DNA of 64,000 bases from Ignavibacteria bacterium (GTDB lineage Bacteria; Bacteroidota; Ignavibacteria; Ignavibacteriales; SURF-24), in assembly GCA_025612245.1 (NCBI GenBank), contig JAAXKQ010000003.1, forward strand, positions 62,001 to 126,000. The letters run 5' to 3'. This document shows positions 1 to 64,000 of this stretch, one piece after another. The translations under genes and the position numbers were made by a program. Every line of letters begins with the position of its first letter. The stretch's first letter is position 1. The notes below the pieces were generated by a model. The model was not told the DNA's origin, ran no database searches, and saw nothing but the letters and a program-made list of their open reading frames with translations.

Positions 1-375
1 GCCGTTCTTTCAGCGGGTTCGGAAATTGCATTCATAAATAACACCGTATACAAGAACTGGACGGATAACTTTGGCGGCGGCCTAGTCATAAGGGGTTCAG
101 AGAATGCAAGGGTAGAAAACAACATTTTCTACATGAATACTGGGCGCCAGGGCAACCCGGGAGTAGATTTTTCGGGCGATTCCTCAAAAGTCCTGATTAA
201 ATATAATTATCCTGGCTACGGCACTTCTTCACCTCTGTTTACTTCAGAGACAAATCTGCACCTTCAAAATGGCTCCCCATGTATAGACCAGGGTGACCCG
301 GATCCTGCTTTTAACGATACTGATAAGTCGAGGAACGATCAGGGAGCCTATGGTGGCCCGCTCGGTAACTGGTAG
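1..375 (+). CDS. Right-handed beta-helix surface protein, C-terminal part
   Basis: The reading frame is open from base 1, so the N-terminus lies outside the window. The visible part has short parallel beta-helix-like repeats (IAFINNTVYKN, ARVENNIFYMN) as in pectate-lyase-like or polymorphic outer-membrane repeat proteins. It ends in a segment with GSPCIDQGDPDP and DQGAYGGPLG, a common closing motif of secreted beta-helix proteins in Bacteroidota. No sorting domain is visible at this end. The substrate is unknown. It is convergent with der. Confidence 0.7.
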   Translation, partial: AVLSAGSEIAFINNTVYKNWTDNFGGGLVIRGSENARVENNIFYMNTGRQGNPGVDFSGDSSKVLIKYNYPGYGTSSPLFTSETNLHLQNGSPCIDQGDPDPAFNDTDKSRNDQGAYGGPLGNW

Positions 376-390
376 TAAAAAGCCTGTCAT

Positions 391-426
391 ATAAAAAAAA
401 ATGCAGGTCCCTAAAGAGGGGCCTGC
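391..426 (-). terminator. Intrinsic terminator of the der operon
   Basis: GCAGGTCCC (403-411) and GGGGCCTGC (418-426) form a 9-bp stem with one G-U pair and a 6-nt loop. On the minus strand it is followed by a long T-run (complement of 392-400). It lies 20 nt past the der stop codon. Confidence 0.85.
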
Positions 427-446
427 ACATTCATGACCTAACTTAT

Positions 447-1760
447 TTATTTTGCCTTGAAGGCTAATACAACCGGAACGCCTTCGAAGCCGAAGTTGCG
501 CCTCAGTGCTTTTTCAAGGTAACGCTTATAGTTATCCGGAACGTACTTCGGCTCATTTGTAAAGAATAGGAATGCCGGATAGCTGTCCCCTACCTGCGTA
601 ATGTATTTGATTTTAATTTCCTTTCCCGTTGGAGTCGACGGAGGCGGGAAATTCTTTATTTCTTCCAGCATCACGTCATTAAGCCGGCTCGTGGGAATTT
701 TCTTTTTCCTTTCCTCGTTGACTTTCTTGCACAGCTCGATGAGGTTATAGATGCGCTGTTTTGTAAGAGCGGAAATAAAGGTAATTGGGATAAAATCAAT
801 AGAGCCCATCTTTGACCTGATCTGCTCCTCGTAGTGCTTTGCAGTATTGGAATCCTTTTCAATCAGATCCCACTTGTTCACGGCGATAATAACGCCCTTT
901 CTTCTTATAAGGGCTTCGTCTATGATTTTCTGATCCTGCCCTTCCAGGCCGTTCGTGCTGTCGAGCATTACAACGGCAATGTCGCACTCGCCTAAAGCCT
1001 TCATGGTCCTTACCATGGAGTAAAACTCAATGTTCTCCTTGATCTTACTTTTTCTCCTTAAGCCTGCCGTATCGACCAGAATGATCTCCTCGCCGTAGTA
1101 TTTGAGGTAAGAATCCAGGCTGTCGCGCGTGGTGCCGGGGATGTTAGTTACAATGCTCCTGTCATATCCAAGGAGGGCATTTGTAAGAGAAGACTTGCCT
1201 ACGTTCGGCTTTCCCACCATTGCAATTCTAAGCCTTGTATCCTCGCCTTTAGTGCTGCTTGAGAAGTCAAGCCTTGCAATGATCTCATCCAGCAAGTCGC
1301 CGATTTTCCTTCCGGCCATGGCGGAAATGTCGAAGAGGTCGTCAAAGCCAAGGCTGTAAAATTCGCCAGCGTTTGGTTCATCTGCCTGTGAGTCGACTTT
1401 ATTTACGATCAGTATCGTTTTTTTGTTTGATTCCCTGAGCATTCTTGCAATTATTGAATCCATTGGGGAAAGTCCCTGCTTGGCATCAACAACAAACAAG
1501 ACCAGGTCGGCCTCGGTTATTGCAATTTCAACCTGCTCCCTTATGGCTGTTTCAAAAAGGTCCGGTGAATCGGGCACATAGCCGCCCGTATCAATAAGCC
1601 TGAAGATTTTTCCGCTCCAGTCCACCTCGCCATACTTTCTGTCGCGTGTAACACCGCTAAGGTCATCAACGATTGCTTCGCTGCTGCCCGTAAGGCGGTT
1701 AAAGAATGTGGATTTACCTACGTTTGGCCTGCCCACTATAACAACAATTGGATCTTTCAT
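447..1760 (-). CDS. der: Ribosome-associated GTPase Der (EngA)
   Basis: Der is an essential double GTPase for late 50S subunit assembly. The sequence shows two tandem G domains. The first has the P-loop GRPNVGKS (residues 10-17), DTGG and NKVD. The second begins near residue 180 with GKPNVGKSS, then DTAGLRRK and NKWD. A C-terminal KH-like domain follows (about 350-437). The length of 437 aa is normal for the family. It is the last gene of a minus-strand operon, 29 nt after the DUF5683-like gene, and a terminator follows it. Confidence 0.97.
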
Positions 1761-1789
1761 TTCATTCCGAATAATTTACTAAAGTACCA

Positions 1790-2704
1790 TTAAAAACTAT
1801 ATGTTAAATTTACCTGGGGATAAAGCTCCGAAACGCCGTAGAGTTCAACCTGCTTTAACTGCATATTCACCGCCAGACTCTTATTGTACCTGCTTGCGGT
1901 CCAAGCGGCGTCAAAGGCGCTTAAGACGTGGTTAATAACCATGGCAACCACTGCTCTTTGAGAATACTTATAAAAAGTATCGTCGGGTTTTATGTGCATC
2001 TGCGCATAATCGAGCATCTGCTGCGGAAGGTTGGTCAGGTATACCGGCGTATCAGGGTCACTGTCCTTCCATCCGTGGTTAAACTGATGGTATTTACCGA
2101 TGAGTTCATAGTACTGCTGTTCCCCGTAACCGGGCAGCACGTGTGAAAACCTTGGGATCTGGCGTTCCACGGCATTAATTTCTGCAAAGCTTACCCTGTC
2201 CTGCGGCGCTTTAGTGGCGTCGGGATCGATTTTTATATTTGAGACCACGTCGCTTTCATTTGCCACCTCGGAGGCATACTTGTTAAGCCATTCGGCGTAG
2301 CGGACTGCGCTCCAGTTTGCATTTGCGTAGCGCTGAAAGTCGAGCGTTGCGTCGTCACCTTTCTTGTCGTAGTACAACGAGGCGCCAATTGCCACAGCCT
2401 CAACAGCCAGGAAAGCGGCAGCTTTCCAGTAGCTCTGTGCGTAGGCTTCACCCGAACCGGGCAGAATAAGAGAGAACAACCCGGCAAGAAGAGGTGACTT
2501 TTTCCCGGAAAGAGAAACCTCCGGCGAATTCACGCTTTTATTGTAACCGTTAAGAGCAATCCTAGAGTCCTCGAGCAGGTTGCCAGTATACCTGCTTTGC
2601 AATGAATCACTTTTAATGGGCTCGGTTTTCCGTGAGTCGTTACTCTGAGCAAAGCTGCTATCCAAGAAAGCAATCACGAAGAGCAGCATAAGAATATTTT
2701 TCAT
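1790..2704 (-). CDS. DUF5683-like envelope protein
   Basis: A secreted or envelope protein of unknown function with a signal peptide (about residues 1-20, ending at SSFAQ). A hydrophobic region near residues 75-115 contains LLAGLFSLILPGSGEAYAQ, which resembles the conserved 'SxxlPGxGq' segment of DUF5683 proteins of Bacteroidota. An ATG at 2719 is also in frame, but AAGGAG (2716-2711) lies inside that extension and is 6 nt from the ATG at 2704, so 2704 is preferred. It sits between a surface peptidase and der in one operon, 30 nt past the peptidase stop. Confidence 0.6.
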   Translation of the reverse strand: MKNILMLLFVIAFLDSSFAQSNDSRKTEPIKSDSLQSRYTGNLLEDSRIALNGYNKSVNSPEVSLSGKKSPLLAGLFSLILPGSGEAYAQSYWKAAAFLAVEAVAIGASLYYDKKGDDATLDFQRYANANWSAVRYAEWLNKYASEVANESDVVSNIKIDPDATKAPQDRVSFAEINAVERQIPRFSHVLPGYGEQQYYELIGKYHQFNHGWKDSDPDTPVYLTNLPQQMLDYAQMHIKPDDTFYKYSQRAVVAMVINHVLSAFDAAWTASRYNKSLAVNMQLKQVELYGVSELYPQVNLTYSF

Positions 2705-2734
2705 CATTATCTCCTTCAAGTTGAGGAATAAATT

Positions 2735-5700
2735 CTACAAGTTAAAATCAAACAGAATGCCGCCGTAGAACTGCCATTCCTTTCCATATCGGACCAATTC
2801 ATTGTCTATCATCCGGTCAGCCCTGTCGAATGAATAAGCAGCGCTGAAAAACAAGCTCGTCGGGAACATATAGAACGATTCCAGTTTAACTCTCAGTTCC
2901 GTGCCGGCGCCCTTCTTGAAGGTGCTAAGCTTGGGCATTTTTTCCTCCCAGGCGTTTCCGAAGTCGCCAAAGACCGAAAGGAAAATTTTGTCCAGGTAAA
3001 GGAAGCCAAGCCTGTAGTCTATGTTCTTGAAAAGCGGGAACCTGTAAGTCAGGTTAAGCCATCCCAGGCGTTTTCCGCTTACGGCATAGAAGGGATAGCT
3101 TTTCATTCCTACGAGCCCGCCAAGGTAATAGTCGAAGAAGTCTGTTGTATCGGCCATGCGGCTGAGAATGGCGGCTCCCCTGAACTGTGCTGTAAGAGTA
3201 TGTCCCTTCCAGAGTGGAATGTGTTCTTTCCAGTTAAGTTCCAGGCGGTTAAAGTCGAAGTTATCGTATTGGCTTTTGACAATTCCGTCGTCGGCTGCAT
3301 AACGGTTATGCAAATTAAATTTATTCATCTCATAGTTATACTGCAGGTCCAATTCCCTTCCGATCGGATTTATGTCGCTATCGACATATGGAAATAGCAT
3401 CTCGTGGTGATATTTTACCTGGAAGTTCCGTCCAATGAGGTAAGTATCCTTTGTTTTCTGCTGGAGCACGTCCGGGCTGCTGGGAAGCACAAAACTTCCC
3501 AAAATGGTGGTATAAGTACTGTAAATAAACCTGAACTCCAGGTCGTTTCCGCGCGCAAAAATCCTGTGCTTGGCCGCAAGGTCCATTTCAAAAAGGTCAT
3601 AGGTAACGTCAACCGGAATAAACTTATTATCAGCTTCATCCCAGGGGAACTCTCCTTTGGCGTCCCTGCTAACGCTATAAAGCTGAAGTGAAAGTTCGGG
3701 TTTAATTCCCATGTTAAAAAGAAGCGGGAGCTTGTTCCTGTAGTTCAGTTCCAGGAAGAGATCGCGCTCCATGCGCCTGTTCAGAGATGCCCCGGCAAAA
3801 AACGAGAAGCGGTCCAGCATGTCATTTGAAGTAACATAAACTCCGGGCTTAATTTTGTCTACTGGATTATTTGATACCGAGTAGTTGTCGTATCTTACGA
3901 ACGGAAAGAAAGAAACCTTCGTAAAAGCCCCCTTGTAAGGAGTACTTTTTGTATCAGGCAGCTTATTGTCGTCATATTCAATTAAGTTATTGATGCCGAA
4001 GCCATTAATGTCGCCGTTTGACTTATCGGCACTTAAAGGGGCATTGTCGTGGGGGATATATCTTTTCAAAGGGTCAACTTTCTTTTGTTCCAGTGTATCG
4101 AGGAACAAAATTTTGTATCCTGTGGAAGAATAACCTGCATAAACGATGTTTCCCTTCTGGTCCACAGATGGCATGAAGGCACCACCGATGACGTTAGTAA
4201 GCTGCTCGGTGGCTTTGGTCCTCAGGTCCATGGAATAAATGTTGAATATTCCGCTTTCATCGCTGGAATAATATAGTTTTCCGTCGGGGCCGAATACGGG
4301 GTTCCTCTCGTCGGCTTTTGTCTGTAAGAGATATTCAAGCCCTGAGGCATCAGTTTTTACTGATGCAATGTCGCGCCCGTTAGCATTTGCACAGTCGAAA
4401 ACAACCGACTGGTCGTCATTTGAGAATCTGGGGTTAAATACCTGCTCTCCGTTTTCAAAGAAAGTAAGCCTCTTAAATCCCTTTCCCTTAATATCCACGA
4501 GTCCAAGGTTCGAGGTACCGTCTTTCTGGTAAACAAATACAATTTTCGACCCGTCGTGAGAAACAAAAGGCTGGTTTGCCCTGAGTCCGTGCGTCAGTCT
4601 TGTTTCCTCTTTTTCATTGAGGTCATAAACATAAATGTCGTGTATGTTTGTCCATGAAGGATTGTCCTCGCTAAGCTTGGAGTAAACGATTTTATTCTCG
4701 CCTTTTATCCAGCTGATGGTGGATCTGACGTTAAATGTGACCATTTCGTCTTTACCGGTCTTAAGGTCATAAGAATATACGTTTGAAGGGCTGAAATAAT
4801 CGCTCTGCTTGTTTGAAAGGTAAATTATCTTTGTACCGTCTTCGGAAAAAACGGGATAGAAGTTGCCGAAGCCTTCGCCCGCAATTTCTTTTCCCTTAAC
4901 AACGTTCTGCTCAACCTGTTCGGTCCTTCTCTTATAATCCTTGGTCAGGCTTTCCTTCCATTCATCATAGATCTCATCGCCCGACTTCCCGAGCACGTCC
5001 TTAAATGCGGCGTCCATGGTAAAGTTTTTCAGTTTTCCCAGTGCCTGCGTAATTTTTCTTAATTTATCCTCGCCATACTTCTGAGCGATGTAGGTAGTAA
5101 GGGCAAAGCCTGCATTATAGACAGACTCGTTTCCAAGGCTCGTCTTGCTGAATACGCCCATCTGGTTCCAGGTCATCATTCCCCCTTCGAGGGCATAGCT
5201 GCGCAGTATCATATCCCTGTGCGAGTCCCAGTTGTCGTAGTTAAATTCCTTTCTCATATACTGTGCCGAGCCTTCTGCAAACCAGGCCGGAACGTTAATT
5301 GTTGCAATGGGATAGGAAGCAATTACGTTAGGAAAACCGTAAAGTATATCGGGCCTTCTTTTATCCTCGTAGTTCATGAATTGGAAGTAAAAGGCAGGCA
5401 GCGTGCGGCCAAGTTTCATGGCAGACTGGATCTGGACCATGTGCGTAAACTCGTGTGAAATAACGTTCCTCAGCCAGTTATGCGTACCCCTAAGGTCGAA
5501 ATCCAGTGCCGAGGACCAGATTTCAATTTTGTTGTCAAAGAAATAGGTGGCACCATTTGAATAATCGTCTATATCCTTTACGACAAAATGAACTGTTTCG
5601 GGTTCATACTGATACAAGGAAGTAATGGGTCCCCAGACCTCATCTGCAATTTTCAAGATAGCTCTTGCAGTCCTTTCAGTCTCCTCGTGGTAGTGCACCT

Positions 5701-5821
5701 GAACGTGCTCCCCTTTAAGAGTAAGCCAGTTCAGCTCAGGATGGAATTCAGTAAACTGAGCCAGTGAAACCCTGCTCAAGAGCAGAATACAAGCTAAAAG
5801 TAATCCAAAAAGTTTTTTCAT
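2735..5821 (-). CDS. Secreted gluzincin-like peptidase / TolB propeller / outer-membrane barrel protein
   Basis: A 1028-aa envelope protein with a signal peptide (1-21, cleaved near SLAQF). The N-terminal part resembles a zinc peptidase of the MA-like clan: HEFTH at residues 123-127 and a downstream PAWFAEGSAQYM segment whose Glu fits the third zinc ligand. Residues about 310-600 contain WD40/PD40 (TolB-like) repeats such as PVFSEDGTKIIYLSN, PVFGPDGKLYYSS and PSVDQKGNIVYAG. From about 640 to the end the sequence alternates like a beta-barrel and resembles BamA/Omp85-type surface antigens (FPLFKNIDYRLGFLYLD, FGDFGNAWEE, terminal FGGILFDFNL-like strand). The substrate is unknown. The active-site residues are present, so it could be a surface-anchored protease. 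It is first in an operon ending with der. Confidence 0.75.
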   Translation of the reverse strand: MKKLFGLLLACILLLSRVSLAQFTEFHPELNWLTLKGEHVQVHYHEETERTARAILKIADEVWGPITSLYQYEPETVHFVVKDIDDYSNGATYFFDNKIEIWSSALDFDLRGTHNWLRNVISHEFTHMVQIQSAMKLGRTLPAFYFQFMNYEDKRRPDILYGFPNVIASYPIATINVPAWFAEGSAQYMRKEFNYDNWDSHRDMILRSYALEGGMMTWNQMGVFSKTSLGNESVYNAGFALTTYIAQKYGEDKLRKITQALGKLKNFTMDAAFKDVLGKSGDEIYDEWKESLTKDYKRRTEQVEQNVVKGKEIAGEGFGNFYPVFSEDGTKIIYLSNKQSDYFSPSNVYSYDLKTGKDEMVTFNVRSTISWIKGENKIVYSKLSEDNPSWTNIHDIYVYDLNEKEETRLTHGLRANQPFVSHDGSKIVFVYQKDGTSNLGLVDIKGKGFKRLTFFENGEQVFNPRFSNDDQSVVFDCANANGRDIASVKTDASGLEYLLQTKADERNPVFGPDGKLYYSSDESGIFNIYSMDLRTKATEQLTNVIGGAFMPSVDQKGNIVYAGYSSTGYKILFLDTLEQKKVDPLKRYIPHDNAPLSADKSNGDINGFGINNLIEYDDNKLPDTKSTPYKGAFTKVSFFPFVRYDNYSVSNNPVDKIKPGVYVTSNDMLDRFSFFAGASLNRRMERDLFLELNYRNKLPLLFNMGIKPELSLQLYSVSRDAKGEFPWDEADNKFIPVDVTYDLFEMDLAAKHRIFARGNDLEFRFIYSTYTTILGSFVLPSSPDVLQQKTKDTYLIGRNFQVKYHHEMLFPYVDSDINPIGRELDLQYNYEMNKFNLHNRYAADDGIVKSQYDNFDFNRLELNWKEHIPLWKGHTLTAQFRGAAILSRMADTTDFFDYYLGGLVGMKSYPFYAVSGKRLGWLNLTYRFPLFKNIDYRLGFLYLDKIFLSVFGDFGNAWEEKMPKLSTFKKGAGTELRVKLESFYMFPTSLFFSAAYSFDRADRMIDNELVRYGKEWQFYGGILFDFNL

Positions 5822-5839
5822 CTTCAGTATGGTTAATTA

Positions 5840-5911
5840 AAAAAGGGAATCACCTGCAAGCCGCCTTATACCGGAAACACTCTTCAGGTACAATCTCGGC
5901 GTGCAGGTGAT
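5840..5911 (-). terminator. Long stem-loop with T-run before the peptidase gene
   Basis: ATCACCTGCA (5849-5858) pairs perfectly with TGCAGGTGAT (5902-5911), and the stem is extended by AAGCCG/CGGCG. The 43-nt interior could fold further. On the minus strand the stem is followed by CCCTTTTTTAATTAA. It lies 82 nt after the M6-like gene stop and 28 nt before the peptidase start. It can be the terminator of the porU-porV-M6 transcript or an attenuator in the peptidase leader. A TAAATTTG box (5938-5931, minus) just upstream could be a -7 element, but no good -33 element is seen. Confidence 0.65.
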
Positions 5912-5992
5912 ATGGCTGATTATTTCAGGCCAAATTTAAGGTTTTTGTTGCCGGTAAACAGCAGGATAATTTTTCTCTTCTTTTCCCGGGGC

Positions 5993-8900
5993 TTACTTAA
6001 TAATTGCAATTTTTACCGTATTGTTCTCAGTTTTTCCGGTTACACCCGTAGCCTGAATTCTGGCAAAATAAACGCCGCTTTGCACTCCGGAGACATTCCA
6101 AACGGTCTCGTTATCCAGGCCTCCGCGGGCATTGTCGCTTAGCTCTGCCACCAGGTCGCCTGCAAGGTCAAATATTTTGATTTCAATCTTCGAATCCTCG
6201 GAAACAAAATACCTGATGTTTGTCTGCTCCCCATAGACCGGGTTAGGCCAGTTATATGCCCTCTCTTTCGGCATAAAGACAGACTGGCGGTTTGTATACT
6301 GCGCCTGAGCTAAAAAGGAATTGCCGGAGCTGCTTCCGTTTTCCGAAGCCCAGTAAATGTTTTCCGCGCCCGAGGAAACAGTATAGGTGTAAAACAGGCT
6401 GTCTGCTGTTACGAGCGATAAAGCCGTTCTATCGGTGTTAAACAGGACGGGGTTAGTCGAAACTCTCTGCCCGGAAGAAACCGGGAAGCCTTTTATTACC
6501 CTGCCCGTAGCTGCGTTGACAGCAAAAGTACGCCCGTCTTTTGTAACTGCCAGAATTTCCGTTGCACCCAGCTGATTATTATAGAAAACGAGCGGGGTGG
6601 AATTAAAACCAATTCCCTGCGGGTCCTCGAAGGGAAAGTTGTCGGCCTGTGCACCCCTGAGGTTTAAGGCATTGAGATTCTTACCCGAAATAATTACGTA
6701 GTTTTCTCCATTCTGCTTCAGGTCGCCCAATGAAAACGAAGTAACGGCAGAGTCACCAAGTGCTCTCAGGTTAATTGTCTTTAGAAACTCTCCATTGGAT
6801 AGAACGGATATTTCGTTGTCTGAAGTAAGTACAACTGTAACATAATTCCCGTTTTTATCCTTTGTAAGTGCAATCTTTACTGCCGGAGACGTAAAGAAAT
6901 ACTCTTTCTTCAAGGGGTCAATAAGTCCATAAGAGCCTTCTGCAACTTTATAGAAAGCGGAATAATTTGTCCCGTCGAGGGCAAGATTAAGAACCGGGAA
7001 ATCCAGCGAGGGCAGATGCTCCTCCCTGATTAGCGTAAAGCCCGGGGCAGATGCCGTTCCGGGAGCATAGAAAACCACTTTTCCTTTTTCAGTACCAAAT
7101 GCAATAAGCCTCTGAGTGTTTTCACCTTCCGTAATTGCAGGAGCCGTAGAGGGGTTTTCAGAAAGAACCTGTTCAGCGGTTACCGCATTTGCACCGTTAT
7201 ATATATAACCCTTGAGCCTGTTTCCCACAATGCCTGCAACAACTTCTTCCGAAGCCGCCTGAGATGCAGCAAGTGCTGCTGAAGAAAATGCGGTAACTGA
7301 ATCCAGGATTGTGCCATTCATGCTGCTCAGTCTCAGTAAAGAAGTGCCTTTTAAGGCATAGAGATTTAACCCCAGCGCTCTAAGAGAGCTCAGGCCGAAA
7401 GGGAGTTTTCTATAGGCCAGTGGCTTAACAACTGTATCTCCGAAGGAAAGGTTAAAACTCATTTTGTCGGAGACGTCCGAAAAGTTACTCATTGTAACCA
7501 GGCTGTTTGCACCGCTGTTTGTTCTAGCAGGAGGCTGTGTATCGAATGAGAACCTGTTAGTAAAGAGTGTTGAAGGATTCGATTTATACCAGAAATCGAA
7601 TTCCGTGCCTTCGCCCACAACCTCATCGCCCAGGATTGTAGTGAATTTTTCGCCGATTTCCTGCACGCCGTCAGCCTCTTCAACGTCGACGCCGCGCCTG
7701 AACTTATCCGTATTTATCGTATTGGTAGAAATCTTTTCATTAATTACATTTTCATCAATGTGCCAGACTACAATTCCGTTTCCGGGAACAGCCCAGTCGT
7801 ATTCGTCAACATTAATGACGACACCCTTAAGTGAATCGGCAGACTCATAAGAAAAACCAGAAGTATCCTTCGGGAAAACGCGCGTAAGCGTATCCTGCCC
7901 GACGACATAGGTTACAACAGCGCCGTTTTTTAGTGCGTCGCGGCTCCTGTTTTCAACGAGGTAGTATTCCCTGGAATTAATGGGCACCTTAATGAGAGTC
8001 GTATCGCCCGGTTGTGCAGCTCTCAAAGCCTTAAGGTTAAGAGTTCCGCCATTTATATTTGCTTCCACGGGAACAGTCCATCCGAGGAACATCTTCTCCC
8101 ACGGTGAAGGCTCCGGCGGGAAAAGGCCGCTGAAGGTAAAAATTGCCTGCCCGTCCATGAGTCCGAAGCGCCCAATGGCACTTAAGCCCGTTTTTGTATC
8201 GAATAGGTCGGGAAGCCCCAGGTGGCTGCCAATGCTGGAGACGACAAGACCGTTAATTGATATCTGGAGCAGGTTCTTTGCTCCGGTAATATCCTCAATT
8301 TCCCGGCTTTCAGTTTCGGGAATGATCATCGTATTATATTTTCCATCCCTGTTCAGTGGCAGGCCTGAGAGGTCGCCTCCGATTGTATTCCTGAACATAT
8401 TATCGCTCAGATAGACTGAAGGAAGGTCCCTGTCATTTCCAAGGCTTCCAGGGATTGAAATATCGCGTCCTACGCCTGCGTGGAAAATTACAAAGGCATC
8501 GTAGGAAGAAAAATCAATTCCGGGGTTCTGCTCTTTGGCAAGGGGCCAGACTTCCTTTGCAAGCGTGCCCAGTGAAGTAAGGTCAGAAGAATTTGCCGCC
8601 GGCGCGTAGTCGCGGATTCTTTTTGAGACCGTCACCTTCGGGAGAACGGTATAGCTAAGAGTAAGGTTTCCATTGGAAACGGCTCTGAAATAGTTCTGTG
8701 CGAACTTAAGGTGCAGCGAAAAATAGCTTTCATCGTGCGGCAGCGGATCCAGTATTGAATTGCCGTACTGTGCGGTATAAATGCTGCCGAACTTGCCGTT
8801 TCCAACTGTAGTGGGATCTTCCGGCTTTTCCTCCTGGAACTCGACTAATACGGCGAGTATGCGCAGGGATTGCGGAGAGGTTTTTTTAATAGAGACCGGG

Positions 8901-8995
8901 TCAGGGTATGGAGTACCCTTCAAATTATATGTCTGGGCAGATAAACTGCCCAGACATAAAAATGACAACAGAAAAAGGAATAGTTTTTTGTGCAT
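5993..8995 (-). CDS. M6-like (immune inhibitor A-type) T9SS cargo, zinc site lost
   Basis: A 1000-aa secreted protein with a signal peptide (1-20, GSLSAQ). The N-terminal ~450 residues match the M6 peptidase-like fold: ILAVLVEFQEE, SSYDAFVIFHAGVGRD, GLPDLFD and the WEKMFLGW region. The M6 signature HExxHxxGLPDLYD reads here as S253-S254-I-G-S257-H-L-G-L-P-D-L-F-D, so both zinc histidines and the catalytic glutamate are replaced by serine; the codons were read directly (8225-8239). A beta-propeller-like middle follows. The last ~85 residues are a T9SS type A sorting domain (NWPNPV, YFVSEDSKIEIKIFDLAG, SGVYFARI, VKIAIIK). It is therefore probably a non-catalytic surface protein. It follows porV by 5 nt. 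Confidence 0.85.
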   Translation of the reverse strand: MHKKLFLFLLSFLCLGSLSAQTYNLKGTPYPDPVSIKKTSPQSLRILAVLVEFQEEKPEDPTTVGNGKFGSIYTAQYGNSILDPLPHDESYFSLHLKFAQNYFRAVSNGNLTLSYTVLPKVTVSKRIRDYAPAANSSDLTSLGTLAKEVWPLAKEQNPGIDFSSYDAFVIFHAGVGRDISIPGSLGNDRDLPSVYLSDNMFRNTIGGDLSGLPLNRDGKYNTMIIPETESREIEDITGAKNLLQISINGLVVSSIGSHLGLPDLFDTKTGLSAIGRFGLMDGQAIFTFSGLFPPEPSPWEKMFLGWTVPVEANINGGTLNLKALRAAQPGDTTLIKVPINSREYYLVENRSRDALKNGAVVTYVVGQDTLTRVFPKDTSGFSYESADSLKGVVINVDEYDWAVPGNGIVVWHIDENVINEKISTNTINTDKFRRGVDVEEADGVQEIGEKFTTILGDEVVGEGTEFDFWYKSNPSTLFTNRFSFDTQPPARTNSGANSLVTMSNFSDVSDKMSFNLSFGDTVVKPLAYRKLPFGLSSLRALGLNLYALKGTSLLRLSSMNGTILDSVTAFSSAALAASQAASEEVVAGIVGNRLKGYIYNGANAVTAEQVLSENPSTAPAITEGENTQRLIAFGTEKGKVVFYAPGTASAPGFTLIREEHLPSLDFPVLNLALDGTNYSAFYKVAEGSYGLIDPLKKEYFFTSPAVKIALTKDKNGNYVTVVLTSDNEISVLSNGEFLKTINLRALGDSAVTSFSLGDLKQNGENYVIISGKNLNALNLRGAQADNFPFEDPQGIGFNSTPLVFYNNQLGATEILAVTKDGRTFAVNAATGRVIKGFPVSSGQRVSTNPVLFNTDRTALSLVTADSLFYTYTVSSGAENIYWASENGSSSGNSFLAQAQYTNRQSVFMPKERAYNWPNPVYGEQTNIRYFVSEDSKIEIKIFDLAGDLVAELSDNARGGLDNETVWNVSGVQSGVYFARIQATGVTGKTENNTVKIAIIK

Positions 8996-9000
8996 TTTAA

Positions 9001-10161
9001 TTAAATCCCGCGGGGTAAACCTTTAGTTTGTGCAGGAGCAGAGCCCCAGCCGATTAAAAGAGTAAATCTTAATGTATCTGACAGCGGATGGTTTTCGCCA
9101 CCCTTGAATACTGAAGTAGTAATGTAGCTGAAGTCGAACCCGTACATATCATAACGTATACCGGCCCCAAGCGTGAGGAACTTTCTGTTGCCGTAGCTTG
9201 GATCCTCGTAGAAGTACCCGCCTCTTACGGCAAACTGGTAATCGCCAGGAATGCCGTAGACATATTCAAGACCCATTGAAGTAACGATTTCTCTTAATTC
9301 ATCTTTAAAACTCTGGTCGTTCCAGGCAGTAAAGATAGCCTTATAGAATTCATCCTTCGGTTCCTTTCTGCTTACAAGGAGCTTGCTGAAATCGAGCGTA
9401 TAGGTCAGTGAGTTATACTCATCGTCCATTATCTTGTAGGCAAACCCGAGGCGGAAGTTGGTAGGTATAGGATCTGCCTGTGCCTTATTGATATAGTAGA
9501 TCTTAGGACCGATGTTGCTTAAATTAGCGCCAATAGAGAACCTGTTTCCAATGTCCTCTCCTGTAAATGGAATCTCCAGCTTGCTGGGTCTCCACATACC
9601 ACCGATATCAAAGCTGACGGTTGTAGCGCTTCCTTCGCCGCGCTGTTCACCAACACTAATCTTCCCGGAAAGCCTGCTGTGTATAAGCCTGAAATTAAGT
9701 CCCAGTCCCCAGTCGGGAGTAACTTTAGTGGCATAACCGACAGTAAGCGCGGCATCAAAGGAGTGGAATCGTCCCAGTTCAGTAGGATCCGACTCGCCGG
9801 TCTGAATGAATTCGCCGAAATTCATATAAGTAATACTGGAGGTAATACTTCCATCAATTTCGGGGACATACTGACGGAAAGTCAGGTAATCGTAGAAAAG
9901 ATCGAGCTTGAACTGCGGCAGCCAGTTACTATGAGTAATGCTGAGTTCTGTACCGCTTTGGAAAGCAATACCTGCAGGGTTCCAGAATATTGCAGCAGAG
10001 TTGTCGGCCAGACCGGCACCGGATTCACCGATACCGCCGGCTCTTGAATCGGGAGCCAGCAGCAGGAACGGTACAGCAGTTTCACCTCCCTGTGCATATG
10101 AAACTCTGCTTATACCCATTACAACAGCCAAAAGCAGTATAAGCTTTGATAAAACTTTCAT
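9001..10161 (-). CDS. porV: PorV/PorQ-family outer-membrane protein of type IX secretion
   Basis: A FadL-like 14-strand outer-membrane beta-barrel of the PorV family. In T9SS, PorV shuttles cargo from the translocon to the PorU sortase. Diagnostic segments are the signal peptide ending SRVSYAQ, then FLLLAPDSRAGGIGE and SAAIFWNPAGIA directly after it, and barrel strands to the C-terminus. An in-frame ATG at 10203 exists, but GGAGG (10171-10167 region) stands 5 nt before the ATG at 10161 and the signal peptide begins there. Encoded between porU (83 nt upstream) and the M6-like cargo. Confidence 0.9.
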   Translation of the reverse strand: MKVLSKLILLLAVVMGISRVSYAQGGETAVPFLLLAPDSRAGGIGESGAGLADNSAAIFWNPAGIAFQSGTELSITHSNWLPQFKLDLFYDYLTFRQYVPEIDGSITSSITYMNFGEFIQTGESDPTELGRFHSFDAALTVGYATKVTPDWGLGLNFRLIHSRLSGKISVGEQRGEGSATTVSFDIGGMWRPSKLEIPFTGEDIGNRFSIGANLSNIGPKIYYINKAQADPIPTNFRLGFAYKIMDDEYNSLTYTLDFSKLLVSRKEPKDEFYKAIFTAWNDQSFKDELREIVTSMGLEYVYGIPGDYQFAVRGGYFYEDPSYGNRKFLTLGAGIRYDMYGFDFSYITTSVFKGGENHPLSDTLRFTLLIGWGSAPAQTKGLPRGI

Positions 10162-10244
10162 CTTGTCCTCCAGGAAATAAGTTATTTTATTTTCTTTTTT
10201 CATTTTTTTGACGATTTATTTATTGATTCTCTTTTGAGCCATTC

Positions 10245-13200
10245 TCATCTTATGACAGCAAGCTTACCCAGCACTTCCTGCTTATATTGTTCATCGACAC
10301 TCTTTACGATCAGCTTATACAAATATACACCGTTAGCCAACAAGTTTCCGTCATTATCTCTGCCATCCCAGTCAATTCTTACAAATTTATCGGTAATGCC
10401 CATACCTTCAATTTCCTTTATCATTCTGCCTGCAACGGTATAAACCTTGATTTTGACGTCAACCGGGTTAGCCATATTTCTCTGGAACGTAAAAGTAGTG
10501 TTTGTGCTGAATGGATTAGGATAATTCAAAACATCGCGCACCACTAGGTCACTTCCGTCCACGACCGTAAAATGCTCTTCTGCTTCAGAAGGATTATTGA
10601 AAATATCCCATGCCCTAACCTGTATTTTATAGTCCCCACTTTCAAGGCCATTAAAATTATACTTTATGGTTCCGGATTTTCCCCCTGCATTCAGGTCACC
10701 TACAAAATAACTCGACAGGTCGATAGGTGAAGACTCATTATCGTTGAGAATTCCGGTAATTTTGTGGCCAATTCCGGTACCTGTTGTATTAAGGCCGGAA
10801 TCATCCTTCAGTTTCACGTCCAGCGCAAAATTGGGTTTTACAAGATAAGACGAAGAAGTGCTTGCATCGTCAAAAGTTATGTCTATCTGTGGCCCTTTCT
10901 GGTCGTTGACGGCAGTGGAATCCGTTCCGCCAACGACAATGCTGTCCGTATAGCCGACCACGTTTTCTGAATTGTTGCTATAAAGGAATGCCTCAACCTT
11001 CCCGTTTTTGTTCTCATAAGAGATATCCTTCGGGACCTGGAACTCTGTAGAGAAGAGCCCGTCTTTAACCGATACCATTCCCCTGAAAAGGAGTCCCCCC
11101 TGGTAGACAGCAGGCTGGTTACCGAATTCTTTCATTAAAACGAGTTTCTTAGAGTCATATACAGAAACGATGCCTTGTCCGTTAAAACTGTTGTCAATTG
11201 AACCATCGCTCTTTCTAACAGAGCCGTCAATTTTCGCCTTTGAGAGCGCCTTTAGCTGAACAACATTTCCCAACAAAGTCCTGCTGTTCACGGAATCAAT
11301 AGAGGCTGCCTTAACAGGCATCAGGAGCCTGAGCGTTGGATCGCCAGAGAGGTAGAACTTCAGGTCATTTACCGCATTATTGTTCATTTTGGTTGCATAG
11401 TAGCTTTTCCCAACCGGCTGAACGTATCCGGTGGAATCGGTCCTGAAAAGGTTCATGTAGAATGACTTTGCAAGGGCAAAATTATCGAGTGAATACACCG
11501 TTCTGGAAGATGTAAATGCGCCAATTGAACCGCCGTCGGGCTTCAGGAGCATCATTTCAGTTGAGCTCTGGACACCGGGTTCATCATAGCGCCCGAAATC
11601 GCACGTGGCAGCAACCAGGAAAAAGTACTTATTGTTTACAAGCTGGGGTATTGTAACGCTCTTTTCAAATATGTATTCATGCGACCATACCTCCGGGTTG
11701 CCATGCCCAATCCAGTTCAGTATGAGCGTTCCATCATTAACAGCTTTTATAATTGCCTGGTTTACAGCAGGCTTTCTTCTGCCTGTTCCGGTTGCAACCG
11801 TAGGATAAAACTCCTCGTAAATCTTATTCTGGTCGAATGTCTTTGGAACATACTCCGTTGAAATTGTTTCGGATTGTGTAGCATGTGCCGCACCATCCCA
11901 GCCGTCGCTCTTATAGTTGTCGTCGGCAACCATTGTAACCAGGTTCCTCCACAAGCCGGGGTCGGACTTTGTTTCATAATCGATTATCTTATCCACGGCA
12001 GCCTTTGCATCTGCAGGCGTTAAAGCGTTGATCCTTCCGATTGCCAGATCCAGCACGTTATCATTACCGGAAACAGTGGCGTAGAAATCGTCCGAGACGT
12101 ATGTATCCATATTATGGAAAGAATTGTCCGATTCATAAGGAATAATAAAACTCTCCTCGGAACTCAGTACATTTTTATAATCATAATTGCCGTCCCCCAA
12201 AAGAAGCACGTATTCCGGCTTAACGGTCCAGTTGTCATATGCATAGCGTATAAAATTTCTTATGGCACTGACATCCCTCATGCCGCATGAAAACTCATTA
12301 AATATCTGGTCGACGTCAACAACGCTGGTTGAAATCCTGAACTTTGACTCCGACTCCTTGAAAGCTTTCAGGCGGTTAGCCTGGTCGATGAAGTTTTTAT
12401 GAGAAATAATGATATATTTTGCTTCATTGGTAGCATGGACGTTAGAATTACCAATTTCAGTAAGCTTTCCAGGAGTCTTGTAGGCATCAGGTCCCACGGC
12501 CATAAATTTGGACAATCTGCTCCTGCTTACAATGCTTCTGAAACTGCAGTCGCCACCGCTTCTATTAGAATCGGTAATGCGCTTTAAGTTTGCGCAGTCG
12601 GTTATGTCAAATACCTCAATACCGCTTCCTCTGAAACCATTAAGCCTGAATTCATCCACACCGGTTGAATCGACGGAATAAAACAGGATTGATTCATTTT
12701 TCGCCGTGAGCTGCATGTCGTAATAGATCTCAAAATAGTTGAGGTATCCCGCCGACTGGCTTCCCACATTTGGCTTATAAGTAAACTTAAGCATGCTCTT
12801 GTCGTCCGGTAGCACAGACTTGTAAGTGGCATTAAAGACCTGGCTTATTGCATAATCATCAGTCGCTAGGTTCGATACGCCAGTGCCGTTTATATAAGCA
12901 TTAAGAATTAAGGTTGAATTTTCCTGCAAGCTTATCAGAGCGCTGTAATCGGAGCGGTTTACAAAATTAAACTTGTATTTAATGGTGCTCCCGCTTACAA
13001 TGTTGTTAAGATCTGTCCTATAAGTCCTGCTGGGGGTAGTTTCATCGAACTGGTCTCCAACGTAGAGCTTGCCGCTGTTTAGAACCTTATGAGTATCATC
13101 TTCAAACGAGGCATAAGCCTTGGTTGTAGTCTGCAAAAAGTCAGGGTTTTGTTTAAGGTTCTGGACCTCCTGCATTTTTTTCGAAGCGTCCTTGCCGAAT

Positions 13201-14237
13201 GTAAGCCAGAAATAGTTGCTATTCGAGAATAGGTGGAAATACCTTTGCACTTTCTGAGTGACAGTATCGTAATCAAAGAACTGGTTTCCCCTTCCGTAGA
13301 AAAGTATAAAGTCGTCATCATTAAACTTGCCGTCATCGACGCTCTTGGACAAGTAGACAGCATTTTCGACGAGGTCGTCCGCCACATTAACGTCCAGCCT
13401 TTCGGGAAGCATTTTACCCCCGTTATTATAGATTTTAAGCGTCTTGGGGTCAATTAAAGCGGGATCAAGTCCCTGCGCCCTTAAGAATGAGGCATTTATC
13501 TTATAAATGCCTTCGGCAGGAGCCTCGAAGCGGAACCATCTTCCATCCGACATGACACTGTTAACGACCGCTTTGCCGAGCCTGCGCGGCTGGCTTACGC
13601 TCCAGTTTTTTGCGGCCTGGTAGTTAATAAGGCTTTCCTTCAGGAGATCGTCATCTTTAAGGTTTCCCTGAGCAGTTACTTTTGCTGAAGCAAAGCTGAT
13701 TCTGATTACAATTTTTTTGTAGAGCCTAATTGAATTTTTTGCAGGATCGAACTGAACGGGATAAACCCTTACGGTCTGCACCGGAACGTTCCGGGCCATG
13801 CCGTATGAGCCGAAAGAAACGAGATCATTCGTCTGGTACTGTCCGTATTTTTCACTTACAAAGTCGGCCGTTGTCAGCATTCCGTCTTTATATAAAGATT
13901 TCTTAATGGGTTCAACCCTGCCCTGGATTTCCACGTAATCGGAAGCTAAAACCTGGATAGTGTTTCCCAATTCGGCGGGAACGCCAACAGAGAAAGATTT
14001 AACCGGAATGGCAGGCATGCCGAAATCCTGTAAATTGAGGATTTCACCCTCATTGAATGCAATATGCTTGTAGGGCTGGTTATTAATAATAACCGTAGAG
14101 GTGTCAGTATACTGCGGGCTAAACTCCAGAGTCAGCGACCTGGTGTCCGATGATATGACTTTAATATCCTGCGAGGCCAGTACATTTATACCGGTAAGGA
14201 GGACAAAAGTAAATATAATAAAGTATTTGCTTTTCAT
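10245..14237 (-). CDS. porU: Type IX secretion sortase PorU (C25 gingipain-like)
   Basis: PorU cleaves the C-terminal sorting domain of T9SS cargo and attaches the cargo to the outer surface. The 1330-aa protein has a signal peptide (MKSKYFIIFTFVLLTG...LAS), a gingipain-like propeptide/Ig region, and a C25 domain in the middle. The catalytic dyad is visible: His845 in NWIGHGNPEVWS and Cys879 in VAATCDFGRYDEPG. The C-terminal ~90 residues form a type A CTD (VLNYPNPFSTNTTFTF...NGVYLYKLIV...LGKLAVIR). A TTG start at 14246 is possible; the ATG at 14237 is preferred because it gives a clean signal peptide. First gene of the porU-porV-M6 operon. Confidence 0.93.
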   Translation of the reverse strand: MKSKYFIIFTFVLLTGINVLASQDIKVISSDTRSLTLEFSPQYTDTSTVIINNQPYKHIAFNEGEILNLQDFGMPAIPVKSFSVGVPAELGNTIQVLASDYVEIQGRVEPIKKSLYKDGMLTTADFVSEKYGQYQTNDLVSFGSYGMARNVPVQTVRVYPVQFDPAKNSIRLYKKIVIRISFASAKVTAQGNLKDDDLLKESLINYQAAKNWSVSQPRRLGKAVVNSVMSDGRWFRFEAPAEGIYKINASFLRAQGLDPALIDPKTLKIYNNGGKMLPERLDVNVADDLVENAVYLSKSVDDGKFNDDDFILFYGRGNQFFDYDTVTQKVQRYFHLFSNSNYFWLTFGKDASKKMQEVQNLKQNPDFLQTTTKAYASFEDDTHKVLNSGKLYVGDQFDETTPSRTYRTDLNNIVSGSTIKYKFNFVNRSDYSALISLQENSTLILNAYINGTGVSNLATDDYAISQVFNATYKSVLPDDKSMLKFTYKPNVGSQSAGYLNYFEIYYDMQLTAKNESILFYSVDSTGVDEFRLNGFRGSGIEVFDITDCANLKRITDSNRSGGDCSFRSIVSRSRLSKFMAVGPDAYKTPGKLTEIGNSNVHATNEAKYIIISHKNFIDQANRLKAFKESESKFRISTSVVDVDQIFNEFSCGMRDVSAIRNFIRYAYDNWTVKPEYVLLLGDGNYDYKNVLSSEESFIIPYESDNSFHNMDTYVSDDFYATVSGNDNVLDLAIGRINALTPADAKAAVDKIIDYETKSDPGLWRNLVTMVADDNYKSDGWDGAAHATQSETISTEYVPKTFDQNKIYEEFYPTVATGTGRRKPAVNQAIIKAVNDGTLILNWIGHGNPEVWSHEYIFEKSVTIPQLVNNKYFFLVAATCDFGRYDEPGVQSSTEMMLLKPDGGSIGAFTSSRTVYSLDNFALAKSFYMNLFRTDSTGYVQPVGKSYYATKMNNNAVNDLKFYLSGDPTLRLLMPVKAASIDSVNSRTLLGNVVQLKALSKAKIDGSVRKSDGSIDNSFNGQGIVSVYDSKKLVLMKEFGNQPAVYQGGLLFRGMVSVKDGLFSTEFQVPKDISYENKNGKVEAFLYSNNSENVVGYTDSIVVGGTDSTAVNDQKGPQIDITFDDASTSSSYLVKPNFALDVKLKDDSGLNTTGTGIGHKITGILNDNESSPIDLSSYFVGDLNAGGKSGTIKYNFNGLESGDYKIQVRAWDIFNNPSEAEEHFTVVDGSDLVVRDVLNYPNPFSTNTTFTFQRNMANPVDVKIKVYTVAGRMIKEIEGMGITDKFVRIDWDGRDNDGNLLANGVYLYKLIVKSVDEQYKQEVLGKLAVIR

Positions 14238-14366
14238 GCTTCCCAATAGTAGCCACCCCGGATTGCATTAACAACCGGCAGCCAGCTCAAAATGATTAAT
14301 AATTTACAGTTGTGAAAACTTGTTAAAAATGTAGCAAATACTCTATATACACTTCCTTTTTTGGGA

Positions 14367-14398
14367 CAAATTTAAGGAACTGACAGTATCTTTGTCAA
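14367..14398 (-). promoter_or_regulatory. Putative Bacteroidota-type promoter for porU
   Basis: On the minus strand TTG (14398-14396) and TAAATTTG (14374-14367) are separated by 21 nt, fitting the TTTG/TTG-N19-21-TAnnTTTG pattern of Bacteroidota sigma factor. It lies about 130 nt upstream of porU and downstream of the pheA stop. Confidence 0.45.
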
Positions 14399-14491
14399 GT
14401 CAATTTACAGTTTTAAGAAATAATAATTTTGAGGTACATTCCTTTTAATGTATAAAAAGAATGGAGATAAAAATCAACTGCAAAAGATGAC

Positions 14492-15325
14492 TTAACTCAC
14501 AAAAGTTTTGCCGATCCCGTAAGAGCCCAATATCCTGACGGAATTTGAAATTTCCTTCAGGTGGTTCAGAGCATTTACTACTTTTTTATCATTAAGACTT
14601 CCCTTCAAATCCACATAGAACAGGTACTGGAAAGTTTTTGCCGGTTTCGGGCGCGATTCGATCTTCGTAAGGTCTATATCGCGAAGGGCAAATACGCTTA
14701 AAGCCCTGAACAGTGAGCCCGGCGTGCTGACCAGGTCAAAACAGATTGACGTCTTTGTATCCTTTACAGGGGCTTCAACCCCTTTTGAAGATATTACAAG
14801 GAAACGCGTAAAATTCTTTTTCTCATTTTGTATGTTGCTGCTGATTACCTTCAGTTTGTACTTTTCAGCAGCATTTTTGCTTGCAATGGCTGCAACAGGT
14901 TCTTCCAGCCCAGCGACTATCTTTGCGGCCCCGGCTGTATCATATTCAGGAATTACTTCAGTATTCTTCAGTTTTGTAAGGAACTTTGAGCACTGCCCAA
15001 GTGCCTGGGGATGAGAGTAAACCCGTTTGATCTGTGAAATCTTATAGTTTTCCTTTCCAAGCAGATAATGGTGTATCTGAAGATTAAGTTCCCCAATAAT
15101 CTTAAGTGTATAGTTCAGCAACAGGTCGTACGTTTCAAATACGCTGCCATAGAGCGAATTCTCTATGGGTACAACGCCATAGTCGGCCTCCCCAGTGCTT
15201 ACCTTCTTAAAGACAGAATCGAATGTAACCGAGGGTGAAAGGCGGATCTTTTTTGCGCCGAAATAATTAAGCGAGGCCATTTCACTATAGGCGCCAGGCT
15301 CTCCCTGATATGCAATAACTTTCAT
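14492..15325 (-). CDS. pheA: Prephenate dehydratase
   Basis: Converts prephenate to phenylpyruvate in phenylalanine synthesis. The PDT domain (about 1-175) opens with AYQGEPGAYSEMA and contains the conserved TRF motif (NFTRFLVIS) near its end. A regulatory ACT domain follows with GSLFRALSVFALRDIDLTKI and ESRP, the phenylalanine-binding signature, implying feedback control. This is the monofunctional form without chorismate mutase. The ATG at 15325 begins one base past the coaE stop, so the two are translationally coupled; a TTG at 15337 would overlap coaE. Confidence 0.95.
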   Translation of the reverse strand: MKVIAYQGEPGAYSEMASLNYFGAKKIRLSPSVTFDSVFKKVSTGEADYGVVPIENSLYGSVFETYDLLLNYTLKIIGELNLQIHHYLLGKENYKISQIKRVYSHPQALGQCSKFLTKLKNTEVIPEYDTAGAAKIVAGLEEPVAAIASKNAAEKYKLKVISSNIQNEKKNFTRFLVISSKGVEAPVKDTKTSICFDLVSTPGSLFRALSVFALRDIDLTKIESRPKPAKTFQYLFYVDLKGSLNDKKVVNALNHLKEISNSVRILGSYGIGKTFVS

Positions 15326-15326
15326 T

Positions 15327-15932
15327 TTACACCGCAACCGCGTTTAATACTGAAATCAAAAATTCGGCTTTTTTCTTAAGATCTTCAAGGCTCTGGCTGT
15401 TTTCAAAAGAAAAATCGGCCCACTCCTTTTTGTCCTCTTCGGGTATCTGGCTTTCAATCCTTCTTTTTATATCCTCTTCGCTCATCTTTCCCTTCTCGAG
15501 GACACGCTTAAGCCTCAGAGGCTCAGGCGCTGTAACGAGGACGACATAGTTGAACATCTCCTCCATTTCGGCTTCATAGATAAGCGCAGCCTCTACAAAA
15601 ATAAACTTGTTTTTCTTCGAGTACTCTTTTATTTCGGCGTTGATCTCCTTAATTACAACGGGGTGAACGATGGCGTTTATGCTGGCTACCCCTTCGGCAT
15701 CTGAAAAAACCTTGTCTGCCAGATAAGCCGTATCAAGGCCCTTTGCGGGATATGCTTTTTCTCCAAATGCTTCAATTATCTTTTTCTTTACCGACGGGTC
15801 CTTTAGAAGTATTTCTTTGGCTTTTTTATCGGCATTTATTACCGGATAGCCCTTTTCAGCCAAAAATTTGCAGAATTCTGTTTTACCTGAACCTATGCCG
15901 CCGGTTACGGCGACAATTAAAGTTTTTCCCAT
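15327..15932 (-). CDS. coaE: Dephospho-CoA kinase
   Basis: Last step of coenzyme A synthesis: phosphorylation of the 3'-OH of dephospho-CoA. The 201-aa protein has the P-loop GGIGSGKT (residues 10-17), the DADKxA-like segment (INADKKAKEIL), HPVV, and the lid region LKRVLEKGKMSEEDIKRRIESQ typical of CoaE. Followed directly by pheA. Confidence 0.96.
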   Translation of the reverse strand: MGKTLIVAVTGGIGSGKTEFCKFLAEKGYPVINADKKAKEILLKDPSVKKKIIEAFGEKAYPAKGLDTAYLADKVFSDAEGVASINAIVHPVVIKEINAEIKEYSKKNKFIFVEAALIYEAEMEEMFNYVVLVTAPEPLRLKRVLEKGKMSEEDIKRRIESQIPEEDKKEWADFSFENSQSLEDLKKKAEFLISVLNAVAV

Positions 15933-16038
15933 TATCTACCGAAATTAGTATTAAACACGTTAAATATTGTCTATTGTGCTAAGATAAGGAATTAAGCGGA
16001 ACTATAAAATATTTAAGCGCAAAAAAAATCTCAAAAAA

Positions 16039-16073
16039 AATGCCGCCGTGCTGTTTTTAAACACGGCGGCATT
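16039..16073 (-). terminator. Terminator of the rny transcript
   Basis: AATGCCGCCGTG (16039-16050) and CACGGCGGCATT (16062-16073) form a perfect 12-bp stem with an 11-nt loop. On the minus strand it is followed by eight T (complement of 16032-16039 region). It lies 30 nt beyond the rny stop codon. Confidence 0.9.
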
Positions 16074-16102
16074 TTCTAAAACTTACACTACGCTGCGTAA
16101 AA

Positions 16103-17677
16103 TTATCTTGCGTAGGATATCTTTCTTACTTCTCTTATAACTGTAACCTTAATTTGTCCCGGATACTCCATCTCTTCCTGAATTTTCTGTGCGATGTCGT
16201 AAGCAAGCCTGTCGGCAAAAACGTCGTCAACCTTATCCTGCTCAACCACAACGCGGATTTCCCTGCCGGCCTGAATTGCGTAGGTCTTTGCCACGCCTTC
16301 AAATGACTTTGCGAGGTTTTCCAGGTTCTCGAGCCTCTTGACGTAGCTTTCAAGGGGTTCGCGCCTTGCGCCGGGTCTGGCGCCGCTGATTGCATCTGCA
16401 GCCTGAACGAGTGCCGCAATCGGGTGCTCCATTTCAATGTCTTCGTGGTGGCTTCCGATGGCATTAACAACAACCGGGTGCTCCTTGAATTTCTTAGCCA
16501 GGTCGTAGCCGAGCAGAGCGTGCGGACCTTCTATTGAGCGGTCGATTGTTTTACCGATGTCGTGCAAAAGTCCCGCGCGCTTGGCGAGGTTTGTATCAAT
16601 GCCAAGTTCGGCAGCCATAATGCCGGTCAGGTATGCCACCTCAATGCTATGCTGCAGGAGGTTCTGCCCGTAGCTTGAACGGTACCTCATTCTTCCAACG
16701 TGCTTGATAATTTCCTGGTGAGCGCCATGCAGGCCCAGCTGTATGAAAGTATTTTCGCCTTCGTGCAGTACAGCCTCTTCGAGCTCAACGCGGACTTTCT
16801 CTACAATTTCCTCAATTCTTGCCGGGTGAATACGGCCGTCGCCAATAAGCCTTTCGAGTGAAATTCTGGCAACCTCGCGCCTGAACTGGTCGAAGGCAGA
16901 AAGTATGACGGCTTCGGGAGTATCGTCGACAATGACGTCTACGCCGGTAGCAGCTTCAAAGGCACGTATATTTCTTCCTTCGCGGCCTATGATCCGGCCC
17001 TTCATTTCCTCGTTTTGAATCTGCACCACGGAGACCGTAGTTTCCACTGAGTGGTCCACTGCTGTTCTCTGAATTGCCTGAATTACAATTCTCTGTGCTT
17101 CCTTCTTGGCTTCAACTTTTGCCTGGTCCCTCACATCCTTAATCAGGTGTGTGGCATCGCTCTTGGCCTGGTTGACCATGTTTTCCATGAGCATTTTCTT
17201 GGCCTCTTCGGCCGTCAGCCCCGCAGTCCTCTCAAGGCGGACATTCTGCTCATAGATCAATTTGTCGAGATCTGAACTCTTTATGTCCAGATTCTGCCTT
17301 TGAACGGCAATTTCTTTTTCTAAAGCCTTGGTATCTTTTTCTTTTTTAATTATCAGCTCATACTTTTTATCAATGTTTTCTTCGCGTATTGCAAGCTGCT
17401 TTTCATAATTTTGTAATTTTTGCCTTTTTTGGTTTATCTCCGCATCGAATTCCTGTTTCTTACGCAACCATTCGTCTTTTACTTCTAATAACTTTTCTCT
17501 TTTGATATTATTGGATTCTTTTTCTGCATCGGAAATAATTTGCTTAGCTCTTTCCTCGGCTGAAATAATGCTCTTCTTGCCGAGTTTTGAATTAAACAGC
17601 CATCCCATGTAGAACATAACGACGACGACAATAGCAATCATTAATATTAGGAACACCAGATCCATCTGCAGATCCAT
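16103..17677 (-). CDS. rny: Ribonuclease Y
   Basis: Membrane-anchored endoribonuclease that starts mRNA decay. It has an N-terminal transmembrane helix (LVFLILMIAIVVVVMFYMGWL), a long charged coiled coil (about 40-180), a KH domain (KGRIIGREGRNIRAFE) and an HD domain (LLHDIGKT, GSHHEDIE). The upstream in-frame extension to 17737 lacks sense and overlaps a hairpin; GGAGGT stands directly before the ATG at 17677, giving 524 aa, the usual length. It follows zapA and the probable 6S RNA. Confidence 0.95.
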   Translation of the reverse strand: MDLQMDLVFLILMIAIVVVVMFYMGWLFNSKLGKKSIISAEERAKQIISDAEKESNNIKREKLLEVKDEWLRKKQEFDAEINQKRQKLQNYEKQLAIREENIDKKYELIIKKEKDTKALEKEIAVQRQNLDIKSSDLDKLIYEQNVRLERTAGLTAEEAKKMLMENMVNQAKSDATHLIKDVRDQAKVEAKKEAQRIVIQAIQRTAVDHSVETTVSVVQIQNEEMKGRIIGREGRNIRAFEAATGVDVIVDDTPEAVILSAFDQFRREVARISLERLIGDGRIHPARIEEIVEKVRVELEEAVLHEGENTFIQLGLHGAHQEIIKHVGRMRYRSSYGQNLLQHSIEVAYLTGIMAAELGIDTNLAKRAGLLHDIGKTIDRSIEGPHALLGYDLAKKFKEHPVVVNAIGSHHEDIEMEHPIAALVQAADAISGARPGARREPLESYVKRLENLENLAKSFEGVAKTYAIQAGREIRVVVEQDKVDDVFADRLAYDIAQKIQEEMEYPGQIKVTVIREVRKISYAR

Positions 17678-17727
17678 TTTACCTCCACAACAAGTAGGAT
17701 TTTCAAATATTCCGCAACTGCCAGCCC

Positions 17728-17756
17728 AAATTAACAAGGAAGAACCCTGTTAATTT
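17728..17756 (-). terminator. Hairpin between 6S candidate and rny
   Basis: AAATTAACAAGG (17728-17739) and CCCTGTTAATTT (17745-17756) form a 12-bp stem with one G-U pair and a 5-nt loop. No strong T-run follows on the minus strand, so it may be a processing or regulatory structure in the rny leader rather than a terminator. Confidence 0.45.
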
Positions 17757-17890
17757 AGTGTGGGAAATTGCCCGAACGCTTTTTGCTTCCACTGCCACGC
17801 CGCAATGGGCATGGTCCCGCTCTTGACGGGATGAGGCCTGCAATAGACGTCGTAAGTCAATAACCCCGTGTTTAGAAGTTAGTTCTTCAT
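17757..17890 (-). ncRNA. ssrS: Probable 6S RNA between zapA and rny
   Basis: 6S RNA mimics an open promoter and binds RNA polymerase. The ~170-nt gap between zapA and rny is not coding and is GC-rich and structured, unlike neighbouring intergenic DNA. On the minus strand a central hairpin CCCG/CGGG sits inside a broken stem (GCAGGC / GCC...TGC), and distal segments GGGGTTATTG and CAATTTCCC can close the rod around unpaired regions, as in 6S RNA. The ssrS gene is next to zapA in many bacteria. Ends are approximate; the assignment rests on position and fold only. Confidence 0.55.
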
Positions 17891-17925
17891 ATAATTTAAA
17901 CTAGCAGTGCGGAATTAAACTTTCT

Positions 17926-18222
17926 TTAAGATGGGCTCGATATCTGGGACTCGTTTGTAAGAAGCTTTATTCTTTTTATCTTGTCAATTGCCAGATTACT
18001 AAATTCTCTAAACTTGTTTTTCTCAAGAAATAGGTCGTAAGCGATATTTAAAGATGCAATGATAGCAATTGTCTGTATAGGTTGATCGGGTAGTTCTTCT
18101 TTTGTCTCGTTCATTACCTTATTAACGTAATGAGCCAGCTCCGTGGCAAGTTCTTCGTTTTCCACCAAAAGAGAATACTCTTTGTCAAATATTTTTAGTT
18201 TCAGCTTCTTTTTATTAGTCAT
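17926..18222 (-). CDS. zapA: Cell division protein ZapA
   Basis: ZapA cross-links FtsZ protofilaments at the division ring. The 98-aa protein has the family's N-terminal beta element (LKLKIFDKEYSLLVENEELATELAHYVNKVM) and a C-terminal helix (IIASLNIAYDLFLEKNKF). It is downstream of pheT and the coiled-coil gene. Confidence 0.85.
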   Translation of the reverse strand: MTNKKKLKLKIFDKEYSLLVENEELATELAHYVNKVMNETKEELPDQPIQTIAIIASLNIAYDLFLEKNKFREFSNLAIDKIKRIKLLTNESQISSPS

Positions 18223-18254
18223 TTTATATCTTTTTCCATCAAACAGACAATATT

Positions 18255-18569
18255 TTAAGAACGTAAATGAAAATCAATTTTACTAATCAGCTCATTGATT
18301 TGTGCTTTTAAGTCTTCGCGGTCTTTTCCGTTTAGAGTCCCCCCATTTCTTAAATTAATATTTTCCCGTTTTAAGTCCTCCAGAGCTGTTTCCAGCTCAA
18401 TGACTTTACTTTTCAACCCGGAATTTTCAAACACAAATTCCCTGTTCGTCCTCTCCAGAGTTTCAATTCTGTTCAGGAGATCCTTGTTTTTTTTGGCCAG
18501 AGCATAAAACTGCTTTTCAAGGGCATTCAGCTCTTCCAGAATTACGTCATATTTTGATAATTCAGTCAA
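18255..18569 (-). CDS. Small coiled-coil protein (ZapB-like candidate)
   Basis: A 104-aa protein that is almost entirely coiled coil, with heptads through residues 8-75 (LNALEKQFYALAKKNKDLL, IETLERTNREFVFENSG). Its start overlaps the pheT stop by 4 nt, so it is translationally coupled. Position before zapA suggests a role in cell division, possibly a ZapB-type partner; this is inference, since coiled coils are not diagnostic. Confidence 0.65.
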   Translation of the reverse strand: MTELSKYDVILEELNALEKQFYALAKKNKDLLNRIETLERTNREFVFENSGLKSKVIELETALEDLKRENINLRNGGTLNGKDREDLKAQINELISKIDFHLRS

Positions 18570-20977
18570 CTGGTCCCTCTAAACTCTGCATTTAGTTGTT
18601 TAATTACAGCTTCAACAGCACGGTTGAAATCCTTATCGACCTCCTCGTCCTTTAAGGTCCTGTTTTCGTCGTAATATTCGAGCGAAAACGCCATGCTTCT
18701 TTTATCAGGCCCTAAATTCTTGCTTTCAAAGATATCAAACAGCTCTACATTCTTAAGCAGTCCTGAACTGCTCTTGTAAATAAGACCAACAACTTCCTGG
18801 CCGGTCACTTTTGTGTCGAGAATAAAAGCACAATCCCGCAGAACCTTAGGGAACTTCAAAAGACCGTTAAATCTTTTCTGCGGAACGGGGATGTCTGCCA
18901 ATAAATTCAGGTCAAATTCAAAACAATAAACATCCTGCGATATATCAAACTTCCGGAGCATCTCTTTACTGACTAAACCGCCCCGGCCCACGACCTGATT
19001 TTTATAAGTTTTTGTGAAATTATATTCAAAGTTTTTATTTTCAACTAGATTATATGAATCATCCAAAACATTGTCAAGGCAAATCTTTTCTAGGAAACTG
19101 TTTACGAGCCCCTTCAGGTCGTAAATATCGAACGGCCTTTCCTTCGAATACCACTTGACCGTTTCTGCTTTTCCGCTCACCAGCAACATCATGCCGGGTA
19201 TCTCCGAAAAGTCGCTGAAATCTTTAATCTCCCCGTCGGAGAGTTTATTAAAAATGTGGCCGATTTCAAAAAGCTTAAGGTTCTTTTCACCAACGTTAAG
19301 GTTCTTCGAAACTGCATATAAAGCACCCGGCAGCAGCGAAGTCCTTAAGGCAGCCATATCAGAGCTGAGTGGATTTAACATTTCAACCGGTTTTCCTGTC
19401 AGCTGTGCAATTTCCCTGGACTGGAGTGAATTGCTTATAATTTCATAAAATCCCAGACCATTTGCAATATCCCTGAGCCTGTCGCGGAAAGAAGACTGGT
19501 CAGTTTTTCCGCCAAGTGTGATGGAAATCTTTGAAACAGCAGGAATCTTGTCGTATCCGTTGATCCTTGCGATTTCCTCGATTAGATCTATTTCCCTCTC
19601 CAGGTCGGGCCTGAAGGTAGGAACTTCAAAAGTCATCTCTTCCTGGCCTTCTGCCGAAACAACCTTGAGTCCAAGGTTAAGCAGAATATCTTTTACGTCC
19701 TTTCTGTCTACATCAAAGCCAAGAATTCTTTTTATCTGGTTGAACCGAAGGGTAACAGTCCTGGGTTCAATTTTTTCCGGATAAACGTCAATTGTTCCTG
19801 TAAGGATTTCCCCGCCTCCCAGTTCAGCCATGAGCTGCATTGCCCTGTCGGCAGCATAAGGAGTAACATTAGGATCGGTGCCCCTTTCAAAACGGTACGA
19901 AGCGTCGGTAGACAAAATGAGTGACTTTGCCGTTTTCCTGATTGAAGAAGGATTAAAGTAAGCCGATTCCAGGAGTATATTTTTTGTTTCGGCAGTCACT
20001 TCAGAATTTTCGCCGCCCATAACGCCGGCAATAGCAACCGGTTTTTCTGAGTCGCAGATCATGAGATCCTTTGATGTAAGCCTTCTTTCCTTTGAATCGA
20101 GCGTGGTAAAAGTTTCGCCATCGGAGGCGCGCCTTACGACAACTTTTTGTCCTTCAAGGCGGTCCAGGTCGAAAGAATGCAAAGGCTGGCCAAGTTCATA
20201 GAGTATGAAGTTTGTAACGTCTACAATGTTATTTATTGGCCTTAGGCCAACGCTGGTAAGCTTCTTTTTGAGCCAGGAAGGGGACTCCTTAATGGTCACG
20301 TTTTTAATAAGCCTGGCCGTATACCTTGGACAGTTTGTGGTGTCCTGGACTTCAACGGAAGCATATTTTTCAATTCTTTCAGAGCATTCGGTCAGTTTTA
20401 CTTCAGGTATGGTCATCTTCCTGTTGAATATTGCAGCCAGGTCGCGTGCAACACCTATGTGGCTTAAGGCATCGGGCCTGTTTGGTGTAATGGCAACTTC
20501 AAGTACCACGTCGTCGAGCCCAAGCGCCTCCTTAAGAGGAGTTCCGGGCTCAAGGCTGCTGTCGAGTACCATAATGCCCTGGTGGTTATCGCTAATGCCA
20601 AGTTCGCGTTCGGAGCAGATCATGCCCATAGAAACCTCGCCGCGAAGTTTGGCTTTTGTAATCTTAAAGCCCCCGTTAGGAATAATGGCGCCAATTTTGG
20701 CAAAAGCCACATTCTGCCCTGCTTCCACATTTGGTGCTCCGCAGACGACGTTAAACTCTTCGTCACCCGTTGAAACCGTGCAAACTGAAAGCTTGTCGGC
20801 ATTGGGGTGTTTTTTTCTTTCCTTGACGTAAGCAACAACAATGTTATCGAAGCCGCTGCCTTTTTCCTCAACGTCCTCAACTTCGAGGCCCGAGATAGTA
20901 AGTTTATCGATTATTTCGGCAGTGGCGATGCCTTCAAGATCTACGTATTCTTTTAACCAGTTAAGAGATATTTTCAA
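18566..20977 (-). CDS. pheT: Phenylalanyl-tRNA synthetase beta subunit (TTG start)
   Basis: Forms the alpha2beta2 enzyme with PheS and edits Tyr-tRNA(Phe). The domains run from KISLNWLKEYVDLEG through an EMAP-like tRNA-binding domain (HPNADKLSVCTVSTG), B3/B4, B5 (RFNQIKRILGFDV) and a C-terminal anticodon-binding FDX-ACB domain (FPKVLRDCAFILD). The frame extends to 21022, but family proteins start at KISLNWLKEY. A TTG at 20977 immediately precedes this, with GGAG (20988-20985) 7 nt upstream, so translation likely starts at TTG (803 aa). Confidence 0.95.
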   Translation of the reverse strand: MKISLNWLKEYVDLEGIATAEIIDKLTISGLEVEDVEEKGSGFDNIVVAYVKERKKHPNADKLSVCTVSTGDEEFNVVCGAPNVEAGQNVAFAKIGAIIPNGGFKITKAKLRGEVSMGMICSERELGISDNHQGIMVLDSSLEPGTPLKEALGLDDVVLEVAITPNRPDALSHIGVARDLAAIFNRKMTIPEVKLTECSERIEKYASVEVQDTTNCPRYTARLIKNVTIKESPSWLKKKLTSVGLRPINNIVDVTNFILYELGQPLHSFDLDRLEGQKVVVRRASDGETFTTLDSKERRLTSKDLMICDSEKPVAIAGVMGGENSEVTAETKNILLESAYFNPSSIRKTAKSLILSTDASYRFERGTDPNVTPYAADRAMQLMAELGGGEILTGTIDVYPEKIEPRTVTLRFNQIKRILGFDVDRKDVKDILLNLGLKVVSAEGQEEMTFEVPTFRPDLEREIDLIEEIARINGYDKIPAVSKISITLGGKTDQSSFRDRLRDIANGLGFYEIISNSLQSREIAQLTGKPVEMLNPLSSDMAALRTSLLPGALYAVSKNLNVGEKNLKLFEIGHIFNKLSDGEIKDFSDFSEIPGMMLLVSGKAETVKWYSKERPFDIYDLKGLVNSFLEKICLDNVLDDSYNLVENKNFEYNFTKTYKNQVVGRGGLVSKEMLRKFDISQDVYCFEFDLNLLADIPVPQKRFNGLLKFPKVLRDCAFILDTKVTGQEVVGLIYKSSSGLLKNVELFDIFESKNLGPDKRSMAFSLEYYDENRTLKDEEVDKDFNRAVEAVIKQLNAEFRGTS

Positions 20978-21033
20978 AATAAAACTCCAAATAATTACCA
21001 GCCTGATTTTATGGCAGGCCAATCTTTACAGAC

Positions 21034-22050
21034 TTAAAACTGTTTTAAAAATCTTAAATCGTTTTCAAAATACATTCTGATATCGGGGATATCGTACTTC
21101 AGTATGGCAATTCTTTCAATGCCCATTCCGAAAGCGTATCCGGTGTATTTTTCGGGGTCGTAGCCCACCTCTTTAAAAACATTCGGGTCCACCATGCCGC
21201 AGCCCAGTATTTCGAGCCAGCCGGAGCCTTTGCACATTCTGCAGCCCTTGCCGTGGCACAAAAAGCAGGTAATATCCATTTCTGCGCTTGGTTCGGTAAA
21301 CGGGAAGAAGCTCGGGCGGAAGCGGTACTTAAGGTCACTTCCGTAGAACTGACGCGCAAAAGAGACCAGCGTGCCTTTAAGCTCGGCAAATGTTACGTCG
21401 GTATCTACGTAAAGCCCTTCGACCTGGTGGAACAGGCAGTAACTTCTGGCGCTGATGGCTTCGTTGCGGTAAACCTTGCCTGGCATGATTGCGCGTACCG
21501 GGGGCTCCTGTGAAGTCATCAGCCTCACCTGTACAGGCGAGGTATGCGTCCTTAAAAGGTAGCTTTTATTGACAAAAAAAGTATCCTGCATATCCCTGGC
21601 CGGATGGTCGGGCGGGAAGTTCAGAGCTTCAAAGTTATAGTAATCCGATTCGAGTTCCGGGCCTTCAAATATTGAAAAACCCAAGCCTTTGAAAATAGTT
21701 TTAATTTCGTCAAGGGTCTGGGTTAAAATGTGTTTGCTTCCGAGCTCGGTTTTTCTTCCCGGTAGCGACAGGTCGACTAAAGTATGATCTTTGCCCGAAA
21801 CGGACTCCAGCTTTTCCTTAAGCTCGTCAAATCTCAGTTGAACAGAATTGCGCAGTTCATTTAATGACTTGCCGACGAGTGGCTTATCTTCCCTTGAAAC
21901 GTTCTTCAGGTCGTCGAAGAGTGTAGAAACGATGCCTTTACGGCTCAGGTATTTAACTCTCAGCTCTTCCAGTGATTTTATATCCTGGACTTTCTGGATT
22001 TCTTGGCTGAAGCTTTTATCAGTCTCTTTTATTGTTTGCAGTATATCCAT
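21034..22050 (-). CDS. pheS: Phenylalanyl-tRNA synthetase alpha subunit
   Basis: Catalytic subunit of PheRS. Class II motifs are clear: [30 protein letters not shown] (motif 2) and [14 protein letters not shown] (motif 3). An N-terminal coiled coil binds tRNA. A four-cysteine knuckle ([12 protein letters not shown]) follows AEMDIT and is common in many PheS. ATG 22050 is preferred over a TTG at 22077 because the family begins near MDILQTIKE; no clear Shine-Dalgarno is seen for either. pheT follows after 56 nt. Confidence 0.95.
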
Positions 22051-22217
22051 ATCATTAAGTTGATGTAGGGACGGCAAATAAACCTTTTAAAACCCAAAAG
22101 CCCGAGAACCGGATTCAAGAAAATTCCCAAATCAGCCTCAGGATTAAAAGCCGGGAATATCAAGTTATGATAATCCTGCCGAGTCTGTGTACCTTAGTTT
22201 ATTGCCGGGCCTGAATA

Positions 22218-22269
22218 CAAAAAAAATACTCCCTGGACTTTCACTTTTCTGTGAAAGAAAGCCAGGGAG
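22218..22269 (-). terminator. Terminator after rplT
   Basis: CTCCCTGG (22229-22236) and CCAGGGAG (22262-22269) enclose a second stem CTTTCAC/GTGAAAG. On the minus strand a run of eight T follows (complement of 22219-22226). It separates the thrS-infC-rpmI-rplT unit from pheST. Confidence 0.9.
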
Positions 22270-22278
22270 GAACAAAAA

Positions 22279-22626
22279 TTAACTAAGACAAATCTTTACT
22301 ACTTCAGAGAAAGCTCCTGGATTTTCAACAGCCATACCTGCCAGCACCTTTCTATTGATATTAATGCCTTTAACGTTCAGGGCATTAATAAGTTTGGAAT
22401 ATGTAGTTCCATTCAATCTGGCGGCAGCATTGATTCTTGCGATCCAAAGTCTTCTGAATGTTCTTTTCTTTAATTTTCTGTCTCCATAAGCATGCTGAAG
22501 GCCTTTTTCAACTGAGTTCTTAGCGATGGTATAGACCTTGCTTCTTGCACCCCAGTAGCCTCTGGCCATACTTAGAATTTTTTTGCGTCTTCTATGTGAA
22601 GCAACTTTATTCTTAGAGCGTGGCAT
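22279..22626 (-). CDS. rplT: 50S ribosomal protein L20
   Basis: L20 binds 23S rRNA early in 50S assembly. The 115-aa sequence has the invariant N-terminus [18 protein letters not shown] and [23 protein letters not shown] precedes the start. In many bacteria L20 represses its own operon by binding an mRNA mimic; no such element was searched here. Last gene of the thrS-infC-rpmI-rplT run. Confidence 0.98.
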
Positions 22627-22643
22627 AATTTATCCTTATAACT

Positions 22644-22835
22644 TTATTGAATCATTATTTTGATACGTCTAGTATCAGCTTTCGATGCAACAACCGAATG
22701 TCTTAAGCTGCGTTTTCTTTTGCGGCTCTTAGAAGTCAGAATGTGGCTTTTAAAAGCTTTGTGTCTTTTGACCTTTCCGCCGGCAGTCAGTTTGAATGAT
22801 TTAGCTGCGCCGCGGTTACTTTTCATCTTGGGCAT
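22644..22835 (-). CDS. rpmI: 50S ribosomal protein L35
   Basis: A 63-aa ribosomal protein with the family pattern [20 protein letters not shown] and [15 protein letters not shown]. It is between infC (14 nt upstream) and rplT (17 nt downstream), the standard order. Confidence 0.98.
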
Positions 22836-22849
22836 ATCGCTTATACCTG

Positions 22850-23395
22850 TTATATATTAGTTTTCTTTTTTGATTTCACTTTCAAAGGAACCAAAATAAC
22901 GTTCATAGCCTTGCCTTCGAATTTCATTTCAAATTCAGGTTTGGCAACGTCTTCCATTTTCGCAATAAAATCTTTCAGCAGGTTTTCGCCGTGCACCGTA
23001 TAGGCAAGTTCCCTGCCCTTAAAGATAACGGAAACCTTCACCTTATTGCCTTCCTCGATGAAGTTTCTTGCGTGGCGCACCTTAAATTCAAAATCGTGAG
23101 TATCGGTATTAGGATGAAGTCTTATTTCCTTTAATATCGACACCTGCTGATTTTTCTTCTGTGTCTTTTCTTTTTTCTGAATTTCGTAAACAAACTTGCC
23201 GTAATCGACAATTTTGCAAACCGGGGGATCTGCCTGCGGAGCAATCTCCACCAGATCGAGCCCTTTTTCCTGGGCCGCCCTCAGGGCATCCCTTCCTGAT
23301 AAAATACCTAATTGACTGCCATCCGAGTCTATCAGACGGACCTTAGGGACCCTGATTTCCTCGTTTACGCGGTGTTTCAATGTTTTTTGAGAGAT
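22850..23395 (-). CDS. infC: Translation initiation factor IF-3 (apparent AUC start)
   Basis: IF-3 proofreads start-codon choice on the 30S subunit. The protein has the N-domain signature [16 protein letters not shown] and the C-domain ([35 protein letters not shown]). There is no ATG at the start. A TTG at 23380 is in frame but is 20 nt from any Shine-Dalgarno. An in-frame ATC at 23395 is 5 nt from AGAGGT (23406-23401) and adds SQKTL before KHRVNEE, fitting the usual N-terminal length. A rare start codon (AUU in E. coli) is the known basis of infC autoregulation. It starts 17 nt after thrS. Confidence 0.93.
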
Positions 23396-23400
23396 ATTTG

Positions 23401-23406
23401 ACCTCT
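23401..23406 (-). promoter_or_regulatory. Shine-Dalgarno that fixes the infC AUC start
   Basis: AGAGGT on the minus strand, between the thrS stop (23415-23413) and ATC at 23395. The spacing is 5 nt to ATC and 20 nt to the alternative TTG. Confidence 0.6.
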
Positions 23407-23412
23407 TTGTTG

Positions 23413-25338
23413 TTATTGTTTTTTTGATAAAATTTCGTCAAGAATTTTAGCTCTGAATTCATCCAGTGCCATGCTGCCCAGGTCGCCTGTCTTATGTTTT
23501 CTTACAGAGACCATGTTTGACTGGGCTTCTTTCTCACCTACAATCAACATATAAGGAACCTTTTTGGTTTCCCAATCCCTGATTTTATAGCCAATCTTTT
23601 CATTTCTCTTGTCGAGTTCAACCCTGACGTCGTAATTTTTCAATTCGTCGGCCACATTCTTAGCATAATCGTAAAAATTCTGCGAAATCGGAACAACAGC
23701 CACCTGTGTCGGAGCGAGCCATATCGGGAAAGCTCCGCCATAGTGCTCAATCAAAACTCCCATAAAGCGCTCAATGGAACCGAGCAAAGCCCTGTGTATC
23801 ATAAACGGGGTATGTTCCTTTCCATCCTCGCCAATATACTTCATACCAAATCTAGCGGGCATATTAAAATCGAACTGGATCGTGCTCATCTGCCATTCGC
23901 GGTTAAGAGCGTCTTTGATTTTGATATCGATTTTAGGTCCGTAGAAAGCGCCGCCGCCTTCATCAATTTTGTAATTGAGTCCTTCCCTCTTCATAGCCGA
24001 TTCCAACGAGCGTGTAGCTCTATCCCATAGGGCGTCGTCGCCGACGGATTTTTCAGGCTTGGTTGAAAGGTAGAATTCCATTTTTTCAAAGCCGAAAGAG
24101 CGCCACATAAACATAGAGAAGCGCAGGACCTCAATAATTTCATCTTCCATCTGCTCCTCGGCGCAGAAAAGATGAGCGTCATCCTGTGTAAAGCCTCTTA
24201 CTCTGAGCAGCCCGTGCAGAACGCCGCTTTTTTCGTAGCGGTAAACCGTACCGAGCTCGGCCCACCTGAATGGCAGGTCGCGGTAAGAGCGCAGGCGCGA
24301 CATGTAAACCATGATATGGAAAGGACAGTTCATAGGCTTGACATAATAGTCGAGCTCGTCTACTTTCATCGGGGAATACATGCTTTCCTTGTAAAAGCCA
24401 AGGTGACCGCTGGTTTCCCAGAGCCAGCTTTTACCCACGTGCGGGGTATAAAGAATATCGTAGCCGTTATTTAAGTGGGCTTTTCTCCAGAAGTTTTCGA
24501 TTTCCAGGCGGAGTCTGGCGCCTTTAGGGTGCCAGTAAACGAGGCCGGGGCCGGCTTCTTCGTGCAGGCTGAACAGGTCAAGTTCGCGTCCCAGCTTGCG
24601 GTGGTCCCTTTTCTTAGCCTCTTCGAGGAAAACGAGGTAGTCTTCGAGCATTTTTTTCTTTGGGAAAGAAATGCCGTAGATTCTCTGGAGCTGTTTATTA
24701 TGCTCATCGCCTCTCCAGTAAGAGCCGGAGACGGTAAGGAGCCTTACAAATTTAATTTTTCCAGTAGAAGGAAGGTGCGGACCCGTACAAAGGTCGGTAA
24801 ACTCGCCTTCCTTATAAATGCTTATAACCTCCGAACTCTCGTCGAGTTCGTTGAGGATTTCGACCTTATAGGGGTCGCCTTTTCTCTCAAAAAACTTTAA
24901 TGCGTCGTTTTTGCTAAGTTCCTCTCTCTGGAAGGGGTTATTCTGCTGAGAGATCTCCGACATGCGTTTTTCGATCTTTCTGAGGTCCTCTTCAGTAATT
25001 GGGGAATTAACGTCGACGTCGTAGTAGAATCCCGAGTCGATAGCGGGGCCGACGCCGAACTTAGCTTCCGGATAGAGGGAAGTAATGGCGTGGGCCATGA
25101 GGTGCGAAGTTGAATGCCAGTAAGCCTCTTTGCCCTTTTCGTCATCAAAGGTATAAAGCCTGAGAGTAACGTCGTTCAATAAAGGGGTAGACAGATCCCT
25201 CTCATGGCCGTTTACTTCGGCAACCAGAGCATCCTCAGCCAGTTTTCTGGAAATGGACTCTGCGACCTGATAAGGGGTAACTCCCTTATCGAATTCCTTT
25301 ACGCTTCCGTCGGGAAAGCTAACCTTGATTTTTTCCAT
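23413..25338 (-). CDS. thrS: Threonyl-tRNA synthetase
   Basis: Charges tRNA(Thr). The 641-aa protein has an N-terminal TGS domain (KVSFPDGSVKEFDKGVTPYQ), the editing domain (HSTSHLMAHAI, CTGPHLPSTG), the class II core (KPMNCPFHIMVY with the zinc cysteine; RVRGFTQDDAHLFC) and an anticodon-binding domain (VAVVPISQNFYDYA). The start is only about 15 nt beyond the T-run of the tRNA-Val terminator, leaving no room for its own promoter; expression may depend on read-through. Confidence 0.97.
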   Translation of the reverse strand: MEKIKVSFPDGSVKEFDKGVTPYQVAESISRKLAEDALVAEVNGHERDLSTPLLNDVTLRLYTFDDEKGKEAYWHSTSHLMAHAITSLYPEAKFGVGPAIDSGFYYDVDVNSPITEEDLRKIEKRMSEISQQNNPFQREELSKNDALKFFERKGDPYKVEILNELDESSEVISIYKEGEFTDLCTGPHLPSTGKIKFVRLLTVSGSYWRGDEHNKQLQRIYGISFPKKKMLEDYLVFLEEAKKRDHRKLGRELDLFSLHEEAGPGLVYWHPKGARLRLEIENFWRKAHLNNGYDILYTPHVGKSWLWETSGHLGFYKESMYSPMKVDELDYYVKPMNCPFHIMVYMSRLRSYRDLPFRWAELGTVYRYEKSGVLHGLLRVRGFTQDDAHLFCAEEQMEDEIIEVLRFSMFMWRSFGFEKMEFYLSTKPEKSVGDDALWDRATRSLESAMKREGLNYKIDEGGGAFYGPKIDIKIKDALNREWQMSTIQFDFNMPARFGMKYIGEDGKEHTPFMIHRALLGSIERFMGVLIEHYGGAFPIWLAPTQVAVVPISQNFYDYAKNVADELKNYDVRVELDKRNEKIGYKIRDWETKKVPYMLIVGEKEAQSNMVSVRKHKTGDLGSMALDEFRAKILDEILSKKQ

Positions 25339-25352
25339 AATACACTTCTTTT

Positions 25353-25377
25353 TAAAAAAAAACGGAGCGAACTCCGG
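25353..25377 (-). terminator. Terminator or attenuator between tRNA-Val and thrS
   Basis: On the minus strand CGGAG-TTCG-CTCCG (25376-25363) forms a 5-bp stem closed by a stable UUCG tetraloop, followed by nine T (complement of 25354-25362). It lies between the tRNA-Val 3' end and the thrS start. Confidence 0.8.
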
Positions 25378-25386
25378 TTTCTTAAG

Positions 25387-25460
25387 TGGGTTCTAGAGGA
25401 GTCGAACCTCTGACCTTCTGCACGTCAAGCAGACGCTCTAACCAACTGAGCTAAGAACCC
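25387..25460 (-). tRNA. tRNA-Val (anticodon GAC)
   Basis: A 74-nt cloverleaf on the minus strand: acceptor GGGTTCT/AGAACCC, D-arm AGCTCAGTTGGTTAGAGC, anticodon loop TTGACGT in stem TCTGC/GCAGA, T-loop GGTTCGACTCC. The discriminator is A and CCA is not encoded. Confidence 0.95.
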
Positions 25461-25523
25461 AGACCGACAAAGGACTCCAACTGATTGGCCTCTTGTCAGG
25501 AGGATCAGTTCCAATTATTTGTG

Positions 25524-25609
25524 TACCGAGGGCCGGAGTCGAACCGGCACGGGAATAAATTCCCACAGGATTTTAAGTCCTGTGCGTCTACCAATTCCGC
25601 CACCCCGGC
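25524..25609 (-). tRNA. tRNA-Leu (anticodon TAA)
   Basis: An 86-nt class II tRNA on the minus strand: 5' GCCGGGGTGGCGGAATTGG, anticodon loop CTTAAAA, a long variable arm (TGGGAATTTATTCCCG) and T-loop GGTTCGACTCC. It lies 63 nt upstream of tRNA-Val and is probably cotranscribed with it. Confidence 0.95.
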
Positions 25610-25626
25610 AAAAATGAATTGGAATA

Positions 25627-25657
25627 CAAATATATAATTTTGCAGAAAATTATGCAA
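25627..25657 (-). promoter_or_regulatory. Promoter of tRNA-Leu/tRNA-Val
   Basis: On the minus strand TTG (25657-25655) and TATATTTG (25634-25627) are 20 nt apart. This is the TTG-N20-TAnnTTTG pattern of Bacteroidota housekeeping promoters. The -7 box ends 17 nt before the tRNA-Leu 5' end. Confidence 0.7.
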
Positions 25658-25897
25658 GAACTTTTAATCCGAACCTTCAAAAGGGCGCATTTTTCAGCTT
25701 CCGAAGGAGGAAAATTAGCCGGTTCGGATTTACGGGGGAAAGCATTTCTCCCCTGCTTTTCAAGAGCCGCGGAAAGATTCGCCCCGGAGGCTGAAAAAAC
25801 AGACCGGGGGAACGGAGAAAACCGTCAGCTCAAGAATATAAATATACGCATTAAAACGTGAAATGTCAGGCAAAAATAAAAAATCCGCAAGAAATTA

Positions 25898-25928
25898 TTG
25901 CAAAAAAGATCATTAAGTGTTATCTTTG
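25898..25928 (+). promoter_or_regulatory. Promoter of the CAT tRNA
   Basis: TTG (25898-25900) and TATCTTTG (25921-25928) are separated by 20 nt. Both this promoter and the tRNA-Leu one read TTGCA at the -33 element. The tRNA begins 12 nt after the box. Confidence 0.7.
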
Positions 25929-25940
25929 TATTGTTCGAAA

Positions 25941-26014
25941 GGGCCCATAGCTCAGTTGGTTAGAGCATCTGACTCATAATCAGAGGGTCGGTGGTTCAAG
26001 CCCATCTGGGCCCA
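25941..26014 (+). tRNA. tRNA with anticodon CAT (elongator Met, or Ile2 if lysidine-modified)
   Basis: A 74-nt cloverleaf: acceptor GGGCCCA/TGGGCCC, D-arm AGCTCAGTTGGTTAGAGC, anticodon loop CTCATAA in stem TCTGA/TCAGA, T-arm GGTGGTTCAAGCCC. The initiator features are absent. Sequence alone does not settle Met versus k2C-modified Ile. Its 3' half is duplicated at 29269-29314, making it the likely integration target of the adjacent island. Confidence 0.93.
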
Positions 26015-26015
26015 C
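25970..26015 (+). repeat. Putative attachment site, copy 1 (inside the tRNA)
   Basis: 46 bp covering the anticodon loop to one base past the tRNA 3' end. It matches 29269-29314 at 44 of 46 positions in the same orientation; the differences are in the T-arm. The crossover region of tyrosine-recombinase elements usually lies in this part of a tRNA. Confidence 0.75.
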
Positions 26016-26055
26016 AAAAAGCCTTGATTTCGTTAAGATTTCGAGGCTTTTCCTT
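26016..26055 (+). terminator. Terminator after the CAT tRNA
   Basis: AAAAGCCTT and GAGGCTTTT form the stem of a hairpin followed by CCTTTTTT. It starts 2 nt after the tRNA. Confidence 0.8.
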
Positions 26056-26176
26056 TTTTAAACTCCCCTATTCCTGTAATTCCTTTGGCACAATTCCAGG
26101 CACAGTTAAGATATTTTCTTTGAAATCGGAATTCTAATTGAAAACTGCTGATGAAATCGCATTCCAAAGTACTTTT

Positions 26177-26809
26177 CTAATTGTCTGGTTGATTTTCCTT
26201 GTCTAAGTAGATTAAACTATGGGTCAATGGAGTTTCATCAAATGTATAAGACAGACTTAAATTCAGGAATCCCTTGTCTTTATCTTTAAGATATCCCTTC
26301 ATTAAAGGGGAGCTGCAGTCACAAAGAATTTTGATGTTATAATTTGAGTATGCGAAACCGAATATAAATTCCGAATACACTTTTGAGGGACTTTGAAACA
26401 TATAATAGTCAGTATTAAAGCCGAGCCTTAGTCTAAGGTTATCTTTATACAGATACGGTTCAAGCTTAGCATTAGGCAGTTCCTGAAGCAGCACCAGTGC
26501 CATCATAAAGGGAACATTTAGAGGAGAACGTTTTGGAGCTGCCAGGTTTACAATTTTTGCAATCGGCCAAATCAAGGAATTTGCCGAAACAAAATATTTC
26601 TCCTTATTATCAAGATCCCGAATTACTGAAGTAGACAGATTGGGCACATATATTTCCATATATGGTGATTCATGAGCATCAGAAAGGCCAAACGTCATTC
26701 TATAATTATTTTGCCTGTTAAATGATGAACCAAACATCAGGGTCATACCATCTTGTGCAGTTAAAGAAGTTGCAAGAGTAAGGACAAGCAAAACAATATA
26801 CTTTTTCAT
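26177..26809 (-). CDS. Secreted protein of unknown function
   Basis: A 210-aa protein with a clear signal peptide (MKKYIVLLVLTLATSLTAQ). The mature part alternates aromatic and polar residues (LRLRLGFNTDYYMFQ, FIFGFAYSNYNIKILCD, FLNLSLSYTFDETPL), which suggests an outer-membrane or beta-rich fold. It has two close cysteines (CDCSS) in the last third. I do not recognise the family. It is the first gene inside the tRNA island, next to the IS3 remnant. Confidence 0.6.
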   Translation of the reverse strand: MKKYIVLLVLTLATSLTAQDGMTLMFGSSFNRQNNYRMTFGLSDAHESPYMEIYVPNLSTSVIRDLDNKEKYFVSANSLIWPIAKIVNLAAPKRSPLNVPFMMALVLLQELPNAKLEPYLYKDNLRLRLGFNTDYYMFQSPSKVYSEFIFGFAYSNYNIKILCDCSSPLMKGYLKDKDKGFLNLSLSYTFDETPLTHSLIYLDKENQPDN

Positions 26810-26914
26810 GTTTTAGCCACTCATGTTAGCAGTAAAATGAATTAAACGGGCAAAATCTTTTGTTATTCTAATTCATATTTAGAAGGTTATGGTTAAGCTC
26901 AGTTGGATACATAA

Positions 26915-27826
26915 TGATCTTTACCCCGAAATATGGACAGTTAATTAAATCATTATTTTTGTTTTTTCAAAATCCACAGGTGACATATAGCCTAAGGATG
27001 AATGCATTCTCCTGGTATTATAGTACAGCTCAATATTGTGGAAGATGCTGAGTCTTGCCTCCTCTCTGGTCAAGTACCAATTGAAACTCACCCATTCTGT
27101 CTTTAGAGTATGAAAGAATGATTCTGTTACCGCAATATCTGTAGCAGTGCATTACCTGTAGCAGTCACCCCTGCGGCTCATGGACTGTAGGATATTGTTC
27201 TTTTCCAGCACATTCTTGGATTCATCTGATGCATATTGGATACCCTGATCAGAGTGGAATATCAGCTCACCTTTATTCCTTATCCATAATGATCTTGAAT
27301 GAACTGCTTTTTTCATCGATTCAATTATTAGAAGCTTCTCGCAAGTAGGCGTAGTATCCGCTTCTTGCAGCATGCAGAGAACTCTACACATTCGATTAAT
27401 ATTGAAATTCTGCTCGTTTTCTCTCATGAACTCATATTTTAACCGTGTTGCTTTCTTTGAGAAAAGATGGCCACCGCTTTTTTTAGTATGCCCCTCTCTT
27501 CTTCTTCTTCTTCGGCAAGCTTACGCCTGAGTCTCCTTAGTTCATAATCTTCAGGTTTTAATCTTCCTTCCCCTGGGGAAATGCATCTTCCTTATCCTTC
27601 AGATATTCTCTTCTCCACTTATGGATAAGACTTGGGTACCACGTCCTGATCTCTGGATATTTCCTCAACCCTTCTTTTTCCCTCTATTATCATCTTTACG
27701 GTATTTTGCTTGAATTCCTTGTCGAATTTTCTTCTCGTATCTTTTCCCATTTTCTGAACTCTCCTTTCCACTACAATTTAATTCTTTGCAGTCAATTTTC
27801 ATGTCCATTAATTGGAGGAAGAGTCA
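26915..27826 (-). mobile_element. Decayed IS3-family insertion sequence
   Basis: The ends are imperfect 25-bp inverted repeats: left TGATCTTTACC...GGACA (26915-26939) and right TGTCCATT...GAGTCA (27802-27826), 16 of 25 positions matching, both beginning 5'-TG as in IS3 elements. The element is 912 bp, several hundred bases shorter than complete IS3 elements. No target-site duplication is seen in the flanks (TAA and GCT). Confidence 0.8.
26945..27750 (-). pseudogene. IS3-family transposase orfA/orfB, frameshifted and deleted
   Basis: OrfA starts at 27750 (MGKDTRRKFDKEFKQNTVKM) and stops early. The continuation is readable in other frames: HKWRREYLKDKEDAFP, then LKPEDYELRRLRRKLAE and ILKKAVAIFS. 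OrfB has KYEFMRENEQNFNINRMCRVL, then jumps to FHSDQGIQYAS, so the segment with the first catalytic Asp is missing. It stops after SMSRRGDCYR and resumes in another frame with TESFFHTLKTEW (catalytic Glu region) and YYNTRRMHSSLGYMSP. It cannot make an active transposase. Confidence 0.88.
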
Positions 27827-27960
27827 GCTTTATCTTTAGAACCGCATTTCTGGCAAGTATAGTTATCACGTTTCAGGACTAACTTTGTCCATTTCCTATG
27901 TTCAGGACTATTTCTCAATTGATAATATTCTGCAATTCTATAATCTATTACTTTATTCAT
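27808..27960 (-). pseudogene. HNH endonuclease, N-terminal fragment cut by the IS3 element
   Basis: From ATG 27960 the frame reads MNKVIDYRIAEYYQLRNS, then HRKWTKLVLKRDNYTCQKCG, the typical start of an HNH nuclease (basic region followed by the first CxxC zinc pair). The IS3 right end begins after about residue 45, and the frame closes within the IS at TAA 27810-27808. The His-Asn-His half is not found on the other side of the element, so it has been deleted. Confidence 0.6.
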
Positions 27961-27983
27961 TTATAATTATTAGTCCATATCTC

Positions 27984-28140
27984 GTCCGGACGGACGGCAA
28001 ATGGTTGGGTATTGGTATAATTGTCTATAATTAGACAATCGCAAACATTTGCTGTCCTTTTTAATCGTGCCATTATAGGCCGATTAAAAGGGCAATGATA
28101 CGGACACTATTCTTCCGTTTATCCCCATACTTGGGGATAA
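27984..28140. repeat. Block of consecutive inverted repeats in the island
   Basis: Three hairpins lie in 150 bp. (i) GGACGGCAAATG (27992-28003) plus TTG pairs with CAA plus CATTTGCTGTCC (28046-28057), and inside it ATTGTCTA/TAGACAAT (28020-28039) is perfect. (ii) CCTTTTTAATCG (28056-28067) with CGATTAAAAGG (28081-28091), inner GCC/GGC. (iii) TTATCCCCA/TGGGGATAA (28119-28140), with a third TGGGGATAA near 28184-28192. GTCCGGAC at 27984-27991 is also palindromic. The region is non-coding. Confidence 0.75.
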
Positions 28141-28299
28141 AATGGAACGCCTGGAAAAGTGAAGGGGTGAACTTGGTTAGATAACTTTGGGGATAAATGA
28201 GGTGATATATATATTTATATTCTACAGCATATCAATTAGCTTTGTCAATATCAATTTTAGACTAATCAACAAGATAGGATTAAATACTTCCAATTATTT

Positions 28300-29022
28300 T
28301 TAAGACTTACGTTTAAATAATTTACTAAAAGTTTTAAACATAGATTCAAATTGCTTAGTTGTAGCAATTACATCTGGGTCTTTAGAAAGAGTAGTGAATG
28401 TTTCACTTACTTCAACAAAAGCTTCTAAATTAGGGTGTTTTTCTTTATCTTTTTTAAGAATTTCTTTTAGTTGTTGCGTTTTAATTTCTAAAGAAGCTAT
28501 TGGATTATCATTAATTAGTGTATTAGCATAAGTTTGATTAGAATCATTTATTGGAGGCTTTGGTTTACGTGAAACTCCCAATATACAATCAAGTAATTTT
28601 ACAAAACCAGATTCATATACATCAGGATTAGACAAATCAATGTAAATTCTACCCTTTAAATAATTCGGTAAATACGGCTGATTATTTTCGTCCCTTTCTT
28701 TAATTATTGGAATAAATTTTGTCTGATCAGAATTATTATATACATAGTTCGAAATAATCAAAGTTTCTACACCAACACCATCTTTCCGAATATTAGCCTT
28801 TCTTTGATATTCTTTTGTAAGAACAATTAATACCTTTTTAATTGAATCATCGGTTGTGATATATTCCATAAACTGATTCTCATCTTGCCCCTCCTTTAAA
28901 TCCCATATATCAATAACGACATCGATGCCATTATTTAATAATAATTTTGCCAACTTTATGACCCAATCCTGGTGGCTCTTATTTTCCCAAGCATAGGATA
29001 TTGCAACTTTTGAGATGGCCAT
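28300..29022 (-). CDS. SEFIR/TIR-domain protein
   Basis: The N-terminal ~150 residues match SEFIR/TIR domains: VAISYAWENKSHQDWVIKLA, GIDVVIDIWDLKEGQD, KKVLIVLTKEYQRKAN, GVGVETLIIS, KFIPII and YIDLSN. Bacterial TIR domains often degrade NAD or make signals in phage defence; the Glu of GVGVE is a candidate catalytic residue (inference). The C-terminal ~80 residues are charged and helical. ATG 29022 is preceded by AGGTGA at 5 nt; the upstream extension to 29082 has no such site. No partner gene (effector or sensor) is adjacent, so it is an orphan within the tRNA island. Confidence 0.75.
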   Translation of the reverse strand: MAISKVAISYAWENKSHQDWVIKLAKLLLNNGIDVVIDIWDLKEGQDENQFMEYITTDDSIKKVLIVLTKEYQRKANIRKDGVGVETLIISNYVYNNSDQTKFIPIIKERDENNQPYLPNYLKGRIYIDLSNPDVYESGFVKLLDCILGVSRKPKPPINDSNQTYANTLINDNPIASLEIKTQQLKEILKKDKEKHPNLEAFVEVSETFTTLSKDPDVIATTKQFESMFKTFSKLFKRKS

Positions 29023-29268
29023 ATCTTCACCTATTGATAAAATTAATTCGTTAAAATTAATTATAAATAACGTTATTCCCAAAGTGAATATTTATTTAAG
29101 GAATTACATATTGAGGGAAATACATTTTTTACTGGCTACGATATGGTTACGGGAAATAGTCTAAATGATAGAAAATTGGGTAAAATGTTCCAATATATTC
29201 CCAAGGCTTAAAAGCTAGTAAAATAATAACTTATGAAAAAATAAATATTTATAAAAAATCCCTCGGAT

Positions 29269-29314
29269 TGACTCATAATCAGAGGGTCGGTGATTCAATC
29301 CCATCTGGGCCCAC
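29269..29314 (+). repeat. Putative attachment site, copy 2 (displaced tRNA 3' end)
   Basis: Direct repeat of 25970-26015 with two mismatches. It keeps the anticodon arm, variable loop, T-arm and acceptor 3' strand of the tRNA, but the 5' half is absent, so it is not a functional tRNA. Confidence 0.75.
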
Positions 29315-29344
29315 TTCTTGAAATTCCTTATAAAATAAGGAGAT

Positions 29345-29379
29345 ACAGCCGGAAAGCTTAGCTTCTCCGGCTGTTTTTG
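29345..29379 (+). terminator. Terminator after the displaced tRNA end
   Basis: ACAGCCGGA...TCCGGCTGT form a stem (29345-29374) with inner AGC/GCT, followed by TTTTTGTTTTTG. It was probably the original terminator of the tRNA before the island inserted. Confidence 0.8.
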
Positions 29380-29463
29380 TTTTTGGCTGTAACATGAGAC
29401 TGTAACATATTTCCCTGCTTTTGCGGCAGTACGTTCAATTCGCGCGTGCAAAAATTTAATAAC

Positions 29464-30198
29464 TTAGTCTTTATGTGCAGAAATCAATAGCATCATGGGA
29501 CGACGGAATTCTTCCCTCATGGATTCATCCCTTTCCAGCATTTCCTCTGATGGCAAGGGCTCAACTATTTTTTTGATAGTAAACCCATTATCTATTAGTG
29601 AGCTAATATATGTCGTTAATGTCCTGTGGTATTTCGTAATCTTCTGCCCTAGAAAAGTAGCTTCCCTATGACCTTCAATAAAATAATTGTCCACTGGCCA
29701 GTGGATTTTATTTCCCTTCTCATCATATATCCAGTCCTGATTCCCAAATGCCGTAAAAACCGGGTGTTCTACAGAAAATACCAGGTCTCCCTTGTGCTTT
29801 AACATTTCATACATTTTTACGCATACTGGTTCGAAGGATTCTACATAATGAAATGCCAGTGAACTGATGATTAGATCAAAGCTTTCTTTTTCAAAGCTCA
29901 CATCTTCAATTGCTCCTCGCATATATATAACCCGGTCATCATTTGTCCGGTCTTTTGCTTCCTCCAGCATTTTCTCCGATAGGTCTATTCCAATTACGGA
30001 CCTGGCTCCTTGCTCCATAGCATACCTGCAGTGCCACCCATAGCCGCAGCCTAAATCCAAAACCGATTTCCCTTTTATATCCGGCAATAATTTTTGAAAC
30101 TCATGCCATTCTCCCGCAGATTTAAGTCCACCAACAGAACGAGGCATCTTACTATATTGACTAAAGAAGCCGTTGTCATCATATTTATTTTCTTTCAA
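29464..30198 (-). CDS. Class I SAM-dependent methyltransferase
   Basis: A 244-aa cytoplasmic methyltransferase. Motif I is SVLDLGCGYGWHCRYAME, followed by VIGIDLSEKML (binding of the SAM ribose) and FDLIISSLAFHYVE. The overall pattern resembles UbiE/Tam-type small-molecule methyltransferases; the substrate is unknown. The start codon is TTG at 30198 with GGAG 8 nt upstream; no ATG is close. It lies just outside the island. Confidence 0.85.
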   Translation of the reverse strand: MKENKYDDNGFFSQYSKMPRSVGGLKSAGEWHEFQKLLPDIKGKSVLDLGCGYGWHCRYAMEQGARSVIGIDLSEKMLEEAKDRTNDDRVIYMRGAIEDVSFEKESFDLIISSLAFHYVESFEPVCVKMYEMLKHKGDLVFSVEHPVFTAFGNQDWIYDEKGNKIHWPVDNYFIEGHREATFLGQKITKYHRTLTTYISSLIDNGFTIKKIVEPLPSEEMLERDESMREEFRRPMMLLISAHKD

Positions 30199-30441
30199 GT
30201 TGATTACTCCAATAAAATTTAATTTTCCATTCCTAAGGTACTACTCTGCTTTTTATATTTAACCTTCCAAGGATAGCAGGAATATAACTATTTCCCAAAT
30301 TATTTTGATCAATGTAACATGTTTTACCTAAATGCCCTCCCATTCCTCAGCTTTCGCCATTCTTTCTTTGGCTTTTTTCCGGTAAATAATTAATTTTATT
30401 CCTTCAATAAGTATTTATGTTTTTCAAACTGGAGGTTCACG

Positions 30442-30726
30442 ATGTACTTATTTTCTCATAAGGACGGCTGGTCCAAGGTTAAAGATTATCCTTTTACCGG
30501 GGAAACAGAAGACCTGACAGAGGCACTGACAGCAGCAGGCTACGCAAAGCAGACTGAATATGAGCATGAGGAGATTAACCTGGAGCTGGCCATTTATGCC
30601 GGAATTAAAAATGACTTAAAATACGATTTTATTGCCGAAATAACTTTAGGCGACTTGGTTTATTATGTTGCCCTGCCTGAACTGCCCGACTTACTTTCCT
30701 TTTTATCCGAATTTACGCTCGTATAG
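30442..30726 (+). CDS. Small protein of unknown function
   Basis: A 94-aa acidic protein beginning MYLFSHKDGWSKVKDYPF and ending PELPDLLSFLSEFTLV. GGAGG lies 6 nt before the ATG and a strong terminator follows, so it is a real monocistronic gene. No membrane segment, signal peptide or known motif is seen. Confidence 0.7.
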   Translation: MYLFSHKDGWSKVKDYPFTGETEDLTEALTAAGYAKQTEYEHEEINLELAIYAGIKNDLKYDFIAEITLGDLVYYVALPELPDLLSFLSEFTLV

Positions 30727-30729
30727 TAT

Positions 30730-30753
30730 AAAAGGTCCTCAAAAGGACCTTTT
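30730..30753 (+). terminator. Terminator after the small gene
   Basis: AAAAGGTCCT (30730-30739) and AGGACCTTTT (30744-30753) form a perfect 10-bp stem with a 4-nt loop, with T-rich sequence at the 3' side. Confidence 0.85.
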
Positions 30754-30869
30754 CCTTCTCAACTCAAGACTACACCATCTGTCGGGTAGGACATGTATTG
30801 ACGGAAGTAAAAATGAGCCTATGACGAATTGTCCCGGCTCAACTTGTTACCTGGCTGGCTGCCCCTCCA

Positions 30870-31139
30870 CTATGCCGCATATGTACTTATCCGACTTCCT
30901 GCTGATTGCATTTCTGTGGGTTGTATTATTTTCGGGTCCTCAATCTCTTCACAACGCACGTCCAGCGGACCGTAGAGCAATATTCCTTTCATTGATATTA
31001 TCCAAATTGACTCATTCGGACAGTAAAATCTTTGCCATACAACATCTTTATTCAGTTTACAAAAAATCGTTTTTACGGGTAAAAATGCTTCGCGTATATC
31101 ATATTTTTCATAAAAATACGGATAAAGCCGGATCCGCAT
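30870..31139 (-). CDS. Doubtful small ORF in a 470-bp gap
   Basis: An 89-aa frame with a protein-like stretch (VVWQRFYCPNESIWIISMKG, LDVRCEEIEDPK) but no ribosome-binding site and no recognised family. It may be a fragment of an old gene. The rest of 30754-31223 shows nothing else; a plus-strand frame over it is a shadow that begins inside the preceding gene. Confidence 0.25.
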   Translation of the reverse strand: MRIRLYPYFYEKYDIREAFLPVKTIFCKLNKDVVWQRFYCPNESIWIISMKGILLYGPLDVRCEEIEDPKIIQPTEMQSAGSRISTYAA

Positions 31140-31223
31140 GCAAAAGCATTTTCAGCGGCTCATTATGAGCTCAATCGTAAAAGTACTTCAAGTTTAGTAT
31201 GATTTTAAGATATGTTAGTTGCC

Positions 31224-31688
31224 TTAGCCGCTGACAAGATATTTTTTGGGAGGAAGTTTTACAATTGAAAGCCAGTAGTCCTTAATATTATTCACAATGT
31301 CCATAAATTCGTCAAAATCAACCGGCTTTGTCACATACGAATTTGCCTTAAGCTTATAGCTGTTAAAAATATCCTTCTCAGCCTCCGAAGTCGTCAGAAT
31401 TACAACCGGAATTTGGTCCAGCTTTTCATCAGTTTTTATCTCTTTTAATACATCGAGTCCCCCCAATATGGGCAAATTCAGGTCAAGTATTATCAGATCG
31501 GGAGGATTATCATATCCCTTTCCATTTTTCCTCTTCAGGTATTCCAGAGCCTCACGCCCGTTTGTAATGGCTTTCAGGTTATAAATTATTCCGCTGTCTG
31601 AAAACGCCTCTTCTACAAGACCAATATCCCCCTTATTATCTTCAACAAGCATTATTTCCCATGGCTTGCCGTCGTTTGTTGTTTTCAC
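31224..31688 (-). CDS. Single-domain response regulator (Rcp1-like)
   Basis: A 154-aa receiver domain without output domain. It has the acidic pair (VEDNKGD), phosphoacceptor Asp69 (LIILDLNLP), the Thr/Ser switch (VVILTTS) and Lys in VTKPVD. The long loop after the acidic pair and the pattern NGREALEYL are typical of Rcp1-type regulators of phytochrome-like kinases. It begins 2 nt after the stop of the multi-PAS kinase, so that kinase is the probable partner. Confidence 0.93.
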   Translation of the reverse strand: MKTTNDGKPWEIMLVEDNKGDIGLVEEAFSDSGIIYNLKAITNGREALEYLKRKNGKGYDNPPDLIILDLNLPILGGLDVLKEIKTDEKLDQIPVVILTTSEAEKDIFNSYKLKANSYVTKPVDFDEFMDIVNNIKDYWLSIVKLPPKKYLVSG

Positions 31689-31690
31689 TT

Positions 31691-34351
31691 TTATACATCA
31701 CTCTCTTTCTTTGGAATTATAAAATAGAACCTGGATCCTTTACCAACTTCAGATTCCATCCAGATGCTACCTTCATGACGTTCAACTATCCTTTTGCAAA
31801 TGGCCAGGCCGATACCCACGCCGGGATATTCCTCACGCTCATTTAGTCTTTGGAAAATATTAAATATTAATTTAGCAAATTCAGGCTCTATTCCAATACC
31901 ATTATCTTTAACTGAAAAAAGCCATTCTTTGCCCCTATCTTCGGCTAAAATATTGATTTCCGGGACGGTATTCTTTCTTCTGAATTTTATTGCATTACTT
32001 AACAGGTTTGTAAATAGCTGAATTATTTGTTTTCTGTCGGCCACAATTTTCGGCAATTCCCCGTAATTTATCACGGCTCCTGTTTCAGCAACAGGGTTTC
32101 TTAGATCATCCAGCACTGCAATCAAAACTGCGTTCAGGTCAACCCTTGAAAAGGCCATCTTATCTGACCTGAGGCGGGCATAATTCAGTATATCTTTTAT
32201 TAGTATCTGCAGCCTGATAGCTCCTTCAAACATGAATTTCAGATACCTGTCAGCCTGAGGGTCCAGCTTCCCATTATACCTCTTCATCAAAAGAGAAGCA
32301 TAGCTGCCCATCATCCTTATAGGCTCCTGAAGGTCGTGGCTTGCGGCAGATGCAAAGCGCTCAAGGTCCCTGTTTGAACGTTCAAGCTCTACAAGAGTCC
32401 TGTTAAGGTTAATTTCTGCAAGTTTACGGTCTGTTATATCAAAGAATGTAACTGCAAATTCCCCAACGCCAATCTTATATATATTACTTACATACCATCT
32501 ATTTGTAATACCGCTGAAATGTTCAAAACTAATAAATTCTCCTGTTTTATCTACCTCTCTATAAATATCGAACAGGCTGTCTTCAATTCCTGTCCATACC
32601 CTTTTCCATTGTCTGCCCACTTGGTCTTCCCTGCTGGAACCGGAAAGTTTTGCTCCTGTGGGATTAATATCCAGGACCAAAATATCATCTAATCTTCCAT
32701 TTTCATCATATATGGCTTTGTAGTGAGCAAAACCTTCTTCGATTGAGTTGAAAAGGATTTCATATTGCTCTTTAGTTTTACTTATAGCTTCTTCAGCTTT
32801 TTTTATTTCAGTTATATCAGACATTGAAGCAACGGCACCGGTCTGTCTACCTGATACAATGAGCGGTGCAGCACTTACTATTATCCAGCGGGACCCTCCA
32901 GCTCCCTGGATCCTGACAACAGTACCAGTTATTTTTTCACCATATTTTGAAGCACGCATTGCGGGCATTTCTTCAGGATTCAGCCTGCGCCCGTCCTCAC
33001 TCCAGACTCCATACCTCTCTTTAACTCTATCCTGTATAGACATTTTAAGATCGGCTTGTGGATATTTTAATATAGTTTCAGCCGCAGCATTCATCCTGAT
33101 TATTTTGCTATCAGTATCATAGACTATAACACCATCGGCAATGCTCCCTAGAATTGTATCAAGCTCTATCAGTCTTTGTGAAGCTTGCTCCTCTGCTTTT
33201 TTCCGGGACGTCATATCTGTCCATGTGGCTACTGTATTTAATACTTTCGTGCGGTCATTATTATAAATAGGGACGGCATTTACTGAAGTAATGAAAGATG
33301 AGCCGTCAGGTCTTAACATTAACCACTCTTCACCCTGGATCGTCTCCCCCTTTAACGCCCTTGAAACGGGCAGTCTTTCAGGTTCTATTTTTTCTCCGGT
33401 ATTTATATCCCTTACGTCCCACTGCTCGAGGTATTTTTCAACCGGAAGATCTATTACTGCATCAACTGATCTGCCGATTGTATGATTCAATCCCCACCTG
33501 CTTACGGCCAAAACTTTTCCATCAGGAGCATCCGAAACAATAATACCTTCATTGATATGGTCAAGGATAAGCTCTAGGATATGTTCTTTCTTCTTTAGCT
33601 CCTCTTCAGCCAGTTTGCGGTCTGTTATATCCATAGACATGACAAATATCCCCTCATGAACAGGATTGGCGAGAGCCTCATACCAAGCTTTTGACCCGTC
33701 TTCGAAAGTAAAACCAGCTTCAATCCTTTGAGGCGTACGCTCAAGCATGCAGCGTTTATATGCGTCAAAAAAAACACTTTTTTCTACTCCCGGGATTACT
33801 TCAAATATAATTTTCCCAAGCATATCCTCTTTTTTCATACGGGCATGCCGGGCATTTGCATCATTTACGTAAAGATATGTCCAATCAAATCCCAGAATTG
33901 CACATCCTTCTAGCATTGAATCCAGAGTGTTTCTATACCGTTCCTCAGCCATTCGTTTTTCAGTTACATCTCTAACTATCGAAAGAATACATTTTTCGTT
34001 CTCAATGTCAATGGACTCAATGGCGATACTGACATACCGTTTTTCGCCCGATTTCTTAACAACAGTAAGCGGATAATCCCTTAAATATCCCTGCTCGTTC
34101 AAGGCCCTTATTACTTTCTTCCGGTCGCTAGGTTTTGCCAAAAGCCTCAATTCGGCCGAAGTCTTGCCGAGCATCTCTTCTTCTGAGAAACCGTAAATTG
34201 CGAGTGCACTTCTGTTAACCAGGAGGATTTTATCATCTGTCACTCTGCTAATTATTATTCCATCGGGACTGGCTTCGAATATCTTTCTAAATAGTTCCCT
34301 CGTGCCACTTTTTCTTAATGCATTCTGTGGATTTTCTTCATTTTTTTTCAT
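31691..34351 (-). CDS. Multi-PAS sensor histidine kinase
   Basis: An 886-aa cytosolic kinase with no membrane segment. Five PAS/PAC modules occupy about residues 15-640 (for example FEASPDGIIISRVTDDKILL and FNSIEEGFAHYKAIYDENG). A HisKA domain follows with the phosphorylated His in ASHDLQEP, then a HATPase domain (NLLSNAIKF, DNGIGIEPEF, GVGIGLAICKRIVERH). The signal is unknown. The gene is between the CHASE3 kinase and the receiver gene on the same strand and resembles the former. Confidence 0.93.
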   Translation of the reverse strand: MKKNEENPQNALRKSGTRELFRKIFEASPDGIIISRVTDDKILLVNRSALAIYGFSEEEMLGKTSAELRLLAKPSDRKKVIRALNEQGYLRDYPLTVVKKSGEKRYVSIAIESIDIENEKCILSIVRDVTEKRMAEERYRNTLDSMLEGCAILGFDWTYLYVNDANARHARMKKEDMLGKIIFEVIPGVEKSVFFDAYKRCMLERTPQRIEAGFTFEDGSKAWYEALANPVHEGIFVMSMDITDRKLAEEELKKKEHILELILDHINEGIIVSDAPDGKVLAVSRWGLNHTIGRSVDAVIDLPVEKYLEQWDVRDINTGEKIEPERLPVSRALKGETIQGEEWLMLRPDGSSFITSVNAVPIYNNDRTKVLNTVATWTDMTSRKKAEEQASQRLIELDTILGSIADGVIVYDTDSKIIRMNAAAETILKYPQADLKMSIQDRVKERYGVWSEDGRRLNPEEMPAMRASKYGEKITGTVVRIQGAGGSRWIIVSAAPLIVSGRQTGAVASMSDITEIKKAEEAISKTKEQYEILFNSIEEGFAHYKAIYDENGRLDDILVLDINPTGAKLSGSSREDQVGRQWKRVWTGIEDSLFDIYREVDKTGEFISFEHFSGITNRWYVSNIYKIGVGEFAVTFFDITDRKLAEINLNRTLVELERSNRDLERFASAASHDLQEPIRMMGSYASLLMKRYNGKLDPQADRYLKFMFEGAIRLQILIKDILNYARLRSDKMAFSRVDLNAVLIAVLDDLRNPVAETGAVINYGELPKIVADRKQIIQLFTNLLSNAIKFRRKNTVPEINILAEDRGKEWLFSVKDNGIGIEPEFAKLIFNIFQRLNEREEYPGVGIGLAICKRIVERHEGSIWMESEVGKGSRFYFIIPKKESDV

Positions 34352-34462
34352 GAAAAACCTTTTCTAACTAATAGATTCATCCTAGTGATTATTGTAAAAT
34401 ATTTAGATCACAACTCGGCATTATTCCAACTCTTAGCGCATTACTTATTAAAGTTTTCTTCG

Positions 34463-37363
34463 TTAACAGGGGAAGGTAAAATAGAAAGTAGTCCCTTTTC
34501 CCACCTCAGACTCAACCCAGATCTTACCTCCATGACGCTCAACTATTTTCTTGCAGATTGCAAGCCCTAATCCTGTTCCGGGGTACATGTCTCTTTCATG
34601 AAGCCTTTGGAACAAGATGAATATCCTGTCAAAAAATTCAGGCTCTATTCCTATGCCGTTGTCATTAACTGAAAACAGCCAATGTTTATTTTCCTCTCTA
34701 ACGCATATTTTTATTTCCGGTTTTTTCTGATTCTTAAATTTAATGGCATTTGTAATCAGATTCTGGAACAGCTGATTCATCTGCACTTCATCTGCTTTTA
34801 GTACAGGCAATTTGCCGACATCAATAGCTACCATATTTTCTTCTATCAAAGTCTTCAAATCATTCATTACATTGCCAACCACACGGTTTAGATCTACCTG
34901 TTGTGGAGCCTTTGCATGCGTAGTAAGCCTTGAATAAGACAGCAATCCTTTAATGAGATTGCTCATTCGCATGGCACCGTCCACGGCAAATTCAATATAG
35001 CGCCTTGCTTTCTCGTCAAACATACCTTCATACTTTTGTAGAAGCAGCTTAAGATAACTTGATACCATTCTAAGAGGTTCCTGCAGGTCATGAGAAGCGA
35101 TATAAGCAAACTGCTCAAGCTCGTTATTGGATCTTTCAAGATCATTCAGCGATTTTTCCAGTTCTAACTGTGCAAGTTTTCTTTCTGTTATATCAATCTC
35201 TACTCCCTGCCGCCTTAAAAGGCTTCCGGATTCATCGAATTCGAGTCTTGTTATAATCTGGATGTATTTTATCCTTCCATCTGGAAACATGATACGGAAT
35301 TCTGTTTCCAGGTGATCGCCATCCGCATCTTTTTCGGTAAGCGCACTTTCAAGCCTTTGCCGGTCATCCGGATGTATTTTATCCCATAGTTGCTCAAATG
35401 GCGGAATGGGTTGATTGCGTTCTACTTCCCAGATTTCATATAACTCATCCGACCATTCAATTTTATTGTTATTCTTAACCTCAATCGTATAATTTCCCAT
35501 ATGGGCCAGCTTTTGGGCATCCAGCAGATTCTTCTGGTTTTTCTTTAAGGCTTCCTCTGCCTGTTTCAGCTCAGTTATGTCCCTGATTGTAGTTAAGAAA
35601 GCTTTCTTTTTGTTCAGATGCAATATTTCAGCCGACAACAGTGCGGTTCTTCTTTCTCCCGACCTGCTTTTAATTGCAATCTGAAAATTCCGGAGGTTCC
35701 CTTTCAAGCGAAGCATCTCAATTGCTTTTTTACGGTCCTCAGAGTCTGCATACATCTCCAGACTAAGCGAACTTTTGCCTATTATATCTTCACGTTTCCA
35801 GCCGAAGAGCAAGAGAAATGAATCGTTCACATCTAATATGGTCCCGTCCTCAACAAGACTGATAACGATTGCGTCGGGATTTGTCCGGAATGCTGCTGAA
35901 AACCTTTCCTCACTTTCTCTAAGCGCTCTCTCAACTTCTTTTTTCTGGCTGATATCTTCAAAAGTGCAGATTGCAGCAATTATATTTCCGTCCCTATCAA
36001 ACAAAGGAGAAGCATTGACAGAAAAATAAGTATAGGCCCCGTCACCTCTTCTGTAGAGTATTTCTTCTCCATAGACCGTTTCACCCGAAAGGGCCCTGGT
36101 TATGGGATACTCCTCCGGCTTATATGGAATTCCGTAGTCATGCATTGCACCGGACCGGACAAAGTGTGTATAATCTTCAGATACCAGCATGGAATGCCCA
36201 AGCAGCTCGACTGCCTTTTGATTTTGATAAAGCAGTTTGCCAGAAAGAGCTTCGGTTATTGAAACTCCGGAAGGCATTTGTGCCATTATGGAACTCAGAC
36301 GCTCCTGTTCCGTTTCAAGTTCCAATAGGAGTTTCGCCCTCTCGGCTTCAATCCGTTTCTTGTCTGTAATATCATCTATTCCTACTAATATCAAATGTAC
36401 ATTGTTATGAGGACGGAAAAGTTTCCGGGCATTCATCCAGATTACTCTATTATCAATTAATTCAAGCTCATAACGATCGAAGGAGAAATCTTCAGGTATA
36501 ACTGAAAGCAGAAGCTTCCGTAATTCCCGATGATCGGACTTGCCCCTAATAACTTCGAAGAAAGACTTCCCCTCAATATCTTTCTTCTCGTATTTGAACC
36601 GCATGTAAAAGGAGCGGTTTTCGGTAATTATGTTCAAATCAGCATCCAGTACCAATATGGGATTCGGAACAGTATCTATTATCATATTAGAATATTCAAG
36701 ACTTTCCTGCAGAGAATCCCGATGCCTTTCCCGTACCGTAAACTCCTTCTTCAATTGAGTCATTACAATAAAAACCAATGCAGCAAGAATCAATACTGTA
36801 ATTCCTGTAATTACAAATACATCCAAAGTACTTGCTTCCCGCTTTTTAATTCTCTGCGAAAGAAGATCGTTTTCCGCATACTTCATATCTGAGGTTGTAC
36901 GGCGAATTTCATCCATAAGCCTTTTTCCAGCTCCACTGGCGATCTGGGCTCTGGCAACATTTGTGTTTGAAGCTCTCCTTAATTCTACCTGCTTTTCATG
37001 AAACTTCAGCTTTTCATGAATCTGAACTTCGAGACTATTAAAATGACTTATCTGAGACTGATCGTCTGAGATCAGCAGCCTCAGGGTGGAAAGGTCAGAC
37101 CTAAGGAGTTTTTGGGCATTATTGTACGGCTCCAGGAATTCCTCCTGCCCGGTAATGAAAAATCCCCTTGTACCTGATTCAATATCCTTAAGATCCGACA
37201 TGACATTTTCAAGGATGGTCAGAACCTGGTAAGTATGAGCTTCCCGCATATTGGAATTCAGGAAGTTTCTGAGGTTAAAATAGATCAATGACCCGATAAT
37301 CACCAGAATTAAGAAGGACACGGCAAAGGCGAATAAAATTTTTTGTGGAATGGTTTTATTCAT
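34463..37363 (-). CDS. CHASE3/PAS membrane sensor histidine kinase
   Basis: A membrane kinase: TM1 near residues 6-28 (ILFAFAVSFLILVIIGSLIYF), an extracytoplasmic CHASE3 domain (LKDIESGTRGFFITGQEEFL), TM2 (VFVITGITVLILAALVFIV), then four PAS modules, HisKA with ASHDLQEP, and HATPase (LITNAIKFKNQ, GTGLGLAICKKIVERH). The frame extends to an ATG at 37396 without ribosome-binding site; AAAGGG stands about 9 nt before ATG 37363. It is first in a three-gene signalling run ending with the receiver protein. Confidence 0.92.
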   Translation of the reverse strand: MNKTIPQKILFAFAVSFLILVIIGSLIYFNLRNFLNSNMREAHTYQVLTILENVMSDLKDIESGTRGFFITGQEEFLEPYNNAQKLLRSDLSTLRLLISDDQSQISHFNSLEVQIHEKLKFHEKQVELRRASNTNVARAQIASGAGKRLMDEIRRTTSDMKYAENDLLSQRIKKREASTLDVFVITGITVLILAALVFIVMTQLKKEFTVRERHRDSLQESLEYSNMIIDTVPNPILVLDADLNIITENRSFYMRFKYEKKDIEGKSFFEVIRGKSDHRELRKLLLSVIPEDFSFDRYELELIDNRVIWMNARKLFRPHNNVHLILVGIDDITDKKRIEAERAKLLLELETEQERLSSIMAQMPSGVSITEALSGKLLYQNQKAVELLGHSMLVSEDYTHFVRSGAMHDYGIPYKPEEYPITRALSGETVYGEEILYRRGDGAYTYFSVNASPLFDRDGNIIAAICTFEDISQKKEVERALRESEERFSAAFRTNPDAIVISLVEDGTILDVNDSFLLLFGWKREDIIGKSSLSLEMYADSEDRKKAIEMLRLKGNLRNFQIAIKSRSGERRTALLSAEILHLNKKKAFLTTIRDITELKQAEEALKKNQKNLLDAQKLAHMGNYTIEVKNNNKIEWSDELYEIWEVERNQPIPPFEQLWDKIHPDDRQRLESALTEKDADGDHLETEFRIMFPDGRIKYIQIITRLEFDESGSLLRRQGVEIDITERKLAQLELEKSLNDLERSNNELEQFAYIASHDLQEPLRMVSSYLKLLLQKYEGMFDEKARRYIEFAVDGAMRMSNLIKGLLSYSRLTTHAKAPQQVDLNRVVGNVMNDLKTLIEENMVAIDVGKLPVLKADEVQMNQLFQNLITNAIKFKNQKKPEIKICVREENKHWLFSVNDNGIGIEPEFFDRIFILFQRLHERDMYPGTGLGLAICKKIVERHGGKIWVESEVGKGTTFYFTFPC

Positions 37364-37559
37364 TCTATTGTACCCTTTCAAACCATTTAATTCCATATAG
37401 TATTTTTATTACAACTTTAATTAAAAAGTAAGGATTTCCTTTTCCCGTTTTGATGCAAATTTTAATCTCCCGTTTTTTTCCCTTTCAGGCTACATTGCTG
37501 TTGTTTCTTTAGCAATTAGCTTCACTCAAGCCACCCGGAAACCGGTAATATTTATAATT

Positions 37560-38525
37560 TTAAGTCCTCAGGCTGTATTGTTTCGGCTTCATCCCTATAT
37601 GTTCCCCGAATACCCTTGAAAAGTGGCTCAGGTTGGTAAAACCCAGTTTATAACCCACATCTGAAACAGAAAGCTTTTCCTCTTTCAATAAACGGGCAGC
37701 TTCTTTCATACGGAATTCCTGATAATAACTGAAAATGCCGCTGCCGAAAATTTGCTTGAATATACGCTTCAGCTTGGATGAACTCATATTGGCACAAAGC
37801 GCCAGTTCCTTAATAACGGGCGGGGTTTCCGGATGTTCAAGCATTTGCTCTTTTATTCTGTAAATAGTCTGAATGTCACGAACATTTAATGCATAAAGAC
37901 GTTTTTCTTCCCTCTTTTCCAATTCCATCAATAATCTGCAAATTAGTTCTTCTGCCTTTATCCTCAGGAAAAATAACTCAAAAGTCTCATCTACCGGTTC
38001 ACTCACAATTTCATCGGCAATTTTCTGCAAAGAGGGATAAATTATTTGTTCGAATAATAATGGTTGCGTGTTTTCCAAGAGGCTTTGCAGTACCGGCGAT
38101 TTTTCCGAAAACTCAAATAGTCCGCTCAGGTAATTCGCATCCACTTCTATGTTAATGGAAGCTGTGTTTGTATCAATTGGAATAATGACCTCTGTATTCA
38201 GGTTACTGGTTGCAATTAGAACCGAAGGTATTGCCCTTAATTGCTTTGCCGCTGATAATGGGTCTTTTTTAGGGATAATGTTTTGGAACTTAAAAAGTAT
38301 CATTCTCGAATGAGCGTTGATGTCCCGGTTTTCGACAACCAGATCCTCATTGAGTTCGTAATTAAGGATAAGCATCCGGATATGCTCATTAAAAACAAAT
38401 CCGGCACAATAACCTTTACCAAAATCATCAGGAATTTCTAATCTTCCATTTTTTACTTCCGTCCCTAACAAATGAGCAAACTCTTTTATAACACTCGGTT
38501 CTATTTGTTGTTTGTCTTTCCTCAT
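37560..38525 (-). CDS. AraC-family transcriptional regulator
   Basis: A 321-aa regulator with an N-terminal sensing domain (about 1-215) and a C-terminal double helix-turn-helix (LALCANMSSSKLKRIFKQIF, SVSDVGYKLGFTNLSHFSRV, GMKPKQY). It is divergent from the flavodoxin/flavin reductase genes across a 260-bp gap and probably controls them. The effector is not known. Confidence 0.9.
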   Translation of the reverse strand: MRKDKQQIEPSVIKEFAHLLGTEVKNGRLEIPDDFGKGYCAGFVFNEHIRMLILNYELNEDLVVENRDINAHSRMILFKFQNIIPKKDPLSAAKQLRAIPSVLIATSNLNTEVIIPIDTNTASINIEVDANYLSGLFEFSEKSPVLQSLLENTQPLLFEQIIYPSLQKIADEIVSEPVDETFELFFLRIKAEELICRLLMELEKREEKRLYALNVRDIQTIYRIKEQMLEHPETPPVIKELALCANMSSSKLKRIFKQIFGSGIFSYYQEFRMKEAARLLKEEKLSVSDVGYKLGFTNLSHFSRVFGEHIGMKPKQYSLRT

Positions 38526-38785
38526 AAAAAGTCCTTTACGACTATTTTTGTGGCAAATAAGGGTATTTTATCTCTAAAGCAATCAATAATTTTCCCTTGT
38601 AAAGTTAATAAAAGAAAATAGTGCATCAAATAGTTAAAACTGAACTTGAAAATTAAGGCGGGATAAATTCATTTTTTAAGGCACTAAGCAACCGGCACCG
38701 CCTAAATGACCTTCTTTTCGGCAGTCTTTTTCAAAACACAAGAAAATGAATTTAAGAAAGCCTTTAATAATGAAAAATGTAATAT

Positions 38786-39433
38786 ATGATTAAACTTATA
38801 GCTGTTTGCGGCAGCGCAAGAAAACAAGGCAATACCACAAAAATGCTGCACCAGGTAATTGAAGGCGCAAAATCAGCGGGCGCTGAAACCGAATTTGTAA
38901 ATCTTTTTGACCTGAACTACAAAGACTGCATCAGCTGCTACGCCTGCAAACTGAAAAATAGAGCGTCTTTTGGACATTGTATGCTGAATGACGATCTTAA
39001 ACCTTTGCTCCAACGCATTGAACAATCCGATGTAATTGTCCTTGGTTCGCCAATTTATTATGGCAACCTCTCGGGACACATGCGTTCTTTTACAGACAGA
39101 TTGCTTTTCCAATATCTAGATTATGGCGCTAAGGGAAGAGGACCTAAACCCAAAAACTTTAAGACAGCCCTGATTGTGACAATGAATGGGAATAATGAGA
39201 CTTATGTCAAAAGAGGGATTAGGGATACTATGGTAAATTTTTCAGAAATGATGAGCCATACTTTGGGCAGTTGTGAATTATTAACTTTTACCAATACCGT
39301 CCTATTTGACGATTATTCAAAGTACGTTTATCAGATGCCGGATATAAAAGAGAAATCGAGTCGCGTAGAAAAAATTCCGCCTGAGGATTTGAAAAAGGCA
39401 TTTGATTTAGGATTCAGACTTATTAAATCGTAA
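38786..39433 (+). CDS. Flavodoxin-family NAD(P)H oxidoreductase
   Basis: A 215-aa flavoprotein: CGSARKQGNTTKML binds FMN phosphate and VLGSPIYYGNLSGHMRSFTDR forms the flavin-binding loop. A cysteine cluster (CISCYACKLKNR...C) near residue 50 is common in the multimeric flavodoxin/WrbA-like family. The likely role is reduction of quinones or electrophiles. No clear ribosome-binding site is seen, as is frequent in this phylum. The divergent AraC gene suggests inducible expression. Confidence 0.8.
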   Translation: MIKLIAVCGSARKQGNTTKMLHQVIEGAKSAGAETEFVNLFDLNYKDCISCYACKLKNRASFGHCMLNDDLKPLLQRIEQSDVIVLGSPIYYGNLSGHMRSFTDRLLFQYLDYGAKGRGPKPKNFKTALIVTMNGNNETYVKRGIRDTMVNFSEMMSHTLGSCELLTFTNTVLFDDYSKYVYQMPDIKEKSSRVEKIPPEDLKKAFDLGFRLIKS

Positions 39434-39500
39434 TTAATTTACATTTGAAGGCACACTTCCATTTTCAGGATATATCATTCAATAATTAAAACTATATGTT

Positions 39501-40067
39501 ATGAAAACAACAGATCATGTAACCCTTAAAGAGACGAGTTTTAACCAATTATTTAGGCGAATTTCTCCGGAAGAGATTTGCGACAACGTTTTCACGCTGG
39601 CAGGAAAAGTCTTTCCGGTCATTACGGCCGGCAAGGAAGATCACTATAATTCCATGACAGCCAGCGGAGGCGGTTTTGGGATGCTTTTCATGAAACCCGC
39701 CACCTGGTGCATTCTTCAGGCAACCCGCTATACGCTTGAGCTGATTCAGAAAGAGAAGACATATACCATGTCTTACTTACCGGACGAATATAAAAAACAA
39801 ATACTCTTTTTGGGAAGTAAATCAGGAAGAGATAGCGCAAAAATGGAAGAAGTGGAATTGACAGGCGTTCAAGCTCCTTCGGGAGATATGTCTTTCAAAG
39901 AAGCCAGGCTGATTTTGGAATGCAAATTAACCGAAATTACGACCCCGAATCCTGATGATTTTTACACACAGGAAGCCAAAGACTATATAAATGAAGCGTA
40001 CAAGGGAGCAAACGATTACCGCAAATATGTATTTGGGGAAATCACTCGCGTTTGGCTAAAAAATTAA
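39501..40067 (+). CDS. Flavin reductase-like protein (FMN-binding split barrel)
   Basis: A 188-aa protein with the flavin reductase-like order: PVITAGKEDHYNSMTASGGG (flavin contact), FMKPATWCILQATRYTLEL, YTMSYLPDEYKKQILFLGSKSGRD. It would reduce or bind FMN with NAD(P)H. It follows the flavodoxin gene by 67 nt and is likely in the same unit. Confidence 0.8.
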   Translation: MKTTDHVTLKETSFNQLFRRISPEEICDNVFTLAGKVFPVITAGKEDHYNSMTASGGGFGMLFMKPATWCILQATRYTLELIQKEKTYTMSYLPDEYKKQILFLGSKSGRDSAKMEEVELTGVQAPSGDMSFKEARLILECKLTEITTPNPDDFYTQEAKDYINEAYKGANDYRKYVFGEITRVWLKN

Positions 40068-40082
40068 GAATAAACCGGACTT

Positions 40083-40114
40083 GACGAATAGAATGATTAA
40101 TCATTCTATTCGTC
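40083..40114. repeat. 32-bp perfect palindrome between convergent genes
   Basis: GACGAATAGAATGATT (40083-40098) is followed directly by its exact reverse complement (40099-40114), without a spacer. It lies 16 nt after the flavin reductase stop and 52 nt before the end of the DoxX gene. No T-run follows on either strand, so it is not a standard terminator. Confidence 0.9.
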
Positions 40115-40165
40115 TCCATACAGATTTTCCAATATTGATCCGTTCTTTTCCATATAGATTATGAA

Positions 40166-40600
40166 TTACCCCAAACTGCTTTTTTTTCTTTCATCAATTG
40201 AATACTTTCCGGCGCCAAAAGCAATTAGAACCAAACATCCGGCAAGCACTGCCAGCGGAAAATCCCATCCCGGCGAGGTCGGCGTTATGAAGCCTATTCC
40301 ATATACATATTTTGTTACGATGATTGCGCCTATTAAAATTATTGTAAGTCCCGATGCAGCCCATCTCGTTAAAAACCCAATCAGAACAGCAGTTGCGCCA
40401 AGGGGTTCCGCAATGGAAAGTACCCTTGTTGCAAATAATAAAAATGAGGGTATGCCTTCTGGGGCACTCGACCAGAACGGGATCTTGATATAAGCAGCGA
40501 CATAAAATATTGCCGCAGTAATTACTCTAAGTATTAATAAAGCTGAGTTTTGATAAATGTTATAGTTCTGCATGGCATTGCCTTTCTGATTTTTGTCCAC
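40166..40600 (-). CDS. DoxX-family membrane protein
   Basis: A 144-aa inner-membrane protein with four hydrophobic helices (ALLILRVITAAIFYVAAYI, GATAVLIGFLTRWAASGLTIILIG, FPLAVLAGCLVLIAFG). It matches the DoxX/YphA family. The start is uncertain: GTG 40600 has GGAG at 5 nt and ATG 40573 has AAAGG at 7 nt. Function unknown; often near redox genes. Confidence 0.85.
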   Translation of the reverse strand: MDKNQKGNAMQNYNIYQNSALLILRVITAAIFYVAAYIKIPFWSSAPEGIPSFLLFATRVLSIAEPLGATAVLIGFLTRWAASGLTIILIGAIIVTKYVYGIGFITPTSPGWDFPLAVLAGCLVLIAFGAGKYSIDERKKSSLG

Positions 40601-40952
40601 GTTATCTCCATAAAAAATGGTTATTTAAGATTTACTCCAATTCCAACCCGGGTTTCCGGAATCCCGCCGATTTGCCCCCTGGATTTAATATTTTATAACA
40701 TCATTTCTACAGCAAGAAAACTAAGGCTGCCCTCTTTGAGCCTCAATATCCCGCGGAATCAATTATTTACGGCTTCAACCAGCATTATGCAGAAAAATGT
40801 ATCAGTAATCCGGTTTTTTGTATAAGTTTAACTGCCGCTGGATTCTTATTTTTTATTATCGGATTTTGCTGCATGTAGAGGAAATTGATTATGTAAGTAG
40901 CAGAGTATCTACATGAACAGCAATAGGGTAAATATATTATATTATTAACAAT
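40601..40952. other. Intergenic region, nothing recognised
   Basis: Upstream of the DoxX gene and of the decayed CMD gene. Short frames exist but none has a ribosome-binding site or protein-like composition. Confidence 0.5.
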
Positions 40953-41133
40953 GCCGAAAGAAAGCAACGGCAAGGATTTTCATTACACGATCAGCCGGAG
41001 ACTCTGGATGCAGCACTGAAGGAAAGAGGCATAAAACTTCAACTGCAGGGGCAAGCAGCCACAACGCCTGAAACAAGGGAGCTGCTAACATTTTCCATAA
41101 TTCTCTCACTCGGCGGATGCGAACCTCAGTTAA
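40953..41133 (+). pseudogene. Carboxymuconolactone decarboxylase family gene, decayed
   Basis: Without a start codon, the frame reads ALKERGIKLQLQGQ, then TTPETRELLTFSIILSLGGCEPQLNS. The second part is the core of CMD-family proteins (TRELLTFSILxSLGGCEPQL). The first part is a different segment of the same family, so an internal deletion joined two pieces; the rest of the C-terminus is missing. The frame runs into the ribosome-binding site of the aldo/keto reductase. Confidence 0.6.
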
Positions 41134-41179
41134 ATAGTATTGATAATGAGTTAATTATTAACAAAAGGAGGAATTTATC

Positions 41180-42181
41180 ATGAAATTTAAAGGACTAGGA
41201 AAAACCGGAGCCAGTGCCTCTGCCGTTGGCTTAGGATGCATGGGAATGAGCGCGGCCTATGGAACACCGGACGACAAAGAAAGCATTGCTACGTTGGAAT
41301 ATGCTCTGGAGCTTGGAATCAATTTCTGGGATACGGCAGATGTATACGGCAACGGAGCCAATGAAGAGCTGATTTCAAAAGTCCTAGTGCCTAACAGGAA
41401 TAAAATAGTTATTGCAACAAAGTTTGGCTTCAGGTTAAGAGGAAGCAGCGGGAATGTCTTTGTGGGAGGAGAAAGCTATGTTGATGCTTCGCCCAAATGG
41501 ATGAAACAAGCCGTTGAGCTGAGCCTGAAGAGGCTGAAGACAGAAACAATTGATCTATACTATGCGCACCGCATTGATTCTAATGTCCCTGTCGAGGAAA
41601 CAGTTGGCGCCATGGCCGGACTGGTGAAGGAAGGAAAAGTACGCTTTCTGGGGCTGAGTGAATGTACGGCGGAAGATTTAAGGAAAGCACATGCAGTCCA
41701 CCCCATAACGGCAGTTCAGAGTGAATACTCGCTGTTCTACAGGGCGGTGGAAAAGGAGGTTCTGCCCTTAACCCGTGAGCTTGGTATAACTTTCATCCCA
41801 TTTTCCCCGCTGGGGCGCGGACTTATTACAAACAAACTGGATGTCGCTTCCCTTTCTTCCAGCGATTTCCGCAAGAACCTTCCAAGGTACCAGGGAGAGC
41901 ATTTGGATAATAATCAGAAACTGGCCTCTGAAATTGCAGCCATGGCCCAGAAGAAAAACTGCACGGCCTCACAGCTGGCAATTGCCTGGATAATGGCACA
42001 GAGCGATAACATTATTCCCATTCCCGGCACCAAAAGAAGGAAGTACCTGGAGGAGAATGCCGGCGCTGCCAATATAGAACTTTCAGCTGGGGACCTGCAG
42101 GAAATTGAGGCAATTCTGAAGAAATATCCGAATGTGGGAGAACGTTATAGCGCCCGTGAAAATAAATTCGTAAAGAAGTAA
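41180..42181 (+). CDS. Aldo/keto reductase
   Basis: A 333-aa NADPH-dependent oxidoreductase of the AKR family (AKR13/YdhF-like in pattern). Catalytic residues are visible: Asp and Tyr in [15 protein letters not shown], Lys in VIATKFGF, His in LYYAHRID. The C-terminus has [18 protein letters not shown] for NADPH. AAAGGAGG lies 8 nt before the ATG. It may be the survivor of a CMD/AKR detoxification operon. Confidence 0.93.
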
Positions 42182-42220
42182 CATATTCCTGGATGATTCC
42201 GCTGTGGGAAATTCCTAAGT

Positions 42221-42253
42221 CGCAAACACTTCCTTTAAGCGAAGTGTTTTGCG
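42221..42253 (+). terminator. Hairpin after the aldo/keto reductase
   Basis: CGCAAACACTTC (42221-42232) pairs with GAAGTGTTTTGCG (42241-42253) with one bulged base. It ends between two convergent genes. The T-run after it is weak. Confidence 0.6.
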
Positions 42254-42278
42254 GCCTGTGATTTTCCTGGAAGATGAG

Positions 42279-42866
42279 CTAATCGCTCAATCCCTTTCCG
42301 CTAAGAATCTGGGGTATGGACTTTTCAACTCTCGACGTCCTGGTTTTAGCCTGCCTGGGCGAGGAGAAATAAAGGAGGTATCCCCTCTGCCGCCCCGGCG
42401 TAAGCTGTTCAAAGGCTGCCTTAAGAGCAGGACTTTCATCTAACCTGTGCTGGAACTCTTCGGGAATTGAGTATTCTGAAGTCTTTTTAGGTTCTATTTC
42501 AAGTCCGGCTTTTTCAACTTCAAGGGCTTCATATATGTACGATTTCAGTAAGGGCTCCAGCTCAGTTATTTCGCTGAGGCCGGTAAAGCGGACCTGCCGG
42601 CTTGACTGAACGTTTTCCGTCTGGCGGATAAGAATGCCTTCCGGGTCGCTTAACAGGGCTCCTTTGAAAAACAATAAGGCGCAATATTCCTTGAAGCCAT
42701 GGATGAGAACAACGTTGCCCTTCTGAAACGTGTAGCATGGAACACCCCACTTGAATTCTTCTGTAAGTCCGCAGCCGAGAACGATTGACCTCAGCTTCTC
42801 AAATTCTTTCTGCCACTTATGGGCCCTGCTTATAAATGCATCAACTTTTGGGTTCATTTCATTCAT
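42279..42866 (-). CDS. YdeI/DUF1801-type protein
   Basis: A 195-aa protein. The N-terminal DUF1801 domain (VDAFISRAHKWQKEFEKLRS, EFKWGVPCYTFQKGNVVLIHGFKEYCALLFFKGALL) is followed by the C-terminal OmdA-like segment (PEEFQHRLDESPALKAAFEQLTPGRQRGYLLYF, KTRTSRVEKSIPQILSGKG). The family includes YdeI; biochemical function is uncertain. Confidence 0.85.
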   Translation of the reverse strand: MNEMNPKVDAFISRAHKWQKEFEKLRSIVLGCGLTEEFKWGVPCYTFQKGNVVLIHGFKEYCALLFFKGALLSDPEGILIRQTENVQSSRQVRFTGLSEITELEPLLKSYIYEALEVEKAGLEIEPKKTSEYSIPEEFQHRLDESPALKAAFEQLTPGRQRGYLLYFSSPRQAKTRTSRVEKSIPQILSGKGLSD

Positions 42867-43291
42867 TTACTCATTCTCCGGCATAAAGTAAGTTAATATC
42901 TGCTGTTATTCATAGATAATACTGAAACCGCTTTTCAAATTCAATTGAGGGTTAGATATTCGCAGGTGGAAATTTTCAGAAAGGTTATAACTCATAAATA
43001 TAACCTTATAGGGGTATAACTGGCCTTTATAACCTTTCAGGGTTATTATATCTGACGTAAATTGGCATATAATCAGCAAAATGGCAGTCTGTTTCTTTGA
43101 AGAGTTTTCAAGCCTGCCCCTCCCACCGATTATCTCCAGGCCTGCTAATAAGCATATACACCAGCTTTAAAGTAATTTATTTTTTGGTGATTATTTTGAG
43201 GAGTGATTATTTCCCCCCGGTTTATCTATGGAAGTGTGGCAATTATTTCTGCTTTTCTTTAAGTTTTCGTCTCACATCATTAAGGAATTTT
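42867..43291. other. Intergenic region with repeated TATAACC half-sites
   Basis: AAGGTTATA (42981-42989) and TATAACCTT (42999-43007) are perfect inverted arms 9 nt apart; a further TATAACC/GGTTAT pair lies at 43028-43045. The nearest genes are the YdeI-like gene (divergent) and the outer-membrane protein gene at 43292. It may be an operator region. A longer in-frame extension of the downstream gene covers part of it but is not protein-like. Confidence 0.55.
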
Positions 43292-44452
43292 ATGAAACAG
43301 CTATTATTCTTTATCTTCTTGCTTTTTTCATCGGTCTTGGTGGCCCAGGCTAATGAGGATCATCTTATTATACCCTCTGGCTTCACCCTGGAATCCTTGA
43401 GCGGCTATGGTTATTCAAAAACAATAGATCACCAATCCAACGCTGCCTCTATGAACCCTGCTGCTTTGGACAGATTTACCAGCCTTGCCTTTGGAATTTC
43501 TTATCAGTTTCAGTCGGACGTAAAACCAGGCTGGATAGCCGGTATTGGTTCAACCAGGTACCATCAGGCTATACCTCAGTCAGTTGGACTCATTCTGCCC
43601 TACAAAAATTTGAGAGTCGGGTTTGGATTCAGCCAGAAGTACAATTCCTCACTCCTATATGGCGACATACCGGTTACAACAACAGAAAATCCCGACCCGA
43701 CGGGAGAATATGTAGACGTATCTGAAAAATCTGATGTCGAAAGGTATTCAGGCCTTGTATCATACAGTATTGATAATTTCATCTATAAAGATGCCAGATT
43801 TTCTTTTGGGGTCGCCGTAAATTATAACAGGCTAAACTATTATTACAGATTCGGGCAGAAAAATTATGAACCGGATAGAGTCCTGAAGTCACATGGGAAT
43901 AAGGTCACCTATTCGCTTGGAGTAACGTACTCCGTATTGAAAAGCAGCCTTTTCAGTCTGCTCTTTGAAAAAGGAGCAGAATTTGATAAAATGACCACCG
44001 ATGAGAACAAATTCACTATATTGTATACCTTAGTCCCTCTACCCTCCTGGGAGGGAATGGATAAGTCTGTAAGCAAGGAACCGGACAAAATACATATAGG
44101 ATTCGACCATTCTTTTTCGGAAGAATCGCAGATTACAACAACTTTATCTTATATCGGCTGGAAAGCTACCGGACAAAACAGAAAGGACCAGGTGGAAGCC
44201 GCCGCCAGTTTCATCTATTCCATGAGACACGATTTACTCACATCCCTTGGACTTTATTACACGGATCTTAATTACAACAACAATGCTTTTTTTGCCAAAG
44301 ACAATTTGTTCAGATCTTTATACATAACCGCAGGCGCCATTTACAGCTTTAGTTTATTTGACGTAGACCTGACTGTTGCAGACAGCCACCTTTTAGCCCA
44401 AGAATGCAGGAAAGAAACCCTGGGCAGAATTTCAGTGGGATTTCATTTATAA
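43292..44452 (+). CDS. Outer-membrane beta-barrel protein (PorV/FadL-like pattern)
   Basis: A 387-aa protein with signal peptide (MKQLLFFIFLLFSSVLVAQA). After it come SNAASMNPAALDRFTSLAFG, similar to the NPAG motif of FadL/PorV-like barrels, and alternating beta strands to the C-terminal ISVGFHL. The function is unknown. AAGGA stands 5 nt before ATG 43292; the frame is open upstream to 43097, but that part is not coding-like. Confidence 0.75.
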   Translation: MKQLLFFIFLLFSSVLVAQANEDHLIIPSGFTLESLSGYGYSKTIDHQSNAASMNPAALDRFTSLAFGISYQFQSDVKPGWIAGIGSTRYHQAIPQSVGLILPYKNLRVGFGFSQKYNSSLLYGDIPVTTTENPDPTGEYVDVSEKSDVERYSGLVSYSIDNFIYKDARFSFGVAVNYNRLNYYYRFGQKNYEPDRVLKSHGNKVTYSLGVTYSVLKSSLFSLLFEKGAEFDKMTTDENKFTILYTLVPLPSWEGMDKSVSKEPDKIHIGFDHSFSEESQITTTLSYIGWKATGQNRKDQVEAAASFIYSMRHDLLTSLGLYYTDLNYNNNAFFAKDNLFRSLYITAGAIYSFSLFDVDLTVADSHLLAQECRKETLGRISVGFHL

Positions 44453-44462
44453 TAGCATATCG

Positions 44463-44484
44463 GGAGCTTCTTTCTTGAAGCTCC
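44463..44484 (+). terminator. Terminator after the outer-membrane protein gene
   Basis: GGAGCTTC (44463-44470) and GAAGCTCC (44477-44484) form a perfect 8-bp stem with loop TTTCTT, then ACTCTTTTCC. The remainder up to 44735 holds no convincing gene. Confidence 0.7.
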
Positions 44485-44735
44485 ACTCTTTTCCCCGGAT
44501 GCCGCATACGGCAAAGACTAATACAAACATATACACGCCATTGTTTACTGCTTTTTGCATCACTTTCCCTTTTGTCATTTCACAAAAAGAATTAACAGCA
44601 GCGGCAGGACAATCTGAGACCCGGCTTTTCATGAACTATTATATTATACACACTGTTAATTAAGAATATATAGAAAAGGAGGCAGAAAGGCTTTTTTAGT
44701 TAAAAAAGCACGTTTAACAATGAAGGAGAAATAAA

Positions 44736-45380
44736 ATGACTCAAACACTAAACATAAATCCTCTTAAAATCCTGGCTCTTGCGGCTCTGTTTGCTGTCTT
44801 CAGCTTTTCAGCATACGCCCAGGATTCGGCAACCTCAATTCCCCCAAACCCTTCAATCGGACAGGGGCAAAGTAATTCTACTGCACAGGACACGTTCTTC
44901 AACTCGTATGCTTCGCAGTTCGCCAACAACCTGGCCCGGCAGACGGGACTTTCGCCCGATAAAGCAGATAAAATAAAAAATATACTGCTCGATTATTATA
45001 ACGACATAACAGACACAAGACGCGACTTTCTGAGGGGGATGCAGGATTCCCGCAGCCGTAATGCAGGCAGTACCGCTCCAAATGACGATAACTCCGGTAA
45101 CAGTAATGATAACGCCACCGGCAGCAGCGAAGGAACCGGCAAAACAGATAACGCTCCGTCAGGAACAAATAATAGTAATAACCAGCAGGCAGTTGCACAG
45201 GATCTGATGTCGGAGTACCAGAAAGCAGACATTAAGGCCGATGATAATATAATTGACGTTTTTGATAACGACTCACAGAAAGCCAAGTATGTACAGGTGA
45301 AACATCAATGGTGGCAGGATGTGAAAAAAGTAGTTTTTTCAACCGCAAACCAGAATTCCGGCGGAATGCAGACGAGATAA
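44736..45380 (+). CDS. Spy/CpxP-like secreted protein A
   Basis: A 214-aa periplasmic protein with signal peptide (LAALFAVFSFSAYAQ). A helical segment ANNLARQTGLSPDKADKIKN resembles the LTxxQ helix of Spy/CpxP chaperones. Residues about 105-150 are a low-complexity Asn/Ser/Gly linker. The C-terminus has DLMSEYQKADIKADDNIIDV and AKYVQVKHQWWQDVKK. It is a paralog of the gene at 47295; the M20 peptidase lies between them. The chaperone role is inference. Confidence 0.65.
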   Translation: MTQTLNINPLKILALAALFAVFSFSAYAQDSATSIPPNPSIGQGQSNSTAQDTFFNSYASQFANNLARQTGLSPDKADKIKNILLDYYNDITDTRRDFLRGMQDSRSRNAGSTAPNDDNSGNSNDNATGSSEGTGKTDNAPSGTNNSNNQQAVAQDLMSEYQKADIKADDNIIDVFDNDSQKAKYVQVKHQWWQDVKKVVFSTANQNSGGMQTR

Positions 45381-45401
45381 TCTTTTCAGGCTCTGCTCAA
45401 T

Positions 45402-45452
45402 AAAAAAACCGGGAAAAAGGATTATTCAATCTTTCCTGTTTCCCGGTTTTTT
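45402..45452 (+). terminator. Terminator after Spy-like gene A
   Basis: AAAAAACCGGGAAA and TTTCCCGGTTTTTT form a 14-bp stem, with AAAGGATT...AATCTTTCC pairing inside the loop. The T-run is at the 3' side. Confidence 0.9.
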
Positions 45453-45549
45453 ATTTCTCCCGCCATGAAGGCAATTGCTCCTGAAAACACAAATGTTTAC
45501 CTTATCTTATCTAAAATTTACATTTTTCTTTGTTTTCAGGAACGACACA

Positions 45550-46929
45550 ATGAAACCAAATAATAACATAGATACGGATTCTATGGTGGGACTTTCCCCC
45601 CACTTAAAACTGGCACGCAGCATCTTCAGCGAGCTTATAAACATCAATACAACACAGAATAACGGCAGCACCAAGGCGGCCGAAGCAATGCATGAAAGAC
45701 TTAAACAAGCAGGCTTCCCGGAAAGCGACATGCATCTCACCGGCCCAAAGCCTCAGAACATGAACCTTGTAGTGCGGTATCCCGGCACGGGTAAGCTCCG
45801 CCCGGTACTGTTTATCGTGCACATGGATGTCGTTGAGGCTATCAGGTCCGACTGGTCGTTCGACCCGTTTAATTTCACGGAGAAGGACGGGTATTTCTAC
45901 GGCCGCGGGGCGTGCGACATAAAAAACGAAGCCGCCGACATCATTGCAAACCTCATCCGCCTTAAGGCCGAGGGCTTTATGCCTGAGCGCGACATTATTG
46001 TAGCCCTTACAGAACACGAGGAAAGCGGCGACGCAAACGGGGTAAAATGGATCCTGGAGAACAGGCCGGATCTCATTGAGGCGGAATTTGCAATTAACCT
46101 TGATGCCGGAGGCGGCAGCATAGTGGACGACAGGCCGCAACTCCTGGAAATCCAAACGGGTGAAAAAACATTTGCTAACTTTAAGCTGGAAGCCCATAAC
46201 AAGGGCGGCCATAGTTCCCTTCCTGTAAAGGATAACGCAATTTACCGCCTTGCAGCAGCCCTTACGCGCCTTGCAAAGTTCGACTTCCCCATTCAATTAA
46301 ACGATACAACAAGAATGTTCTTCCAGCGGGCACTTGAAACAGAAACAGAAGGCATAAAAGAAGACATTGAAGCCATACTCAAAACTCCCCTGGATTCTCA
46401 GGCCGCCGAAAGGCTTGCAGAGCTGAACCCATATTACAATGCCGTTATGCGTACAACCTGTGTGGCTACACTCCTTAACGGAGGTCATGCCGATAACGCC
46501 CTGCCGCAAACGGCAGCCGCAAACATCAACTGCCGAATGCTCCCGGGTGACACCCCCGAAGACGTTCTGAAGACGCTCAAATCTGTGGTCTCAGATCCTA
46601 TGGTGGAAATTACCTGCACATATACCGCAGTTTCCTCTCCAATTTCAGCTATACGGGAGGATTTGATGGCAATTGCAGAACAGATCGCCTCTTCAATGTG
46701 GCCCGGCGTTAAGGTTACACCCTTTATCTCCACCGGCGCCACCGACGGCAAGCACCTGAGAAATGCGGGTATTCCGGTCTACGGTGTCTCCGGAATGTTC
46801 CTGGATATGAAGGACATGCGTGCACACGGGAAAGATGAGCGCATTGGCGTAAAGGAATTCTATGACGGGGTCGGTTTTATGTACCAATTTGTAAAGGCCA
46901 TTTCCCGTAAAGCCGAAGACATTAACTGA
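45550..46929 (+). CDS. M20-family metallopeptidase
   Basis: A 459-aa cytosolic zinc peptidase or deacylase (M20/M25/M40). Metal and catalytic residues are present: HMD in LFIVHMDVVEA, GRGACDIKNEAAD, the EE pair in LTEHEESGDANG, NLDAGGG, and His in RAHGKDERIGV. The dimerisation domain starts at AHNKGGHSSLPVKDNAIYRL. ATG 45550 is preferred (AGGA 8 nt upstream) over 45475. The substrate is not predictable. Confidence 0.9.
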   Translation: MKPNNNIDTDSMVGLSPHLKLARSIFSELININTTQNNGSTKAAEAMHERLKQAGFPESDMHLTGPKPQNMNLVVRYPGTGKLRPVLFIVHMDVVEAIRSDWSFDPFNFTEKDGYFYGRGACDIKNEAADIIANLIRLKAEGFMPERDIIVALTEHEESGDANGVKWILENRPDLIEAEFAINLDAGGGSIVDDRPQLLEIQTGEKTFANFKLEAHNKGGHSSLPVKDNAIYRLAAALTRLAKFDFPIQLNDTTRMFFQRALETETEGIKEDIEAILKTPLDSQAAERLAELNPYYNAVMRTTCVATLLNGGHADNALPQTAAANINCRMLPGDTPEDVLKTLKSVVSDPMVEITCTYTAVSSPISAIREDLMAIAEQIASSMWPGVKVTPFISTGATDGKHLRNAGIPVYGVSGMFLDMKDMRAHGKDERIGVKEFYDGVGFMYQFVKAISRKAEDIN

Positions 46930-47294
46930 AAGCCGTTAGACATAAAAAGGGATTCATTGTAAGCCCGCGCTTAAAGAACTACCATTCCCTGCTGCATCTG
47001 TTCCTCATTTTAACACACACAATAAGCACTTTGGCCCCTCAAAGGGGCCTTAATTATTGTGTTGAAGGATTTCTTCCTTTGGAATTTTTCATTTTAATAT
47101 TAAATTATTTTTAGAGGGCTCCGGAAGAAGGCCTTTCCCCAAAAGAAATCAAAACCGGCTCTTTTCTGCCCTTCCGTACCCTCGGATTAACTCATAATAA
47201 TTATGGAGGAGATCAGGATTATACTTGGGTGTTGATTCATCAATAAACCGGAAAAACAGTTTTCGCAGAATCAAATAACTTAAAGGAGGATAAG
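46930..47294. other. Intergenic region with a terminator
   Basis: GGCCCCT (47033-47039) and AGGGGCC (47043-47049), extended by ACACAATAA (about 47015-47023) and TTATTGTGT (47053-47061), form the M20 gene's terminator. The rest holds the leader of the next gene, with AAAGGAGG before its ATG. Confidence 0.7.
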
Positions 47295-47831
47295 ATGAAG
47301 GGAAGAAGAAGTTATAACATTCTTAAAATTCTTGGACTGGCGGCAATGTTAACGATATCCGGCTTACCAGTCTTTGCCCAGGATAACACTCAGGATGAGA
47401 CATCCTCACAACAAGGGACGTCTTTCGGCAATGATGCTCAAAAATTTGCAACCAACCTTGCACAGCAGCTTGGTTTAACTTCCGGACAGGCAGACAAAAT
47501 CACCCAAATACTCATAGATTACCGCAGCAACATCGCTTCAGCCAGGCAGGATTATATGGAAAAAAGTCAGGGCTCAAATAAAAGCACTTCCGGTAACAGG
47601 GATGTTACAGGGAGCCAGAACCGTGGCGTAAATGCCAATATAGATTCAGATCCCAACCTGATGTCCGATTACAGGAGAGCCGATGAACAGGCCGATAAAG
47701 ATATCATCAGCGCATTGGATAACGATACTCAAATAGCCAAATACATACAGGTTAAAAAGCCATGGTGGAAAGAGGTCAAAAATGAGGTTTATTCAACCAT
47801 AAAGCAGAATTCCGGTCAGCAGATGAAATAA
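47295..47831 (+). CDS. Spy/CpxP-like secreted protein B
   Basis: A 178-aa paralog of protein A with signal peptide (AAMLTISGLPVFAQ). NLAQQLGLTSGQADKITQIL and NLMSDYRRADEQADKDIISA align with protein A, and both end with AKY(V/I)QVK followed by a WW pair (HQWWQDV, KPWWKEV). The low-complexity middle is shorter here. It resembles the Spy/LTxxQ fold; the ligand is unknown. Confidence 0.65.
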   Translation: MKGRRSYNILKILGLAAMLTISGLPVFAQDNTQDETSSQQGTSFGNDAQKFATNLAQQLGLTSGQADKITQILIDYRSNIASARQDYMEKSQGSNKSTSGNRDVTGSQNRGVNANIDSDPNLMSDYRRADEQADKDIISALDNDTQIAKYIQVKKPWWKEVKNEVYSTIKQNSGQQMK

Positions 47832-47887
47832 AGGCTTTCCTTTGTGCCGCATGGTAAGGTGAAAAGTAACTGCTTTTTATTAAGAAG

Positions 47888-47913
47888 GCCCCGGAGATTT
47901 TCAGCTCCGGGGC
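47888..47913. terminator. Hairpin between convergent Spy-like B and GH18 genes
   Basis: GCCCCGGAG (47888-47896) and CTCCGGGGC (47905-47913) form a perfect 9-bp stem. T-runs are short on both sides. It probably serves both genes. Confidence 0.7.
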
Positions 47914-47965
47914 AATTCTAACTTAAATCCCGTATCCCGTGTGATCTCGGGATACCATAAAAAGT

Positions 47966-49945
47966 CTATTTAACCAGAATGGCTTTCCTGATGGAAGTAA
48001 TTTCCCTGCTCCCGTCAATAGAAGTTGCGGTCATAGAGCAGAAATAGGTGCCTGAAGAAAGATTTCCCGCATTAAAGGTAACCTCCTTGTAGCCAGCCGT
48101 TTCAATTTCATTTACAAGCTCGGTCACAAACGATCCTATTGCGTCATAGATTCTTATTCTGACGTGGCTTTCAGCCGGAAGCGAATACCTGATCTTTGTT
48201 GCAGGATTAAAAGGGTTAGGATAGTTCTGATACAGGACATAATCCTTAGGCTTAGCATTGTTTATATCTTCCACAAGAGTAATTGTACCGGTTGTAAAGT
48301 TCCACACCGCAGAAAATATACCCGTTCCACTGCTGTTCTTTCCGGCTACTCTCCAGAAATACTTTGTGCTGCTGCTTAAGCCTTTAAGATCTATTGAGGT
48401 TGAGGTTACTGTTGAGTCGTCCAGTACAAATGAACTGAAATTCTGGTCCTTCGAAACCTGTACCTTATAAGTAGCAGCAACAGGAATCGGGTTCCAGCTC
48501 AGAGTGAGTGCAGTATCCTGGCTTACGGCATTGTTTGAAGGTGACGACAGAACAACAGCCGACGGCACTGCAATGCTGATTTCAAAGGCATTGCTGCTTG
48601 TATCGGCAACCCCCGGGTTAGCAGTGTCAACTATTCTCACTTTACACTGCACCGAAAGCGTATTTGGAACCTTCCAGCTATAGCTTCCTGCGCTTGCAGG
48701 TACGCTTGAGGTAATGGTTGTCCAGCTTGCACCGTTATTTGTACTGTAATCAAGCCTGACGTATGATACAACGCTGCTCGTCCAGCTGATATTGTGAGTG
48801 CTGATGGCAGGCCACACTTCCCCGCCCCTTGGAGATGTAAGGACAACAGAGGAATTATAAACTGTCCCGGATTTAATCAGAAAGTCTCCTGCCGTCTTAA
48901 GCAGAGGGTTGGTTTTTGTTGTACCGTTATAGCTTTGTGCAATTTTCCAGATAATTGTTCCTGCCAGCCCTCTGGAATTGATATAGTCGCATTTCATTCT
49001 GATTGATGTAGTATCATCGAATGAAATCACCTGTGTATGGGCTGTATTGCGGAGGTAAGGGGTTTTTGTGGTATTATCGAAATTGTACTGCCAGCCCGAA
49101 TTGTTCAGGTAGCTTGAGGCTATAGTGCTATAAGATAATGCTTTTGCTCCTGCAGTCGTTGTAATAGAGCCGTACATATCCGGGGCATTCATCAGGTAAC
49201 CATAAAAAGGCATGCCTGCACAAATCTTTGATGCCGACATACCGCCAGCAACCCAGGCATTTACGCTTTTGTCTATGGAATAGGTCTGCTGGCTTGAACC
49301 GTAGAGCGCAGCGTTATGTATCAGCCTTGTGCCCGGCTGCTCCCAGTTGCCGGTAAAGTCGTATGTCATTATTCCAATCCAGTCCAGCAGCTGATTCAGT
49401 TTCGGAACGTCATATCCGCCGGTTGGTGAATTATAAACTGCAGCGGTAATAAGAGGAATATTGTTAGCATTGAATGCTGCCCTCAGGTCTGTAATGAGCG
49501 CCGTAAAATTGTCCTTGTCGGCACTAGATGGGTATTCCCAGTCGAAATCTGCCCCGTCGTATTTATTGGACTTAATAAAATTTACCAGGTTGGTGATGAA
49601 TGCAGCCCTGGCAGTTGAGCTGTTTACCATGCTCTTGAAGCCGGCATTCTGATCAGCCGTGCCGTATCCGCCTATGGATACCAGTACCAGTACTCCTTTG
49701 CTGTGGGCAGCGGTTATCATGGCCGGATAAAGCGATATCTGGCTCTGGTCGATGCTGCCGTTGGCAAGAGGCCAAATGAATGCGTGGCAGATATGAGTCA
49801 GGTTCGTAAAGTCAATTGCTGTTGATGGATAGCTTGAATTATCCCAGTTGTAGTAGCCTACAACTCTTTTGTTATTCACGTTCTGTGAATGAAGGCTTTG
49901 AACCGCAAGAAGTATGAGGAAAGATAGAGCCAGAATTTTTTTCAT
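47966..49945 (-). CDS. Secreted GH18 glycoside hydrolase with T9SS sorting domain
   Basis: A chitinase-type enzyme. It has a signal peptide (LALSFLILLAVQSLHSQ), a GH18 barrel (about 25-355) with the catalytic DxxDxDxE motif in KYDGADFDWEYP and IGIMTYDFTGNW, then an Ig-like module (SPRGGEVWPAISTHNISW), a fibronectin type III module (PSNNAVSQDTALTLSW) and a type A CTD (NYPNPFNPATKIRYSLPAES...SGTYFCSMTA...RKAILVK). It would be exported by T9SS, whose porU/porV are in this window. The substrate may be chitin or another GlcNAc polymer. Confidence 0.92.
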   Translation of the reverse strand: MKKILALSFLILLAVQSLHSQNVNNKRVVGYYNWDNSSYPSTAIDFTNLTHICHAFIWPLANGSIDQSQISLYPAMITAAHSKGVLVLVSIGGYGTADQNAGFKSMVNSSTARAAFITNLVNFIKSNKYDGADFDWEYPSSADKDNFTALITDLRAAFNANNIPLITAAVYNSPTGGYDVPKLNQLLDWIGIMTYDFTGNWEQPGTRLIHNAALYGSSQQTYSIDKSVNAWVAGGMSASKICAGMPFYGYLMNAPDMYGSITTTAGAKALSYSTIASSYLNNSGWQYNFDNTTKTPYLRNTAHTQVISFDDTTSIRMKCDYINSRGLAGTIIWKIAQSYNGTTKTNPLLKTAGDFLIKSGTVYNSSVVLTSPRGGEVWPAISTHNISWTSSVVSYVRLDYSTNNGASWTTITSSVPASAGSYSWKVPNTLSVQCKVRIVDTANPGVADTSSNAFEISIAVPSAVVLSSPSNNAVSQDTALTLSWNPIPVAATYKVQVSKDQNFSSFVLDDSTVTSTSIDLKGLSSSTKYFWRVAGKNSSGTGIFSAVWNFTTGTITLVEDINNAKPKDYVLYQNYPNPFNPATKIRYSLPAESHVRIRIYDAIGSFVTELVNEIETAGYKEVTFNAGNLSSGTYFCSMTATSIDGSREITSIRKAILVK

Positions 49946-50257
49946 TGGAATTCCGTATTTGTTGCTTCAGAATAGAAAACCCACTGCTGCCGCCGGCTTT
50001 GTCTAAACACTTTGATAGACACGAGGTAATTTTCATAAAAGAGCACTATTTCAGGCAATTTTTCCGGAAATATGCGCATAAGAAAACGTTCACATTGCCT
50101 TCAGCTGGATTTTCAAAAAAGATCTTTTATTCGTACTGTTATTATCGGCAGGAAGGTTTATATTTTTAGCGGAATTGTGGTATGCCGGGCAAATTTCAGA
50201 TGAAAACTGCCGCACAAGCTGGGCGGCAGTTTCATAGTTCTGTTCTTCAGGCTTAAG
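49946..50257. other. Intergenic region with a porin terminator
   Basis: GAAAACTGCCG (50202-50212) pairs with CGGCAGTTTC (50224-50233). On the minus strand it lies just after the porin stop and is followed by TTTTCATC. No gene is seen in the remainder. Confidence 0.6.
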
Positions 50258-51307
50258 TTAGAACCTAATCTGGAACTCCAGTATAAACCTGTCGGAATTT
50301 TTGTCTGTGCCTTTATAGGCCCCTTTATAAATAAACTTCTCGTAGTTTGTCCTTACATGGGCATAAGTAAGCTTTGTAAAACTGAAGGTAAGTCCGGCAG
50401 TTACTCTTTTGAATTCATCGCTGGATTTTGAAGAATTCGGCTCCAAATACTCATATCTTACGGCAGGACTAATAAATTTTACCAGGTCGCTGTTAACCTG
50501 GAAATCGTAGACCGCATAGCCGAAGTAAGAATTGGATGTATAATCCGTGCTGGCAAGTTCGGTTTTTCTTTTTGCAAATTCACCTGCAACCGTCAGGCTA
50601 CCCGCCTTATAACCGGCACCAAGGTCATATATATGCACCTTATTTCCCGCCATTACTCCCCCTGCATAGTTACCCGACACGTTAAATCCTTCCAGAGGTT
50701 TAATTACGGTACGGAATGCATAGTTATTGGTCTTGTCGGTTTCTGCCTTGTTCTGCCCGTTGCCGTCAAAGACCGCAGCATCTATGTCCACAGGAATTGA
50801 AATGGGAAGGCTGTATGAGGCCATGAAGCCGATATCATATATATCGGGACCAACTTTGCTTGAAAACAATGGTCTATTCGAAAAAGGTATTGAGTTTGTC
50901 GAGAGAAGATTGTCTGTACTGAAAGGAACCTTTACCTGTCCAAGTGTCAATGAGAGTTTTGAAACGGGTTTAACCGATATGAAAGCGTCGTTGACAATAT
51001 TCAAATCGGTAGAAGCCTCAGTGAGGAACCTTTTCCCGCCCAAAGTGTCGTTTTTTGTGGTGGTTTTGGTGAGGGCGGCCAGGTCGAGGAGGAATTTATA
51101 GCTTACAATTTCACTTGCGTTGCCTGTAATAAGGAGCCTGACGTTTCTAACCGTAAAGTTACCCTGATGCTTCGTCAGATCCTCATCCAGCCATGTGCGT
51201 GCATCACCTGAAAATTTAGGCATCAGATCCAATGTCTTTTCCTGAGCAAAATTGACTACGGTTAACGTTAAAACAAATATTATTAAAAAAGAATACAATT
51301 TATTCAT
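50258..51307 (-). CDS. Porin (phosphate-selective porin O/P type)
   Basis: A 349-aa outer-membrane protein with signal peptide (LIIFVLTLTVVNFAQ). The pattern VRNVRLLITGNASEIVSYKF, VKPVSKLSLTLGQVKVPFS and ending FILEFQIRF fits OprO/OprP-like 16-strand porins (Pfam Porin_O_P). The solute is unknown. Confidence 0.85.
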   Translation of the reverse strand: MNKLYSFLIIFVLTLTVVNFAQEKTLDLMPKFSGDARTWLDEDLTKHQGNFTVRNVRLLITGNASEIVSYKFLLDLAALTKTTTKNDTLGGKRFLTEASTDLNIVNDAFISVKPVSKLSLTLGQVKVPFSTDNLLSTNSIPFSNRPLFSSKVGPDIYDIGFMASYSLPISIPVDIDAAVFDGNGQNKAETDKTNNYAFRTVIKPLEGFNVSGNYAGGVMAGNKVHIYDLGAGYKAGSLTVAGEFAKRKTELASTDYTSNSYFGYAVYDFQVNSDLVKFISPAVRYEYLEPNSSKSSDEFKRVTAGLTFSFTKLTYAHVRTNYEKFIYKGAYKGTDKNSDRFILEFQIRF

Positions 51308-51886
51308 GTTTTTCCTGAAAGTTATTAGTAATTGGGTATTATCGAAAAAGAGGATTTTTTGTTAAATGATAGGAGCTTTCTGCGGCAATTCTTCCCCTCA
51401 TACGCTCGTCTTTAAGCAGGCTTCAGCCTGCCTTTCACATGCCATTTAACTCTTCATAAAATCATTGTTGCATATATAATAAAATAATAGGTGTATACCA
51501 AAATAATACATGAGCTCTTTTTATATTCTATACGTATATTTTAATTAATTGGACGAGTTTGCTTAAAACAAGCTGTGTAAGAACAGGTTCCATTTGGGAG
51601 GAACATATTAATAAAAGAGTAAATGGACTAATTTTTATTCCGGATCTTTTAGCCCTTCTGATTATGCATTATGGATTCTCTATCAGATTCCCCTGCTTTT
51701 GATCCCTTTCAGGAAAATTGAAATAGGACATATATATCTAATCTCATTTTCAATTTCCATCTTAGTCTGGATCGGTTTTTTAGCGAGTCCCCCGCATACG
51801 AATTTCAAAACCAGCGGAGATTTCTCAGGCAATTTTCCCCCACCCAGGGGGGAATAAAGCCTAATTACTATTGATAGTGGATTTTT
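51308..51886. other. Intergenic region, 580 bp, no gene recognised
   Basis: AT-rich. It holds one short hairpin, GCAGGC-TTCA-GCCTGC (51416-51431), and the porin promoter region. No coding frame is convincing. Confidence 0.55.
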
Positions 51887-53125
51887 TTACAAGGGATCTT
51901 TAATGGTAAAAGAAAAACTGCTTCCCTTTCCCAATTCACTCTCCACCCAGATTCTGCCGCCATGTTTTTCAACCATCTCTTTACATAAAAGCAGTCCCAA
52001 ACCTGTTCCTTCTTCATTTGCCGTACCCCTTCTGCTGACGCTCTTGCCCATCTTAAACAGGTCGTCAATAATTTCTTCACTCATGCCAATGCCTGTATCC
52101 GCAACCAAAAACTTCGTAAAGCCGTCAGCTTTCGTGGCTGAAAGCGTGATCCTGCCGCCTGGATTTGTAAACTTTATTGAATTTGCAACCAGGTTTCTGA
52201 TAATCGAGGAAAGCATGTTCTTGTCGGCATTTATAACAAGTGATTTATCTATTTTATAATTAAACCATATGTTCTTATTACTTGCCGTCTGCTTCAATAA
52301 AGAAATTGTTGGATAGAGTTCAATCAGCAGGTTGAACTCTTCCGGGTTAGCAGTCATCTTACCTGTTTGAATTCTTGACCATTCAAGTAAATTTTCCAGA
52401 AGTTTGTATGAATTCCGGCTGAGCTCTTCTATGGTACTGATAAAGGACAGTTTTTCGTCTTCGGATAATGTATTGTATTCAGATGAAAGGATTTCGGAGT
52501 AGCCTAACAACCCCTGAAAAGGGCTTTTCAAATCGTGTGCAATGATAGAGAAAAACCTGTCCTTGGTTGCATTCGATTCTGCAAGCTTGAGGTTCATCTT
52601 TCTGGTTTCCTCCTGAATGCGCTTGCGTTCAGTACAGTCGCGCTGTATAACCATAATTCTTTCAGGATGTCCTGACGAATTTCTCAAAAGGGTATAATTA
52701 AGCTCAACAAAAATCCTGCTTCCGTCTTTCTTCAGCCCCATATATTCCCTGATCTCGTTATCGGTTTCACCTGTAATGAGCTTGCGTATATTTTCCTTCA
52801 GATATATGTGGTTGGAGGGATCTATATAGTCGAAGACCGGTCTTCCCAGTATGGCATCCCTTTCATCTACTGAATAGTCGTACATCTGAAGCAGTTTATC
52901 TGAAGCAAAAAGCAGTACTCCTTCCAGGGACGTAATTCCAATGCCGTCGGGTGAAGCCGTAATAATGGCTTCCAGTTCCCTGTTTGCCTGCTGAAGTGCT
53001 TCTTCATCAGGAGGAGTGTTTTTAGGGTCGCGCTTGAGTTCTTTTTCATACATTTCTTTTAGTTCGGCATAATCCTTCTTTAAGGCAAACAGTTCCTGGC
53101 AAAGTGCCTCTTTGGTTTTATTCAT
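51887..53125 (-). CDS. PAS sensor histidine kinase
   Basis: A 412-aa cytosolic kinase. A short coiled coil precedes one PAS/PAC module (about 48-165: IITASPDGIGITSLEGVLLF, REYMGLKKDGSRIFVELNYT). HisKA has His in FFSIIAHDLKSPFQGLLGYS, and HATPase has NLVANSIKFTNPGG, DTGIGMS, GTGLGLLLCKEMVEKHGG. No regulator is adjacent, so it is an orphan kinase. Confidence 0.92.
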   Translation of the reverse strand: MNKTKEALCQELFALKKDYAELKEMYEKELKRDPKNTPPDEEALQQANRELEAIITASPDGIGITSLEGVLLFASDKLLQMYDYSVDERDAILGRPVFDYIDPSNHIYLKENIRKLITGETDNEIREYMGLKKDGSRIFVELNYTLLRNSSGHPERIMVIQRDCTERKRIQEETRKMNLKLAESNATKDRFFSIIAHDLKSPFQGLLGYSEILSSEYNTLSEDEKLSFISTIEELSRNSYKLLENLLEWSRIQTGKMTANPEEFNLLIELYPTISLLKQTASNKNIWFNYKIDKSLVINADKNMLSSIIRNLVANSIKFTNPGGRITLSATKADGFTKFLVADTGIGMSEEIIDDLFKMGKSVSRRGTANEEGTGLGLLLCKEMVEKHGGRIWVESELGKGSSFSFTIKDPL

Positions 53126-53391
53126 GTTATCCTGTATTTACATATTTCCAAGTAACTTTACGACGCTGCCGGAAAAGTAAGGCAGACGTCATTTTTTAAG
53201 ATATGAAACATACAGATTTCTTCGGATAAAGGGTAATTTACCGCACAAAAATAGCTAACCATTAGCTCCTTTAAGGCCGAAGCTGCATGAACTTGCATGG
53301 GAACATTTTAAGCAGGCTGCAGCATGAATGAAGGGATTTTGTGTTTACGCGATTTTCATTACATTTTATTAAGCCTTAAGGATTATTAAAA

Positions 53392-54270
53392 ATGAAAATT
53401 TTAATCATCGGTTCAACCGGCGTGCTGGGAAGAAACGTTATACCGCGACTCATGGAAAAACAGATAGAAGTTAAAGCGCTCGTCCGTACCCGGCTCCAGA
53501 TGGATTATTATAATCACCTCGGAATTGAAGCCCTCGAAGGAGACATACTCAAAGCCGATTCCATAAGTATGGCTTCCGAAGGCTGCCAGGCGGCAATGCA
53601 CCTGGCAACCGTAATTCCAGGCGGAACGGGAACACTTGACTGGTCGATGAATGACCGGGTACGCAGGGAGGGAACACAAAACCTCATACGTGCCTGCAGG
53701 GAAAACGGACTTAAGGGGTATTTCCAGCAGAGCATTATATTTCTTTACGGTGATAACGGTGAAACCATTATAGATGAATCCTCCCCCTTAAAGCCACAGC
53801 ACTACATCCAGTCGGCTTCAGACATGGAGAGTATGGTCAGAGAAAGCGGTCTGGAATGGCGGATACTCAGGGGAGGATCTTTCTACGGACCCGGAACTGG
53901 ACGCGACGAGGATTTTCTTAACCGCGCAAGGGCCGGCAACTTAAAGATTCCGGGTGATGGAAATAACTACATATCCCTCATTAACGTCGCCGATATGGCC
54001 TCGGCATTTGTAACATCTGTTACGAAAACTAAAGCCGGAAGCATCTATAATATTGTGGACGATGAGCCAGTAAAAAGCAGGGATTTATTCTCCTATATTG
54101 CAGCCGTTGCAAACGCCCCTTTGCCGCAAAGAGAAGAAGGTCTCACGCTCCCTTCCTACCGGTGCAGCAACAAAAGCTTCAGGGATCAAACGGGCTGGAG
54201 ACCCGCCTTTGCAACCTATAGGAGCGGACTTGCACAGTACTTAAGACGTGCAAGCCTTCCGGAATGCTAG
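53392..54270 (+). CDS. NAD(P)-dependent epimerase/dehydratase
   Basis: A 292-aa extended SDR. The Rossmann motif is IIGSTGVLGRNVIP (GxxGxxG), and the substrate-side region QSIIFLYGDNGETIIDESSPLKP contains the YxxxK-like area in degenerate form (the Tyr-Lys pair is not clear). It resembles NAD-dependent epimerases acting on nucleotide sugars or NmrA-type sensors; the substrate is unknown. Confidence 0.8.
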   Translation: MKILIIGSTGVLGRNVIPRLMEKQIEVKALVRTRLQMDYYNHLGIEALEGDILKADSISMASEGCQAAMHLATVIPGGTGTLDWSMNDRVRREGTQNLIRACRENGLKGYFQQSIIFLYGDNGETIIDESSPLKPQHYIQSASDMESMVRESGLEWRILRGGSFYGPGTGRDEDFLNRARAGNLKIPGDGNNYISLINVADMASAFVTSVTKTKAGSIYNIVDDEPVKSRDLFSYIAAVANAPLPQREEGLTLPSYRCSNKSFRDQTGWRPAFATYRSGLAQYLRRASLPEC

Positions 54271-54385
54271 ATCTGAATGCAGCATTGAGATATTTTATTT
54301 TGAATCACAATCCGCCGGGATTCATTACGACATTGAATTTCGCCTCCTTATTGTTTAGTTTGACCTGTCATTTTTTAAGTGTGAA

Positions 54386-55579
54386 ATGGAATCAATCAAA
54401 GAAATTTATAAAATAGGCTTCGGGCCTTCGAGCAGCCATACGATGGGGCCCAGAAAGGCTGCTGAAATTTTTAAGCAGAAGAGTCCCGATGCGTTAAAAT
54501 ACCGTGCCATACTCTACGGAAGCCTTGCTGCAACAGGCAGGGGTCACATGACGGACAAGGCCATAGTGGAAAGTCTTTCCCCTTTTGAGACTGAGGTCCT
54601 CTGGAAACCCGATGAATTCCTGAAAAAACATCCGAATGCAATGAAACTGCAGGCGCTCGATATGAACTCCAACGTCATAAATGAATGGACCGTCTATAGC
54701 GTCGGAGGCGGAAAGATTGTTGACGATGAGCATGAAGAAGAGTTGCACCCGCTCTACGGCATGAGGACAATGGATGAGATATTGAAATGGACAAAGAGCA
54801 ATGGGGGCTCTCTCTGGGAATACGTAGAGGAAACCGAGGGCAGCGAAATTTACGCTCACCTTTCGGAGGTCTGGCAGGTAATGAATAATGCAATAGACCG
54901 CGGAATTGAAAATGAAGGCATTCTTCCGGGAGGCCTGAACCTAAGAAGAAAGGCATCCTCATATCACGTGAAGGCAAAGAATTATACCGGCTCATTAAAG
55001 GAAAAGACGCTCATTTTTTCTTATGCCCTTGCAGTAGCCGAGGAGAACGCAGCAGGAGGAAAAATTGCAACGGCACCGACGTGCGGCTCCTGCGGAGTTG
55101 TTCCGGCAGTCCTCAGGCGTCTCCAGGAAAGCTTTGATTTTTCTGAACAGAAAATTCTCAGGGCCCTGGCTACGGCAGGACTCGTAGGCAACATTGTAAA
55201 GGCAAATGCCTCCATTTCCGGGGCAAAGGTCGGATGCCAGGGAGAGATCGGGACCGCGTGCGCGATGGCTGCTGCAGCTGCAACACAACTCTTAGGCGGC
55301 ACACCGCACCAGGTTGAATATGCCGCCGAAATGGGAATTGAACACCACCTGGGACTTACCTGCGACCCTATATGCGGACTTGTGCAGGTGCCCTGCATTG
55401 AAAGGAATGCATTTGCCTCTGAAAGGGCCCTTAATACGGCCACATATGCACTGCTTTCAGACGGACGGCACATTGTTTCTTTCGACAAAATCGTCAAAAC
55501 GATGAACCAGACGGGGCACGACCTGCCCCACATATACAAGGAAACTTCCGAAGGAGGGCTGGCTCTTTTGTGGGAATAA
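54386..55579 (+). CDS. sdaA: L-serine ammonia-lyase (iron-sulfur)
   Basis: Converts L-serine to pyruvate and ammonia with a 4Fe-4S cluster. Single-chain form: the beta domain begins KIGFGPSSSHTMGPRKAAEIF, and the alpha domain contains TAPTCGSCGVVPAVL, GCQGEIGTACAMAAAAATQL and CDPICGLVQVPCIERNA with the cluster cysteines. The length of 397 aa is slightly short but complete. Catabolic role; no regulator is adjacent. Confidence 0.95.
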   Translation: MESIKEIYKIGFGPSSSHTMGPRKAAEIFKQKSPDALKYRAILYGSLAATGRGHMTDKAIVESLSPFETEVLWKPDEFLKKHPNAMKLQALDMNSNVINEWTVYSVGGGKIVDDEHEEELHPLYGMRTMDEILKWTKSNGGSLWEYVEETEGSEIYAHLSEVWQVMNNAIDRGIENEGILPGGLNLRRKASSYHVKAKNYTGSLKEKTLIFSYALAVAEENAAGGKIATAPTCGSCGVVPAVLRRLQESFDFSEQKILRALATAGLVGNIVKANASISGAKVGCQGEIGTACAMAAAAATQLLGGTPHQVEYAAEMGIEHHLGLTCDPICGLVQVPCIERNAFASERALNTATYALLSDGRHIVSFDKIVKTMNQTGHDLPHIYKETSEGGLALLWE

Positions 55580-55603
55580 ACAGAAGGTTATCTTAAGATA
55601 AAA

Positions 55604-55641
55604 AAAACAGCTCCTGTAGGGATCCCTTCAGGAGCTGTTTT
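55604..55641. terminator. Bidirectional terminator between sdaA and Mn-catalase
   Basis: AAAACAGCTCCTG (55604-55616) and CAGGAGCTGTTTT (55629-55641) form a 13-bp perfect stem, with T-runs on both strands. The genes on either side are convergent. Confidence 0.9.
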
Positions 55642-55663
55642 TATTTACGCTGTTTGTTTATTG

Positions 55664-56605
55664 TTACTTGCCGTACCTTGACCACTGCTGCTCACCTTCG
55701 GGCGCGGAGTTCTTCACCATTTTGCTCCTTTCCTCGGAAAGCTTCTTTTCGAGTTTTTTCATCTCTTCAGGTGAATGCTTCGTTCCCTGCGGCTTCAGGT
55801 TAACAAGCCCGTTTGTCTCGCGAACCTGCTTAATGGGGTCGGCAATATAATTCCATTCCTCTCCCTGGTTCCACGGGCCCTGCCCCTGGTTCCATGGCCC
55901 GCGCATATCTTCCCCGTCGGACATGTTGAATGCCGCGTGAGTATACCTTACGTCACCCTGAAGTTGTCCCGGAGGGAAGTTTGCTTCTATGCTGTTCAAA
56001 GCCGCGGTAAACTGCTGGAAGTGAGCAATTTCGCGCGTCATTAGGAATCTGAGGCTTTCCTGCACCATCGTGTCGTCGGTAAATTTAAGAAGGTATTCAT
56101 AGACTATCTTTGCCCTAGATTCAGCAGCAATATTACTGCGGAGGTCCACCGTAGGATCCCCGTTTGCGTTCACGTACGTCCCCATCCAAGGAACTCCCGA
56201 AGCGTTTGTAACTGCCGGTCCCCCGCCCGTTTGAACGAGGAACTGCGGATTCTGAAGAGCTGCGTGTATCATATCCTCTTTTGCCCCGCCGCTCATCTGC
56301 GCCATCTGGGCTACCGGGTTCACATCCACCGCATTTTTCAATTCCCCTTTAATTCCGTCTGTAAGCATTGTTATTGTAGCCCCCACAATTTCCAGATGGC
56401 TGAATTCCTCGGTTGCAATATCCATTAGCAGGTCATAGAGCTCTGGGTGCGGCTTCCTGGCCGCAAACGACTGTACGAAGTACTGCATGGCAGCTTTCAG
56501 CTCCCCGTTGCCTCCCCCGAACTGCTCAAGCAATAAAGCCGCAAAACGCGGATCGGGTTTCGAAACCCTTGCATTAAACTGAAGTTCCTTCACGTGATGG
56601 AACAT
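55664..56605 (-). CDS. Manganese catalase
   Basis: A non-haem dimanganese catalase. Metal ligands are visible: Glu/His in IATEEFSHLEIVG, Glu in AAESRAKIVYEYLL and Glu/His in LMTREIAHFQQF. The N-terminus MFHHVKELQFNARVSKPDPRF is the family start. The tail after about residue 240 holds two GPWNQG repeats and is hydrophilic. GAGGAGG is 5 nt before the ATG. It follows the PRC-barrel and membrane genes. Confidence 0.93.
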   Translation of the reverse strand: MFHHVKELQFNARVSKPDPRFAALLLEQFGGGNGELKAAMQYFVQSFAARKPHPELYDLLMDIATEEFSHLEIVGATITMLTDGIKGELKNAVDVNPVAQMAQMSGGAKEDMIHAALQNPQFLVQTGGGPAVTNASGVPWMGTYVNANGDPTVDLRSNIAAESRAKIVYEYLLKFTDDTMVQESLRFLMTREIAHFQQFTAALNSIEANFPPGQLQGDVRYTHAAFNMSDGEDMRGPWNQGQGPWNQGEEWNYIADPIKQVRETNGLVNLKPQGTKHSPEEMKKLEKKLSEERSKMVKNSAPEGEQQWSRYGK

Positions 56606-56946
56606 ATATTCCTCCTCATTTTATTCCTCTCAATTGATCGTAAGCTGTGTATCCCCTTTAATAAAAAGATGATACAGCTTTCAAGTAATGGATTCTTTTT
56701 TAGATTTTCAACGGGGGCAAAAATTTTTGTTACCTGAAGAACATATGCTCCAAGGCTTGTAAATTAATTATATAAAAATCAGTGGAAGTTTTTCCTGTGG
56801 GTATAAAGTTTATAAGGATTTCAGGCTGGCAGAATAAGGCTTTAAGCCGGAAGTTCCGGGAAGTAAAAATTTCTTCAGCTTATATTGCTTAAAATAAAAA
56901 CACTTCCCGGGACTTTTTGAGAAGTGAACACTGCGGCGGCATTTTT
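56606..56946. other. Intergenic region between PRC-barrel and Mn-catalase genes
   Basis: CACTTC (56901-56906) and GAAGTG (56921-56926) form a hairpin followed on the minus strand by TTTTTATTTT: the terminator of the PRC gene. Its arm also matches an upstream copy: TTCCGGGAAGT (56855-56865) is nearly the reverse complement of ACTTCCCGGGA (56902-56912). The Mn-catalase promoter must lie to the left. Confidence 0.65.
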
Positions 56947-57453
56947 CTACAGGCCTGCCCTTCTGCGGCGGTCGCCATAGAACATGTCCTCGTCAAAGTG
57001 CTGGTGGCTGTAGAAGTCACCCGTATCGTCTGAGGTATAAATTATATCCGGGTCCATTATCTTGCGTATTGAGTTTTCATATATTCTTGAAACCATTCCG
57101 CCGTCATAAAGAGGATATTCCCTGAGATTATTCAGGCGCATCCTGGGGACGGTAACCCTGTCGTCTTTTTCATCCACTACGGCCAGACCTATGGGAATCA
57201 GCAAATGCCTGCTGTTAAGCTCGTCGTCCTTGTTTTTAAGCGTAATTATTATGTCTAAGTATCTTACTTTCAGCGCTGCCGGATCCACAATAAGGTCGTC
57301 CACTTCAGCAAACTTCTCGCCGTCTGCTCCATATACATCCCAGCCGCGAACGTCCGGATTATCCTTTGCCACCTCAAAGAAATCCAGCTCGCTTAGTTTG
57401 TATAGAAGCCTTTTTTCCTCCCTGCCTTCTCCGGGATTTATGTCCATAGCCAT
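56947..57453 (-). CDS. PRC-barrel domain protein
   Basis: About 168 aa. A PRC-barrel (VRGWDVYGADGEKFAEVDDL, AALKVRYLDIIITLKNKDD, HLLIPIGLAVVDEKDDRVTV) as in reaction-centre H subunits and stress-related proteins. The C-terminus is acidic, then basic (DRRRRAGL). MMAM at the start: AAGGAG is 2 nt from the first ATG (57456) and 5 nt from the second (57453), which is preferred. It lies between a membrane protein and Mn-catalase; an envelope stress role is inference. Confidence 0.85.
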   Translation of the reverse strand: MAMDINPGEGREEKRLLYKLSELDFFEVAKDNPDVRGWDVYGADGEKFAEVDDLIVDPAALKVRYLDIIITLKNKDDELNSRHLLIPIGLAVVDEKDDRVTVPRMRLNNLREYPLYDGGMVSRIYENSIRKIMDPDIIYTSDDTGDFYSHQHFDEDMFYGDRRRRAGL

Positions 57454-57484
57454 CATGTCTCCTTTTAGTTTAACTGAATAAAAA

Positions 57485-58108
57485 TCACCTGCCTGCCTCT
57501 TCGGGCCTAGATTTTTTTACCATCCCCTGAAGCAGTGCCGCCGACTGCTGGAAGAACTGCTTTACTTTGGGTCCCTGGTTTCTGACCTCCTGCCTTGGGT
57601 CAATTGCCCCGGCGCTCTTCATTACAATTTCCGCCTGGCCTTTCAGCTTGGGGTACTTTTTAGCCTGAATTGAATTCATAAGGTTTGCCGCAGTCATAAA
57701 GGCATTTTTTATTCTGCCTGACTTTTCCACCGGACTCCAGTTGTTCTGTATGCTGTCCGAAAGCTGCTGCAGCCTGGTGCTCTGTTGAATTATGTTGTTG
57801 TCGTTTGCGGCGTCCCTGGTAGCCGTTGCACCAAGCGCGGCAGAAAGAAGGTGAAGTCCGTAGCTGGTATACTGAGGCGATTGCTCGTTATCCATTCTTG
57901 TCCGGGAAGTATCGTTTAAGAAACCTGCAAATTCATTTACGCTTCCGGCAACTTTGCTCGTATCCACAGTTACCGTGCTGGTCTGCACCGGATTACTCGG
58001 CGCTGTAAGACTCCTGATAATCAGAAATATAATTGCCACGGCTGCCAGTGCGTACAAGATGTAAGAAATTGACGAAGGCTTTTTAGGTTGGATTTTTATA
58101 TCTGCCAT
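57485..58108 (-). CDS. Single-pass membrane protein of unknown function
   Basis: A 207-aa protein with one TM helix near residues 14-31 (SYILYALAAVAIIFLIIR) and a periplasmic helical domain. No signal-peptidase site or known motif. AAGGAGG precedes the ATG. It is 29 nt before the PRC gene, in the same operon. Confidence 0.7.
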   Translation of the reverse strand: MADIKIQPKKPSSISYILYALAAVAIIFLIIRSLTAPSNPVQTSTVTVDTSKVAGSVNEFAGFLNDTSRTRMDNEQSPQYTSYGLHLLSAALGATATRDAANDNNIIQQSTRLQQLSDSIQNNWSPVEKSGRIKNAFMTAANLMNSIQAKKYPKLKGQAEIVMKSAGAIDPRQEVRNQGPKVKQFFQQSAALLQGMVKKSRPEEAGR

Positions 58109-58339
58109 TACTCCCTCCTTAATTATAAAATTGACCTTCCGCCTTAATAAAAGCGGAAAATCATCCGATCTTTTTCGGTATTTCTCACCCTTATTACTAA
58201 TATATTATTTTCTTTTTATCTTACAATGGATTAAATATCCCGGGCAAAGCATCCCGGAAGAATATTTTACACTCCGGCTATGCAATTTCAAATAAAAGAC
58301 ATATTTTTGGACTACAAGTTAAATTAACCGGATTTTGCA

Positions 58340-60589
58340 ATGCATAAGCTTTCACTGTGTTCGGTTATTCTGCTCTCGGGTTTATTTTTCTTTGTCTTAC
58401 AGGACGCTGAAACTGCTGCCGGCCCCGCATACGGCGGCAAGCTGCGCGGTATTGTTACCGACTCGACCAATGGTGAGGCAATCCCGTATGCAAATATTTA
58501 CATTAAAAATCTCCGTCTGGGCTCTCCTACAGACAACAAAGGCTACTATTTCATTCCGTCCATTCCTGCCGGAAAAGTCAGAATTGCTGTTTCATGCATT
58601 GGCTACATGACAAAAGAGCTAATTGCTGAGGTTAAGGAAGGGGAAATCCTGCAGCTCGATGTTCAGCTAAGCCCGGGAAGCATAAAGCTGGAGGAAGTTT
58701 CCGTCATCGGGAACAAATCCGTCCGCGAAAATGAGATCGACCTGGGTCTGCAGAAAATCAGCATTGACGAGATACAGATGATGCCTACGGGCGTTGAAGC
58801 CGATATCTTCAAGGTGCTGCAGTCATCTCCCGGTGTAAGCTCAACCGGGGACGTAACTTCCAGGTATTTCGTTCGCGGAGGAAACAGCAACCAGAACCTG
58901 GTGCTCTTAAACGGGGTTACGGTTTACTACCCGTTTCATGCACTGGGAATTTATAGTACAATAGACCCCGAAATGATCTCGGGCATGGAATTTTATAAAG
59001 GAGGCTTCGGACCTGAATTCGGAGGAAGGCTTTCTTCGGTACTGAATGTGCTTACAAGAGACGGCAACAAGAACAGTTTCCATGCTTCTGCAACTGCAGG
59101 CCTCCTTTCAGGCAAGGCTTCCCTTGAAGGTCCGATTCCTGGCGGATCATTCCTTGTAACCGGAAGGAAAAGCTATTACGCAAAGACATTGAAAAAGTAC
59201 CTGAATGACCGGGAAGCACCATTCGACTTTTATGACATGTCATATAAGGTAAACTACGCAAATCCAGCACTCCTTTACAACGGCAAGTTTACAGCGCACG
59301 GATTTTCTTCGCAGGACATGGTAAAAAATGACGACCCGTTCAAGGAAGATTACAGCATAAAGAATAATTTATTCGGTCTGAACTGGTACCAGATATGGGC
59401 CAGCCCCCTCTTCTCCGAAATTACGCTTTCTTCGAGCAATTTTGCGGCTGAAGTGCTCCCGAACCTCAGCCAGGCAAAACGAAGGAACAATTTCGTACAC
59501 GACATTACGAGCCTGTGGAACTTCACATATATTTACGACTCCCGCGACGAGCTTAATTTCGGAGCAGAACATAAATTTGTTTCCACCGGACTGAATTTGG
59601 AGAACCTCTACGGCAAAAATATCTCCTTCGACCAGTCGGGCTACAGTCTTGCCGGATATGTCAACTACAAATTTTACAGGTACGAAAAAATCGGCTTTAA
59701 CCTCGGAATGCGCATCAACTTCGCCTCGCTTTCCGAACTCAGGCCTTTTCTGCTTGAGCCGCGCATAAACCTCACCTACAAGCCATGGCCGACGCTTTCA
59801 CTGAAGGCCGGCATAGGCCGGTACTCGCAGGAGCTGATAACAGTTTCGAACGAGAATGACCTCATTTCGATCTTTGAACCCTGGACTATTATACAGCCTA
59901 CAATTGCGGCCAGCGAAGCAACGCAGTTTACGCTGGGCTTAAGCTACTTTCTGACCGAAAATTTTAACGTGGACCTGGAAGGATACTATAAATACCTGAC
60001 CAACCTCTCGGAGCCAAATTACAACAAGTTCCTTGTAAACGATCCCGACTATATTAACGTAAGCGGAGAAGCCTACGGAATTGAAAGCCTCATAAAGCTG
60101 CAGACCTCGGGAATGTACCTTAAGACTGGGTACTCCCTGGCCTGGGCTTTTAAGATAGACAGCAAGCAGATGCGTTACATACCCAAATACGACCTCAGGC
60201 ACTCGCTGAACATTCTTGCCGGGTACAGCCTTGGACGTGGCTTTGAGGCAAATGCAACTTGGTTTTTGAATTCCGGTCTGCCGTTTTCTCCGGTTACAGG
60301 TTTTTATGACAGGCTTGATATCAATAACGTTTGGTCTTTCCAGGATCTGCAGAACTTTCAGGCCTCCACAATGTGGGACAGAAGGAACCCGCAGCGATTG
60401 ACAGTATATCACAGGCTGGATGTTGGAATCTCGAAGAAATTCGAATTCTCATTTGCAAGCATAATGCTGGACGCAAGTATTATGAATGTATATAACAGGA
60501 AGAACATATTTTATTTCGACAAAAATACGGGAAAACAGGTCAATATGCTGCCCTTTATGCCTTCAATATCTGTAAAGGTGGAACTATGA
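58340..60589 (+). CDS. TonB-dependent receptor with carboxypeptidase-like domain
   Basis: A 749-aa outer-membrane transporter. After the signal peptide comes a CarboxypepD_reg-like beta sandwich (LRGIVTDSTNGEAIPYANIYI), a plug (LLNGVTVYYPFHALGIYS, FGPEFGGRLSSVLNVLT) and a 22-strand-type barrel. The usual SusC signature is absent. The substrate is unknown. The next gene overlaps the stop by 4 nt, and the pair forms a common Bacteroidota unit. Confidence 0.9.
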   Translation: MHKLSLCSVILLSGLFFFVLQDAETAAGPAYGGKLRGIVTDSTNGEAIPYANIYIKNLRLGSPTDNKGYYFIPSIPAGKVRIAVSCIGYMTKELIAEVKEGEILQLDVQLSPGSIKLEEVSVIGNKSVRENEIDLGLQKISIDEIQMMPTGVEADIFKVLQSSPGVSSTGDVTSRYFVRGGNSNQNLVLLNGVTVYYPFHALGIYSTIDPEMISGMEFYKGGFGPEFGGRLSSVLNVLTRDGNKNSFHASATAGLLSGKASLEGPIPGGSFLVTGRKSYYAKTLKKYLNDREAPFDFYDMSYKVNYANPALLYNGKFTAHGFSSQDMVKNDDPFKEDYSIKNNLFGLNWYQIWASPLFSEITLSSSNFAAEVLPNLSQAKRRNNFVHDITSLWNFTYIYDSRDELNFGAEHKFVSTGLNLENLYGKNISFDQSGYSLAGYVNYKFYRYEKIGFNLGMRINFASLSELRPFLLEPRINLTYKPWPTLSLKAGIGRYSQELITVSNENDLISIFEPWTIIQPTIAASEATQFTLGLSYFLTENFNVDLEGYYKYLTNLSEPNYNKFLVNDPDYINVSGEAYGIESLIKLQTSGMYLKTGYSLAWAFKIDSKQMRYIPKYDLRHSLNILAGYSLGRGFEANATWFLNSGLPFSPVTGFYDRLDINNVWSFQDLQNFQASTMWDRRNPQRLTVYHRLDVGISKKFEFSFASIMLDASIMNVYNRKNIFYFDKNTGKQVNMLPFMPSISVKVEL

Positions 60590-61569
60590 AAAAATTAACG
60601 TTCCTGGTGCTGACAGCAATCATGGCTTTTCTTATTGCCTCGTGCGAGGAAACGGTTAGCCCTAAAGCCGAATTCAGGGAACAATACATACTGACCTGTA
60701 TTGTTGATGTTTCTTCAGACTCCGTCATTGCCATTTTAAGTAAAACATACGACGTCGACGGCCTCAAACCCGAGGCAAACAGAGTGGATCCGGCCGTAAC
60801 GAGTGCTGAAATCACAATTTCAGAGGGACCGGCCAGCTTTAAGTTTTCTGAGGGAGAAAGGCAAAGGACGGATACAAGCCGCTACACCAACCGTCAGCAG
60901 TATTACTGTGCAAAGGGGGTCAGATTTGTGGGGAACAAGGATCTGAAGATTGTTGCAAAACTCCCAAACGGAAAAGTCCTCTCTTCGGTAACCACCCCGC
61001 CACCGACTCCCGAAATCGAGTTCTCTTACAAATTCCCGAACGACATGGTGGATCCTACGGTTAACTGGTTCATTGCCGGAGATTATTATTCAGCCAGCTG
61101 GTACCCCGTAAACAAGAACCATTTTACGTTTCCGAGGCTTTCAATACCCTATATAAAGGATACAAAAAGCGGGAGGACCAGCGAACAAAAGGAAATTCCT
61201 CTTTATTACGTAAAACAGGAGGGTAAACTTGTTCCTTACTATCCGGGACCTAACCAGACTGGCTACTGCTCATTTGAATACAATGCCATGAGGACTACAT
61301 TTAAGAATATTTCTGAAGGCTCTACCGAGCCTACGGGCTATATTCTGAGATATATTGACTTCGAACTTCTTGAGTTTGATGCTCCTCTTTCCACATACTA
61401 TTCAAGTACAAAAGGTGTAATGGATAATTTTTCCATACGCGCTGAGGAAATGGTTTATTCGAATATTTCAGGCGGACTGGGCATTTTCGGTTCATGCAGG
61501 AAAACCACCGTTAGAAAAAGGCTGAACCCATACTATATTACATCTCTGGGGTATAAAACCGTAGAATAA
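60586..61569 (+). CDS. DUF4249-like lipoprotein partner of the TonB receptor
   Basis: A 327-aa lipoprotein with lipobox LIASC at residues 17-21. The N-terminal half resembles DUF4249 (LTCIVDVSSDSVIAILSKTY, SAEITISEGPASFKF). Overlap with the receptor stop (ATGA) makes translation coupled. Its role is probably substrate capture at the cell surface; the ligand is unknown. Confidence 0.7.
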   Translation: MKKLTFLVLTAIMAFLIASCEETVSPKAEFREQYILTCIVDVSSDSVIAILSKTYDVDGLKPEANRVDPAVTSAEITISEGPASFKFSEGERQRTDTSRYTNRQQYYCAKGVRFVGNKDLKIVAKLPNGKVLSSVTTPPPTPEIEFSYKFPNDMVDPTVNWFIAGDYYSASWYPVNKNHFTFPRLSIPYIKDTKSGRTSEQKEIPLYYVKQEGKLVPYYPGPNQTGYCSFEYNAMRTTFKNISEGSTEPTGYILRYIDFELLEFDAPLSTYYSSTKGVMDNFSIRAEEMVYSNISGGLGIFGSCRKTTVRKRLNPYYITSLGYKTVE

Positions 61570-61607
61570 AGAAGTATCCCCAAACGATAGCTGGAAAAGG
61601 AGGGAGA

Positions 61608-61652
61608 ATTCCTGGACGGGCCATGCATGAAAAAAGCAGTCCGCCCGGGAAT
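61608..61652. terminator. Hairpin between convergent lipoprotein and HD genes
   Basis: ATTCC and CGGGC (61608-61621) pair with GCCCG and GGAAT (61643-61652), with a TGGA bulge on one side. No strong T-run, so termination is a moderate call. Confidence 0.45.
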
Positions 61653-61670
61653 ATCATATTAAAGGATTCT

Positions 61671-62225
61671 TTACAAGCCAAGCTCTTCTTTATTGGCCTT
61701 CATTGCCTCAATGCAGAACCGGATGTGTTCATCAATAGGGACACCGAGCTCTTCGGCGCCTTCCAGGATGTCTTCCCTTCTTACGGCGCGTGCAAAAGCC
61801 TTATCTTTCATCTTCTTTTTGACAGATTTTACTTCCACCTCATCAACCGATCTGCTGGGCCTGACGTAAGTTACTGCCGTAATAAAACCCGCCAGCTCAT
61901 CGCATGCAAAAAGGGTTTTTTCAAGCAGGGTTTCGCGTGCAATATTTGTGGAGCTTGCGTGCGACATAATTGCCCTCCTGAAAGCCTCATCAAATCCCTT
62001 TTCTTTCAGGATTTCATTTCCACGGAACGGATGGTCCTCAAGCGAGGGGTACATCTCATAATCAAAATCATGAAGCAGGGCCACATTGCCCCAGTATTCA
62101 ATATCTTCGCCAAATTTCTTTGCATATGCCCTTACACAGGTTTCAACTGCATAGGCATGCTTCAATAAACTTTCACCTTTAGTATGTTCCTTTAAGATAG
62201 CCAGGCATTCTTCCCTTGTAGCCAT
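61671..62225 (-). CDS. HD-domain hydrolase
   Basis: A 184-aa metal-dependent phosphohydrolase. The HD metal site is KHAYAVETCVRAYAKKFG and ALLHDFDYEMYP, with the third His in MSHAS. The C-terminal helix is typical of HDIG proteins of Bacteroidota. AAGGAGAAAAA precedes the ATG. The substrate is unknown, perhaps a nucleotide. Confidence 0.85.
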   Translation of the reverse strand: MATREECLAILKEHTKGESLLKHAYAVETCVRAYAKKFGEDIEYWGNVALLHDFDYEMYPSLEDHPFRGNEILKEKGFDEAFRRAIMSHASSTNIARETLLEKTLFACDELAGFITAVTYVRPSRSVDEVEVKSVKKKMKDKAFARAVRREDILEGAEELGVPIDEHIRFCIEAMKANKEELGL

Positions 62226-62355
62226 TTTTTCTCCTTACTTAATAGATCAATACAAAATTAAAATTTTCCTCGGAGGCCTTCCGCTTTCACTCGGGCTAAC
62301 CGTTTTTAAGTTTCTTCAGGAATTAAAACCTCACCCTGGAGAAAAAGCTAAAGCC

Positions 62356-62994
62356 TCAGGGATTAAAACTCGGGCACACTCCACCAAGCACGCATTCCTG
62401 GCATTTGGGACGGCGTGCAACACAGGTTTTGCGTCCGTGACTTATAAGGTAATGCGACGAGTTGATCCACTCCTCTTTTGGCAGCAGTTCCTTCAGGCGC
62501 ATTTCAATTTTTACTGGGTCGTCAGACTCTATAAACCCCAGGAGGTTTGCCAGCCTTTTAACGTGTGTATCCACGGCAATTGCCGGTATCCCAAAGGCAT
62601 TGGCAGCAACAACCGATGCGGTTTTCCTTCCCACACCCGGCAGCTCGGTAAGCGCGTCAAAGTCGCGCGGAACCTCGCCTCCGTACTTTTCCACCAGAAC
62701 TTTTGAGCAGTTCTTTATGCTTTTTGCCTTATTACGGTAAAAACCGGTTGAAAAAATGTCCTTTTCCAGCTCCTCAACCGGCACATTAAGGAAGTCTCCA
62801 GGAGATTTATACTTTTTGAAAAGGTCTTTTGTTACAATATTCACCCTGGCGTCGGTGCACTGCGCAGAAAGAATTGTCGCAATTATGAGCTCAAAAGGGT
62901 TCGTAAAGTCGAGCGCCGATTTTACGGTCGGATATTCTTCCTTCAGGATATCGAACACCTTCCTGGCGTGCTGTTTTTCTTTATCTGTCGGCAT
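62356..62994 (-). CDS. nth: Endonuclease III (DNA glycosylase/AP lyase)
   Basis: Base-excision repair of oxidised pyrimidines. The 212-aa protein has the helix-hairpin-helix LPGVGRKTASVVAANAFG (catalytic Lys) and Asp in VDTHV, with the 4Fe-4S motif CVARRPKCQECVLGGVC at the C-terminus. It begins 14 bases inside the ferredoxin gene's 3' end, so translation is coupled. Confidence 0.96.
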   Translation of the reverse strand: MPTDKEKQHARKVFDILKEEYPTVKSALDFTNPFELIIATILSAQCTDARVNIVTKDLFKKYKSPGDFLNVPVEELEKDIFSTGFYRNKAKSIKNCSKVLVEKYGGEVPRDFDALTELPGVGRKTASVVAANAFGIPAIAVDTHVKRLANLLGFIESDDPVKIEMRLKELLPKEEWINSSHYLISHGRKTCVARRPKCQECVLGGVCPSFNP

Positions 62995-63322
62995 CTTTGT
63001 TAAACCTCTTATCCTTAATCTTAAGTCTTTCGACGGGTACGTTATTTATAATATGACTTTGAATAATTTCCTCCACGTCCTCAAGCTTCACGCCGCCATA
63101 CCAGACCTGTTCGGGGTAGACGACTATGGAAGGACCGAACTCGCAGGCATCCAGGCATCCGGAAGTGTTTGCCCTTACGAGGTGGTTTAAGCCCAGCTGC
63201 TTCAGCCTTTTCTTGAACTCTTCGCGTATGGCAGGTGAGTTTTTATCGGAACAGCAGCCCCTGGGATGACCTTCGGGCCTTTTGTTTTCACAGACAAAAA
63301 TGTGCTTTTCGTAGCGTTTCAT
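62981..63322 (-). CDS. 2Fe-2S ferredoxin-like protein
   Basis: A 113-aa thioredoxin-like ferredoxin: cysteines in HIFVCENKRPEGHPRGCC and GCLDACEFGP, followed by VVYPEQVWYGGV. This is the (2Fe-2S) ferredoxin family used in electron transfer; the partner is unknown. Its 3' end overlaps nth by 14 bp. Confidence 0.9.
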   Translation of the reverse strand: MKRYEKHIFVCENKRPEGHPRGCCSDKNSPAIREEFKKRLKQLGLNHLVRANTSGCLDACEFGPSIVVYPEQVWYGGVKLEDVEEIIQSHIINNVPVERLKIKDKRFNKDADR

Positions 63323-63572
63323 TTAACTTTCTTTCGTTTTTCTTAAAAACAAAGATAAAAAAATTTAGGTTCAGAAATCCATACGGGCAAAAGAAAATCA
63401 GGACTTAATATCTCGGTTAAAAATGCAAAAAGGTGGGAAAAATCCGTTTCTTTCACATATTTTTAAATATTTTTCAGAATTTTTTCCGAAAATGCCCTCT
63501 GTAACCATATATATATGTATAGAGAAAAACTTTTGTTGCGGATTATAGCCAATAACCTGAAAAATACTTAAT

Positions 63573-63725
63573 ATGGAAAAAAGATTGCTCATTCAGATAT
63601 TAAAAAAGCTGGAAGAAAAGAAAGAAAAGCGGGAGTACGAGAGGCTTTACTCCCTGTTGCAGAAGAATGCCGTTCCCGTTGAAAAGGAAATTCCGGACAA
63701 AGGGTCCCTGCGAGTTAAAAAATAG
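63573..63725 (+). CDS. Possible small basic protein
   Basis: A 50-aa frame: MEKRLLIQILKKLEEKKEKR, then YERLYSLLQKNAVPVEKE. Charged and helical. No ribosome-binding site is visible, though many genes here lack one. No family recognised. Confidence 0.35.
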   Translation: MEKRLLIQILKKLEEKKEKREYERLYSLLQKNAVPVEKEIPDKGSLRVKK

Positions 63726-64000
63726 ACACCGGTTCTGCCTTCTGACCTTGCGGGGTCCCTTCTGTCCGAACTTAAATGCTGTTTATCCTGGATTAAATTT
63801 GCTGCATTTTATAAAAACCGTAAGCGCTATTCCATCTTAGGGGAAGTGGGATACTTTAGATTCATTTTATACTAATATTTTCCGGTTTTTCCTAACAGCC
63901 AAATTTCCAAACGCCGGAAGGTTGAGGCAGGATCAAGAGAGATTTCTTTTGTGGGGAAAGATTTATAAAAGACATTCTAATGGGCACTAAACGAAGCGCG
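63726..64000. other. End of window, no gene recognised
   Basis: No convincing frame starts here. The stretch 63323-63572 is likewise non-coding and should hold the promoter of the ferredoxin-like gene. Confidence 0.5.

Follow-up and report, generated by a model that had tools for sequence, protein, structure and literature searches.

The window, the whole stretch of 64,000 nt that was analysed, carries a run of minus-strand genes whose order, PorU-PorV-M6i-PD40-DUF5683-Der, recurs at ortholog loci. The genes, and the features within two of them, are as follows:

10245–14246, minus strand: porU, the T9SS sortase (NF033707, 986 bits against a cut-off of 420)
9001–10203, minus strand: porV, the carrier of type A C-terminal domains (CTDs) (NF033710, 252 bits against a cut-off of 250; PF19572)
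5993–8995, minus strand: the M6i gene, 1000 aa from an ATG start (NF052323.1 match and open frame)
7442–8878, minus strand: M6-like domain of M6i, residues about 40–518 (TIGR03296 below cut-off, AlphaFold, Foldseek)
8198–8239, minus strand: dead M6 motif SSIGSHLGLPDLFD, residues 253–266, with H, E and H replaced and Asp263 kept (alignment of orthologs)
6368–7438, minus strand: beta-propeller of M6i, residues about 520–876 (VIA-align Z 25–29 to propellers, BamB among them)
5996–6265, minus strand: T9SS type A CTD of M6i, residues about 911–1000, ending VKIAIIK (PF18962 and TIGR04183 above cut-off)
2735–5821, minus strand: gene for a 1028-aa protein named for its PD40 repeats (domain matches, structure, co-occurrence)
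5441–5455, minus strand: HEFTH of the PD40 protein, residues 123–127, with H, E and H invariant in 82 of 82 sequences
1790–2719, minus strand: DUF5683-like protein, conserved in the cluster (26.5 bits, just under the cut-off of 26.7; synteny)
447–1760, minus strand: GTPase Der-like protein, named by sequence only

The M6i gene begins 5 nt past porV, as an earlier, sequence-only reading of this DNA had stated, and, with a single exception, the two genes adjoin at every locus that is long enough to show the neighbour. Elsewhere in the window, a 260-aa protein (28300–29082, minus strand) has an N-terminus that resembles, by eye, a candidate SEFIR/TIR-type domain.

The protein encoded after porV matches the NCBIfam model NF052323.1 (T9SSA_dep_M6i) over its full length (928.8 bits against a cut-off of 600, model positions 5–1043 of 1043). 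It is a member of this family, the "T9SS-dependent M6-like inactivated metalloprotease", from which it differs neither in its inactivation nor in its CTD. The zinc-site loss that the sequence-only reading reported is real, but as a family this is not new, since NCBI curators have already named it and noted its inactivation. A literature search for a study of the NF052323/M6i family found no paper. What is added here beyond the NF052323 name is the component-type end of the CTD and the constant co-occurrence with the PD40 metallopeptidase, both described below.

Nucleotides 8225–8239 encode exactly SSIGS (residues 253–257), the equivalent of HExxH, such that both zinc-binding His residues and the catalytic Glu of the M6 motif are replaced. 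No gap is needed to align it with an intact M6 motif from another genome (GVFAHEYGHDLGLPDLYDT versus GLVVSSIGSHLGLPDLFDT). H253, E254 and H257 are each kept in none of 104 orthologs, comprising 83 aligned sequences (identity with the window protein 24–47%, as compared here) and 21 further ones, mostly of other families. Among the 83, the replacements are Ala, Ser, Gly or Asn at position 253, Ser, Asn, Thr, Gln or Met at 254, and Ser, Asn or Gly at 257. Asp263, which we take to be the third M6 zinc ligand, is invariant in 83/83, as are Asn248, Gly249 and Pro262. Mean column conservation reaches its maximum for the protein over residues 251–300 (0.76–0.81; other 25-residue blocks, 0.15–0.67). 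No second HExxH was found in the window protein; among the 83 orthologs, a single one contains a stray HEMAH at another place in its sequence. An open frame and a motif loss, both common to 104 orthologs, exclude chance, and the loss of the site is ancient and conserved rather than decay. The sequence-only reading had described the frame as open and proposed a non-catalytic role, with an ortholog alignment as the check; the frame is indeed open, and the conserved loss supports the role. It had named two observations as contrary, a different HExxH within the domain and orthologs with an intact site at the same locus; the window protein has no other HExxH, and none of the 104 orthologs has an intact site. 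The same genome encodes an active-looking M6 paralog with an HECGH motif and a cargo-type CTD (HECGHMIFGLPDLYD; G000:C5, L138 3125–7426, plus strand), so M6 activity in general has not been lost from the lineage.

An AlphaFold2 model of M6i built from 65 sequences has a mean pLDDT of 92 and its top Foldseek match is the InhA2 zymogen (4yu6, E = 3e-12), which bears out the M6 fold predicted earlier. The protein shares this fold, the GLPDLFD segment, the Met-turn and the ENR features with M6 (immune inhibitor A) peptidases such as InhA2, but lacks the two zinc His and the catalytic Glu that are present in those enzymes. Measured against an active M6 peptidase, it thus has the fold, lacks the HExxH residues and matches TIGR03296 only below the cut-off (70.1 bits against 110.8, E = 2.7e-19). 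VIA-align matches to the model were filled by propellers and barely covered the M6 domain. BamB is among the better of these matches (Z about 25–26), but with a fold as common as the propeller such a resemblance is no proof of function.

The T9SS sorting domain named in the sequence-only reading is borne out by two models (PF18962, 37.5 bits against a cut-off of 27; TIGR04183, 29.7 bits against 23). PorV is the carrier of type A CTDs, which bind to SprA plus PorV (PMC12618676, PMC10994853), and three components, PorA, PorU and PorZ, keep their CTDs (PMC11285876). The terminus of the M6i CTD is of the PorU/PorZ kind (KxAVIK), unlike that of cargo (KKMxLxK). An end of the form K[ILVM]A[VIL] occurs in 64/82 M6i, 33/66 PorU and 14/19 PorZ sequences and in 2/64 cargo proteins, while the cargo-type end KKxxL was found in 50/64 cargo proteins, 0/82 M6i and no PorU or PorZ. 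A low score does not account for the unusual end, as low-scoring CTD proteins of the same genome still end in the cargo motif. The likeness is confined to the last strand: whole-domain scores gave the cargo model as the best for M6i CTDs (median 44.9 bits, versus 35.9 for PorU and 16.9 for PorZ), and therefore do not support a grouping of the whole domain with PorU and PorZ. The CTDs of P. gingivalis PorU and PorZ have a longer hairpin (PMC11285876); this was rejected as a mark of M6i because the loop length, judged by eye, equals that of one cargo CTD of the window. The last strand nevertheless provides a simple sequence mark by which, in these genomes, cargo can be told from T9SS components. 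Its form suggests that the M6i CTD is probably retained, as in PorU and PorZ, which would keep the protein at the outer membrane; we regard this as a hint, not proof.

Two further CTD-like proteins of ~1100 aa adjoin PorV-family paralogs in the same genome (G000:C44:96500–107500, L212 3285–6566, minus strand; G000:C11:70500–80000, L213 2921–6271, minus strand), and both end in KVAVIQEQQILDRF, a component-like end followed by a short tail. In this genome, at least 18 genes of the PorV/PorQ family score above the cut-off of NF033709, and the CTD matches at E ≤ 0.001 number 126.

The PD40 gene, which follows M6i, encodes a protein predicted to combine a gluzincin peptidase with a TolB-like propeller and with a barrel of the BamA type. 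The barrel resembles that of BamA (Z about 21–23), with the peptidase and TolB propeller in place of the POTRAs found there. H123, E124 and H127, together with the third ligand E183, are invariant in 82/82 sequences, and the PD40 protein is apparently a live, predicted outer-membrane metallopeptidase. Its Pfam and NCBIfam matches included no full-length model.

The distribution of this protein follows that of M6i. In a phylum set of 198 genomes, 78 encode M6i and the identical 78 encode the PD40 protein (sets compared by hand; E ≤ 1e-100 for M6i and ≤ 1e-89 for PD40, with the next PD40 match at E = 3e-30), and in a class set of 197 genomes, which overlaps the first, PD40 is present in 142 of the 142 with M6i (threshold 1e-60). 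Three genomes of the class set appeared to have PD40 only, with the gene at or near a contig end in each, and were rejected as exceptions: in G238 M6i is present but truncated where the contig ends, and G311 and G230 end inside PD40. The pairing also holds in families f15, f19, f34 and f45, where PD40 is unlinked from M6i and still present. G151 has neither gene in the interval from porV to the DUF5683 gene, where G081, its sister from the same genus, has both. Mapping M6i presence on a PorV tree, made by a quick method, required only 3–4 changes, so few independent events lie behind the co-occurrence. The sequence-only reading had tied the function of the protein to secretion; the adjacency to porV and the component-like CTD end support this, but the closest link in gene content is to the PD40 metallopeptidase and not to the PorU sortase that its title named.

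We propose, with a probability of about 0.5, that M6i is an ancient secreted pseudoprotease and the dead partner of the live PD40 metallopeptidase in an accessory T9SS module. From established T9SS knowledge, its CTD would carry it through SprA to PorV, and M6i would then stay at the outer membrane with the CTD retained. There, the dead cleft and propeller could hold or present a substrate, or regulate the PD40 enzyme, which would do the cutting. The pair would constitute an accessory module outside the universal core, present in Ignavibacteria and in several further lineages of the phylum. In this proposal, export and fold draw on family knowledge and models, and the partnership on gene content; it is from the co-occurrence that we infer an interaction, with M6i working alongside PD40. 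A difficulty is that, by analogy with BamA, the PD40 peptidase and propeller would face the periplasm and M6i the outside, so that the two may meet only in transit. The stronger version, in which the pairing of dead M6i with live PD40 is obligate and makes up an unrecognised accessory module of the T9SS that works on the outer membrane independently of PorU, we put forward tentatively and at clearly less than even odds.

To our knowledge, the T9SS has hardly been studied outside Bacteroidia. If the pairing is true, Ignavibacteria, along with several other lineages, have an uncharacterised two-protein module that adjoins their PorU-PorV genes and survives loss of the sortase, and it would offer a clear test case of pseudoprotease and live protease partners at the outer membrane.

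The co-occurrence could also have a simpler origin, as genes that once shared an operon can be passed on together. M6i would then be a plain non-catalytic T9SS cargo, such as a surface binding protein or adhesin that turns its dead cleft and propeller to external ligands, and whose link to PD40 reflects shared operon ancestry. The few changes on the PorV tree fit this explanation, as does a type A CTD that lies nearer to cargo by whole-domain scoring. However, the CTD ends as in PorU and PorZ, PD40 stays with M6i even where the genes are far apart, G151 lacks both, and M6i is a single-copy gene next to porV, whereas cargo proteins are numerous and scattered. We therefore consider the cargo explanation unlikely, although it deserves to be taken seriously.

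A structural role in the PorU-PorV attachment complex, in which M6i would act on sortase function in the manner of PorZ, is improbable. The gene order porU-porV-M6i and the shared last strand are in its favour, and a PDB profile search with M6i matched PorU (6za2) and PorZ (5m11), in both cases via the CTD. PorU and PorZ are also linked to or dependent on PorV, as is M6i. However, M6i has no C25 sortase domain and, unlike both proteins, is missing from many T9SS genomes. An attachment component should be present wherever PorU is, but 63 of 136 PorU-positive genomes are without M6i, and in five genomes with M6i neither PorU nor PorZ scores above the cut-off, though SprA, PorV and PD40 are kept. 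Replacement of PorZ by M6i was rejected because PorZ scores over the cut-off in this genome and in most others with M6i. As a separate observation, the genomes G061, G081, G108, G119, G171 and G151 are nearly complete and contain SprA, PorV and 7–32 CTD matches, with no PorU over the cut-off.

Residual activity of M6i, based on a different metal site or on other chemistry, is very improbable. His172, Asp190, His412 and Asp414 are, like Asp263, invariant or nearly so in the ortholog alignment, which could reflect such a site, but the three residues on which an M6 protease depends for activity have all been lost. The active M6 paralog likewise has the HAG motif, which contains His172, and the ENR motif, so these look like fold residues. 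The idea that an active protease decayed recently, for which nothing speaks except the loss itself, can be set aside given the open frames, the lack of a single intact site across the orthologs and the fact that the dead-site segment is the best conserved of the protein.
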